Part shown: one piece after another, positions 1 through 39,343 of the stretch
Layout: each line of letters opens with the position of its first letter
Numbering within the stretch: the stretch's first letter is position 1
Virus record (IMG/VR): IMGVR_UViG_3300036846_001291
Location: 1-39,343 of that record
DNA length: 39,343 nt
From: a virus
Reading direction: 5' to 3' (one strand)
Translations under genes and position numbers: made by a program
Notes under the pieces: model-generated
Databases searched by the model: none
What the model was told of the DNA's origin: nothing
What the model saw: only the letters and a program-made list of their open reading frames with translations

Positions 1-283
1 CGAGGGCGCGCAGGATCGCCACGATTTCGTCGGGCGACTTGTCGGCAATGGGCACGTGCCGCCCCGCGTCGTCCACGAACGTCCAGTCGAGCAGGTACGC
101 GACCACGTGCGCCTGCGCGATCAGGAAAGGATCCACGCGCGACACGCCATCCGCGACGCGCACCATGCGTCCGCGGGTGTCGAGTTCCTCGCCGTGGGTG
201 AGGACGCGTTTCACGGTGATCGAGTCACCGTCGGAGAGCGGGAGCGTCACCGTGTCGGGACGGACAAAGCGCGAGCGCGGCAT
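1..283 (-). CDS. Tail assembly chaperone gpG, N-terminal part (cut by contig start)
   Basis: This is the first ~94 codons of the chaperone gene that appears complete at 38875-39324. Translation starts at the ATG at 283, and the reading frame runs off the left edge of the window. It lies 6 bases downstream of the preceding tail gene. It is a duplicate caused by the terminal redundancy, not a second gene. Confidence 0.9.
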   Translation of the reverse strand, partial: MPRSRFVRPDTVTLPLSDGDSITVKRVLTHGEELDTRGRMVRVADGVSRVDPFLIAQAHVVAYLLDWTFVDDAGRHVPIADKSPDEIVAILRAL

Positions 284-296
284 GGGGGGTCACCTT
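1..296. repeat. Terminal direct repeat, left copy
   Basis: Bases 1-296 recur at 39042-39337 (offset 39,041). The only internal difference is at 128 (A) versus 39169 (G). After base 296 the copies diverge, and the right copy ends in six unrelated bases. This is the usual sign of a circularly assembled or terminally redundant phage genome. The mismatch is a third-position proline codon change in the tail chaperone gene, so it looks like population variation rather than random error. Confidence 0.95.
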
Positions 297-565
297 TCCG
301 GCGGGCCAAGGCGCGCAGTGAGCGCGTCGCCCATAATCTGCAACGTGTCGATCGGCCACCGCCACCGCCCGTTGGCGTGGGGAGCCACAAACGCGAGCGG
401 GCGTTGCGTGACCCGGAACGCGTCGAGCGCGACGATCGTGGCGGTCAGTCGCCACGCGGGATCCGCGCCCTCGTCGGTGTGTTTCGTCACCGTCCAGGCG
501 CGCACGGTTCCGGCCGGGTAGTACCCGGCGCGGATCGTGCCCTCGACGCCCCGCACGGTGACCAT
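290..565 (-). CDS. Small tail-module protein (unknown)
   Basis: This 91-residue protein lies between the tail tube gene and the tail chaperone gene, 3 bases after the tail tube stop. It has mixed alpha/beta composition with a WRWPI segment near residue 70, no membrane segment and no signal peptide. Its position suggests a role in tail assembly or tail completion. I recognise no family with a defined function, so the role rests on context alone. Confidence 0.75.
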   Translation of the reverse strand: MVTVRGVEGTIRAGYYPAGTVRAWTVTKHTDEGADPAWRLTATIVALDAFRVTQRPLAFVAPHANGRWRWPIDTLQIMGDALTARLGPPER

Positions 566-568
566 CGA

Positions 569-964
569 CTAGTGGGAATGACCCCACGTGCCCGCGGCGA
601 CGAACGCCCCGGTCATCGTGACCGCGCCCTTCACGTCGACGTCGATCGTCTGATCGAGCCACGCGGGGCCGTACTCGTACGACGACGGGTAGAGCGACGA
701 CGGGTAGAGATACAGATCGACCCCGTTCGCCGAGTTGGATCCCGCGTAGAGCGCGTCGTCGGCGCTATCCCAAAACCCCGAGATGGTGCCCTTAATGTCG
801 GGCAACCCCTGCACGTAGACTTTGTTCAAATCGCCGAAGCAGGTGACCTCGACCTTGTCGCGCGTGCGATTGAGCGACCACTTCGACATCGACACGACGG
901 CGCTCACCGGGCCCCCGGCCGCGACCGCCATTTGAATCACCGCTTTGCCACCGTGGTACCGCAT
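569..964 (-). CDS. Major tail tube protein
   Basis: This 131-residue protein forms, by inference, the repeating subunit of the siphophage tail tube. The sequence has a KVEVTCFGD-type segment followed by GxxDIKGTISGFWD, a pattern typical of beta-barrel tail tube proteins that begin with a short lead-in and discriminate target sites through TxxGD-like strands. A strong ribosome-binding site (GGGAG) precedes the ATG, as expected for a highly expressed structural gene. It sits just upstream of the gpG/gpGT chaperones and the tape measure. A perfect 15-bp tandem repeat (680-709) encodes LYPSS twice. Confidence 0.8.
   Translation of the reverse strand: MRYHGGKAVIQMAVAAGGPVSAVVSMSKWSLNRTRDKVEVTCFGDLNKVYVQGLPDIKGTISGFWDSADDALYAGSNSANGVDLYLYPSSLYPSSYEYGPAWLDQTIDVDVKGAVTMTGAFVAAGTWGHSH
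680..709. repeat. 15-bp perfect tandem repeat in the tail tube gene
   Basis: Two identical 15-base units (680-694 and 695-709) lie in frame in the tail tube gene and encode LYPSS-LYPSS. The 15-base length preserves the frame, so copy-number change would lengthen or shorten a surface loop without breaking the protein. Confidence 0.9.
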
Positions 965-984
965 AACCGGATCTCCCTTCGTCG

Positions 985-2643
985 TTAGTGAGTGTGAACC
1001 GCCGCGAGCGCGAGCAACTGTTGCAAATCGCCGATCACCGTCGCCGACCGGGTGACCCACGACGCCGCCGCGACGCGCGCGGGCAACGCCGCGGCGATCC
1101 GGGCCCGCTCGACCGGGCTCGCGAGCCACGCGCGAATCACGGCCGACGCCTCGTCCGGGGTGGTGAAGGTGGGCACGAGGTCGCCGAACACCTCGCCGAC
1201 CTCGGCCCGCGCCGTACTGACGTGGAACACCCCGCACGCGGCCAACTCGTACGCGCGCGGGTTCAGGGATTCCGCGTGCGCGATCGGCGGCGCGTTGCGG
1301 CCCCACCCCTTCGACACGCGGTAGAGATTGAGCCCGACCTGCGCGCGCCGGTAGAGCGACGCGGCGACCGCGTTGTGAATCTGCCTGCCGCGGACGAACG
1401 CCCGGAGCGGCGACCGCGATCCCAAGAGGTCCCACGAGCCATAGAGGCCGAGGTCGATCCCCGTCCAATCGATCGCGGTGAGCCACTCGACGCGCTCGCG
1501 GTTGCCCGACCCGACGAACACGACGTCGTGCGCGGCGACCGCGTCGTCGCCCGGCCGCGGGCCCGGCCGGTGGCGCTCGGGATGCCACCCGTGCGGGAGG
1601 AAGCCCATGCGCGGGTTCACGGCGCGGAACGCGTCGACGGCCGATCGCTCGTGCGTCCACCCGCCGTCCACGAGCGCGGCGATGCGTAGTTCGTGCTCCA
1701 TGTCGTAGGGCGTTTCCGTGAAGAGGATCACCACGCGCACGCCCGCGCGTTTGAGCAGGACGAGCACGTCGGGGTGCAAGTACATCGCGCTCACGACCAC
1801 GACGGCATCGACTTGGTGCCGCAGGGCCATTTCGAGCACCCCGAGGCCCGCGTGATAGAACACGTCGCTCGCGGTCGGCCGCTCGAAGTCGGGGCGGGCG
1901 CGCTTGACGCGCCGCCATGCGGTGTACAACCACCGCCGCGAGCCGTCGATCCGCTCGTCGAGGCGGTACCGGATCACGCGCACGCCGTGCGCCTCCAGGC
2001 CGAACCGCAACCCGGCCTCCACGTCGGCCGGGGCGACGCTCGCGCCGGGGTGCACGAGCAACACGAGCCCGCCGACGGCGGCGACGGTCGGGCGGCACGT
2101 ATAGACGACGGTCGGATCCCACACGAGCGCGTCGGCCGGATAGTGCGCGAGCGTGGACACGCAAAAATCGAAGTCGCCCTCGTAGCGGGTGCCCCACTGG
2201 CCGAGGCGCGCCGGATCGTTGGGCGGCACGAACTGCGGGGTCCCGTGGTTGCCGATCCGCACGACGGGGTCGGTCCACAACACGCGCCCGCCGGGCGCGA
2301 TCATGCGGAACATCACGGGTCGCCCCGGCGCGGCGGCGACCGCGGCCCGGATCGCCGCGAACGCGCCGGGCAGGAACGCGTCGTCGTCGTCGAGGAACAC
2401 GAGGTGCGTGCCCGTGGCGCGCGCGATCCCGAGCGTCCGTTCGTCGCAGCCGAAGTTGTGCCCCGGCGGGCACGCGATCCAGGTGTACCCGAACCGCGCG
2501 ACGGTGGCCGCGACGGGGTCGCCCTCGCCGACGACGAGCACCTCGTCCTCGGGCGCGAGGGGTTGATCGGCGAGCGACTGCAACGCCCGCGCGAGCGACG
2601 CGCGCCCGGTCGTCGGCACGATCACCGACAAGCGCGGCGTCAC
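985..2643 (-). CDS. Two-domain glycosyltransferase (GT2 N-terminus, CgeB-like GT-B C-terminus)
   Basis: This 552-residue protein starts at a GTG that overlaps the stop of the tail terminator gene (GTGA). Residues 4-190 are a family-2 glycosyltransferase: RLSVIVPTTGR at the start and a DDDD metal/nucleotide-sugar motif at 85-88. Residues ~205-550 look like a GT-B enzyme of the CgeB/glycosyltransferase-1 type, with FVGSGNRERVEWL and a C-terminal segment containing RAYELAACG followed by STARAEVGEVFGDLVPTF. The gene sits inside the tail operon, between the tail terminator and the tail tube. The inferred role is sugar attachment to a virion protein or surface polymer; the acceptor is unknown. There is no membrane segment, so it should act in the cytoplasm. 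Confidence 0.85.
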   Translation of the reverse strand: MTPRLSVIVPTTGRASLARALQSLADQPLAPEDEVLVVGEGDPVAATVARFGYTWIACPPGHNFGCDERTLGIARATGTHLVFLDDDDAFLPGAFAAIRAAVAAAPGRPVMFRMIAPGGRVLWTDPVVRIGNHGTPQFVPPNDPARLGQWGTRYEGDFDFCVSTLAHYPADALVWDPTVVYTCRPTVAAVGGLVLLVHPGASVAPADVEAGLRFGLEAHGVRVIRYRLDERIDGSRRWLYTAWRRVKRARPDFERPTASDVFYHAGLGVLEMALRHQVDAVVVVSAMYLHPDVLVLLKRAGVRVVILFTETPYDMEHELRIAALVDGGWTHERSAVDAFRAVNPRMGFLPHGWHPERHRPGPRPGDDAVAAHDVVFVGSGNRERVEWLTAIDWTGIDLGLYGSWDLLGSRSPLRAFVRGRQIHNAVAASLYRRAQVGLNLYRVSKGWGRNAPPIAHAESLNPRAYELAACGVFHVSTARAEVGEVFGDLVPTFTTPDEASAVIRAWLASPVERARIAAALPARVAAASWVTRSATVIGDLQQLLALAAVHTH

Positions 2644-3056
2644 TGCCCCACCCATATGCGGTACCGCCCGCCTCCGTGTTGCCACCGGATCGACGCGTCG
2701 AGGTCGTCGGGCTCGACGCCGCGGACGTACTCGTCGCGCGCCATGTGCATCAGGTCGTAGCTCTCGACCTCCAGGCTCCCGCCGTCGAGCAGGGCGTCGA
2801 TCTGCGCCGCCGCGGCGTCGACGGTTTGCCCGCTCGCGGAGAGCTGCACGGCTTTCACGAGGTAGATCGGGGCCTCGAAGGCGCGCGCGTTGAACATGCG
2901 GGTGTCCTCGCCGATCACGAGCGACACGATCACGAAGGCCGTCACGTTCTGTGGCGGATCGCCAAAAAACACCCCGCCGGGGCAGAGGCCCTGGAGCGTG
3001 GGGTCCGCGGCGAGCTTGGCGACGAGCGCGATATGCACGGCCGAGGAATCCGCCAT
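2640..3056 (-). CDS. Tail terminator / tail completion protein (DUF3168-like)
   Basis: This 138-residue protein begins with an alpha helix (SAVHIALVAKLAADPTL) and continues with a beta-rich core ending in GGRYRIWVGQ. That size and pattern fit the small proteins that cap the tail tube next to the neck. The gene follows the gp10-like neck gene with a TAATG overlap and precedes the glycosyltransferase. The family assignment rests on size, general pattern and gene order. Confidence 0.7.
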   Translation of the reverse strand: MADSSAVHIALVAKLAADPTLQGLCPGGVFFGDPPQNVTAFVIVSLVIGEDTRMFNARAFEAPIYLVKAVQLSASGQTVDAAAAQIDALLDGGSLEVESYDLMHMARDEYVRGVEPDDLDASIRWQHGGGRYRIWVGQ

Positions 3057-3472
3057 TACGCGGCCCCCCGCAAGAGAAACCCGTTCTGCACGAGCATCGT
3101 TTCGAGGTCCTGCCACATCCGCCGCCGCGCGCGGATCGCCGCCGGGATGAACACGTTGCCCGCGGGCATCGCGCCGCGGTTCGCGCCGATCGCGGTGTGG
3201 CGCGCCATCGTGCCGTGTTCGTAGATCCAGGCGTGGTGCGCCGTGTTCTTCACGACCCATTTCGCGACGAACCGCCCGCCCTCGAACTTCGACGCGTACA
3301 CGTGGTCGCGGAGGTTGCCCGTCACGACGGGATACGCGGCGCGGATCGTCGTCGTCGCGCTGTTCGCCGCCGCCTCGCAAATGTGATCGGCCTCGGCGTG
3401 CAAGTCGTCGGGCAGGGCGCGGAGCGCGGCCCGCACCTCCTCGAACCCGTCGAGCACGAGCTTCACGCTCAC
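3056..3472 (-). CDS. HK97 gp10-like neck/minor tail protein
   Basis: This 138-residue protein has the HK97 gp10 layout. It starts with a helix (FEEVRAALRALPDDLHAEAD), then has YPVVTGNLRDHVYA, a loop around AHHAWIYEHG and a basic C-terminus. Such proteins connect the head-tail junction to the tail. The GTG start overlaps the previous stop (GTGA). Order and size match the connector set of HK97-like phages. Confidence 0.85.
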   Translation of the reverse strand: MSVKLVLDGFEEVRAALRALPDDLHAEADHICEAAANSATTTIRAAYPVVTGNLRDHVYASKFEGGRFVAKWVVKNTAHHAWIYEHGTMARHTAIGANRGAMPAGNVFIPAAIRARRRMWQDLETMLVQNGFLLRGAA

Positions 3473-3822
3473 GCGACCACCTCGGCGCAAATCATCGCGA
3501 GTTCGACGGCGCGCTCGGCGGGGGTGATCACGCCGAGGACCGCGAACGTGCGCCCGTTGAACAGGATTCGCGTTTGCGAGGTGACTTGCGGGTGAAACGG
3601 GCCGGTGACGATATGCGACGCCTGCGCGAGGATCGCGCCCGCGGCCTTCACGCGTTCCAGGGCTTGTCCCGTCGCGGATTCGATCTTCACGAAGAGGGCC
3701 GGGGGCGCGAGGTCGGTCCACGCCTGCACGAATCCGCCGTGCCCGTCGGCGACGGGCGCGGTGGGGTTCTGAAACCACACCCGGTGCGGGCGCTCGCCGA
3801 TGTTCGTGGTCGGGCCGATCAT
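3469..3822 (-). CDS. Head-tail adaptor / head closure protein
   Basis: This 117-residue beta-rich protein contains HRVWFQNPTAPVADGHGGF near the start and SQTRILFNGRTFAVLGVI toward the end, a layout typical of head-closure adaptors of the SPP1 gp16 / HK97 gp7 kind. It would plug and extend the connector after DNA packaging. The ATG overlaps the connector stop (ATGA), consistent with translational coupling. Confidence 0.8.
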   Translation of the reverse strand: MIGPTTNIGERPHRVWFQNPTAPVADGHGGFVQAWTDLAPPALFVKIESATGQALERVKAAGAILAQASHIVTGPFHPQVTSQTRILFNGRTFAVLGVITPAERAVELAMICAEVVA

Positions 3823-4487
3823 AGGACCGTCACCGCCCGATAGGGATCGACCGCGTCCTCGTACCCGAGCGGCATTATCTGATCGTGCCCGCCGCGGCCC
3901 ATCACGGTCACCGCGTCGCGGCCCGCGGTGAGCAGGTGCGCCGCGAGCAACCCGACGGCGTGCACAAGGCGCGGCGGCAAATCCTGCGGCGTCGGCCACC
4001 CCACCACGAGGCGCAGGGCCCACGGTTGCAGGCCATATACGCTCGGCCACGGGCCGCTGCTCGGCGGGGCCACGACGATCCGGCCGGGGTTGCTGCCCTG
4101 ATCGGCGGTAACTGACGTGGGGTCGAGGGCGACGACGCCCGATTGGGTGCGCACCTGCCACGAGAGCACCGTCTGCACGGGCGCGCAGTACGTCGGGAGC
4201 AGGATCGGCGTCGCGCAGGGCGGCACGTGATCGAAGAACACATCGCGTGTTTGGGTGAGCAACGCGAGCCCGGTGTCGGCTTCGACGAACTCGCGGGCCG
4301 TCTGAATCAGTTGCGTCGCGAGGGCGTCACGCGGATCGCCGTCGAGCCAATCGAGTTCGGCGCGCAGTTTGACGTCGGCGATCGTCACCGGCTCATCGGC
4401 CGGGGGCTCGACGAGGATGCTCACCGCGTGCAACGCACCCGGATACGGCGTCCACGGCGACGGCGACCAGGGCCACCCCGGAATCAC
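3819..4487 (-). CDS. Head-tail connector (HK97 gp6 / SPP1 gp15-like)
   Basis: This 222-residue protein has the gp6-type core: EPVTIADVKLRAELD, then DALATQLIQTAREFVEADTG, and a C-terminal helical region beginning PRLVHAVGLLAAHLL. These proteins form a ring beneath the portal. The first ~35 residues are proline- and tryptophan-rich and precede the usual core, so the product is longer than typical. The GTG start overlaps the preceding stop. Confidence 0.85.
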   Translation of the reverse strand: MIPGWPWSPSPWTPYPGALHAVSILVEPPADEPVTIADVKLRAELDWLDGDPRDALATQLIQTAREFVEADTGLALLTQTRDVFFDHVPPCATPILLPTYCAPVQTVLSWQVRTQSGVVALDPTSVTADQGSNPGRIVVAPPSSGPWPSVYGLQPWALRLVVGWPTPQDLPPRLVHAVGLLAAHLLTAGRDAVTVMGRGGHDQIMPLGYEDAVDPYRAVTVL

Positions 4488-4699
4488 TTGCGGCCCTTCG
4501 GGCGCTCGGGCGCGAGCGGCTCGACGACGGGATCCACGGGCGCGACCGCGTCGACGACCGCCGCCGGGGCCCCGGTCGCCGCGGTTGCCTTGTCGCGGGC
4601 GGGGAGTTGCGGAATGACGACGGGTCCCGGCCGTAACGTGGTGCAGGCCATATGCGGCGCACCACAAATCGGGCAGGGGCCCGGATCGTTCGAGTACAT
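4484..4699 (-). CDS. Small CxxC zinc-binding protein in the head operon
   Basis: This 71-residue protein has a compact N-terminal zinc-ribbon-like motif (CPICGAPHMAC) and an Ala/Pro-rich, probably disordered C-terminus. It lies between the capsid and connector genes. The position fits a capsid accessory or assembly factor, but nothing in the sequence proves it. Confidence 0.7.
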   Translation of the reverse strand: MYSNDPGPCPICGAPHMACTTLRPGPVVIPQLPARDKATAATGAPAAVVDAVAPVDPVVEPLAPERPKGRK

Positions 4700-4773
4700 A
4701 CGCGGCGCTCCGTTTCCAAAGATCGCGGTCGAGGGGCGCGGCCGACGCGCCGCCCCCTCGCCGCGAGTGGCCG

Positions 4774-6012
4774 TTAGTTGAGGCCGGTGACCGTGCCGAA
4801 CGCGCCCGGCCGGTACACGGCGAGCGCGATCCGTTCCTCGGCGCGGATCGCGATCAGGTTCTTCACGAAGAAATCCACGTGCGAGTTCGACAACTCGACG
4901 CGCACCGCCCCCCGCGTGAACTCTTGCGCCGACCCCTGGAAGTCGCCGACGAGGCCGGTGCCCGCGACGATGGCAGGCGTGACGGCCACCGGGATCCCCC
5001 ACAACATCGGCGGTTGCGGCGCGGCCCACGGACCCGCGCCCATGTAGTTCCCTTGCGCGTTCTTCGCGATCGCGATCGCCTGCCAGTTGACCGGGTTCAG
5101 CACGATCCCGGTCGGTTGCACGAACGCCGTCGTCGCGATCGTGGTGATCTGTTTCAGGATCGCATCCATGTTCGTGTCGGTGCCTCGCGGGAGGGCCGGG
5201 GCGAGGCCGGGCGTCGCGAGGATCCCCAACAGGTCGGGCGGCACGCCGTCGCCGTTCAACAACTGATCGTCCTCGACGAGGTCGAGGCCGCGCCGCAAGC
5301 GCGCGTCAATGTACGACGCCAACGCGGGCACGTCTTCGAGCATTTCCTCGGTGACGGGCAACCAATGCGCGATCTTCGTGACGGGCACGGTCGCCTGCTC
5401 GAACACGAGCGCGGATTCCGGTTTCGCCGCGCCCTCGGCGACGGGGGCCGCGGCGTTCGTGAACGCCTTCTCGCGCAGGAAGATGAGGGCGTTGCTTTCG
5501 ACGGTGCCCTGCGCGAGCAAGTCGCTGATCATGGGCAGGCGCATCCCGAGCGGCACAATGCCGGGAATCACCTGCGGGAGCACGAGTTGGCCCCCCGATC
5601 CGGGCGACGAGTCGATCGTCGTCGCGTGCAGGTCGATCGTCGGCGACACCCACGATCCCGAGCGCCGATGCCCGCCCTCTTTGACGAACTTGCGGAACTC
5701 GGGGTGCTCGGCAAACTGTCGGCCCATCGACTTGATCGACGACGGGGCCACGATCGCGGCCTGCGCCGCCGGAATCGAGGCGAGCCCCGCGGTGAGGCGC
5801 TCGACCTCGGCGCTCATGCCCTCGGTGCGGATCGCGGCGTCCAGGCGCGTGCGGATCGCCTTGCCCTCGGCGAGCTTGGCGTCGACGGCGGCGATTTCCT
5901 CGGGGGTGCGGTCGCGCTTTTCGCTGGTCGCGCTCGCGACTTGCGACGTGATCAAGGATTCGATTTCCGTTTTCTTGGCGGTCAGGTCGCGCTGGAGTTC
6001 AGCAGTGTTCAT
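4774..6012 (-). CDS. Major capsid protein, HK97 fold
   Basis: This 412-residue protein has the classic HK97 layout. Residues 1-~90 form a charged coiled-coil delta/scaffold domain (AELQRDLTAKKTEIESLITS). The mature domain begins around residue 130 with a GGQLVLPQVIPGIVPLG segment, followed by a P-domain containing VPVTKIAHWLPVTEEMLED. The RRGLDLVEDDQLLNGDG region and FVKNLIAIRAEERIALAV near the end are typical. The scaffold part is presumably removed by the adjacent S49 protease. I chose the ATG at 6012 because the coiled coil begins there. Confidence 0.95.
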   Translation of the reverse strand: MNTAELQRDLTAKKTEIESLITSQVASATSEKRDRTPEEIAAVDAKLAEGKAIRTRLDAAIRTEGMSAEVERLTAGLASIPAAQAAIVAPSSIKSMGRQFAEHPEFRKFVKEGGHRRSGSWVSPTIDLHATTIDSSPGSGGQLVLPQVIPGIVPLGMRLPMISDLLAQGTVESNALIFLREKAFTNAAAPVAEGAAKPESALVFEQATVPVTKIAHWLPVTEEMLEDVPALASYIDARLRRGLDLVEDDQLLNGDGVPPDLLGILATPGLAPALPRGTDTNMDAILKQITTIATTAFVQPTGIVLNPVNWQAIAIAKNAQGNYMGAGPWAAPQPPMLWGIPVAVTPAIVAGTGLVGDFQGSAQEFTRGAVRVELSNSHVDFFVKNLIAIRAEERIALAVYRPGAFGTVTGLN

Positions 6013-6037
6013 GGCGGGTTCTCGCGGGTGAAAAGGG

Positions 6038-7033
6038 TTAGAGCGTGAGCGCGGCGACCTCTTGCCGCTGGCGCTCAGAGGACGCCGCCCCGCGATCCTG
6101 AACGGTGGCCGACGCGGCGACGAGCGCACGCGCGGGCTCCTGCGTTGTGTCGGGGAGCGACGCGGCGAGGGGCGCGACGGGGTCGCCCGCCGCGATCCGC
6201 GCCAAGGTCTGGTCGAGCGTGGCCACGTCGTCGATCATGCCGAGGGCGAGCGCCTCGGGTGCGCCGTACACGTGCGCCTGCCAGTCGCGGCGTACGCGAT
6301 CGGCGGTCACCCCATGCCCGCGCCCTTTGACGACGGTGCCGACAAAGGCGGCGTACGCCTCATCGACGGTGGCTTGCATCCGGGCGCGGGCCGCGTCGTC
6401 GAGGGGCTCGGCGGGATTGCCCGCGACCTTGCCTTCCCCCGCCGACACGAACGTCCGCTTGACGCCCATCTGTTTGAGCGCCTCACTGAGGTCGTTGTGG
6501 ATCGCGTATACGCCGATGCTGCCGACGCGCGCCGAGGGGGCGGCCACGATCTGCGTCGCGGCGCTCGCGAGACAATACGCGGCGGATCCCATCGTGTACT
6601 GCGCGACGGCGATCACGGGCTTCGTCGCGCGCGCCCGCATCACCTCGGCGGCGAACTCCGCGCTTCCGGCCACGCTCCCGCCCGGCGAATCCACGTCGAG
6701 GACGATGGTCTGGACGTCCTTCGAGGCGACGGCCTCGCGCAACTGCGCGGTGAGGGCCTCGAACGTGGTGCCGCCGCTCATGTCGGAGAGCAAGTTCACG
6801 CGTGGCGCGATCACGCCGTACACCGGAATGATCGCCGCGGTGCCCGCGCGCGGGGGCGGGATCGCTTTCCGGTTCACGAGCGCGGCCTCGACCTCGGCGC
6901 GCTCGGGGGGCGTGCCCGCGAGGTGGCGGGCCAGAATCCCGGCGACCACGGGCAGCATGTCGGGTTGCAGGGCCCACGGGTGGCCGAGGGCGAAGGCGAG
7001 CACGTGCGCGTCGCGGGCGGTGTTACCACTCAT
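6038..7033 (-). CDS. S49 (SppA-like) head maturation protease
   Basis: This 331-residue serine protease has the SppA/ClpP-type fold: a DSPGG oxyanion segment at 115-119, nucleophile Ser150 in YTMGSAAYCLAS, and a lysine-bearing segment downstream (VKRTFVSAGEGKVAGNP). It would process the capsid scaffold domain. The start overlaps the end of the portal gene by 11 bases, and the capsid gene follows, which is the usual portal-protease-capsid order. Confidence 0.93.
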   Translation of the reverse strand: MSGNTARDAHVLAFALGHPWALQPDMLPVVAGILARHLAGTPPERAEVEAALVNRKAIPPPRAGTAAIIPVYGVIAPRVNLLSDMSGGTTFEALTAQLREAVASKDVQTIVLDVDSPGGSVAGSAEFAAEVMRARATKPVIAVAQYTMGSAAYCLASAATQIVAAPSARVGSIGVYAIHNDLSEALKQMGVKRTFVSAGEGKVAGNPAEPLDDAARARMQATVDEAYAAFVGTVVKGRGHGVTADRVRRDWQAHVYGAPEALALGMIDDVATLDQTLARIAAGDPVAPLAASLPDTTQEPARALVAASATVQDRGAASSERQRQEVAALTL

Positions 7034-8507
7034 GGGTCGCCTCGTGGTGCAAGGAAGTCAACGTGGTGACGACGGCGGATTCGGCGAGCACGCGCGCCGC
7101 CGCCGCCGCCGCGGCCCCGGCCTCGGGGAAGAGAGGCGCGAGGTCGGTTTCGAGTTCGCGTTGCCACCGGGCGGCGCTCGCCTGGAACGCGGCGGGCCGG
7201 TCGACGGGCGCGAGCTTTTTGAGGCGCGCGACCTGCCGCCATTGATGCCACGCGACGACCTTGGCGACGCCGCTGTCGGTCGGGGCCGACACGGTCGCGA
7301 CCGACGTTGAGGGCCCGCCCTGTTGCGGCGCGAGTTGATCGGCGCTCGGGTCGTCGATGATTCGCGGCAAGTTCAAGCGCGCGCGGCCTTCGTTGGCCGT
7401 CATCACGGGTCGCCCGACGAGCGCCTGAATCGAGGCGGCTTGTTCCTCGAAGCTGCCCTTCATTTTGTCGGCAATGTTGAATTCGAGGTAGACGTTCGCG
7501 GTGTCGGTCGCTTCGGGCAACAACTGCCGTTCGAGTTCCTCTTCGATCCATTCGAGCCACGGGCCGAGGCAATCCTGATAGAGATTTTTGTGTTGCTCGA
7601 CGATGTTCGAGAACGTCGCGTGATCCAGAATCCCGACCATGGGCAGCGGCACGTGGTACGCGGCGGCGCACTCTTCGCGGCACAACTTGCGGGCCCCGAG
7701 GAACTCGGCGTCCTTCGCCGACCACGACATCGGCTTGAACGCCATGCCGTCTTCGAGAACGGCGACGGCCCCCGCGCCCGCGCCCCCCTGCGCGAATTGC
7801 GTTTGCCATTGCTCGCGCCAGGATTGTTTCTGCGTGGCCGTCCACGTCTTCGCGGCGAGCGGCCGTTCGATCACGCCCTCGAAGCGCGCCGAGTTCCGCC
7901 AGAAGGCTTCGCGGTGGTTGCCCGCGGCGGATTCTTCCGCGAGGACCCGGCGCAAGGTTTCGAGCGGCGAGAGGCCCGCGAGGGGGTTGCGCGGGTTGTA
8001 GCCCGTGAAGGTGACCAGATCGGTCGGCGCGAACGCCACCCGTTGCCCGTCGTACCCGGTCCACACGTACGCGGTCGGGTACAACCCACCCTCGGCTTGG
8101 ATGCACTCGGGCGGGATGCGCAGGAGGCCGATGTTCCCGTCGACGAGGTGCACCTTGATCCAATACGCGTTGAAATAAATCCCGAGGTCCTGCACCAGGG
8201 ATTCGATGAGGCGGTACCGGGTCGTCCAGGGATTCGGCGCGGCGAGCCACTGCGCCACCGGGTGGTTCGCGAGCCGCACGCGATCGGTGTCGCTCACGCG
8301 CCGGTACACGTGGACCCCGAGTTGGGCGATGTTCCGGGCGACGAACTCGACGACGGTGCGGACGTTGGGTTGCGTGCGCCAGATCGACGCATAGCTTTCG
8401 AGCGTGGCCCCGTACAGGTCGATCGCGCCGATGTTCGTGCCCCCGTAGCGCCATTGCGGGATCGGCGGCGTGAACGCCTGCAACGCGCCGAAACTCTGCA
8501 CGATCAC
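7023..8507 (-). CDS. Portal protein, HK97 family
   Basis: This 494-residue protein forms the dodecameric portal at the DNA-packaging vertex. Recognisable elements are a helical stem segment (TVVEFVARNIAQLGVHVY), the NPRNPLAGLSPLETLRRVL block, and the CREECAAAYHVPLPMVGI wing segment. A long Ala-rich C-terminal tail runs from about residue 395. The GTG start overlaps the preceding stop. It lies two small genes after TerL and just before the protease. Confidence 0.95.
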   Translation of the reverse strand: MIVQSFGALQAFTPPIPQWRYGGTNIGAIDLYGATLESYASIWRTQPNVRTVVEFVARNIAQLGVHVYRRVSDTDRVRLANHPVAQWLAAPNPWTTRYRLIESLVQDLGIYFNAYWIKVHLVDGNIGLLRIPPECIQAEGGLYPTAYVWTGYDGQRVAFAPTDLVTFTGYNPRNPLAGLSPLETLRRVLAEESAAGNHREAFWRNSARFEGVIERPLAAKTWTATQKQSWREQWQTQFAQGGAGAGAVAVLEDGMAFKPMSWSAKDAEFLGARKLCREECAAAYHVPLPMVGILDHATFSNIVEQHKNLYQDCLGPWLEWIEEELERQLLPEATDTANVYLEFNIADKMKGSFEEQAASIQALVGRPVMTANEGRARLNLPRIIDDPSADQLAPQQGGPSTSVATVSAPTDSGVAKVVAWHQWRQVARLKKLAPVDRPAAFQASAARWQRELETDLAPLFPEAGAAAAAAARVLAESAVVTTLTSLHHEATHEW

Positions 8508-8731
8508 GGGATCACCTGAAGAAACGCGACGTTCGAGCGGTGCACCACCACGTCGCCGTCGACGGGCGTCGGGGCGCTCGCGGCTTTGAGGAGTTCGGCG
8601 TTCACGAGGACGAGCCACGCGCCGCGCGCGCGCCAGAGCACGCCCTTGATCGCCGTCGCGGGGTCGTCCTTCAAGTTGACAATGACGACCCGTAACAGGC
8701 ACGGCGGTCGCCACCACCACGTCCATCGCAT
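8504..8731 (-). CDS. Small conserved protein upstream of portal
   Basis: This 75-residue protein has a tryptophan-rich start (MRWTWWWRPPCLLRVVIVNL) and a beta-rich core ending in VAFLQVIP. It lies between TerL and portal, where small accessory proteins of unknown function are common in HK97-like phages. A GTG one codon upstream is an alternative start. Confidence 0.7.
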   Translation of the reverse strand: MRWTWWWRPPCLLRVVIVNLKDDPATAIKGVLWRARGAWLVLVNAELLKAASAPTPVDGDVVVHRSNVAFLQVIP

Positions 8732-8777
8732 CACCGAACCACGGTGGGTCAGTGTGCGAACAGTCGGGCTCGCAGGT

Positions 8778-8963
8778 CTACTTTGGGAATCTTTTCTGCC
8801 CGGCCGCGGCGGCGGCGAGGTCCCGGCGGATCCGCTCGGGCAGGCCGACGCGGTCCTCGTGCGCGCGGGCGAGCGTCGCGTCGTACAAGCGCGAGGGCAT
8901 TTTCACCGTGACCGGCACGGTTTCGTCGTCGTGGTCGAGGGGCGGGCGTCCGGTTTTCTTCAT
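8778..8963 (-). CDS. Small ribbon-helix-helix-like protein
   Basis: This 61-residue basic protein contains a strand (VPVTVKMPSRLYDATLARA) followed by helices (EDRVGLPERIRRDLAAAA), the pattern of CopG/Arc-type ribbon-helix-helix DNA binders. The ATG at 8963 is preceded by a good GAGG ribosome-binding site. It lies 14 bases downstream of TerL. A role in late-operon regulation is possible but inferred. Confidence 0.65.
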   Translation of the reverse strand: MKKTGRPPLDHDDETVPVTVKMPSRLYDATLARAHEDRVGLPERIRRDLAAAAAGQKRFPK

Positions 8964-8976
8964 GGGCCTCAATCCT

Positions 8977-10641
8977 TTAGGCGAACACGAGCACGGGGTC
9001 CTCGGCGGCGTTCGACGCGTCGAGCGCGGCGAGCTTGCGCCCCATCAGCGCGGCGATCACGGGGTCGATCCGGCCGCGGCTGCGTTTCTTCACCGGGTAA
9101 ATGTTGTCCTTGCCGTCCTGTTGGACGACGACGTTCGACACGCACCACGCCATCAACGGGTCGCCGCCCGCGTCGACGAGGCCGTCGAGCACGTCAGCCT
9201 CGAAATCCTTCGCGGGCGCGCTCATTTGCTGCAAGGTCTGCGGAATTTCGACCGGCGTGAACCCCGCGTCGGCGAGGTCCTTGATCAAGTTGCCCGCGTT
9301 CCAGGGATCGATCCCGATTTCGCGCACCTCGAACTGCGTCGCCGCCTCGCGCACGAGGGCGAGTACCCGGTCCTGATCGATCCGGTTGCCGGGGTTCGTG
9401 CGCAGGCTCGGCCCGAGCCACTGCTGATAGGGCGCGCGGTCGCGGTGCGCGCGCTCGTCGAGCGTGTCGGCCGGGGTCAAGCACCACGGCACGATCCGCC
9501 ACGCCCGGCGGGTGGCCGTCGGCCGGAACACGAGTACGACGGCGGTCAGGTCGATTTTGCTGCTCATGTCAATGCCGATCCAACAGGGCTCGCCGCGCAA
9601 CGTGTCGAGCGTCCACACGGTTTGCCCGGCGCGCCACCCGTCGAGCGACAACCACGGCACCGCCGCGTTGACCCACAAATTGAGGCGCTTCTGTTGGAAC
9701 GCCGCCGCGGCCGACGGCATGTGGATCGCCTTGGTGGCGAGCGCGCGCAGGTCGGCGGGTTTGACGCTCACGCCGTAGTTCGGGTTCGCCTTGCGCCAGG
9801 TGCGCTCGGCGCGCCAGTCGTCGCCCGGATCGGCGTGCGCAATAAACGCGAAGAACGTGTCGTCGACGATCACGCGATCGAGCACCTTGCACGCGTAGTC
9901 GTGTTGGTCGCCGCACGGCGACACGGGATCGGTACCCGCGGTCGTGATCTGGAAATTGAGGGGTTGCGCGCGCGCGCCCGTCGCCGTTTCGATCACGTCG
10001 ATCATGGCGCGGTTCTTCTGCGCGTGGAATTCGTCGTTGATGATCAGACTCGGGTTGAGGCCGTCGGTCGAATCCGAATCCGCGCCGAGGGGTTCGAGCT
10101 TCGAGGCGGTGTCGGCGCGGTGCAGGTTCGCGAGCAGGACGGCGATCCGTGAACGCAGGCCCGAGGCGAGCACGAGTTGCTTGCAGTCGTTGAACACGAT
10201 CTTCGCTTGATCGCGTTTCGTCGCAATGCAATACCCCTCGGCCCCGGCCTCGCCGTCGAAAAACGTCACGTAGAGCGCCACGAGCGCCGCTTCGAGCGAC
10301 TTGCCGTTCTTGCGCGGGAGTTCGTTGTAGGCGGTGCGAAACCGGCGCAGGCCCGTGTCGCGGTGGATCCAGGCGAACAAGGATCCGAGGCGGAACACTT
10401 GGTGCGGTTCGAGGAGGATCGGGTGCCCCGCCCAATCGCCCTTGTAGTGTTTGAGCTTGGCGGCGAACCGCACGAACCGCGCCGCGCGCACCTCGTCGAA
10501 CACGTAGGGGAACGCGCGCGTGCCCGGCCGGTGGCCGCGGTCGCGCAGGTGCCGCTCGCACGCGAGGCGATGGTACTTCCCCGCGAGCACGCGCCCCGCG
10601 ACGACGGCGCGCGCGTAGGCGTCGATCGACGCGAGACTCAA
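8977..10641 (-). CDS. Terminase large subunit
   Basis: This 554-residue packaging ATPase/nuclease has a Walker A-like motif LPRKNGKS at 108-115 and a Walker B segment LIINDE at 199-204. The C-terminal RNase-H-like nuclease shows acidic residues in WIGIDMSSKIDLTAVV and EIGIDPWN. It would cut concatemeric DNA and drive it into the prohead with TerS. The apparent start is a TTG at 10641 overlapping the TerS stop (TTGA). No ATG or GTG near the expected N-terminus gives the full domain, so the rare start may keep levels low by coupling. Confidence 0.95.
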   Translation of the reverse strand: MSLASIDAYARAVVAGRVLAGKYHRLACERHLRDRGHRPGTRAFPYVFDEVRAARFVRFAAKLKHYKGDWAGHPILLEPHQVFRLGSLFAWIHRDTGLRRFRTAYNELPRKNGKSLEAALVALYVTFFDGEAGAEGYCIATKRDQAKIVFNDCKQLVLASGLRSRIAVLLANLHRADTASKLEPLGADSDSTDGLNPSLIINDEFHAQKNRAMIDVIETATGARAQPLNFQITTAGTDPVSPCGDQHDYACKVLDRVIVDDTFFAFIAHADPGDDWRAERTWRKANPNYGVSVKPADLRALATKAIHMPSAAAAFQQKRLNLWVNAAVPWLSLDGWRAGQTVWTLDTLRGEPCWIGIDMSSKIDLTAVVLVFRPTATRRAWRIVPWCLTPADTLDERAHRDRAPYQQWLGPSLRTNPGNRIDQDRVLALVREAATQFEVREIGIDPWNAGNLIKDLADAGFTPVEIPQTLQQMSAPAKDFEADVLDGLVDAGGDPLMAWCVSNVVVQQDGKDNIYPVKKRSRGRIDPVIAALMGRKLAALDASNAAEDPVLVFA

Positions 10642-11141
10642 TGCGTCACGGGGGCCACGGGGGTGGATAGGGGAAGCGGCGCGTCGAACTCCGTAAACGC
10701 GTCGCCCCCCGGTCCCGGTCCATCCGTTTTGACACGTGAGCGGCTCGACGGCGTGAGCCCGAGTTCGGGCCACAACTTCAGACACCCGGCGAGCGCCTTC
10801 GTTTGAATCGACAACCACGGATTCGGCATCGCGTACCCGCTCGGGGATTTCAGCACGCGCGGGTACGCCTTCGCCCGCGCTTCGAGGTAGCGATCCCACT
10901 CCAGGCAGAGCGCGAGCAGGGCGGCGCGGTCGGCCTCGGTGACTTGCCTGCACGCGCGCAACATGGGCGCGAGGCGTCGCCACTCGGCCTGCGCGCCGGG
11001 GAGGTCCGCGAGTTCGCCCGGCGGCTCGTCGAACGTGTGGTCGACGGCGGGCGGCGCGGGCTCGGCCGCGTTGAGGGGCCGTCGACCCGCGTTCCCCGCG
11101 AGCTTGCGGTGCACCGTCGACTTCGGCTTGCGACCTCTCAC
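10638..11141 (-). CDS. Terminase small subunit, P27 family
   Basis: This 167-residue protein opens with the P27-family signature RGRKPKSTVHRKLAGN followed by GRRPLNAAEP, then a helical region (PGAQAEWRRLAPMLRACRQV, SIQTKALAGCLKLWPELGL). It recognises the packaging site and recruits TerL. The GTG start overlaps the methyltransferase stop. The C-terminus is Pro/Gly-rich. Confidence 0.9.
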   Translation of the reverse strand: MRGRKPKSTVHRKLAGNAGRRPLNAAEPAPPAVDHTFDEPPGELADLPGAQAEWRRLAPMLRACRQVTEADRAALLALCLEWDRYLEARAKAYPRVLKSPSGYAMPNPWLSIQTKALAGCLKLWPELGLTPSSRSRVKTDGPGPGGDAFTEFDAPLPLSTPVAPVTH

Positions 11142-12685
11142 GCGGGCACCACCTCGCCGTCTTTGCGGGCCTTCGCGCCCGTGAACGCTTCCCACCGATC
11201 GACGACGATCTGACAGTAGACCGGCTCCAGTTCCGCCGCGATCACCCGCCGCTCGCCGAGCTGCACCGCCGCGATCACCTCGGGCCCCGTGCCCGCGAAC
11301 GGCACGCCCACGAGGTCGCCCGGCGCGCTACTCGTGCGCAACGCCCGGATCATCATGGCGACGGGTTTCGGCGTCGCGTGCCCGAAGCGTTCCTCGCCGA
11401 CCACCCGCGGGAACGTCCACACGTCGGTCATCGTGTCGTGCCCGTTGTCGAAGAACGTCCGCGCCTCGCGCAGGCGCGCCGACAACTCGCGACGGTGCGT
11501 GTTGCCGCCCTCGCGCACGACGCCGAACACCCGGTCGAACAGGTCGGCGTACGGTTCGACGAACGCCCGGCCCTCGGCCGCGATCTGCAAGTGGCGGTAC
11601 TGGCGCTCGGCGATCGGGTGAAATTGCGAGGTCGTGAACCAGTGCCCGGCCATGTGCGTGCCGGTGATCCGGTTCACGTCGGTGTTCGTCCACCCCGCCT
11701 TGTCGCGCTCGGCGACGAGCCACGTGCGCAACGGGTCGTACCCCGGCCAATAGTCGGCCTTGTTTTGGTTGCCGAGAAACTGTTGCCCCCGCATCAGGAA
11801 CAAGCACCGCTCCGTGCACGGCGGATACGAGTGGCCGAGGTCCGACGCCATCCCGAACGCCGATCCCTTGTTCCACACGAGTTCGTTGCGCACCATGAGG
11901 CCCTCTTCGTCGCCGAGCCCGCCGCGCCACCACCACCGCCATAGATCGGGCGCGGTGCCCCACACGTACGCGCTCCCGTTGTCGGCGAGGACCGCGACCC
12001 ACGCGCGCCACCATTGCATCTGAAACGCGTCCAGGTGCGCGCCGTGCAAGTTGTCGTTCGCGATCCCGTCGGCCTCTTTCCCCATGCCGTAGGGCGGATC
12101 CGCGTGCAGGACGCTACACCGCTCGCCGCCGCTTAACTGCGCGACCGCCTCGGGGCGCGTGGTGTCGCCACAATACAGGCGGTGGTCGCCGAGCGCGATC
12201 ACGTCGCCGCGGGCGATCGCCGTGGTCCGCGGCGGCGGAATGTCCTCGGGATCCGAGTGGCCGCGGTGCAACGTCGCGGGCAGGATCGCGTCGAGTTCCT
12301 CGTCGGTGAAGAACGGCGCGAAGTCGAGGCCCTCCCGTTGATCGGCGGCGAGTTGGTCGACGTTCCACTCGGCCAACTCCGCGGTGCGATTGTCGAACAT
12401 CGCCAGGTCCCGCTTTTGCGCGTCGCTCAACCCGCGGCGGCGCACCGCCACGAGCGCGTCGCCCGCGGCCTCGACCACGTGGACCCGCACAATTCCCGCT
12501 TGGTGCGCCGCCGCGACGACGCCGTTCCCCGCGAGCACCGTGTCGTGTTCGTCGATCACGATCGACCGCGCCGGGCCGACGGCCCGTAATGCCGTGGCGA
12601 TCATGTCGACGTTGCGGGTGCCGTGCGTGCGTCGGTTCTTCGGATCCGCGACGAGCGCCGCGAGGTCGACTTCGTTTTCCGCCAC
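11138..12685 (-). CDS. ParB-domain DNA methyltransferase fusion
   Basis: This 515-residue protein has an N-terminal ParB/Srx-like domain (~1-110; GNGVVAAAHQAG at 53-64) fused to an amino-methyltransferase. The catalytic DPPYG motif (196-200) precedes the SAM-binding FAGTG motif (463-467), the circularly permuted order of beta-class N6-adenine/N4-cytosine methylases. The likely role is modification of phage DNA, for protection or packaging control. The GTG start at 12685 has a perfect GGAGG site upstream. It lies directly upstream of TerS, a position shared by many HK97-like phages. No partner restriction enzyme is visible. Confidence 0.93.
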   Translation of the reverse strand: MAENEVDLAALVADPKNRRTHGTRNVDMIATALRAVGPARSIVIDEHDTVLAGNGVVAAAHQAGIVRVHVVEAAGDALVAVRRRGLSDAQKRDLAMFDNRTAELAEWNVDQLAADQREGLDFAPFFTDEELDAILPATLHRGHSDPEDIPPPRTTAIARGDVIALGDHRLYCGDTTRPEAVAQLSGGERCSVLHADPPYGMGKEADGIANDNLHGAHLDAFQMQWWRAWVAVLADNGSAYVWGTAPDLWRWWWRGGLGDEEGLMVRNELVWNKGSAFGMASDLGHSYPPCTERCLFLMRGQQFLGNQNKADYWPGYDPLRTWLVAERDKAGWTNTDVNRITGTHMAGHWFTTSQFHPIAERQYRHLQIAAEGRAFVEPYADLFDRVFGVVREGGNTHRRELSARLREARTFFDNGHDTMTDVWTFPRVVGEERFGHATPKPVAMMIRALRTSSAPGDLVGVPFAGTGPEVIAAVQLGERRVIAAELEPVYCQIVVDRWEAFTGAKARKDGEVVPA

Positions 12686-12689
12686 AATC

Positions 12690-12813
12690 TAAAACCTCCA
12701 AATCTCCGCGGGCACCGACACCGGCCGGGGGGTGGCGCAATCCCTGCAACCCCTACCCACCCAAACCACTCAGGCCCGCCGCTCGTGAAATCGCGAAATT
12801 CGCGCCGGGGTAT
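12690..12813. other. Intergenic gap before the packaging operon
   Basis: This 124-base gap is one of the few breaks in the leftward gene chain. It contains the strong ribosome-binding site of the ParB-methyltransferase (around 12695-12700 on the - strand). I see no convincing promoter hexamers or terminator hairpin, but this is a logical place for a late promoter. Confidence 0.4.
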
Positions 12814-13029
12814 TCATCGCGGGGCCCTCGGTTGCCGTCGCGGGGCGATCAGGTGCCCCCCAACGGCCGCGAGGCCCACGAGCACCACGTCGCCGACGAA
12901 CGCGGCGCGGAACACCGCGGTGATCGGCACGTGCCGGGCGTCGAGCGCGTGAATCTCGACGGCGATCACGCCCCACGTGAGCACGAGCGCGACGAGGCAC
13001 ACGATCCACCCCGCCGTGTGGCGAGTCAT
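12814..13029 (-). CDS. Small two-helix membrane protein (possible holin)
   Basis: This 71-residue protein has two hydrophobic stretches (residues ~7-29 and ~42-62) and a basic C-terminus (APRRQPRAPR), the size and topology of a class II holin. There is no recognisable endolysin next to it, so the lysis role is only a hypothesis. The ATG overlaps the previous stop (ATGA). Confidence 0.65.
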   Translation of the reverse strand: MTRHTAGWIVCLVALVLTWGVIAVEIHALDARHVPITAVFRAAFVGDVVLVGLAAVGGHLIAPRRQPRAPR

Positions 13030-13235
13030 GCCAGTTGGCCTTCGTCGTCGCGCTCGTACTCGCCGCGTTCGAGGTCCTCGGCGATGTTCTCAATGGTGAA
13101 CGACGCGTGTCGGAGCCACGCCACGATCCGCGCGCGTTCGTTGCGCCGAATGACGGTGCTTTCCTCGGCCACGAACGCGCGGGCGTTGGCGGGATCCATC
13201 GAATCGCTCAACTTGTCGATCAGTCGTTGCGTCAC
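13026..13235 (-). CDS. Small helical protein (unknown)
   Basis: This 69-residue, mostly helical, charged protein has central RRNERARIVAWLRHAS and an acidic C-terminus rich in Glu/Asp. The GTG at 13235 is chosen because the preceding HNH gene ends 17 bases upstream. No family is recognised. Confidence 0.6.
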   Translation of the reverse strand: MTQRLIDKLSDSMDPANARAFVAEESTVIRRNERARIVAWLRHASFTIENIAEDLERGEYERDDEGQLA

Positions 13236-13251
13236 ACCGTGGCCTCGCGTT

Positions 13252-13605
13252 TCATTTTTTGCGGACGTTGCACGCGTTGCAGAGCGATTGCAGGTTCCGC
13301 GGATCGAGCAACGCCCCGCCCTCGCGCAAGGATCGAATGTGATCGACCACACGCGCGCGCACGCGCAGCCCCCGCTGCACGCACGCACTGTGCACGCCGT
13401 ACAACTTCCCGTCGCGGCGTTGGCCGCACCACGGAAACCGCTCGAGCCACGCGCGCGCGGTCGCGGCCCATTCGTCGGTGTAGCCCCGCGCGCGGGCCGA
13501 GCCGCGCGCCCGATCCGTGTCGCCGCGGTGCGCCGGGCATTTGCCCTCGCGCGTGAGCTTGCCGCAATGCGGGTGCGAACAGGGGCGCAGGGGGCTCGTG
13601 CTCAT
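13252..13605 (-). CDS. HNH endonuclease
   Basis: This 117-residue protein has zinc-ligand cysteines (CSHPHCGK, then CPAH) and the HNH core VVDHIRSLREGGALLDPRNL, completed by SLCNACN. Small HNH nucleases encoded beside terminase are known to assist genome cleavage during packaging in HK97-like and cos phages. Here it is separated from TerS by the methyltransferase and two small genes. The ATG overlaps the preceding stop. Confidence 0.92.
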   Translation of the reverse strand: MSTSPLRPCSHPHCGKLTREGKCPAHRGDTDRARGSARARGYTDEWAATARAWLERFPWCGQRRDGKLYGVHSACVQRGLRVRARVVDHIRSLREGGALLDPRNLQSLCNACNVRKK

Positions 13606-13805
13606 TCCAGGCCCGCGCGATCGGTTTTCACGCCGGGCGGGATCGCCTCGGCGGGGTCGGGGCGACCGGCGCGCGCGTCGCGCGTGGCGCGCGGCGGCAC
13701 CGTGACCCGCTGATAGACGTCGGTCCCGTCGGCACACCGCCACCGAATTTCGACGGTCTCGCCCTCGAAGGCCCGCACCGTGCGTACGAACGTCATGGGG
13801 GTCAT
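13602..13805 (-). CDS. Small beta-rich protein (unknown)
   Basis: This 67-residue protein has a beta-rich N-terminal half (FVRTVRAFEGETVEIRWRC) and a low-complexity Pro/Arg-rich tail. It overlaps both neighbours by 4 bases. No family is recognised. Confidence 0.6.
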   Translation of the reverse strand: MTPMTFVRTVRAFEGETVEIRWRCADGTDVYQRVTVPPRATRDARAGRPDPAEAIPPGVKTDRAGLE

Positions 13806-13990
13806 GGCGTGTCTTGTCGGTCCTCGCGCGACCAGACGACGGGCGACGCGTCGGGGAATCGGGCCCCGAGTTGATACGCGCGCCGGTTCGCCTCGGCCTG
13901 CTCGACGGCGAGCCGCTCGGGCGTGATCACGCCGTAGAGCATGACGCGGATCGTCACCCCGCCCGCGACGGCGTGCAGCGTGTACTTCAC
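13802..13990 (-). CDS. Small protein (unknown)
   Basis: This 62-residue protein starts at a GTG overlapping the upstream stop. It combines a beta start (KYTLHAVAGGVTIRVMLYGV) with one helix (EQAEANRRAYQLG). No function is recognised. Confidence 0.55.
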   Translation of the reverse strand: MKYTLHAVAGGVTIRVMLYGVITPERLAVEQAEANRRAYQLGARFPDASPVVWSREDRQDTP

Positions 13991-14193
13991 CGGGGCTCGC
14001 CCCTAGCCCGTGACAACGCGCGGGCGAGCCGGGCGATGGTCTCGGCGGCATACTCAAGATCGATCGCGGCGTCAGTAGCAATGTCGTGGCTCGTGAAGTA
14101 GCCCTCCACGTCTTCGAGGTGTGGACAGCCATCGCGGTACCACCGCGCTCGTTCACGCAACGTCTTCAGTGCGGGCGTCTCGGTGTCGGCCAT
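13987..14193 (-). CDS. Small acidic helical protein (unknown)
   Basis: This 68-residue protein is largely helical (ETPALKTLRERARWYRDG; AAIDLEYAAETIARLARAL). The start ATG overlaps the lipoprotein stop by one base (TGATG), so the two are probably co-translated. No family is recognised. Confidence 0.6.
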   Translation of the reverse strand: MADTETPALKTLRERARWYRDGCPHLEDVEGYFTSHDIATDAAIDLEYAAETIARLARALSRARGEPR

Positions 14194-14633
14194 CACTGCG
14201 CGCGCCATGTGCCGCTCACGGCCAGCGTGTTGAACGACCCGTCCGCGGCCGACGCCTCGCGAAACAACACGCCGTCGACAAAAATCTGCGCGGCCACAAA
14301 GGGCGACGCCGCCGCGAACGAGAACGCCATCGGGGTCACCTGGAACGAGAGAAAAATTTGCCCCTGCGTCGTGAACACGTCCGCGAGATACGGCAAGCCG
14401 CTCACCACCTCGGTGATCCCGTTCGTCGGATCGCTGTAGTCCAGGCGCGCCGAGGTGAGCGTGCCCGTCGCGCGGAACTCGATCGTGTGTCGGCCCGTCG
14501 TCGGCGTCGTGGTGGATCCCGGCGCGGTCGGGGTCGTCGAGATGCCGCTCGTGTAGAGGTTCGTATCGCCGCACGCGGCGGCGGCGAGCGCCGCCACCAC
14601 GGCGAGCGCCGCGACGAGTGTTCGCTGCTTCAT
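14193..14633 (-). CDS. Phage-encoded lipoprotein (MmpS-like beta-sandwich)
   Basis: This 146-residue protein has a classic lipoprotein signal: a basic start (MKQR), a hydrophobic core and a lipobox ending at Cys21 (LAAAAC). A Thr/Pro/Gly-rich linker (22-46) follows, then a beta-rich domain with the pattern HTIEFRATGTLTSARLDYSD and ending around AAQIFVDGVLFREA, as in MmpS-type secreted domains. It should be anchored to the cell membrane facing outward. A perfect AGGAGG precedes the ATG. Phage lipoproteins of this kind often block superinfection or change the host surface, which is inferred here. Confidence 0.85.
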   Translation of the reverse strand: MKQRTLVAALAVVAALAAAACGDTNLYTSGISTTPTAPGSTTTPTTGRHTIEFRATGTLTSARLDYSDPTNGITEVVSGLPYLADVFTTQGQIFLSFQVTPMAFSFAAASPFVAAQIFVDGVLFREASAADGSFNTLAVSGTWRAQ

Positions 14634-14752
14634 GCCGGTCCTCCTGCGTTGGTGGTTGAGAGCGCGCGCGTTGGCGGGGTGGGGCACCCGTGGCGCAAGC
14701 TGGAGGTCCAGCCTACGTTCCCAGTCACCGGCCCCCACCCGCGCCAATGTCG

Positions 14753-15373
14753 TCACGACGCCCGTTCCAGTTCGGCGAGCGCGTAGTCGCGCGCCCGGTT
14801 CAGGTGCGCCATTGCCACGTCGCTCCCCCCCACGTCGGGGTGGTGCTCGCGCGCCGCCTGCTTGTACACCGCGTCGAGTTGCGCGATCGAGGGCGACGCG
14901 TCGGCCGCGAACCCGAACACCGCGCGCCAGTTCGCCGCGGAGTCGGCCGGGAGCGCCTTGTAGCCCGCGAGCGCCTGCTCGATCGTGCCCACACCGTACC
15001 GCTCGACCCGGCGGATCGCTTCGATGTGCCCGGCGATCGCCGCGATATTGTCGGCCACGCGCAGAAACCGATCGCACGCGAGGACCGTTGCCTTGCCCTT
15101 GAATCGGAAATACACCGCTGCGCCTGGATCGGCGGGCGTTTCGTCGCCGCGGATCCGCCCGTCGAGGCGCAACGACACGTTCGACGAGAGCGTCGCCGCG
15201 AGGGCCCCGAGCCGATCGAGTTCGGTTTCGAGGCGCGTGAGCGCGTCGATCACGGAGAGCCGTACTTTGTAGCGGCGGAACGGCGCGTCGATCCGATCGC
15301 TCGGCCGCGTGCGCGTCCACCCGTTCGGCCATTCGAGCGGGTACCGCTTGACTGCTTCGTCGAGTTCCTTCAT
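14753..15373 (-). CDS. J-domain (DnaJ-like) protein
   Basis: This 206-residue protein ends with a J domain: helix II (SIAQLDAVYKQAAREHHPD) with the essential HPD at 178-180, then a short helix III. The first ~150 residues form an unknown helical region with conserved-looking tryptophans (PLEWPNGWTRT). It should stimulate host DnaK at a phage-chosen substrate. I use ATG 15373, which has an AAGG ribosome-binding site; a GTG at 15421 would add 16 residues. Confidence 0.85.
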   Translation of the reverse strand: MKELDEAVKRYPLEWPNGWTRTRPSDRIDAPFRRYKVRLSVIDALTRLETELDRLGALAATLSSNVSLRLDGRIRGDETPADPGAAVYFRFKGKATVLACDRFLRVADNIAAIAGHIEAIRRVERYGVGTIEQALAGYKALPADSAANWRAVFGFAADASPSIAQLDAVYKQAAREHHPDVGGSDVAMAHLNRARDYALAELERAS

Positions 15374-15448
15374 GTCGGCCTTCGTCGAACAACCCGAGTG
15401 GCCGACGTCGGTGTCGACCACTCGGGGCGGGGGGGGGTTGTCGGGGCC

Positions 15449-16093
15449 CTACTTCGGCTCAGGCACCGTGGGCTGGATCGGGTGCGACGGCCCGACGTTG
15501 CCCGGATCGATCGGCGGTGTGGGCGGCACCTCGGGGCCAACGGGTCCCCCTGCGGGCTTCCCGATCCACCCCCAGATGGGACTCCAGTACCACACCACCT
15601 TGCCCGACGGCCCCGGCACGCCACCGACCGGATGCGACGGCCCCCCGACCGGCCCTCCAGGGGTCGCGGGTGGCTGTTCCTCGCCGCCGCCCCCCGTCGG
15701 TGGCTGCGGCCACACCGACGGCGGAATCGGGTGCGTGGGCGCTCCCGGCCACCACGGCGGCAACGCAATCGGGGGCGTGGCGTAGCCGGGCCACGGGGCA
15801 TCGCCACCCCATGTGCCGAGCGGCGGGCGTCCAGGCGGCGTCGGCCACACGGTCGGCGGGATCGGATGACTCACCCACGGCGGCGGTCCCCCCGGCGCGA
15901 TCGGGTGCGACGGATACGGATCGATCGGTCCCCCGCTGATCACGGGGGGCCAGTAAATCGGATGCGCCGGTCGGCCGGGGGGTGGTTGCGGCATCGGCCC
16001 GCCGATGTCGACGTAGGGCGGGTTCGGCCCCGGCCAAATCGTGGGCTCCTCCCACGTCATCGTGCCGTGAATCGTGACCATGCGTGTCGGCAT
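15449..16093 (-). CDS. Pro/Gly/Trp-rich repetitive protein
   Basis: This 214-residue protein is dominated by proline, glycine and tryptophan, with degenerate repeats of the form HPI-x-P and V-W-P-x-P-P (for example HPIPPTVWPTPPGRPP and HPIPPSVWPQPPTGG). A more ordered tail contains WYWSPIWGWIG. Similar unexplained proteins occur in environmental phages. A good AGGGAG site precedes the ATG. There is no signal peptide or membrane segment, and the function is unknown; a structural or interaction-scaffold role is a guess. Confidence 0.8.
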   Translation of the reverse strand: MPTRMVTIHGTMTWEEPTIWPGPNPPYVDIGGPMPQPPPGRPAHPIYWPPVISGGPIDPYPSHPIAPGGPPPWVSHPIPPTVWPTPPGRPPLGTWGGDAPWPGYATPPIALPPWWPGAPTHPIPPSVWPQPPTGGGGEEQPPATPGGPVGGPSHPVGGVPGPSGKVVWYWSPIWGWIGKPAGGPVGPEVPPTPPIDPGNVGPSHPIQPTVPEPK

Positions 16094-16154
16094 TTTCGGT
16101 TCTCCCTCTTCGGTGTTTGGGGTTGCTCGATCGGTGTGCAGGCGCGTTCGTCTG

Positions 16155-16412
16155 TCACCGGCGGTGCTGAGCCGCGCCCGTCCGTTGCGCGTTCCGCGCG
16201 CACCGCGGCGCGGCCTTTTTTTGTATTCGTCGCAACAACTTTTCGACTTTTAACGCATTGGCAATCGCTTCAACGTTTCGACGATACCCACGGACTGCCA
16301 ACGCCCGCGCCCGTTGTCGGACACGGCGCGGGACGTAACCCCTCACCAAACTTGCGAGTTCCTCGTCACTCACAGGCAGGTAGTTCACGGGGTTCACAGG
16401 CAGGTCGTTCAC
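16155..16412 (-). CDS. Small basic helical protein (unknown)
   Basis: This 85-residue basic protein has a helical middle (VRQRARALAVRGYRRNVEAI) and an Arg/Ala-rich end. Its N-terminus is encoded by two copies of a 24-bp repeat, so the first residues repeat V-N-x-L-P-V and offer several GTG start codons. The first GTG (16412) overlaps the upstream stop. Confidence 0.6.
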   Translation of the reverse strand: MNDLPVNPVNYLPVSDEELASLVRGYVPRRVRQRARALAVRGYRRNVEAIANALKVEKLLRRIQKKAAPRCARNAQRTGAAQHRR

Positions 16413-16418
16413 GGGGTT
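16371..16418. repeat. 24-bp tandem repeat across a translation start
   Basis: Units 16371-16394 and 16395-16418 are identical except for one base. They span the stop of the upstream gene and the GTG starts of the downstream gene. Each unit supplies GTG codons in the same frame. Confidence 0.9.
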
Positions 16419-16963
16419 CCCTGTTGGGTGGCAGCGTCGGCGTTCACCCGCCGCGGGCCGCGCGCGGGCGTCGGGTCTGCCGCAATGTCGTCGAGCAACG
16501 AGGGCATCTGCGCCTGAAAAGTGAGGAACCGCTGTTGCGTGTGCCACGCGCACACGAATTCCAGTTCACGCGCGCTCACCGGGCCAAAGCTCGCATAGAA
16601 CACGAACCCGTACCCGTCGACGCCCTTTTCGGTGCGGGCGCGCGGCCCGCTAATTTCCACATCGATGAATCGGATCCCCGGCGGCACGTCGCCCTCGGGC
16701 AACACGAACACGTCGACGACTTGCCGCGGGATCGGTAAGCGAAATTCCACCGCCTTGATCTTGGGTTTCGGCTCGCCGTCGCCGAGGCCGAATAAGAGCG
16801 ATCGCACGTCGGGATCGAGCGCCTCGGCGACCGCGGTCGTGAACGGCTGCACCCGCAACGTGAGGTCGACCACCTTGATTTCCTTGCCGTCCTTGGTTTT
16901 TTCGACGCGGTGCCCAATGTCGTCGAGGTAACAGCCGATCTTGTCGTCGTCGAAGAGGCGCAT
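16409..16963 (-). CDS. Conserved early protein (unknown)
   Basis: This 184-residue protein has an alpha/beta layout: KIGCYLDDIGHRVEK, KEIKVVDLTLRVQPFT, then a strand-rich core VEFRLPIPRQVVDVFVLPEG and SFGPVSARELEFV. The position in the DNA-metabolism region downstream of rusA suggests a nucleic-acid role, but no motif proves it. A Ser/Pro-rich tail ends the protein. Confidence 0.7.
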   Translation of the reverse strand: MRLFDDDKIGCYLDDIGHRVEKTKDGKEIKVVDLTLRVQPFTTAVAEALDPDVRSLLFGLGDGEPKPKIKAVEFRLPIPRQVVDVFVLPEGDVPPGIRFIDVEISGPRARTEKGVDGYGFVFYASFGPVSARELEFVCAWHTQQRFLTFQAQMPSLLDDIAADPTPARGPRRVNADAATQQGTP

Positions 16964-16968
16964 CGGAT

Positions 16969-17163
16969 TTACGTCCTTTCCTTGTCGGTGGCGGTGGTGG
17001 GGTGGCGCGCGAGGCGCGCGGCGCGGGCCGCGTTGCGACGCAACCGGGAGTCGAGGTCCTCGTTCAACCGGGTCGCCTGCGCACGCAGTTTGCGCGACAC
17101 GGTGCCCCCCGCGAGGTGGTGCAAGTCGGCGCTCGACACGAGCAAATAGCAGTAGGTGGTCAT
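16969..17163 (-). CDS. Small basic protein (unknown)
   Basis: This 64-residue protein starts MTTYCYLLVSSADLHHLAGG and continues with an Arg-rich helix (SRLRRNAARAARLARH). A GTG two codons upstream (17169) is an alternative start. The basic helix would suit RNA or DNA binding. Confidence 0.55.
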   Translation of the reverse strand: MTTYCYLLVSSADLHHLAGGTVSRKLRAQATRLNEDLDSRLRRNAARAARLARHPTTATDKERT

Positions 17164-17171
17164 CCGCACGG

Positions 17172-17369
17172 TTACTCCAATCCCAGGCGCGCGGCCATCT
17201 CCGACACGGTTTCCCTGATCACCTCGCCGCGTAGATCGATCAGGACGCGCAGGACGCGCAACACCGCCTCCTCGGGGGGCATGTGCGCCACCGCGTTGAC
17301 CACGGCGTGGGCGCGGCTATGGAGCGCGTCAAAGATCGCATCGCGGCGGTGAGACTCCTCGACGGTCAT
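17172..17369 (-). CDS. Small helical protein (unknown)
   Basis: This 65-residue helical protein includes EEAVLRVLRVLIDLRGEVI. The ATG at 17369 overlaps the rusA stop (ATGA) and is preferred over an ATG three codons earlier. Confidence 0.6.
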   Translation of the reverse strand: MTVEESHRRDAIFDALHSRAHAVVNAVAHMPPEEAVLRVLRVLIDLRGEVIRETVSEMAARLGLE

Positions 17370-17878
17370 GGGCGGCATGGGTCCAACAACGCGCGCGCCT
17401 CGAACAACGGCAACGGGGCGGCGGGCACCGCCACCGGCTGCGTCCCCGCCGTCGGCGTTACGCGGATGTCGACGTGCGGCGCGTCGTCCACCTCCGCGTA
17501 GAATTTGCCCGCGAGCAGTTCGACCACTTGCGAGTCATCGCGCCACACGACGTGCGTGAGCGCGTCGAGCACCCCGCGCACGAGTTTGTCGAGGTCGGGT
17601 TTCGTGAGGTGCGCGACGGGCACGCCGCGTCGCTGATATTTTTTCGGCCGCGGCAAGTAGAAGGCGAGTGCCACGCGCACGGCGTCGACCAGGACGCCGC
17701 GGTCCTCGGGCGCGGCCTCGCCGAGCGCCCGGTTCGCGCCCTCGGCGACGAGTTGCGACCACGACTTCGCGTTGCGGTTACTGTCGGTCACGATCGGAAA
17801 CTTCATCCCGCGCACCCGGATCGCGCGCATGTTGCCCTTTGGTTGGGCCACCCCATAGACGGTGAAGGTGAGAGTCAC
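17366..17878 (-). CDS. rusA: RusA-family Holliday junction resolvase
   Basis: This 170-residue protein cuts four-way DNA junctions. It has the RusA opening (FTVYGVAQPKGN), the acidic metal-binding motif KPDLDKLVRGVLDAL with Asp95 and Asp97, and the second motif WRDDSQVVELLAGKFYAE with Asp114/Asp115. Length is close to the family norm of ~120 plus a Pro/Ala-rich tail. It starts at a GTG. It lies just downstream of a foreign-looking cassette, and a decayed copy of its beginning lies on the other side (18856-18945). Confidence 0.95.
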   Translation of the reverse strand: MTLTFTVYGVAQPKGNMRAIRVRGMKFPIVTDSNRNAKSWSQLVAEGANRALGEAAPEDRGVLVDAVRVALAFYLPRPKKYQRRGVPVAHLTKPDLDKLVRGVLDALTHVVWRDDSQVVELLAGKFYAEVDDAPHVDIRVTPTAGTQPVAVPAAPLPLFEARALLDPCRP

Positions 17879-17890
17879 GGCAGCACCACG

Positions 17891-18859
17891 TCAGGCCGCT
17901 TTCTGTTGCTTCCAGAGGCCACGGCCCTCCTCGCGGGCGTGGCACGGCTCAAGATCCTCTCGGCAATGAAAGTCACTCAGACGATCGCGAAGCACGATAT
18001 TCTTGATGTTGCTTCTTCCGTTGCTCAATCTCGGCTTGATTGGCGTGCAGCCAACTCTGGACGATCCACTTGATGACTTCGGGAACGGTTGGAGCGTAAA
18101 TACCTTTGAGCTGTTCCAGCTCAAAGAGCACGAAGTCAGGCAGCGTAACGAACGTGCGATCAGTGGGCTTGTCAGGTTTTTCGGCCGTTGTTTTCGCCAC
18201 CGTCTGATCTGTATGGTATGCGGGTTCGCGTGGTGTAGGCCCGTCCGCCGATCCGTGCGGCGGCAATGCGTGCAACGCCCGGTCGTATGTTGCTCCTTGA
18301 TGATGTTGTAGTGGGTCGAGTGGTAGTACTCGGGGAACCCGTGCGCGATCCGGGTTGAGTACTCGGCGTCTGTTTCATGGGCGACCGCGTCGACCCAACT
18401 GTTCCAGTCGTGAGCCGTCCAATCATCTTGCGAGGGGAAGGCGAGCACGACGCCCATCGCAGGAGTGGGCGACGGTTCAAAGTCGCGCAGTTTCTGTTCG
18501 TAGCGGTTCCGTTGTTTGAGCAACGCAGGTAGACGTGGGTCGTGTGCGGCCTCTGCTTGTGGGATTAGTTCCACTACCTCGCGCCATGCGATCAACGGCA
18601 CCCCGACCTGTTCCTCCACCAACACCACGAACGCGTTGAGCCGGTCTTCGGTGTCGCTGTCCAATTCATTGACAAAAGGCAGCGGATTGGCCGCGGCCGT
18701 CAACCATTGCCGGATATCGTTCACTAGTTGCGGCCGTGTCATCGTCGCGCGCAGTCGCGCCAAATATTGTTGGTCAAAGTAAGACGGCCTGTTTTCGGTG
18801 ACCACGTCACCATGTGCCCGTGCTTTCTTAACGGCGGCCACTAACGCCTCGAATGTCAT
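17891..18859 (-). CDS. Cassette gene (unknown; reading frame uncertain at its 3' end)
   Basis: The open frame gives 322 residues. Residues 1-~215 look like a real soluble protein (SYFDQQYLARLRATMTRPQL; VVLVEEQVGVPLIAWREVVE). At ~216 the frame shows CTHCRRTDRRTGLHHANP, a possible zinc or HNH-like motif. After that it turns Ser/Arg-rich while another frame carries a well-formed ribbon-helix-helix protein, so the true gene may end early, or a -1 frameshift may join them. The ATG has a very strong purine-rich site and overlaps the rusA relic stop (ATGA). The DNA is visibly less GC-rich than its neighbours, which suggests transfer. Confidence 0.55.
   Translation of the reverse strand: MTFEALVAAVKKARAHGDVVTENRPSYFDQQYLARLRATMTRPQLVNDIRQWLTAAANPLPFVNELDSDTEDRLNAFVVLVEEQVGVPLIAWREVVELIPQAEAAHDPRLPALLKQRNRYEQKLRDFEPSPTPAMGVVLAFPSQDDWTAHDWNSWVDAVAHETDAEYSTRIAHGFPEYYHSTHYNIIKEQHTTGRCTHCRRTDRRTGLHHANPHTIQIRRWRKQRPKNLTSPLIARSLRCLTSCSLSWNSSKVFTLQPFPKSSSGSSRVGCTPIKPRLSNGRSNIKNIVLRDRLSDFHCREDLEPCHAREEGRGLWKQQKAA
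17973..18200 (-). CDS. Ribbon-helix-helix protein (cassette partner)
   Basis: From the GTG at 18200 this gives 75 residues. A lysine/proline-rich lead is followed by a strand (RTFVTLPDFVLFELEQLKG) and helices (VPEVIKWIVQSWLHANQ), the pattern of CopG/ParD-like DNA binders, then a charged tail. It lies entirely within the longer open frame of 17891-18859 in a different frame (-1). An upstream TTG at 18275 is another possible start. It could be a separate overlapping gene or the C-terminal domain of the cassette protein reached by frameshift. Confidence 0.6.
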   Translation of the reverse strand: MAKTTAEKPDKPTDRTFVTLPDFVLFELEQLKGIYAPTVPEVIKWIVQSWLHANQAEIEQRKKQHQEYRASRSSE

Positions 18860-18945
18860 ATCCCCTCCCCTTCGTAACCCGGTTGCTGTCGGTGACGATC
18901 GGAAACTTTGGGTTGCGCGACGCCGTGCGCCGTGAACGCGATCAC
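18856..18945 (-). pseudogene. rusA remnant (29-codon relic)
   Basis: The relic reads FTAHGVAQPK, matching the intact RusA start FTVYGVAQPK. The next bases, 18880-18908, match 17775-17803 of intact rusA at 27 of 29 positions but in a shifted frame. The join corresponds to loss of about 36 bases plus one extra base. The relic keeps a GTG start overlapping the upstream stop and a stop overlapping the downstream ATG, so it may still couple translation. Confidence 0.8.
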
Positions 18946-19172
18946 GCGCGCACCGCTCCCGTGATCGCGAGCACCGCCGTGATCGCGAGTTCGGCCTTCG
19001 CGCATTGCACACCGAAGGGAAACAACCCCTGCGATCGACGGATCGCGACCGCGCCCGGCTCGTGATAGAGGTTCGTCGCCGAGTCGAGTTCGAGCCACAC
19101 GAACACGGCGAGGTGTCGTTTGCCGCACCGCTGACACGGGCGATCAAGGCCCCGGATCGGGCGCGCGCTCAC
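18942..19172 (-). CDS. Small zinc-ribbon protein (unknown)
   Basis: This 76-residue protein starts at a GTG overlapping the upstream stop. It shows CQRCGKRHLAVFVWLELD near the N-terminus and one later Cys. It belongs to a run of three tiny CxxC proteins. Function is unknown. Confidence 0.65.
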   Translation of the reverse strand: MSARPIRGLDRPCQRCGKRHLAVFVWLELDSATNLYHEPGAVAIRRSQGLFPFGVQCAKAELAITAVLAITGAVRA

Positions 19173-19378
19173 GGGATCATCCCTTTCAGCCTCTCCGCGA
19201 TCTGCTCGGCCGACCACTCGCGGTTCCTCCACCGTCGGTGCGGCGTCAAGCGGCCGTCCTTCGTCACGACGTGCCAATCGTCGCCGCACAAGGGGCAGAA
19301 CCCCCGCCCGTCGTCGTGGACGACCGTGCGCAGGCCCGACGCTTCGCACCGATCGCGCATCCCTTGCCCCCTGTTCAT
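19169..19378 (-). CDS. Small CxxC protein (unknown)
   Basis: This 69-residue protein has Cys11, a CPLCG pair near residue 28 and a C-terminal helix (SAEQIAERLKGMIP). It is probably zinc-binding. It overlaps its downstream neighbour by 4 bases. Confidence 0.65.
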   Translation of the reverse strand: MNRGQGMRDRCEASGLRTVVHDDGRGFCPLCGDDWHVVTKDGRLTPHRRWRNREWSAEQIAERLKGMIP

Positions 19379-19387
19379 CGCTCACGC

Positions 19388-19636
19388 TCAGTCGTCCTCG
19401 CCGGGCTCGCGGCCGAACCCAAGCGGCAAGATCCCTGACAGGGGTCGCATGGGTGGCCCGAGGGGCGACACCTCGACGCACTCGGGGAGGTCGGGTGGCG
19501 CGGGTCCCTCGCACGCCGCGCACCGCGTGAGCCGCGTTGTGGGCAACGTGATCACGAGCAACGCCGCCCCGAGTGGCACGGGGGCCCCGCACCGCCCGCA
19601 CACCTGCCCGACGCCCGCCCGGATCCAGGTCTTCAC
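19388..19636 (-). CDS. Small zinc-ribbon protein (unknown)
   Basis: This 82-residue protein has two CxxC pairs: CGRCG near residue 13 and CAAC near residue 41, separated by a beta-rich segment (GAALLVITLPTTRL). That is a compact zinc ribbon. The GTG start overlaps the upstream stop (GTGA). Confidence 0.7.
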   Translation of the reverse strand: MKTWIRAGVGQVCGRCGAPVPLGAALLVITLPTTRLTRCAACEGPAPPDLPECVEVSPLGPPMRPLSGILPLGFGREPGEDD

Positions 19637-20169
19637 GCGGCCCCCCGACGACGACGGCGCACCCAGGCGTCGAGCACCCAATCGTGCAGGGCCTTCGCCT
19701 CGGCCCGCGGGATCGGGGCGGGCCCCGGCGCGGCCTCGCCACGCCGCCGCGGGGGGGGTGGGCAGGGCGGTCGCGTGATCGGCCGGTTCGAGCCGACGAG
19801 CGTGTAGGCGGCGTTGATCGTGTCGTTCGTCCACCGGATCTTGAGTTCGTCGCACCGCCGTTTCACCGCGTGGGTGAGGTCGCTGAGTTGCTCGAACGAT
19901 CGGCTCGTCACAAGCTCGCGCACGAGCTTTGCGAGGAGGCGCGTTCGGGTTCGTTCGTCGTCAGTCATCGAGTTCTTCGCGTCTGCGCGAGGTTCTAATT
20001 GTTGGAAGTACGACGATCCTTGAAAACGATCCCCGATCCATCGATCTAGCTTGTTGTACGTACCGGGTCGGGACGGGGCTTGCGTTTTGCTTTCCAGCGT
20101 TCTCAGCAAAATCGAAGCCCCGGTTGCTGGCGTTGTGCTTGAGTGCTTGCTTGACGTGTGCTTCGTCAT
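19633..20169 (-). CDS. Unknown protein downstream of the replication gene
   Basis: This 178-residue protein has a Ser/Thr-rich start, a central helical region (RTRLLAKLVRELVTSRSFEQ; LTHAVKRRCDELKIRWTND) and a proline/arginine linker before a final helix. The ATG overlaps the upstream stop. The position after a DnaD-like gene would suit a helicase loader or accessory factor, but no motif supports that directly. Confidence 0.6.
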   Translation of the reverse strand: MTKHTSSKHSSTTPATGASILLRTLESKTQAPSRPGTYNKLDRWIGDRFQGSSYFQQLEPRADAKNSMTDDERTRTRLLAKLVRELVTSRSFEQLSDLTHAVKRRCDELKIRWTNDTINAAYTLVGSNRPITRPPCPPPPRRRGEAAPGPAPIPRAEAKALHDWVLDAWVRRRRRGAA

Positions 20170-20531
20170 TTGCTTCGTTTGCTAGCCGCGCTCGCGAGGC
20201 CCCCGAGCCGTCCCGACACCGCCCGAATCTGCGACACCTCTTCGCGCTTGGCTTTCACCTCGGCCGCGGTCGGGTTGTGATCGTGAAAGTCGTGCACCGT
20301 GAATCCGCCCTCGACGCGTTCCCATAACTTGACCGCCACGAGCACCTCGGCCACCTTGAGCGCGTTGGCGACGCCGCCGAGGGTGCGCACCGCCGCCGTC
20401 GGGATAAAGCCGTCGGTCAGGAACTTGTTGCAATAGCCGTTGCCACACACCCACAACCACGAGGCGACCGGGCCCGCCGCCATGAATTTCGGGTGGTGCG
20501 CGATCTGATCGTCCAACTTGATCCACACCAC
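20166..20531 (-). CDS. Replication-initiation-like winged-helix protein
   Basis: This 121-residue protein opens WIKLDDQIAHHPKFMAAGP and continues SWLWVCGNGYCNKFLTDGFI, a pattern shared with N-terminal domains of phage replication initiators. Usual homologues are longer, so this may be the DNA-binding domain only. A FTVHDFHDHNPTAAEVKAKR segment precedes a Ser/Lys-rich tail. It may recruit helicase at the phage origin, by inference. Confidence 0.65.
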   Translation of the reverse strand: MVWIKLDDQIAHHPKFMAAGPVASWLWVCGNGYCNKFLTDGFIPTAAVRTLGGVANALKVAEVLVAVKLWERVEGGFTVHDFHDHNPTAAEVKAKREEVSQIRAVSGRLGGLASAASKRSK

Positions 20532-20540
20532 GGCGGGCCC

Positions 20541-20696
20541 CTACTCCGCGTGCGTCGTTGCCGTCGGAGCCTGCTTTTTCCCGTTCGCGTGCGCCGCCTG
20601 TTGATCGAGCAGTTTTTGCCGCGCGAGTTGCAACGCGGCGATTTCCTCGTCGAGGTGCGCGATCGCCCGCTCGAACATCGACAATCGTTTCGTCAT
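20541..20696 (-). CDS. Small coiled-coil protein (unknown)
   Basis: This 51-residue protein is a single amphipathic helix (FERAIAHLDEEIAALQLARQ) with a polar tail. It starts at an ATG overlapping the upstream stop (ATGA). Confidence 0.6.
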   Translation of the reverse strand: MTKRLSMFERAIAHLDEEIAALQLARQKLLDQQAAHANGKKQAPTATTHAE

Positions 20697-20953
20697 GCCT
20701 GCCTCTTCGCTTTCCTGCGCCACGCCGCGGCGTCGGGGCACGTCGCGAAATGCGACGCGTGCACCGCGGTGTCGACGTATTCGACGGCGCGCGTGGCGTT
20801 GTTGAACGCCGTGCCCTGGACGCGCCCGGTGACCCGTGCGCCGTCGAAGGGCATCCGTTTGCCGTTGAGGGTTTCCGCCCACGTGATCACGGCCCCGCAA
20901 CTCCGACACTGGCCGACGCCTTTGGAATCCTGAAAGATCGCGACTTCCATCAC
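20693..20953 (-). CDS. Zinc-ribbon protein of a common phage type
   Basis: This protein of 85-86 residues has CRSCGAVITWAETLNGKRMP, the form of small zinc-ribbon proteins seen in many phage early regions, followed later by HASHFATCPDAAAWRRK, which supplies the remaining ligands. GTG 20953 and ATG 20950 are both possible starts. Confidence 0.75.
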   Translation of the reverse strand: MMEVAIFQDSKGVGQCRSCGAVITWAETLNGKRMPFDGARVTGRVQGTAFNNATRAVEYVDTAVHASHFATCPDAAAWRRKAKRQA

Positions 20954-21651
20954 CGCACCGGCACGTCCTCGAAATAAAACTCAATCCCCGGAATCTTGGC
21001 GCTCTCCTTCATGTGGGTGGCGTGCGCGCCGATCCGGGCCTCGTCGGGCGCGAGGTAGTCGCGGGGCAACAACGTGAGCGCCCGCGCCTTGTCGCCGCCG
21101 ACGTACCGCCACTTCCAGAGGCGTCGAAAACGCACATCGGCGACGCCCTTCACCACGTCGGGCAGCACGACGACGGGTGGCGGGGCCGCGATCGCTTCCG
21201 CGACGACGGCCGCGGCCATCCCGTGCTCGCCCGCGCGTTCGAGGTGCCCGGCCTCGACGATCGCGCGGCCCTCGCGCTCGCGGCGTTGCGCCTCGGCGAG
21301 GGCCTCTTCGCGCTCGCGCCGGGCGCGGTCCTCGGCGTCCTTGAACGCCGACATCGCGCGGCTCGTGTCCTTGTCGAGGGCCCGGAGCGGCGCGAGGATC
21401 GCCTGCTCGCGCGCGCAGAGCGCCTTGTGTAGCTGAAACGCCATCCGCTTCACCGGCTCGAAGAACGCCTCCACGCGCTTGATCGCCTCGCCGATCTGTT
21501 GCCGGGCAACGACGGCGCGTTCCAGGTCGGCGACGGTGGCGATCGTCGTCGAGGGCCCGAGCCGGTGCACGAGGGCCTCGTTGGTGGCGACGAGGTCGCC
21601 GCCCACGCCCTGCGCCGCGTCGGGCCGGTTGAAATCAATAGCAGGTGTCAT
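20950..21651 (-). CDS. Coiled-coil recombination-module protein
   Basis: This 233-residue protein is built on a long coiled coil (residues ~30-150, including FFEPVKRMAFQLHKALCARE and ARREREEALAEAQRRERE), followed by a small folded C-terminus with RLWKWRYVGGDKARALTLLP and IPGIEFYFEDVPV. Proteins of this plan are common near RecT in phages and their role is not settled. The ATG overlaps the upstream stop. Confidence 0.7.
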   Translation of the reverse strand: MTPAIDFNRPDAAQGVGGDLVATNEALVHRLGPSTTIATVADLERAVVARQQIGEAIKRVEAFFEPVKRMAFQLHKALCAREQAILAPLRALDKDTSRAMSAFKDAEDRARREREEALAEAQRREREGRAIVEAGHLERAGEHGMAAAVVAEAIAAPPPVVVLPDVVKGVADVRFRRLWKWRYVGGDKARALTLLPRDYLAPDEARIGAHATHMKESAKIPGIEFYFEDVPVR

Positions 21652-21851
21652 CGCCCTTGGTCCGTTGACGGCGCGCCAAGCACGATACCGAGAACGGTTT
21701 CGACGCCGTCCCACGGCTCGTTAGGCGCGATGAGTGTCTCGAACGCGTCGCGCGGGAGTTCGTCGAGAAACACCATCCGCTCCTCTTTGGGATGGTTGCT
21801 CTTGAAGATCCACGGGCGCCCGTTGTGAAAAAAGATCGGCCAGTTAGCCAT
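21648..21851 (-). CDS. Small protein (unknown)
   Basis: This 67-residue protein contains NWPIFFHNGRPWIFKSNHP and a C-terminal helix. It overlaps the nuclease-like gene by 8 bases. No family is recognised. Confidence 0.55.
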   Translation of the reverse strand: MANWPIFFHNGRPWIFKSNHPKEERMVFLDELPRDAFETLIAPNEPWDGVETVLGIVLGAPSTDQGR

Positions 21852-22350
21852 GAGAGTCGTCCTTTTCCCCCGCGCGACGCTCGTCTTGGTCGACGATCCA
21901 GCGGTCGTCGTGCGGCTCGTCCGAGTGGCGTGCGCGTTCGCATTTCAGCTTGTAGAGCAGCACGCAAAAATCAATCAGCACGCCACGTGTCGGACACGTT
22001 CCGCGTGGCCCTTCGACTGTTTTTGAACTGGGGTCGTCGACCTGTTGCCGGATCAGGGCAGTTGGAATCGCGATATGGATACCGGTGTCGTCAATTACGA
22101 ATACCCAGACCGATGCAGTGGTCACATTGATTCCTGACGGGTGGTACACTCCAGTGCGACCCCTGTCACAGGACGTTTCGACGTAAACCCTGTGGTCAAG
22201 GACGCGTTTACGTTTGACTTCGGCCCGCGGGTCGTCGCCAGCCAACCAGTCAAACACTTCGCGGATTCGGCGTTCGCCATCCTTGCCGTACTTCAAATCC
22301 AGATCGAAGCGTGGCTCCGGCCTATCTGGGCTGATGTTGTCGTCGTTCAT
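21844..22350 (-). CDS. PD-(D/E)XK nuclease-like protein (E-V-K type)
   Basis: This 168-residue protein has an N-terminal FDLDLKYGKDGERRIREVF and a candidate catalytic segment AEVKRKR, then VYVETSC and SGINVTTASVWVFVIDD. That order (acidic start, E-x-K, beta strand, G-I-x-T-T segment) matches a group of phage PD-(D/E)XK nucleases with restriction-like or resolvase-like folds. The DNA here is less GC-rich than the average of the genome. The ATG overlaps the methyltransferase stop. Confidence 0.65.
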   Translation of the reverse strand: MNDDNISPDRPEPRFDLDLKYGKDGERRIREVFDWLAGDDPRAEVKRKRVLDHRVYVETSCDRGRTGVYHPSGINVTTASVWVFVIDDTGIHIAIPTALIRQQVDDPSSKTVEGPRGTCPTRGVLIDFCVLLYKLKCERARHSDEPHDDRWIVDQDERRAGEKDDSHG

Positions 22351-23375
22351 GTCGTCGCCTCGTTTCCCCACGCCGACCACCCGGCTCGCGGCTCACGTTG
22401 AAACAATTCGATACGATCTGCCTCGCTGAACTCGGGGTACATCAGTTCGAGCAGGTCGTACACAAACGCGGGTTTTTCGCTGTGGCGACCGCGCCGCGCG
22501 CGCAGAACTGAACTCGGGCGCGCGCTCGCTGCGGGTACGACTGACGCGCCACGCGCCGCGACCAACAACAGTTCGTGCTGCTGCCGGAAGTAGTAGCCCA
22601 TCCCGAGCGCGTCCTTATCCCACACGGCGCACGTCCGATAACTGAATCCCCACGCATCGATCACCCGCATCGCCTCGGCGAGTTTCGGACTCGTCGCCCA
22701 GAGGAACAGCACCGCATCGTCGGCAGCTGGTACACGCAACGCGCAAATGTCGTCGAGGCTCATCGTCGGGTACTGGTTTTCGATTGCCCGCGATTCCGTG
22801 ACGACGTGCTCATAGCGCCACGGCGGGTCGGCGTAGATCAGGCGATAACAACCCGTCAACGCGGGCGCGTTGCTGCGGTCGCGGATGTGTTCACGTTCGT
22901 CGACGCGCGCGGCATTGCGGGCGAGCCGCTTACCGTCGGAGGATGGGTCGGCGTCGACCTGAAACCATGCGGGCGGTGCGCCAACTAGCGCAGTCACTTC
23001 AGTAGAGGGTTGATTTTCTTCGGCTTCTGTCGCCTCTACAGGCCCCTGCGCGCCAAGTGGCGCACGCGTGTCGAGGTCCCGACGAATCGTCGTTTCGCCA
23101 ACTCCCAACAATCGCGCGGTCGCGCGTTGGCTCGCCTCGATCGCCTGCAACCGTTTCGCGAGTTTTTTCCGCTGATCGAGGGCGACCCGGAAGTCTGAAA
23201 AATCGATCGTGGCGAGGAATTTATTGATATCGGTGAACCCGTCGCCGACCCGTTGCCAACGGTCCTCGTCGAGCAACCATTCGAGTTCGCCGCACGCGCG
23301 CTCGAACGTGTAGCCCGACACGTGCATCGCTTCGAGCAGGCGACCGTGAACGGTGTTCGGAGCCTCTGTGGTCAC
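22347..23375 (-). CDS. MT-A70 family DNA N6-adenine methyltransferase
   Basis: This 342-residue protein has an MT-A70 catalytic domain with DPPW at 183-186 (LIYADPPWRYEH) and the MT-A70 pattern LFLWATSPKLAEAMRVIDAW further on. The N-terminal half carries a helix-turn-helix-like region (ASQRATARLLGVGETTIRRD), as in DNA-targeting regulators. It likely methylates adenines in phage DNA, for protection or regulation. The GTG at 23375 overlaps the previous stop (GTGA). The C-terminus of the catalytic domain (YPEFSEADRIELFQRE) is intact. Confidence 0.93.
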   Translation of the reverse strand: MTTEAPNTVHGRLLEAMHVSGYTFERACGELEWLLDEDRWQRVGDGFTDINKFLATIDFSDFRVALDQRKKLAKRLQAIEASQRATARLLGVGETTIRRDLDTRAPLGAQGPVEATEAEENQPSTEVTALVGAPPAWFQVDADPSSDGKRLARNAARVDEREHIRDRSNAPALTGCYRLIYADPPWRYEHVVTESRAIENQYPTMSLDDICALRVPAADDAVLFLWATSPKLAEAMRVIDAWGFSYRTCAVWDKDALGMGYYFRQQHELLLVAARGASVVPAASARPSSVLRARRGRHSEKPAFVYDLLELMYPEFSEADRIELFQREPRAGWSAWGNEATT

Positions 23376-23494
23376 CGGACGCTCTTTTGTCGAATAGGTC
23401 GCCACACGGAACGGCGCGCGCAATGCCGAGAGCAGAAGCGTTTTTGCCGTTCGCTGAGAGGCCGACCGCACCACCCGCACGTTCTTGGGCTCAC
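23372..23494 (-). CDS. Tiny zinc-binding protein
   Basis: This 40-residue protein reads CGWCGRPLSERQKRFCSRHC, a CxxC...CxxxC zinc-binding cluster, within an Arg-rich context. It starts at a GTG overlapping the exonuclease stop and ends overlapping the methyltransferase start, so it is tightly coupled to both. Its length is below usual gene-calling limits. Confidence 0.7.
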   Translation of the reverse strand: MSPRTCGWCGRPLSERQKRFCSRHCARRSVWRPIRQKSVR

Positions 23495-24159
23495 GCGGCC
23501 ACCTCGCTCCACTCTTCTCCACGGCGCGTGGTGATGATCCGTTGCGCCTCGACCAGCGTCGTGAACGTGCGCCAGTCGCTCGGATCGGCGTACGCGTGCA
23601 CACTGAACCGGCCGTCGCGTTTGAGCGCGATCGCGGCGCGGCGCACCACGAGGCCGTGCCCGGCGAAGAACGCGTCGAGCGCCGGGTCGTGGCCCTCGTC
23701 GGCCCACTCGCGCGCGAGCCCGTGATAGGCGGCGGTTTGGAGGTCCTTCGCCACGTCCTCGGGGCGACCCGTCGCGAAGTCGAGGAGCGCGCCGTGCCCG
23801 TCGAGCACGCCGAGGCAGTCGATCGTGCCCGCCACTTGGTGGCGGCGTGAGGCGACGCGGTATTCGTTGAAGCGCGGCACGAACCGCCGCTCCTCGGTGA
23901 AGGCGATCCAGGCGCGCAGGTACCCGGCGTAGTCGGGGAACGCGGCGCAGAACCGATCCACGTCGAGGTCGCGCTCGTTGAAATAGTGAATCGCTTGGTG
24001 CACGACCGTGCCGCGAACGCGCGCCCGATCCAGTTCCGACGGCGGCACGCGCGACAAGTCGATCAGGCTCGACGCCTTCAAAATACCGGTCACCGAGGGC
24101 ACGCGCACGCCGTCGAGGTCGTAGGTGTGCGCCGCGGGGTCGAAGGCGAGGGCCATCAT
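23491..24159 (-). CDS. RecB/Cas4-like PD-(D/E)XK exonuclease, catalytic Lys apparently lost
   Basis: This protein of 221-222 residues has the RecB-nuclease pattern: GTIDCLGVLDGHGALLDFATG, then DLQTAAYHGL as the helical motif. In active enzymes the second motif is D-x-K-T-G; here it reads D-F-A-T-G, with Ala at the Lys position. The upstream RecT-like gene makes a RecE/RecT-style recombination pair likely. Possible outcomes are altered chemistry, a structural partner, or loss of function. Confidence 0.85.
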   Translation of the reverse strand: MMALAFDPAAHTYDLDGVRVPSVTGILKASSLIDLSRVPPSELDRARVRGTVVHQAIHYFNERDLDVDRFCAAFPDYAGYLRAWIAFTEERRFVPRFNEYRVASRRHQVAGTIDCLGVLDGHGALLDFATGRPEDVAKDLQTAAYHGLAREWADEGHDPALDAFFAGHGLVVRRAAIALKRDGRFSVHAYADPSDWRTFTTLVEAQRIITTRRGEEWSEVAA

Positions 24160-24320
24160 CAGAACCGCATCGCCCCGCGTTCGAGGAGCGCCCGTTGACA
24201 GTCGCCGCACGTCGGTTCGTTCGCGTGCTCGGTGCGATGAATCCAGGCCCCGCACAACGCCCGGACCCACCGCCGCCCCGGTTGATCCCAATCCACCCAA
24301 TGCGTCACAGGAATGAGCAC
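24159..24320 (-). CDS. Tiny cysteine-containing protein (unknown)
   Basis: From a GTG at 24320 this gives 53 residues, with HWVDWDQPGRRWVRALCGAW and then PTCGDCQRALLERG. The three cysteines could hold zinc. It starts 9 bases after the RecT stop and overlaps the exonuclease start by one base, so it belongs to the recombination operon. Confidence 0.65.
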   Translation of the reverse strand: MLIPVTHWVDWDQPGRRWVRALCGAWIHRTEHANEPTCGDCQRALLERGAMRF

Positions 24321-24329
24321 GGCGGGCCC

Positions 24330-25328
24330 TCAGTCGGCGATCGCGAAGCTGTCGAGGATCAACTCGTCGGCCGCGCCGCGGGTGACCACGAGTCGCACGC
24401 GGTGATCCGTGCCGACGAACTTGGCTAACTCGGTGGTATCTGCGGCCCGTGTGACGATCGCGCGGATCCCCGTGCCCAAGGTCACCACGTCCGTGTCGAG
24501 GAACGGTTCGATCGACACCACGCGCGCCGGTTCGAGCGTCGTGCGCTCGGGCTCGGGGCCCCGCGCCGCCGCCGCGGCGGGGGCCACCGACATCCCGCGG
24601 TCGCCCCCGTCGAGCGATTCGCGCTCGACCCGCGGCGGCGGCGTGTCGGAGATCCGGTGCACCACGGGCGCGTCGACGGTCGCGCGCGCCTCGGGGGGCA
24701 GGTCGTGTAGTTCCTCGGCGGTACGGATCCCCCGGAGCAAGTCAGGGAACGCGTCGCGCGCCGCGAACGACCGCGCGCGCATCCGTAACATGCGATCCGG
24801 GTACGTTTGCCACGGGCCCGCCTTGCCCCACAGGCCCGCTTTCTTCGCTTGGGCGATCGAGAACGTGCGCGTGACGGGGAGCGGTTTCCCCCGTCGGTGA
24901 AACGTGCACACGGCGACCGTGGTGTCGCGATCGAGGTCCGCGGCATCGAGGCCCTCGCGCCGCGTGCCCCCGACCTCGAAGTATTCGTCGTGGTCGGTGT
25001 AGAGCGACGACCCCATCACGAGCGCGAGCAAGCCGTCGCCCCACACGCCCGGTCGCCCGTTGATCACGGCGATCGACTGCAACGCCTGCATGGGCGCGAA
25101 CCCGATTTCGATCCCCATTTGCATGGCGACGAGCACGTCTTCGGGGTGCTTGCGGAATTCCTTGGGCACGAGGTCAGAGTTCGCGAACGCCTGCGCGAGC
25201 CGCCACCCCTCCTCGATCGTGGTCGGCGCGATGCCCATGTGCACGGGCACGCGCTCGACGGCGGCGGCGGGCTTGGCGAGCGCGGTGTCGGGGGGCGTCG
25301 GGGCCGTCGTCGTCGGATCGCTTGCCAT
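24330..25328 (-). CDS. recT: RecT-family single-strand annealing recombinase
   Basis: This 332-residue protein has the RecT core: EDVLVAMQMGIEIGFAPMQA (residues 63-82), QSIAVINGRPGVWGDGLLAL, and LYTDHDEYFEVGG. It anneals complementary single strands during phage recombination, usually with a 5'-3' exonuclease; the partner here is the PD-(D/E)XK gene downstream. The C-terminal ~130 residues are lower complexity. The ATG overlaps the preceding stop by one base. Confidence 0.93.
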   Translation of the reverse strand: MASDPTTTAPTPPDTALAKPAAAVERVPVHMGIAPTTIEEGWRLAQAFANSDLVPKEFRKHPEDVLVAMQMGIEIGFAPMQALQSIAVINGRPGVWGDGLLALVMGSSLYTDHDEYFEVGGTRREGLDAADLDRDTTVAVCTFHRRGKPLPVTRTFSIAQAKKAGLWGKAGPWQTYPDRMLRMRARSFAARDAFPDLLRGIRTAEELHDLPPEARATVDAPVVHRISDTPPPRVERESLDGGDRGMSVAPAAAAARGPEPERTTLEPARVVSIEPFLDTDVVTLGTGIRAIVTRAADTTELAKFVGTDHRVRLVVTRGAADELILDSFAIAD

Positions 25329-25501
25329 CACTCTCCCCCGCGGCGCTTGCCGCTGTCGTAGTGATTCATTTGCAACCACCGCGTCGACACGGACCCGCAA
25401 CAGGCCGTCAACTCGGCGCGGCGGCGTTGCTCGCGGGTGCGGGCCCGCGCCTTCAGGGCGCGCGTCCAGGCGGCGACCACGCGGTGAAGCGCGCCGATCA
25501 T
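25328..25501 (-). CDS. Small basic protein (unknown)
   Basis: This 57-residue protein is Arg/Ala-rich (ALKARARTREQRRRAELTAC) with two adjacent cysteines and a final QMNHYDS segment. The ATG overlaps the previous stop (ATGA). It may bind nucleic acid. Confidence 0.6.
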   Translation of the reverse strand: MIGALHRVVAAWTRALKARARTREQRRRAELTACCGSVSTRWLQMNHYDSGKRRGGE

Positions 25502-25731
25502 CCGTTCCGCCGTCGGCCGTCGGGGTGCGCGGCCCGCCACCGATCGATATCGGAATTGAACCCGCGCGCCCATGCGTCGACCTCGCGTTGATCGAAGCGG
25601 TACCGCCGCCCCACGCGGCACGTCGGCAAGCCGTGATCGCGGATCAAGCGGTAGAGCGCCTGCACCGACGGCAACTTCAGATAGGCGATCGCCTCGGCGG
25701 CGGTGAGATACGGCGAGGCCACGGCCGTCAC
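25498..25731 (-). CDS. Excisionase-family helix-turn-helix protein
   Basis: This 77-residue protein carries the helix-turn-helix domain of the excisionase/MerR type: YLTAAEAIAYLKLPSVQALY, RLIRDHGLPTCRVGRRYRFD and VDAWARG. The GTG start overlaps the upstream stop (GTGA). It may act as Xis or a regulator of the early operon. Confidence 0.85.
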   Translation of the reverse strand: MTAVASPYLTAAEAIAYLKLPSVQALYRLIRDHGLPTCRVGRRYRFDQREVDAWARGFNSDIDRWRAAHPDGRRRNG

Positions 25732-26027
25732 GGGCGCACCTCGGCGGCGGCGAGCGTGGCGGGGTCGTCGTCGGCCGCGCTCGCGCCGCGGACCCGCCCG
25801 TCCGACGGCATGTGTTCGTCGAGCCACCGTTGCACCGTCGGCCCCCACCACCGATAGCGGCGGTCGGCGGTGTCGATCACGGGGATCGGAAACGTGTCGG
25901 CGTGGACCCGGCGTCGGAGCGTTTCGACTGTAATTCCCATGATCGCCGCCATTTCGCGGGCGGTAATGATGCCGCCGAGGTCGATTTTCTTTGTTATGGT
26001 GACGCGCGTCATCGTGGCTTCGCTCAC
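25728..26027 (-). CDS. Helix-turn-helix regulator at the head of the leftward operon
   Basis: This 99-residue protein has an AlpA/excisionase-like helix-turn-helix: GGIITAREMAAIMGITVETL, then RRRVHADTFPIPVI and WWGPTVQRWLDE. It is the first gene of the leftward operon, directly opposite the repressor, the usual site of a Cro-like switch protein. The Asp/Ala-rich tail is probably disordered. Confidence 0.8.
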   Translation of the reverse strand: MSEATMTRVTITKKIDLGGIITAREMAAIMGITVETLRRRVHADTFPIPVIDTADRRYRWWGPTVQRWLDEHMPSDGRVRGASAADDDPATLAAAEVRP

Positions 26028-26250
26028 TGAAAGAACGGATCCTCACGCCGTATTTCGGCAGTGTCAATTGGGAAACCGACGCGAACAGTAAATAGGGCAA
26101 ACGAACAACCACTTTTGGTAGTCACCGAAACGCGTCGCATCGCGTCGAACATCTGCGAACGTCTGCGTTTTTCTGTTTCTCGTTGTGCGTCGTGTCGTGG
26201 TATACATGGCCGCGAACCGGCGACAACAGAAGAGGACGGGGGCGTTACAC
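26028..26250. promoter_or_regulatory. Divergent switch region between the early operon and the repressor
   Basis: A perfect TTGACA on the - strand (26068-26063) has GAGGAT 17 bases downstream (26045-26040), a plausible early promoter with a weak -10. On the + strand, TATACA at 26201-26206 could be the repressor -10. Between them are 10-bp tandem units CGAACATCTG/CGAACGTCTG (26145-26164) and a GCGTCG pair (26131-26145). These are candidate repressor sites. The region is locally AT-richer. Confidence 0.55.
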
Positions 26251-26703
26251 GTGGGCCGACCGAAGAACATGCGGGTACCGAAATTCGGCGCGCAGTTGAC
26301 GCGCCTGCGGGGGATCCGCTCGCGCCCCGAGGTGTGCCGCGCGCTCGAAGCGTACGGCGTGCGCCTGAGCCCGACGACGTTGCTCTACTACGAGCGCGGC
26401 AAGATCGGCGCGCCCGACCCCGTCGTGTTGTGGGCGCTCGGGCGCGTCTACCAACAGGAGTCGCTCGACGAAATGTTCACGGCGCTCGCCCTCGAACGCA
26501 CCGGGCGCGATCGGCGCAATCCCCCGGCCGACCTCAAGGCCCCGCGGTTCACGGCGATCCAGGTGCGGGTGGCCGAATGGTTCGCCTCGTTCGACCCCGG
26601 CCTGCAACAGGCGATCATCGCGTTGTTCGAGGCGGTCGCGCTTGGCGAACAAGCCGCGGCGCGGCGGCGACGATCGCCTCCCTCCAAATCCAAGGTTGCG
26701 TGA
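26251..26703 (+). CDS. Cro/C1-type helix-turn-helix repressor
   Basis: This protein, 150 residues from the GTG at 26251, has an XRE-like helix-turn-helix near the start (FGAQLTRLRGIRSRPEVCRA, SPTTLLYYERGKIGAPDPVV) and a helical C-terminus. It faces the leftward early operon and lies at the head of the lysogeny block, as expected for the prophage repressor. An ATG at 26206 would give 165 residues; the GTG is preferred because TATACA at 26201-26206 could be its promoter. Confidence 0.8.
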   Translation: MGRPKNMRVPKFGAQLTRLRGIRSRPEVCRALEAYGVRLSPTTLLYYERGKIGAPDPVVLWALGRVYQQESLDEMFTALALERTGRDRRNPPADLKAPRFTAIQVRVAEWFASFDPGLQQAIIALFEAVALGEQAAARRRRSPPSKSKVA

Positions 26704-26942
26704 TGGCACCCAAAGATCGACGACGGCCGATCGGTACCTTGCTCCCCGCGGTTGAGGGGGGGCTTCGACAACTGCGGCGCGCCTTGCGCTCGCATCAGTT
26801 CAGGCTTGACACGACGGTCGAGCCCGAGCGGCGACGGCCGGTGGCGTGCGCGTGCGACCAGGGCGCACAAGAACAAAAAAATCCGCGCGCGGGGGGGGGG
26901 GGGGGCAACATGCGTGCCAACAAAGCACCGCGGAAAGCCTGA
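26703..26942 (+). CDS. Small protein interrupted by a G-tract (unknown)
   Basis: This 79-codon frame starts at an ATG overlapping the repressor stop (TGATG). Residues 1-~60 (MAPKDRRRPIGTLLPAVEGG, RQLRRALRSHQFRLDTTVEP) look like a basic small protein. Near its end it runs through a seven-A stretch and 15 consecutive G (26891-26905), so the exact reading frame after residue ~63 depends on tract length. Confidence 0.5.
   Translation: MAPKDRRRPIGTLLPAVEGGLRQLRRALRSHQFRLDTTVEPERRRPVACACDQGAQEQKNPRAGGGGGNMRANKAPRKA
26891..26905. repeat. 15-base G homopolymer
   Basis: Fifteen consecutive G occur immediately after GCGCGC in the 3' part of the gene following the repressor. A tract of this length is prone to slippage in replication and to miscounting in sequencing. 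Confidence 0.9.
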
Positions 26943-26948
26943 ATCTAA

Positions 26949-27452
26949 ATGGACCTCTCCCCTCGCATCCTCGGCGCGCACGTGGCGAAGGCGCTCGGCG
27001 AGCGAGCCGCCGCGCCCGTGTTGCGGCTCGGCTCGGATAGCTTCGATCGCCGCGACCTCGCCGCGGTAGCGTGTTTCAACTTCATCGCCGCCGCGAACCT
27101 CTCCCGCGCGCTCGCGACCATTCGGCCTCCCGTCAAAAATACCCGCGACGTGTTCGAGCGCGTGCCCCCGTCGGCGCTCGCCGTGCCGGGCGTCGGCGCG
27201 ATCGCGCTCGCGGTCCTCGGGGCCGCGTTCGAGCAGAAACATCTCGGCGGGGATCACCCCCTCGAAGCGTGGATCACCACGCATCGCGCCGCCGGGCCCC
27301 GTCGCGAGTTCGTGACGTTCGACACCCTTAAACACCGCACCGCTGACCGCGAACCCGCGGATCGGCGGGCGCGCCGCCACGCTCGCCGGAATGAGGCGCA
27401 CGGCCTGCGCGTGGCGCGGTTCACGAAGCGCCAGAAGGTCAAGACGGCATGA
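26949..27452 (+). CDS. Lysogeny-block protein (unknown)
   Basis: This 167-residue protein is helical at the N-terminus (DLAAVACFNFIAAANLSRAL), then has PPSALAVPGVGAIALAVLGA and FVTFDTLKHRTADRE, and ends in a basic Arg/Lys-rich tail. It sits between the repressor region and the small-gene run. No family of known function is recognised. Confidence 0.6.
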   Translation: MDLSPRILGAHVAKALGERAAAPVLRLGSDSFDRRDLAAVACFNFIAAANLSRALATIRPPVKNTRDVFERVPPSALAVPGVGAIALAVLGAAFEQKHLGGDHPLEAWITTHRAAGPRREFVTFDTLKHRTADREPADRRARRHARRNEAHGLRVARFTKRQKVKTA

Positions 27453-27874
27453 GCACGCACCCGAAACACGCGACAAACGGGAACGGGCACGGATCCACGA
27501 AGAAACTCGAACGGCTGCTCGCGTACCACGAGCACAACGCCGACGCCCTTCGTACGGCGTTGGCGCTCCTGCGCGGCGAGGCCGTCGAGCACCGCGCGAA
27601 GCGCGCGCCTGACGTGCTCGCGGCGGCGGTGGCGCTCGACGCGGCACGGCGCACGGCCCATCCTCGTCGTGACGGCAAAACGCAGATCCGCGCGCGGCGC
27701 ACCCGCACGGCGGCGTTGCTCGCGCAGTTCGATCTGCACACGCCCCGCCGATCCGATCAACTCCCCGCGAGCCCGGCGAACCGCGGGATCGGGGGGCTCG
27801 TCCGCACCGGCCTGCTGAAACGCACGAGGGACGGATACGTGCGCACCGCCAAGCCGTTCGCGGTCGGCGAGTGA
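27449..27874 (+). CDS. Unknown protein with possible winged-helix end
   Basis: This 141-residue protein has an N-terminal polar segment, a helical middle (KKLERLLAYHEHNADALRTA) and a C-terminal LVRTGLLKRTRDGYVRTAKP, which resembles the wing of a winged-helix DNA binder. The ATG overlaps the preceding stop. Confidence 0.55.
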   Translation: MSTHPKHATNGNGHGSTKKLERLLAYHEHNADALRTALALLRGEAVEHRAKRAPDVLAAAVALDAARRTAHPRRDGKTQIRARRTRTAALLAQFDLHTPRRSDQLPASPANRGIGGLVRTGLLKRTRDGYVRTAKPFAVGE

Positions 27875-28059
27875 AAATCGACGAACTCTACCAGACGATG
27901 AGCACCCGGTCGTTGGGCGACCTGCTCGCGGCGTTCCTCGCCGACCGGGCTAACATATCCGACGCCGCCGCGCGCGCGTTCGTCGACGGGCGCGTGCGCC
28001 TGCTTCGGGATGAACTGCAACGCCGCGAGGCCGCGAACGAAGGCGACCCCGACCCGTGA
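27871..28059 (+). CDS. Small acidic helical protein (unknown)
   Basis: This 62-residue protein starts at a GTG overlapping the previous stop and is mostly helix (LLAAFLADRANISDAAARAF) with an acidic end. No family is recognised. Confidence 0.55.
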   Translation: MKIDELYQTMSTRSLGDLLAAFLADRANISDAAARAFVDGRVRLLRDELQRREAANEGDPDP

Positions 28060-28068
28060 GGCCCGACC

Positions 28069-28344
28069 ATGAAAGACGAACATCTGCTCCGCGAGATGTC
28101 GACGGTGCGCCTGCAACAGGTGCGCGACGCGTTGATCCAGGCGTGCGCGGCCTCCACCGACGACGGCGCGTGGCGGCGGATCTACGGCCACCGCTTGCGC
28201 GCCGTCGAGGCCACCCTGCGCGCGCGGCACGTCCTCGATCCGGGCGAGCGCCGCTGTGGCGGCGACCGGCGGCGGCGCGCGCGGCGGGGCGCGATGCCGT
28301 CGGTCATCGCCCTTGACAACCTCGACAAGGTAACAACCCCATGA
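28069..28344 (+). CDS. Small basic protein (unknown)
   Basis: This 91-residue helical protein has an Arg-rich middle (GERRCGGDRRRRARRG) and a hydrophobic end. It overlaps the next start by 4 bases (ATGA). Confidence 0.5.
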   Translation: MKDEHLLREMSTVRLQQVRDALIQACAASTDDGAWRRIYGHRLRAVEATLRARHVLDPGERRCGGDRRRRARRGAMPSVIALDNLDKVTTP

Positions 28345-28571
28345 CCCAAATGGGCGGCGACGACGGCCCGGTGATCTTCGTGTACGGCGAGTGTTTCGCG
28401 TGTCACCGCCTCTTCATGTTTAGCCCGTCGCGGGTGCCGTCGATTTCGATCACGGGCACGCCTGAGCCGATCTGCCGCGGGTGCGTCGATCGGGTGAACC
28501 CGCGGCGGATCGCGAACGGGTTGCCGCCGATCGTGCCGTTGCCCGGCGCGTACGAGCCCGAGCCGATATGA
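28341..28571 (+). CDS. Zinc-finger protein of actinophage-like type
   Basis: This 76-residue protein has two CxxC pairs (GECFACHRLFMF and ICRGCVDRVNPRR) followed by ANGLPPIVPLPGAYEPEPI. That layout is shared by small zinc-finger proteins found in many actinobacteriophages. Its function is not known; it likely binds nucleic acid or a protein partner. Confidence 0.75.
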   Translation: MTQMGGDDGPVIFVYGECFACHRLFMFSPSRVPSISITGTPEPICRGCVDRVNPRRIANGLPPIVPLPGAYEPEPI

Positions 28572-29134
28572 GCCGAAAAACCGATCGCCGTCGCACGGCA
28601 ACACTCGCGGCGCTCTATGCCCGAATCCCGCGGATCGTGTGTCGGGGGTTCTGCGCCGTGGCGTGCGGGCCGATCCCGCTTTCGACGTTCGAGGCCGAGC
28701 AGGTGCGCCGCGCCGATCCAGGGCGACGCCTGCCCATGATCCGCAAGGACGCGTCCTGCGTGTACTTGAACGCGGCGAAGCGGTGCGACGTGTACGCCGC
28801 GCGCCCGTTGATCTGTCGCGCGTGGGGCGTGATCAAACGGTTGTCGTGTATGTGGGGGTGCGTGCCCGATCGGTGGTTGTCTGATCGCGAGTTCCTCGAC
28901 CTTGCGCAAGCGATCGAGCGGCTCGGCGGCGCGACCGTCGTCACCGCGCCCAACGGCCTGCTGCCCGGCTCGTCGTTTCTGGAGTTGGGTGCGTCGCGCT
29001 TTCCCGACGAGGTCGCCGAGGCCCTCGCCGAACAGGCCCGCGCCTTGCGCGCGATCTGCGGCGGATTCGTCGTTGGCGTCGTGCCGTCGGCCGAGCCCGG
29101 CATGATCGACGCCGATCGCGAGCCCACTGAATGA
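28568..29134 (+). CDS. YkgJ-like cysteine-cluster protein
   Basis: This 188-residue protein has the YkgJ/zinc-iron-chelating pattern: Cys25/29/33, then CVYLNAAKRCDVYAARPLIC (Cys64, 73, 83) followed by RAWG, with more cysteines at 94 and 98. Such proteins bind a metal cluster; their cellular role is poorly defined. In this phage the gene is in the lysogeny block among small zinc proteins. The ATG overlaps the previous stop. Confidence 0.8.
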   Translation: MSRKTDRRRTATLAALYARIPRIVCRGFCAVACGPIPLSTFEAEQVRRADPGRRLPMIRKDASCVYLNAAKRCDVYAARPLICRAWGVIKRLSCMWGCVPDRWLSDREFLDLAQAIERLGGATVVTAPNGLLPGSSFLELGASRFPDEVAEALAEQARALRAICGGFVVGVVPSAEPGMIDADREPTE

Positions 29135-29409
29135 GCCCCGACGACCTCGACGCGTTCGTCGTCGCGACGATCCTGCGCCTCGGCGATCACCTCGAAGTGG
29201 CGGGGATCGATCGCACCTCGCGCGAGGCGACGACGTTCCTCTTCGAGTTCGCCGCGTCCTTGCTCGTCGAGTTGTTCGTCAACTTGCCCACCCGCGGCCC
29301 CGTCACCCTCGCGGCCCGGCTCGCGGCCTTCGACGGGTTCGCGGCTGACGTGCGCGCCGCGGTCGCCGAGGCCATCGCCGCCGCCGAGCCCACGCGCCGC
29401 CCCATGTAA
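29131..29409 (+). CDS. Small helical protein (unknown)
   Basis: This 92-residue protein is rich in Ala and hydrophobic helices (TTFLFEFAASLLVELFVNL; GFAADVRAAVAEAIAAAEP). The ATG overlaps the previous stop (ATGA). No family is recognised. Confidence 0.6.
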   Translation: MSPDDLDAFVVATILRLGDHLEVAGIDRTSREATTFLFEFAASLLVELFVNLPTRGPVTLAARLAAFDGFAADVRAAVAEAIAAAEPTRRPM

Positions 29410-29542
29410 CCCACGCAATCCAGGGCCCGGCCGCATGGCGAATCCGCCTTATTTCGCGCCTATTTCGTGGTTCTTCGAGCGAAACCAAGGGGATTCGACT
29501 TCCATGTGGTTTTGAGCGACAATTGGGGTGGAGGTTCGTGTA
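29410..29542. promoter_or_regulatory. Intergenic gap, possible promoter
   Basis: This 133-base gap is locally AT-richer. TTCGAC and GACAAT stand 18 bases apart near 29496-29525, a weak -35/-10 candidate. The next gene has a perfect GGAGG site just before its ATG. No hairpin is seen. Confidence 0.35.
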
Positions 29543-30295
29543 ATGAGCAAGAGAGAGAGAACGCCCGCCCTCGTCGTCGAGCAGATCGCCTATCACCGGA
29601 ACGGGATGTGCGGAGCGCCGTTTCACGCCGTCACCTTCACGCACCGCGTCCCCGGCGAGGCCGAGGATCGGCCGATGATCGCCGTCGTGTTCCAGGCCCA
29701 CGGCCACGTCGCGGTGTTCGACCGCGCGCGGCTCGGCCTCGGGTTCGTCGAGTTCGGGGGGATTGACGACGATCGCAACTCGTGGCGCGGGGATCGGTTC
29801 GAGACCGACCTGCGCCGCGCAATCGCCGCGCACGAGGCGCGCGAGCAGGCCGAGGCCGACCTCGCCGAGTTGCACCGCCGCGCCCTCGCCGACGAGCCCT
29901 GCCCCGCCGACGCTTGCGAGGCGTCGCCCGCCCCCGCCCGCGCCGCCACGCTCGACGGGCTCGCCTACGCCGAACGCACCGCAGCCGATTGGGCCAAGCT
30001 CCCGATCGTGGCCTGCGCCTGCGGTCAGAAGTTCTATCAGGAACGCGCCGATCAAACCGACTGCCGCGACTGTGAAAGCACCGCCGACGAAAACGCGCGC
30101 CTGGAGCGCCGCGAACTCGAAATCGTGAAGAACGTGCGCACCGGGGAGCGCGAGGATCGCCACGGGCGCGTGCGCACCGTGACGATCACCACGTGGGATA
30201 TCGTTCACGCGGACGCGTGCCGCCTCGTGAGCGAGCACGACACGAAGGGCGAGGCGGTCGCGGCCCTCGCGAAGCTGCAAGGGGGGGCACAGTGA
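29543..30295 (+). CDS. Unknown protein with zinc ribbon
   Basis: This 250-residue protein begins with a beta-rich region (VVEQIAYHRNGMCGAPFHAV, AVVFQAHGHVAVFDRARLG), has a helical middle, and a zinc-ribbon-like segment CACGQKFYQERADQTDCRDC near residue 170, before a final alpha/beta part (WDIVHADACRLVSEHDTKG). The ATG at 29543 has a perfect GGAGG; a GTG at 29528 is an alternative. Confidence 0.65.
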   Translation: MSKRERTPALVVEQIAYHRNGMCGAPFHAVTFTHRVPGEAEDRPMIAVVFQAHGHVAVFDRARLGLGFVEFGGIDDDRNSWRGDRFETDLRRAIAAHEAREQAEADLAELHRRALADEPCPADACEASPAPARAATLDGLAYAERTAADWAKLPIVACACGQKFYQERADQTDCRDCESTADENARLERRELEIVKNVRTGEREDRHGRVRTVTITTWDIVHADACRLVSEHDTKGEAVAALAKLQGGAQ

Positions 30296-30513
30296 AGCGG
30301 GGCTACTCGCGCGACTTCCCCGTGCTCCGCGGCGAGGGGAAACGCTTCACGCTCACCGACATTCCGGCCGGGTTCTGGACGCGCGTTCGGGCAAAGGCCC
30401 GCGCCGAGCGCGTGTCCATGCGCGCGTTGATCCTCGGCTTGCTCAAAACGTGGATCGACGAGCCCGCGGCGCTCACCGCCGATGAGCAGGCGCGCCGAGG
30501 GGGTGCGCAATGA
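30292..30513 (+). CDS. Ribbon-helix-helix DNA-binding protein
   Basis: This 73-residue protein starts at a GTG overlapping the previous stop. It has a strand (KRFTLTDIPAGFWTRVRAKA) and helices (RVSMRALILGLLKTWIDE), the CopG/Arc pattern. It may regulate the integration region. Confidence 0.65.
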   Translation: MKRGYSRDFPVLRGEGKRFTLTDIPAGFWTRVRAKARAERVSMRALILGLLKTWIDEPAALTADEQARRGGAQ

Positions 30514-30662
30514 CCCCGGCCGTGTCGCCCCTGCGGATCGTGTTGATGGTCGGGGGCCTGCTTGCGCTGATCCCGTTGACGATCCTGTTCGGGATCTTCG
30601 GATTCCTCGCCGCGTTGTTCTTCGTGGCGCTCGCCGCGCTCGCAAAGTCGGGGGGTGCGTGA
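30510..30662 (+). CDS. Tiny two-segment membrane protein
   Basis: This 50-residue protein is almost wholly hydrophobic (VLMVGGLLALIPLTILFGIF, then GFLAALFFVALAALA) with a short polar end. It overlaps the gene before by 4 bases and the integrase start by one base (TGATG). It could be a small membrane toxin-like or lysogeny factor; no family is recognised. Confidence 0.7.
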   Translation: MTPAVSPLRIVLMVGGLLALIPLTILFGIFGFLAALFFVALAALAKSGGA

Positions 30663-31789
30663 TGGGCGTCTTCACCCGGCCCGATTCACCGTGGTATTGG
30701 TTGTGGCTGGAAGCCATGCCTGCGGGGCGCGAGAAAGAGAAAACCAAGATCCGCGTCGGCGCGACGCCCGCCGAGCGGCGCACGAACCGGGCGCTCGCCG
30801 AAACCCTCTACCACCAACGCATGAACGCGATCGCGACGCGGGCGCACCGCTTGCCGGTGACGCTCGACGCGGTGACGTTCGACAAGTACGCCGACGCGTA
30901 CGAACTGCACACGATCCCGACCCACAAGGGCGCGACGCGCGAACGCGAAATCCTCGTGCCCCTGCGCGCGTTCTTCGGGACACACGAGGTCGCGGCGATC
31001 GATCCCGACCTCGTGCGCGAATACTGGACCGCGCGCCGAGCGGCGGGCGCGAGCGTCGCCACGATCAACCGCGAAGTGGACGTCCTGAAGGCGATGATCC
31101 GCGACGCGGCCCCGAAGTACGTCGACAAGTCGCCGCTCGCGGGTATGCCCCGCCTGAAACCTGGAGAGAAAGACACCCCGCCCGCCGTGCGCCGGGTGCT
31201 GAGCGAGGCCGACGAAGCGCGCCTGCTCGCGGTGTGCGACCCGGTCGATCGGGCCTTGTACGTGCTCGGGGTCGACACGCTCGCCCGGCTCGGCGATTTG
31301 CTCGACCTCACGCGCGCCGACCGGCACGGGATCGACCTCGCGATCCGCAACCCGAAGGGCGGGAAACCCTACACGGTGCCCCTGAGCCCGCGCGCCGAGC
31401 AGGCGCTCGACGCCCTCACGCACGCCGACGCGCACTACTTCGCGAAGTTCCGCCGGGCCCGCAACCCGCGGGATTGGCGCTCGTCGGTGCGGCAACGATT
31501 CGAGCGGCTCGCCGCCGCCTGCACGCCGCCGATCCCGTTCGGCCTCGCCGTCGGCGGGTTCACGTTCCATGGCACGCGCAAAACGGGGGCGACCCGCCAC
31601 GCGCGCAAGGGCACCCGGCTCGACGTGGTGCAACGCCTCGGCAACTGGAGACGTCCCGACGTGTTGCTCCGCGTCTACACTGAAGTGGGCGACGCCGATC
31701 TGCGCGCCGCCGTCGGGCGCGAGGTGAAACCGACGACGCCGCCCCGCTCGCGGCGCACGTCCTCGAAGCGGCGACGCGCCGCGAGTTGA
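30662..31789 (+). CDS. int: Tyrosine recombinase / integrase
   Basis: This 375-residue protein is a site-specific recombinase. A SAM-like core-binding region runs from ~70 to 160, and the catalytic domain from ~175 to 350. Recognisable residues are Arg209 (TLARLGDLLDL), a lysine hairpin (NPKGGKPYTVPL, 230-241), the H-x-x-R motif His303/Arg306 (FHGTRKTGA), LGNW (326-329), where many relatives have LGHS, and nucleophile Tyr339 (RVYTEV). It should integrate the phage into the host tRNA-Ala site described just downstream. The stop is at the edge of attP. Confidence 0.95.
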   Translation: MGVFTRPDSPWYWLWLEAMPAGREKEKTKIRVGATPAERRTNRALAETLYHQRMNAIATRAHRLPVTLDAVTFDKYADAYELHTIPTHKGATREREILVPLRAFFGTHEVAAIDPDLVREYWTARRAAGASVATINREVDVLKAMIRDAAPKYVDKSPLAGMPRLKPGEKDTPPAVRRVLSEADEARLLAVCDPVDRALYVLGVDTLARLGDLLDLTRADRHGIDLAIRNPKGGKPYTVPLSPRAEQALDALTHADAHYFAKFRRARNPRDWRSSVRQRFERLAAACTPPIPFGLAVGGFTFHGTRKTGATRHARKGTRLDVVQRLGNWRRPDVLLRVYTEVGDADLRAAVGREVKPTTPPRSRRTSSKRRRAAS

Positions 31790-31796
31790 GCCGCCG

Positions 31797-31818
31797 CCAC
31801 TCCCGATCCACTCCCGGT
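31797..31818 (+). repeat. Candidate integrase arm-type site, copy 1
   Basis: This 22-mer consists of two ~11-bp halves (CCACTCCCGATC then CACTCCCGGT). It matches copies at 32028-32049 (two differences) and 32219-32240 on the other strand (one difference). The copies flank the attP core on both sides. Confidence 0.6.
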
Positions 31819-31863
31819 CTTCGCGCAACTGCGCTGATTTCCTCAGTAAAACCCCGCGGTTCG

Positions 31864-31913
31864 CCGCGTTCGCAACGCGGAGGCCGCGGGTTCGAGCCCC
31901 GCGCCGTCCACCA
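31864..31913 (+). other. attP core: 3' half of tRNA-Ala(CGC)
   Basis: The 50 bases form the 3' half of a tRNA: anticodon stem-loop CCGCG-TTCGCAA-CGCGG (anticodon CGC), variable loop AGGCC, T-stem GCGGG with loop TTCGAGC, acceptor 3' strand, and CCA at 31911-31913. The 5' half is absent, so it cannot be a functional tRNA. It lies 75 bases after the integrase stop, which is standard for phages that integrate into tRNA genes and restore the 3' end. The host site is thus probably a tRNA-Ala(CGC) gene. Confidence 0.85.
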
Positions 31914-32027
31914 CTCAAAAAGCCTAACAAACCAACGAAACCGGGCCTGAATTCGAGCTTTCCAGGCGACCGCGCCCGCGCCGCGCATAGTCGCCGAACG
32001 TCGGCAATCGTCGCCTTTTGTCGATCC

Positions 32028-32049
32028 ACACTCCCGATCCGCTCCCGGT
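32028..32049 (+). repeat. Candidate integrase arm-type site, copy 2
   Basis: This is the second copy of the 22-mer, differing from copy 1 at two positions. It is followed by TTTGGTTTGG. It lies on the other side of the tRNA half from copy 1. Confidence 0.6.
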
Positions 32050-32056
32050 TTGGTTT

Positions 32057-32073
32057 GGTTATTTGTGATAACC
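32057..32073. promoter_or_regulatory. Operator-like palindrome
   Basis: GGTTAT-TTGTG-ATAACC is a perfect 6-bp inverted repeat with a 5-base centre, placed 7 bases before an ATG. It could bind the protein encoded just after it (autoregulation) or an integrase partner. Confidence 0.6.
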
Positions 32074-32080
32074 TAAACAC

Positions 32081-32458
32081 ATGAAACTCACGCCGAAACA
32101 ACGCGCCGGGCGCAAGGGCGGGCGCTCACGCTCGGCGGCGAAGATCGCGGCGGTGCGCGCGAACGGGCGCAAGGGCGGGCGACCGCGGAAACACCCGCTC
32201 GAAACCAAACCAACAACGATCGGGAGTGGATCGGGAGTGGCCCCGCCCGCGGGGTTGCCGCCCTTGTGGCAGAGGATCGAGGCGTACCTGCGCGCCGAGG
32301 GCCCGCGGTCGCTTCGATCGCTCCGGTGCCTCGGCGCGGATTCGGCCGAGCGCGAGCGCGTGTTGCAGGAACTCAAACGCCGCCCCGAGGTGTTCGTCGT
32401 CGTCGGCCCCTCGCCCACGGTCGGCGAGGACGTGTGGCACCTCGCGCCGCGCGCCTGA
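32081..32458 (+). CDS. Basic protein with KGG-type start and possible winged helix
   Basis: This 125-residue protein opens with Lys/Arg/Gly-rich KGGR repeats (KQRAGRKGGRSRSAAKIAA; NGRKGGRPRKHP), common in AT-hook or DNA-binding leaders, then a linker and a folded C-terminus (PPLWQRIEAYLRAEGPRSLR to VWHLAPRA) with winged-helix character. The arm-like repeat copy 3 lies inside the gene. It may regulate its own transcription through the palindrome at 32057-32073. Confidence 0.65.
   Translation: MKLTPKQRAGRKGGRSRSAAKIAAVRANGRKGGRPRKHPLETKPTTIGSGSGVAPPAGLPPLWQRIEAYLRAEGPRSLRSLRCLGADSAERERVLQELKRRPEVFVVVGPSPTVGEDVWHLAPRA
32219..32240 (-). repeat. Candidate integrase arm-type site, copy 3 (inverted)
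   Basis: Read on the - strand this matches copy 1 with one difference and contains both half-units. It lies inside the downstream gene, opposite in orientation to copies 1 and 2. Confidence 0.6.
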
Positions 32459-32637
32459 ACCCCGCCCACAACGCCCCGCCGCCCGGCGAGGTCGCCCCCG
32501 TAGGGCGCGATCGGCGTCGGCCGCGAGGGTACGCCGGGCTGACCGTGCCCGAACGCCTCCACCCCACGCATGGGCGAGCCTACAAGGTCACGAACTTTCG
32601 TTTGCAACTGGTCAGTGACGGGTTGCCTGCCAACTGG
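32459..32637. other. Junction between convergent blocks
   Basis: This 179-base gap lies between the last + strand gene and the last - strand gene. It is GC-rich. Apart from the first short copy of the flank repeat (32605-32620) I see no gene, promoter or clear terminator. Confidence 0.4.
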
Positions 32638-32646
32638 TCAGTGACG
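32605..32646 (+). repeat. Flank repeat, left copies
   Basis: CAACTGGTCAGTGACG occurs at 32605-32620 and again at 32631-32646. The second occurrence is part of a 29-base element (32617-32645) that reappears at 33065-33094. The repeat therefore sits on both sides of the AlpA-type gene. Confidence 0.8.
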
Positions 32647-32952
32647 CCGGGCAGCGGCGCGTCGCCGCCGGGGGCTGGCGAGGTGCTTGTCGCGGGCGGA
32701 ATCGCGGGCGGCGTAGCTGCGCACTTCGATCGGATCGCGTTCGCGCTCGGTGAGCCACTGCACGACGGCGCTCCACCGCCACGCAATGCGGGAGGGCGTG
32801 AGTTGCAGCGGGCGGGGAAACTGCCCAGCCTGCACCATGCGCCAAATCGTCGAGCGGTCCAGGGGGATCCGCGCGAGCAATTCCTTGGTTTCGATCAGGC
32901 GCTCGTCGTCAGGCGGGGCCGATTCAACGGTTTTGGTTTTGTGTTTCGCCAT
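32638..32952 (-). CDS. AlpA-family regulator bracketed by direct repeats
   Basis: This 104-residue protein has an AlpA-type helix-turn-helix: ERLIETKELLARIPLDRSTI, WRMVQAGQFPRPLQLTPSRI and AWRWSAVVQWLTERE, then a basic Arg-rich end. AlpA proteins activate prophage excision or regulate transcription. The ATG at 32952 follows GACAAC with no strong ribosome-binding site. Its 3' end overlaps the left flank repeat (32617-32645). Confidence 0.85.
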   Translation of the reverse strand: MAKHKTKTVESAPPDDERLIETKELLARIPLDRSTIWRMVQAGQFPRPLQLTPSRIAWRWSAVVQWLTERERDPIEVRSYAARDSARDKHLASPRRRRAAARRH

Positions 32953-33064
32953 GTTGTCCCGAGCGCGATTGGAACATGGCAAACGGGTGACGAACAGGCT
33001 GCTCCCCACCCAGAAAGTTGCGGGGCCCGCGGCGGAGGGAATTACTTGCGGTGGAGCGCGCGCT

Positions 33065-33094
33065 GACGGGGTTGCCTGCCAACTGGTTAGCGAC
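33065..33094 (+). repeat. Flank repeat, right copy
   Basis: This 30-base element matches 32617-32645 with one single-base gap and two substitutions. Together they bracket the AlpA gene, 448 bases apart. Confidence 0.8.
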
Positions 33095-33102
33095 CAGTTG
33101 GC
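33078..33102. promoter_or_regulatory. Perfect 10-bp inverted repeat
   Basis: GCCAACTGGT-TAGCG-ACCAGTTGGC is a perfect inverted repeat with a 5-base loop, overlapping the right flank repeat. It lies about 75 bases after the stop of the last tail gene and 126 bases upstream of the AlpA start. There is no T-run, so an operator is more likely than a terminator. Confidence 0.75.
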
Positions 33103-33176
33103 AGATTCCGGGGCCCCGCCCCTGAACATGAACAAATTGCCTACCGCTAAGCGACACTACTACCCCGCGCGCCGTT

Positions 33177-33755
33177 TCACCCGGTGGTCTTCGTCACCGT
33201 CCATTTCCAATCCAGGGCTCCCCCGGCCGGGATCCCGCTGTGGTTCATCACGACGGCCCACTGCGCCGCCCAATTGTCGATCGCGATCATTTGCGTGTAG
33301 ACACCGGGGGCACCCGTCCCGCCCCCCGTCGCGATCAGAAACAAGTTCGCCGGGTTTTGGGGGTGGCGACGCAATACCACCCGCGACATCGACAACCCGA
33401 TCGACGGGTTGCCGAACGTGAGCAGATTCAGCAACAGGGGCGAGTTTGTTTGGGCCCAGTAGAGGCCGATCGCCGTGGGCACGGTGGTCGACCACTGCAA
33501 ATCGATCTCGAGTTGGAGCATGTCGTACGGGTTCAGCGGGAACCCCGCCCCGCCGAGGTACCCCGAAAAATTCTCCGACGCGGCGTTCGTAGTGTGCCCG
33601 CTGCCGTGGCCGACGAGCGTGATCGCCGCGAGCGCCGCGTCGACCGGGTCCAACACCACGGACTTGATCGCCGCCTTGTTCCAGGGCGAGCCGAGCGTGT
33701 TCGTGCCGTCGTCGTCGACGAGGGCGTTCCAGGCGGTACGGTCGATCGGGCTCAT
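33177..33755 (-). CDS. Minor tail protein (last gene of the tail operon)
   Basis: This 192-residue protein starts MSPIDRTAWNALVDDDGTNT, a pattern seen at the start of phage tail-fibre-like and tail-tip proteins, and continues as a beta-rich body (PYDMLQLEIDLQWSTTVPTA; AQWAVVMNHSGIPAGGAL). It is the last tail gene after the hub and may be a tail-tip or receptor-binding component, by position. The ATG overlaps the hub stop. Confidence 0.7.
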   Translation of the reverse strand: MSPIDRTAWNALVDDDGTNTLGSPWNKAAIKSVVLDPVDAALAAITLVGHGSGHTTNAASENFSGYLGGAGFPLNPYDMLQLEIDLQWSTTVPTAIGLYWAQTNSPLLLNLLTFGNPSIGLSMSRVVLRRHPQNPANLFLIATGGGTGAPGVYTQMIAIDNWAAQWAVVMNHSGIPAGGALDWKWTVTKTTG

Positions 33756-36103
33756 ATGGTTTCCCCCGTCGGCGGCAACGCGTCGCCGTGCACCATGCGC
33801 AACAAGTCGTCAAACGTGAACAACTGCGAACTGCTCCGGGCGTCGTAGGTCGGTTGCACGAGCCCGCGTGGATTGAACACCGTGATCGTCACGTCCTGAA
33901 TCCGCCACTGCCCGGCCACGTTCGTCGGCGCGGGCAGGTTCACCGTGAGCAGGTTCCCCGAGCGGGTCGCGGGATCGCGCGAGCGGTGCGAAAACGTCTG
34001 GATCGGATTTTTGTAGGCGGCGAGTTCCGCCGACGCGCGCGCCGCCGCCTCGTCGGCGGAAATGCGACCGTCCTGCAACAACGCTTCGCGCACACCCGAG
34101 CCCCCGACGAGCGCGGCGAGCGCCTGTTGCGCGACGAGGTCGTCGACGAGCACGACGAGGTTCACGGCGTCGCCGCGCAGGATCGGATAGAGGATCCCGG
34201 TCACGCCGAGCAAGGCGGCGGCGGTGGTAATCGCCGTGCCCCACGCGATCGATTGCGTGATCGCGCCGTCGCCCTGCGTCGGGATCCCCGTGAGCGTGTT
34301 GCCGCCCGTGATCCCGCCGTAGCGGATCACCTGATTGCCGACCTGCGCGTACCCGCCCCCCGCCGCGAACGGCGCGGCGCTCGTGACGAGGATCGCCGTC
34401 GCGCCCGCGAGAATTTGTTTCGATTGCTGAATCAAGCCCGCGGTGTCGGCGCTCGGCGCGTTGGCCCCGAGGCTCGCGTCGGGCGTGTTGTCGTAGGACG
34501 CCATCGCCGTCGTTGTGTTGTCGGCGATCGTCGCGAGCAGTTTGAGCGGGCTCGTGACATTGACGGGCGCGCGGTAGACGCGGCGCGCGGTGACGCCGCT
34601 CGGCCCGGTCGCGATCCCGGCGAGCGTCACCTGCGCGCTCACTTGCGTGCCGTTCGTCGGGTCCGGGTGCACCCCGCCCTGCCCGATCAGTTGCGCATCC
34701 GAGTTCGCGTCGTACGCGGTTTGGTACACGACGTTCCCACCGCTGACCGTCCACGCGGCGACGAGGTACCACGATCCGTTCACGAGGCGGTACACTTGCA
34801 ACAATTGCGCGCCCGTGGGCGGCGTGGGATTGCCATTCCAGCCAATTGAAAACCCGCACGGCTGATACGTGTTCGGCGGGTTCAGCGTGCCCGTCCAATA
34901 CGACTGGCACACCTGCGAGGCCCGCGTGCCGAGGGGCGACAAGGCCGCGGTGTTCTTCGAATCCGTCGAAAAATTCCAGGCGAGGGCGTACGAGTAACTC
35001 GTGCCGATCACGAGGCCGCTCCCCACCCAATTCACTTGATTCGACGCCCACGGGACGGTCGGCGGCGGGGTGAGGTTCGCGACGCCCGTGAGGACGCCGA
35101 GGAGCGGGCTCGGGAGCGTTTCCCCGTTCGCGGTGACCCACGTGTACGCGTAGTTGTGCCACCCGTTCACGAGCGCGCTCGCCCCCATGCCCGTCGTCGC
35201 CGACGGCGCGGTCGTCGGCGCGACGCCCGATCCGACGAACGCGCCCGCGCCGCCGGGGGTGACGCCCGTGTATTTGATCCGCTGCGGTCCACTGCGCACA
35301 TAGCCCCCGGCCGCGAGGTACCACCCGATCACGTCGACGGGCAACACCGGGGATCCGGGCGCGACGTTCGCGAGCGCGTTGCCGCCGCCGCCCTCGACGA
35401 CCGCGCGCGTCACGATCTGCGTGAGGTCGGTCACAAACGACATATTCGCGAGCGACTTGTGCCCCGTCGCGATCGGCTGCGGTTGACTGATCGAGGCCGT
35501 CACGAACAGGTGGACGACGCTGTAATAGTCGCAGAACGCGTACCCGCCGATCCGCCCGGCGAGTTGCACGAAGGCGTCCATCACGGTGGTGTTCGTGAAG
35601 CTGATTTCGTCGACGAAGATCCCGCTCAACGCGGGCTCGACGGGCGCGAGCGTGAACCCCGCGGGGGCCTTCGTGATCAGGTCGGCCGCGATCGCCGCCG
35701 CGCTCGTGTTCTGATAGCGGGCCGAAAACAAGATCGAGTTGAGGACCCACGTCGGATCCGTCGCCTCGACGTGGTAGAGCATCGTCGTCGGGCTCGGATC
35801 CGCGGCCCACACCCGCGTCACCCGGAGCATGTACCCGAAGAACAACCGATCGGCGTTCTTGCTCCCGACGGCGACGAGGATCGTGTTGCCCTCGACGGGC
35901 CGCGCGCCGCGCACGGTGGCGATCAACGTGTTCGGCGTTTCGTTGAGTTGATCGTGAATGGTGAGCGAGTTCACGAGGCAATCCTGCCCGCTCGTCGTCC
36001 AGGTGCCCCCGATCGCCACATAGACGCGCCCGTCGGTGCGGTTCAAGCGGAAGGCGTTGAGCCGATGGCCGAGCAGGCACGGCGCGGGATACGTGTTCGC
36101 CAT
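33752..36103 (-). CDS. Tail hub-like / distal tail protein
   Basis: This 783-residue protein has a beta-rich N-terminal region like baseplate hub proteins (VNSLTIHDQLNETPNTLIAT; RLFFGYMLRVTRVW), then a central region with repeated fibronectin-like beta domains (NYAYTWVTANGETLPSPLLG; VVYQTAYDANSDAQ), and a C-terminal part with EALLQDGRISADEAAARASA. It lies directly after the tape measure, so it is probably the tail-tip hub, with the inserted domains possibly contacting the cell surface. Confidence 0.75.
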   Translation of the reverse strand: MANTYPAPCLLGHRLNAFRLNRTDGRVYVAIGGTWTTSGQDCLVNSLTIHDQLNETPNTLIATVRGARPVEGNTILVAVGSKNADRLFFGYMLRVTRVWAADPSPTTMLYHVEATDPTWVLNSILFSARYQNTSAAAIAADLITKAPAGFTLAPVEPALSGIFVDEISFTNTTVMDAFVQLAGRIGGYAFCDYYSVVHLFVTASISQPQPIATGHKSLANMSFVTDLTQIVTRAVVEGGGGNALANVAPGSPVLPVDVIGWYLAAGGYVRSGPQRIKYTGVTPGGAGAFVGSGVAPTTAPSATTGMGASALVNGWHNYAYTWVTANGETLPSPLLGVLTGVANLTPPPTVPWASNQVNWVGSGLVIGTSYSYALAWNFSTDSKNTAALSPLGTRASQVCQSYWTGTLNPPNTYQPCGFSIGWNGNPTPPTGAQLLQVYRLVNGSWYLVAAWTVSGGNVVYQTAYDANSDAQLIGQGGVHPDPTNGTQVSAQVTLAGIATGPSGVTARRVYRAPVNVTSPLKLLATIADNTTTAMASYDNTPDASLGANAPSADTAGLIQQSKQILAGATAILVTSAAPFAAGGGYAQVGNQVIRYGGITGGNTLTGIPTQGDGAITQSIAWGTAITTAAALLGVTGILYPILRGDAVNLVVLVDDLVAQQALAALVGGSGVREALLQDGRISADEAAARASAELAAYKNPIQTFSHRSRDPATRSGNLLTVNLPAPTNVAGQWRIQDVTITVFNPRGLVQPTYDARSSSQLFTFDDLLRMVHGDALPPTGETI

Positions 36104-38800
36104 CTAGCCGGTGCGCGAGAGCTTCGCCATGACCGCTTGGCCGACTACGGTCGCGAGTTGATCGAGCGCGGTGGGGTCGTTCAGGATCGGATAGTTGTTC
36201 GTCACCGCGCCCGATTGCACGTTCACGGTGTTCCCGCCGCCGGGGTTCGTGGCTGACACGTTCGACGCCGCGATCCGGCTCGCCGTCGTGTCGGCCCACC
36301 ACGCGCCCTGCGTGACGCTTTCGAGCCCTGGGATGTTCTGCTGATTATTGAGGACGGCCACCGCTTGCCCGTACGTCGCGGCGGGGTTGCCCACTTGCCA
36401 GCCAATCCCCGACACCGCGGAGGCCCCGCTCGGTTGCCCGGTATTGGGGAGCAGGGCGATCGCCGCGTTGAATTTCAACGCCTCGGCCGTCGTCATCGCG
36501 AGTTGCCCCTGATAATCTTTGGACGCGTCAGTCGCCTTGCCCCACCACTGCGCGTTTTCTTGCAACTTGGTCCCCGCCTTGTCGAGTTCGACATCCATTT
36601 TTTGCATGGCGGTGCCCCACAACTCGACCGCGTCGTACCACGCTTGCGTGGCCGTCTTCCCCGCCTTCAGTTCATCGGTCAGGAACGCGGATGCGGCGGC
36701 GAGGTTGGTCGCAATATCCGACCCTGAGGCCATCGCCGCCGCGATCTTCGTGGTGGCGTCGTACACCTGCGCTTCGGAGGTCGTGTTTTCGACGAGTTTC
36801 TCCCCGACTTGGCCCATGTACTTGGCATACAGGCTGGCCGCTTGCCCGGCGACGCCGACGGCGTTCGCTTGGTTATTCGCTGACGCGGCGGCGACGTCGT
36901 GTGCCTGCGCCGTTTTCAGGAGCGAGTCGCTGAGTTGCTGATTCGCGAGGTTGAGTTCGGCCGTGCGTTGTTGGAGTTGGAGTTCGTTCGTGGTCGTTTC
37001 GGGGATCCGCGCGTTGAGGTCGTCGAGCTTTTTCTGATAGTCGCCGAGGGCGTCGGTCGCGACCTTGATGTTGCCCTGCGCGTCGCGCCCGAACGCGGCG
37101 TTGAGCTTCGTCTGCGCATCCACCGTTGCCAGAATGGTCCGGGCGTTCTGATCGGCGAGTTGTTGGTTGAGCGCCGCCTCTTGCAGGTCGATCGCTTGCA
37201 GGGATTTTTTCAGGTCGAGGCTCACGCGTAACTTGTCCTGCTCGGACGTGAGCTTCGCGATCGTCGCCGTCGCGGCCTCTTGCTCGGCCACCGCGAGTTG
37301 TTCGAGCATGTCGATTTGATCCTGCACGCCGTACGCTTTCGCCTTCGCCGCTTCGAGTTGCGTCATCATTTCGAGTTGCTTTTGGAACGAGAGCATCAAC
37401 TCGGCGTCGGCTTTCTTCGCGGCCTCGGCGCGATCGGTTTCGGCTTTCTTCGCGGCCTCGACGTCGGCCTTGTACTTTTCCAGTTGCGCCGAGTTCACGC
37501 CGATCCCTTCGGCGTTCTGCGCGGTGAGTTGGCCGATGTCCTTCAGGTGATTCAGGTACTGCACTTGCCAATCGAGAATGGGCTTCGCGGCGTTCGCGTC
37601 GATCGCTTTCATAAACGACGCGGCGGCGTCCTCGGCGCTTTTGAACGCGGGCGGCGCGGCCCCGAGCGCCGCGTTGTGATCCTTCTGCGCCTGAATGTTC
37701 CGCTCCTGTTGCAACTGCATCTGCGTGAACAGGCGCGTGAGGTTCTCGGTGTGCGTGCTCAGGTTGTCGAACCCGTTCGCGCCGATTCCGAGGTCGTCCT
37801 TGACCATCGCCCAAAAAATCTGCCACTTGCTTGTGCCCGTGTCGGTGAGCTTGTTCAGATTATTGAACCCCTCGGCGAGCGGCCCGATCATGTTTGTCGC
37901 GAAACTTCCGAGGCTCTTCTGCGCCTTGTCGATCGCGTCACCGAACTCCGCGGTCTGTTTGACGTTCTCCTTCGTCGCGACGGTCAGGGCGTCCATTTTG
38001 TCCTTCGCGGTATCCGCGCCACTCGCGAAGGCGACCATCGACGAGCCGAGGCGCGACCCGTACAGGTCGGCGGCGGCGGTGTCCTGAATTTGCCCGTGCA
38101 GTCGCCCGAGCGCCTGTTCAGTCGTGAGGAACAAGTCGACCGGGTTTTTGTTCTTCACCTCGTCGAGGCTCAGGCCCATCAGGGCGTAGGCGGTCGCGAC
38201 GCTTTGGTCGCCGCCCGCGATCCGGCGGCTCAACTGAAACAACGCGTTCCCGAGTTGTTCGCTGCTCACGCCGTAGTCGGCCGTCACCCCTTGCAGGCGT
38301 TGCAGGTCCTCGACGTTAATGCGCGTTTGCAAACTCAAATTCTGAAGGGCTTGCGCCTGCTCGATCGTCTTGTCGACAAACGCCACGAGCGCGCTCGCGG
38401 AGTACGCGATCCCGAACGCCCCGGCGACTTGCCCGAGGACGCCCAACAGATCGACTTGGCTGGACTGGACGCCGCGCGTCGAATCCGCGAGGGCCTGCAT
38501 CTTCGGGGGCACCTCGATCCCGAGCGCCTTCATTTTCTCGACGGCCTGTTGGGCGGTGTCCCCGATCCGCTGGAGTTCCTGTTCGGTGAGGTGATCCGCG
38601 CCGATCCGGTCGACGGCCTCGGCCATGAGCGTCGCCTGCTCGATCAATTTCCGCCCGTCGAACTGATCGACCATGCGATTGAGCGAGGTGGTGACGTTGC
38701 CCGCCTCGGTTTCAAAACTCCGAAGGGACACCTCGGCTTTCGTGCACGCGTCGTAGAACGACGAAAAGTCGGCCTCGAAGGTGGCGGTTAAGGCAGACAC
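36104..38800 (-). CDS. Tape measure protein
   Basis: This 898-residue protein sets tail length. It is largely helical and coiled-coil rich (KKAETDRAEAAKKADAELML; YQKKLDDLNARIPETTTNEL), with a hydrophobic segment near 130 (LLGVLGQVAGAFGIAYSASA) typical of tape measures. Length is appropriate for a ~135-nm tail by the usual ~0.15 nm per residue. It starts at a GTG 3 bases after the gpGT stop. Confidence 0.93.
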   Translation of the reverse strand: MSALTATFEADFSSFYDACTKAEVSLRSFETEAGNVTTSLNRMVDQFDGRKLIEQATLMAEAVDRIGADHLTEQELQRIGDTAQQAVEKMKALGIEVPPKMQALADSTRGVQSSQVDLLGVLGQVAGAFGIAYSASALVAFVDKTIEQAQALQNLSLQTRINVEDLQRLQGVTADYGVSSEQLGNALFQLSRRIAGGDQSVATAYALMGLSLDEVKNKNPVDLFLTTEQALGRLHGQIQDTAAADLYGSRLGSSMVAFASGADTAKDKMDALTVATKENVKQTAEFGDAIDKAQKSLGSFATNMIGPLAEGFNNLNKLTDTGTSKWQIFWAMVKDDLGIGANGFDNLSTHTENLTRLFTQMQLQQERNIQAQKDHNAALGAAPPAFKSAEDAAASFMKAIDANAAKPILDWQVQYLNHLKDIGQLTAQNAEGIGVNSAQLEKYKADVEAAKKAETDRAEAAKKADAELMLSFQKQLEMMTQLEAAKAKAYGVQDQIDMLEQLAVAEQEAATATIAKLTSEQDKLRVSLDLKKSLQAIDLQEAALNQQLADQNARTILATVDAQTKLNAAFGRDAQGNIKVATDALGDYQKKLDDLNARIPETTTNELQLQQRTAELNLANQQLSDSLLKTAQAHDVAAASANNQANAVGVAGQAASLYAKYMGQVGEKLVENTTSEAQVYDATTKIAAAMASGSDIATNLAAASAFLTDELKAGKTATQAWYDAVELWGTAMQKMDVELDKAGTKLQENAQWWGKATDASKDYQGQLAMTTAEALKFNAAIALLPNTGQPSGASAVSGIGWQVGNPAATYGQAVAVLNNQQNIPGLESVTQGAWWADTTASRIAASNVSATNPGGGNTVNVQSGAVTNNYPILNDPTALDQLATVVGQAVMAKLSRTG

Positions 38801-38803
38801 AAC

Positions 38804-39324
38804 TCAGGGCTCCTCATCGCGCGGGCGTTGTTCGGCGATCAACTGCTCGACGAGCACGGCGTACACGTCGGGATCTAACTCGGTAACCCACTCGTACCGC
38901 CAGCCACACCGACGAGCGATGGCAAGGTCGCTGGCGACCTGCTCCCGCCATCCCGCCCGTTTTTTTCCGCGGTGCGTTCCTTCGCGACCGCGGCGCGGTG
39001 CGCGGCGATCGCGTCGGCGATTTCCTCGAAGGAGTCGTCGTCGAGGGCGCGCAGGATCGCCACGATTTCGTCGGGCGACTTGTCGGCAATGGGCACGTGC
39101 CGCCCCGCGTCGTCCACGAACGTCCAGTCGAGCAGGTACGCGACCACGTGCGCCTGCGCGATCAGGAAGGGATCCACGCGCGACACGCCATCCGCGACGC
39201 GCACCATGCGTCCGCGGGTGTCGAGTTCCTCGCCGTGGGTGAGGACGCGTTTCACGGTGATCGAGTCACCGTCGGAGAGCGGGAGCGTCACCGTGTCGGG
39301 ACGGACAAAGCGCGAGCGCGGCAT
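38804..39324 (-). CDS. Tail assembly chaperone gpGT (-1 frameshift product)
   Basis: Joining residues 1-122 of gpG to the -1 frame at the slippery site gives a 173-residue fusion. The 51 added residues contain REQVASDLAIARRCGWRYEW and PDVYAVLVEQLIAEQRPR, typical of the T part of gpGT, which binds the tape measure. The stop at 38804-38806 is 3 bases before the tape measure GTG, the expected arrangement. Confidence 0.9.
38875..39324 (-). CDS. Tail assembly chaperone gpG (zero-frame product)
   Basis: This 149-residue protein has the gpG layout: a beta start (DTVTLPLSDGDSITVKRVLT), a central FLIAQAHVVAYLLDWTFVDD and helical ILRALDDDSFEEIADAI. It guides tail assembly. After residue ~122 (slippery site) the frame becomes Gly/Ser-rich and probably dispensable. 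The start is 6 bases after the preceding tail gene at the redundant end. Confidence 0.9.
   Translation of the reverse strand: MPRSRFVRPDTVTLPLSDGDSITVKRVLTHGEELDTRGRMVRVADGVSRVDPFLIAQAHVVAYLLDWTFVDDAGRHVPIADKSPDEIVAILRALDDDSFEEIADAIAAHRAAVAKERTAEKNGRDGGSRSPATLPSLVGVAGGTSGLPS
38959..38965 (-). other. Programmed -1 frameshift site A AAA AAC
   Basis: Read on the - strand, seven A (38966-38960) followed by C give the heptamer A AAA AAC in the correct phase (codons GAA AAA AAC). After slipping -1, the ribosome continues at 38959 and reaches a stop at 38806-38804. The phase and the coding match of the extension make this the programmed site. Confidence 0.9.
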
Positions 39325-39337
39325 GGGGGGTCACCTT
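39042..39337. repeat. Terminal direct repeat, right copy
   Basis: This is the right copy of the terminal repeat, matching 1-296 with one substitution at 39169. It contains the start of gpG. The following six bases do not match the left side. Confidence 0.95.
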
Positions 39338-39343
39338 ATCATT

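Follow-up and report, generated by a model that had tools for sequence, protein, structure and literature searches.

A phage glycosyltransferase inherited with the tail-tube gene points to a probable tail-tube glycosylation module

We analyzed a 39,343-nt viral record, called here the window, in which a two-domain glycosyltransferase (GT) gene lies within the tail structural operon. The gene encodes a soluble-looking, GT4-like GT-B domain with intact motifs; the coding region for this domain immediately precedes the genes for one subfamily of major tail (tail-tube) protein (MTP), and the two travel together between phages. We consider it likely that this gene supplies the enzyme of a tail-tube glycosylation module in which one slot, for glycan-tailoring enzymes, is variable. 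The pattern suggests that these phages glycosylate their own tails with sugars that vary. As far as the accessible literature goes, virion glycosylation by phage enzymes has been demonstrated in only a few mycobacteriophages. A separate version seems to exist in a group of environmental phages, where enzyme and likely substrate have neighbouring genes that are inherited together.

The enzyme and the late operon around it

The source phage is presumably a temperate siphovirus, and the window encodes a tyrosine integrase (30482-31789), RecT and an exonuclease. Its large terminase matches scattered phages, all at no more than 42% identity. Because the ends of the window (1-302 and 39042-39343) overlap by 302 nt at 98% identity, the record is probably close to complete, that is, a circularly mapping genome in which the overlap is present as two slightly different copies. 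Elsewhere in the window, a 515-aa protein (11138-12685) has hits to PHROG families of two kinds, ParB-like and DNA methyltransferase.

The gene order 5' of the enzyme is capsid protease, major capsid protein (MCP, 4774-6015), head-tail adaptor (3819-4469), head closure Hc1 (3469-3828), Neck1/HK97-gp10-like (3056-3499) and tail terminator (2640-3077); the coordinates of these genes and of the enzyme, its domains and the genes 3' of it all refer to the minus strand. MCP lies in the same operon as the enzyme; like Hc1 and Neck1, it was assigned by Pfam and PHROGs, and the adaptor by PHROGs. The putative tail terminator, Tail_completion_gp17-like, is identified by its position, which is syntenic in relatives, and by a sub-threshold Pfam match. 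Downstream of the enzyme, 17 nt separate its end from the GTG of the MTP gene (569-967), which is assigned to the tail tube by PHROGs (phrog_10528) and by fold: its model (pLDDT 90) resembles tail tubes such as monocin MttP and lambda gpV. This gene is followed by one for a 91-aa protein (290-565).

The enzyme gene (985-2643) has a GTG start and encodes 552 aa. A sequence-only reading had described it as a GT2 domain with a DDDD motif at residues 85-88, fused to a CgeB-like GT-B domain, overlapping the tail terminator by four bases and lying just before the tail tube, and each of these points was borne out. The overlap is GTGA (2640-2643), shared by the terminator stop and the GT start. Pfam matched Glycos_transf_2 (PF00535) at residues 5-97 with 29.8 bits against a cut-off of 23.3, and Glyco_trans_1_2 (PF13524, CgeB-like GT-B) at residues 384-526 with 59.7 bits against a cut-off of 25; Pfam gave no match to a T4-type GT family in the window. 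The GT2 domain and linker span residues 1-187 (2083-2643) and correspond to separate GT2 ORFs in relatives. The DDDD motif (2380-2391) is found there as a (D/N)DD string in 46 of 48 distinct GT2 relatives, and a YEGDFDF motif in the GT2 half is common to several of them. The GT-B domain (985-2082) contains an EX7E motif running from E458 to E466 (1246-1272), whose second Glu is present in all 102 aligned family members and whose first is present in 92. Structure prediction, which the same reading had proposed, yielded an AlphaFold model of the whole enzyme with a pLDDT of 81.6, weak at residues 126-168, within the GT2 half, and at 184-190. Its GT-B half has a GT4-like fold, matching the GT4-type enzymes BshA, MshA, GlgM and PimA in Foldseek (E ~1e-9 to BshA and MshA).

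Compared with the 81% identical enzyme of relative L004, the GT2 part has a dN of 0.15 and a dS of 1.00 (dN/dS ~0.15), and the GT-B part a dN of 0.12 and a dS of 0.88 (dN/dS ~0.14). These ratios argue for a functional gene rather than a chance ORF; judged from these alignments, both halves are under purifying selection, and the predicted catalytic motifs DDDD and EX7E are intact. No convincing membrane segment was found in the enzyme, and its borderline hydrophobic stretches are strands and helices of the domains in the model.

Placement of the GT-B family and the slot upstream of it

With the enzyme protein as query, 27 IMG/VR loci were found, and a GT-B profile search matched 276 loci, of which the best 80 were used. 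In most relatives, the GT-B half alone matches, as a separate ORF immediately 5' of the MTP gene. Among unique close loci with at least 500 nt of downstream sequence, the MTP gene lay 9-136 nt downstream of GT-B in 69 of 69. A larger set, combining the earlier loci with a scan seeded with the most distant GT-B member, comprised 96 non-redundant loci; here the MTP gene followed within 400 nt in 93 and within 673 nt in 95, and the exception (L322) has a head-tail adaptor-like sequence after GT-B instead of an MTP gene.

The GT-B family shares with CgeB-like/Glyco_trans_1_2 proteins of GT4 type the PF13524 match, the EX7E motif and the GT4-like fold, yet it forms a distinct phage family, for which no PHROG was found in PHROGs and no sequence relative in the PDB. 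No credible match came from tblastn searches of 50,697 phage records with the GT, the MTP and a distant GT-B, and 84,980 prokaryote genomes held only four GT-B matches. The one close match among these is a 5.6-kb contig in a Propionibacteriaceae metagenome-assembled genome, with the order GT-B then MTP; it is perhaps a phage or mis-binned.

The region upstream of GT-B is variable. Some loci have GT-B immediately after the tail terminator (or Neck1); in others, one to a few genes intervene. At least one slot-type gene lies within ~2.2 kb 5' of GT-B in 80 of 90 non-redundant loci. The 64 slot proteins include 36 SAM methyltransferases, 8 GT2 proteins and 5 radical-SAM proteins (4 SPASM, 1 B12-binding), together with one Methyltransf_24/TylF protein and one DegT aminotransferase. 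In the window, the slot gene is a GT2 fused to GT-B. The conserved unit is the GT-B half, and the GT2 fused to it is one partner among several that can take each other's place. Radical-SAM enzymes encoded in the slot before GT-B and MTP at L106 (1143-4793) and L070 (988-2055), one with a B12-binding domain, represent unusual chemistry within a virion operon.

The abundance of SAM methyltransferases, along with the radical-SAM/SPASM or B12 enzymes, could also mean that the cassette mainly does chemistry other than tube glycosylation, methylation or radical-SAM reactions, and that DNA or a small molecule is the target of the GT; DNA methyltransferase-like genes are also present in the window. 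However, GT-B is what stays constant in the cassette, and some slot enzymes are of sugar-tailoring types (TylF, DegT). DNA-glucosylating GTs accompany hydroxymethyl-pyrimidine pathways, and none was noticed in this case; nor would a DNA GT be expected to be co-inherited with the tube. We give this reading very little credence.

Co-inheritance with one tail-tube subfamily

MTP scans from both sides yielded 153 distinct MTPs, each with at least 1.3 kb of upstream sequence. All 91 MTPs with an adjacent GT-B fell into a class marked by YLYP and Y.YG(P/T/V)(A/S)(W/F), whereas all 62 without GT-B fell into another class. In the window, this signature reads YLYP...Y.YGPAW (MTP residues 86-103; 659-712, minus strand), and it is restricted to GT-B-linked MTPs. 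Tyr88 is present in 100% of the GT-B-linked MTPs and in none of the others, Ser79 in 98% versus 5%, and Trp103 in 98%, a position at which the other class has Tyr in 100%. On the MTP tree, the signature and the presence of GT-B coincide in a single split and, taken alone, amount to one event. We rejected the signature by itself as proof of an acceptor site, since it reflects one phylogenetic split with many differing columns.

The independence of the linkage comes from the flanking genes, which are mosaic. On trees that are noisy, being built from short proteins, the GT label changes once for MTP and twice for the 290-565 gene, compared with 11 times for the tail terminator, 14 for Hc1, 15 for Neck1 and 16 for the gene at the chaperone position. 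A concatenated tree of Hc1, Neck1 and the tail terminator from 60 phages required 9 changes, at least 3 of them forced by starred branches, compared with 1 for MTP; for example, L214, which has the GT, and L134, which lacks it, are sisters on this tree. Because label changes are few on the MTP and 290-565 trees and many on those of their neighbours, GT-B, MTP and the 290-565 gene are exchanged between backbones as a unit, a pattern that an enzyme-substrate pair would be expected to show. The 91-aa product of the 290-565 gene may itself be a further substrate, or it may associate with the tube.

The same data bear on whether the GT modifies some other virion component, such as the capsid, a minor tail protein or the 290-565 protein, its adjacency to MTP reflecting no more than the clustering of late genes. 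GT2 homologues also occur between MCP and the head-tail adaptor in several phages (L009-L011, L018-L019), the 290-565 gene is likewise co-inherited with two label changes, and in mycobacteriophage Che8 the GT cluster is distant from its target genes. Nevertheless, GT-B is not free to move, being pinned to MTP at nearly all loci, and its presence tracks the MTP subfamily although the flanking genes exchange; we judge a different virion target to be unlikely.

Placement and co-inheritance also weigh on a role at the host surface (serotype conversion or superinfection exclusion) or in making a secreted polymer, during infection or lysogeny. Gtr-type phage glycosyltransferases are known, and the present phage looks temperate, with its integrase. 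In Gtr serotype conversion, however, a membrane-bound GT acts with a GtrA flippase near att/int, whereas the window's gene lies in the tail operon, distant from the integrase, and encodes no clear membrane helices, only the borderline stretches modelled as parts of its domains; no GtrA-like flippase was seen. Its position between the tail terminator and the tube gene, and its inheritance with the latter, make a host-surface role highly improbable in our estimate. The sequence-only reading had supposed that a conserved placement would mean decoration of the phage's own tail or of a secreted polymer. The placement proved to be conserved in the homologue search that it proposed, and the gene to be co-inherited with the tube gene; together they support the tail option. 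The polymer option is disfavoured because of the late structural operon, the lack of any flippase or convincing membrane segment, and the linkage to the tube.

Proposed working and comparison with known systems

In the proposed tail-tube module, GT-B would be made in the late operon alongside the tube protein and, acting in the cytoplasm with a host nucleotide-sugar as donor, would place the first sugar on a Ser, Thr or Tyr of this protein, either ahead of tube assembly or while it proceeds. The slot enzyme, whether a GT2, a methyltransferase, a radical-SAM enzyme or an aminotransferase, would then extend or alter this sugar, and the tail surface would be decorated differently in each lineage. 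Alternatively, the sugar could be accepted by a different virion protein, such as the product of 290-565 or the capsid, and in a few loci the GT lies beside the head-tail adaptor instead of MTP (L322, and L027, L040 and L041 with a distant GT-B). In the latter three (L027 1156-3274, L040 979-3100, L041 1-1992), the distant GT-B is accompanied by two GT2 genes 5' of the adaptor, and the L027 MTP has no YLYP...Y.YGPAW signature; these genes may form a parallel cassette with the capsid as its target.

Phage-encoded GTs are reported to glycosylate the capsid and tail-tube subunits of mycobacteriophages Che8, Corndog and Myrna (Freeman et al. 2023, as relayed in PMC12363180, PMC12619734 and PMC11256854). 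Both systems have phage-encoded GTs. Che8 gp108 is a fusion of GT2 and Methyltransf_24/TylF, and the slot gene of L014 (5998-7209) has the same domain order, although direct similarity between the two is weak. The arrangements differ: in Che8 the GT cluster (gp108-gp110) is found towards the right end of the genome, and nothing separates the tail terminator gene from the MTP gene, whereas the window's GT sits between these genes in the tail operon, pinned to its presumed target gene. In a six-protein search, GT-B had no match among gp108-gp110, and the window's GT2 matched gp108 only at a borderline, generic level (E 4e-5). The MTP profile did not find the Che8 MTP in a comparison at the sequence level. 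Because GT-B has no detectable homology to the Che8 GTs, yet gp108 shares the L014 architecture, we class the module with phage virion glycosylation by its presumed way of working, but outside the Che8 family. A parallel outside phages is FlmG of Caulobacter, described as a cytosolic flagellin glycosyltransferase (PMC7591256). There, a structural protein that self-assembles into a tube is O-glycosylated by a cytoplasmic GT dedicated to it, and the window's enzyme would work alike; the FlmG system serves a bacterial appendage with another enzyme.

A broader reading, about which we are closely divided and lean slightly to doubt, is that this is a widespread, undescribed module of uncultured phages, in which a phage-specific GT-B is locked to a matching tube subfamily while the slot diversifies the glycan, resembling an O-antigen cassette but placed on the virion tail and perhaps hiding the tube from host immune sensors or particle predators. 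The putative decoration might serve for shielding from such sensors or predators, or for adhesion. The prevalence and purpose of sugar-coated tails become directly testable questions: the enzyme-substrate pair is compact enough for co-expression in E. coli, the YLYP...Y.YGPAW stretch of MTP is a candidate acceptor region, and the tailoring enzymes offer natural variation.

Finally, three relatives (L013 3963-4595, L014 8322-8954 and L017 7117-7730) have inserts of ~190-245 nt that break up the MTP gene around codons 55-62, with in-frame stops and slightly different insertion points. An Rfam search of the inserts gave no relevant match. They carry the group-I-intron-like core strings GAGACTAAGC ... 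GCAATAGTCCG, and may represent small self-splicing introns within the MTP gene.
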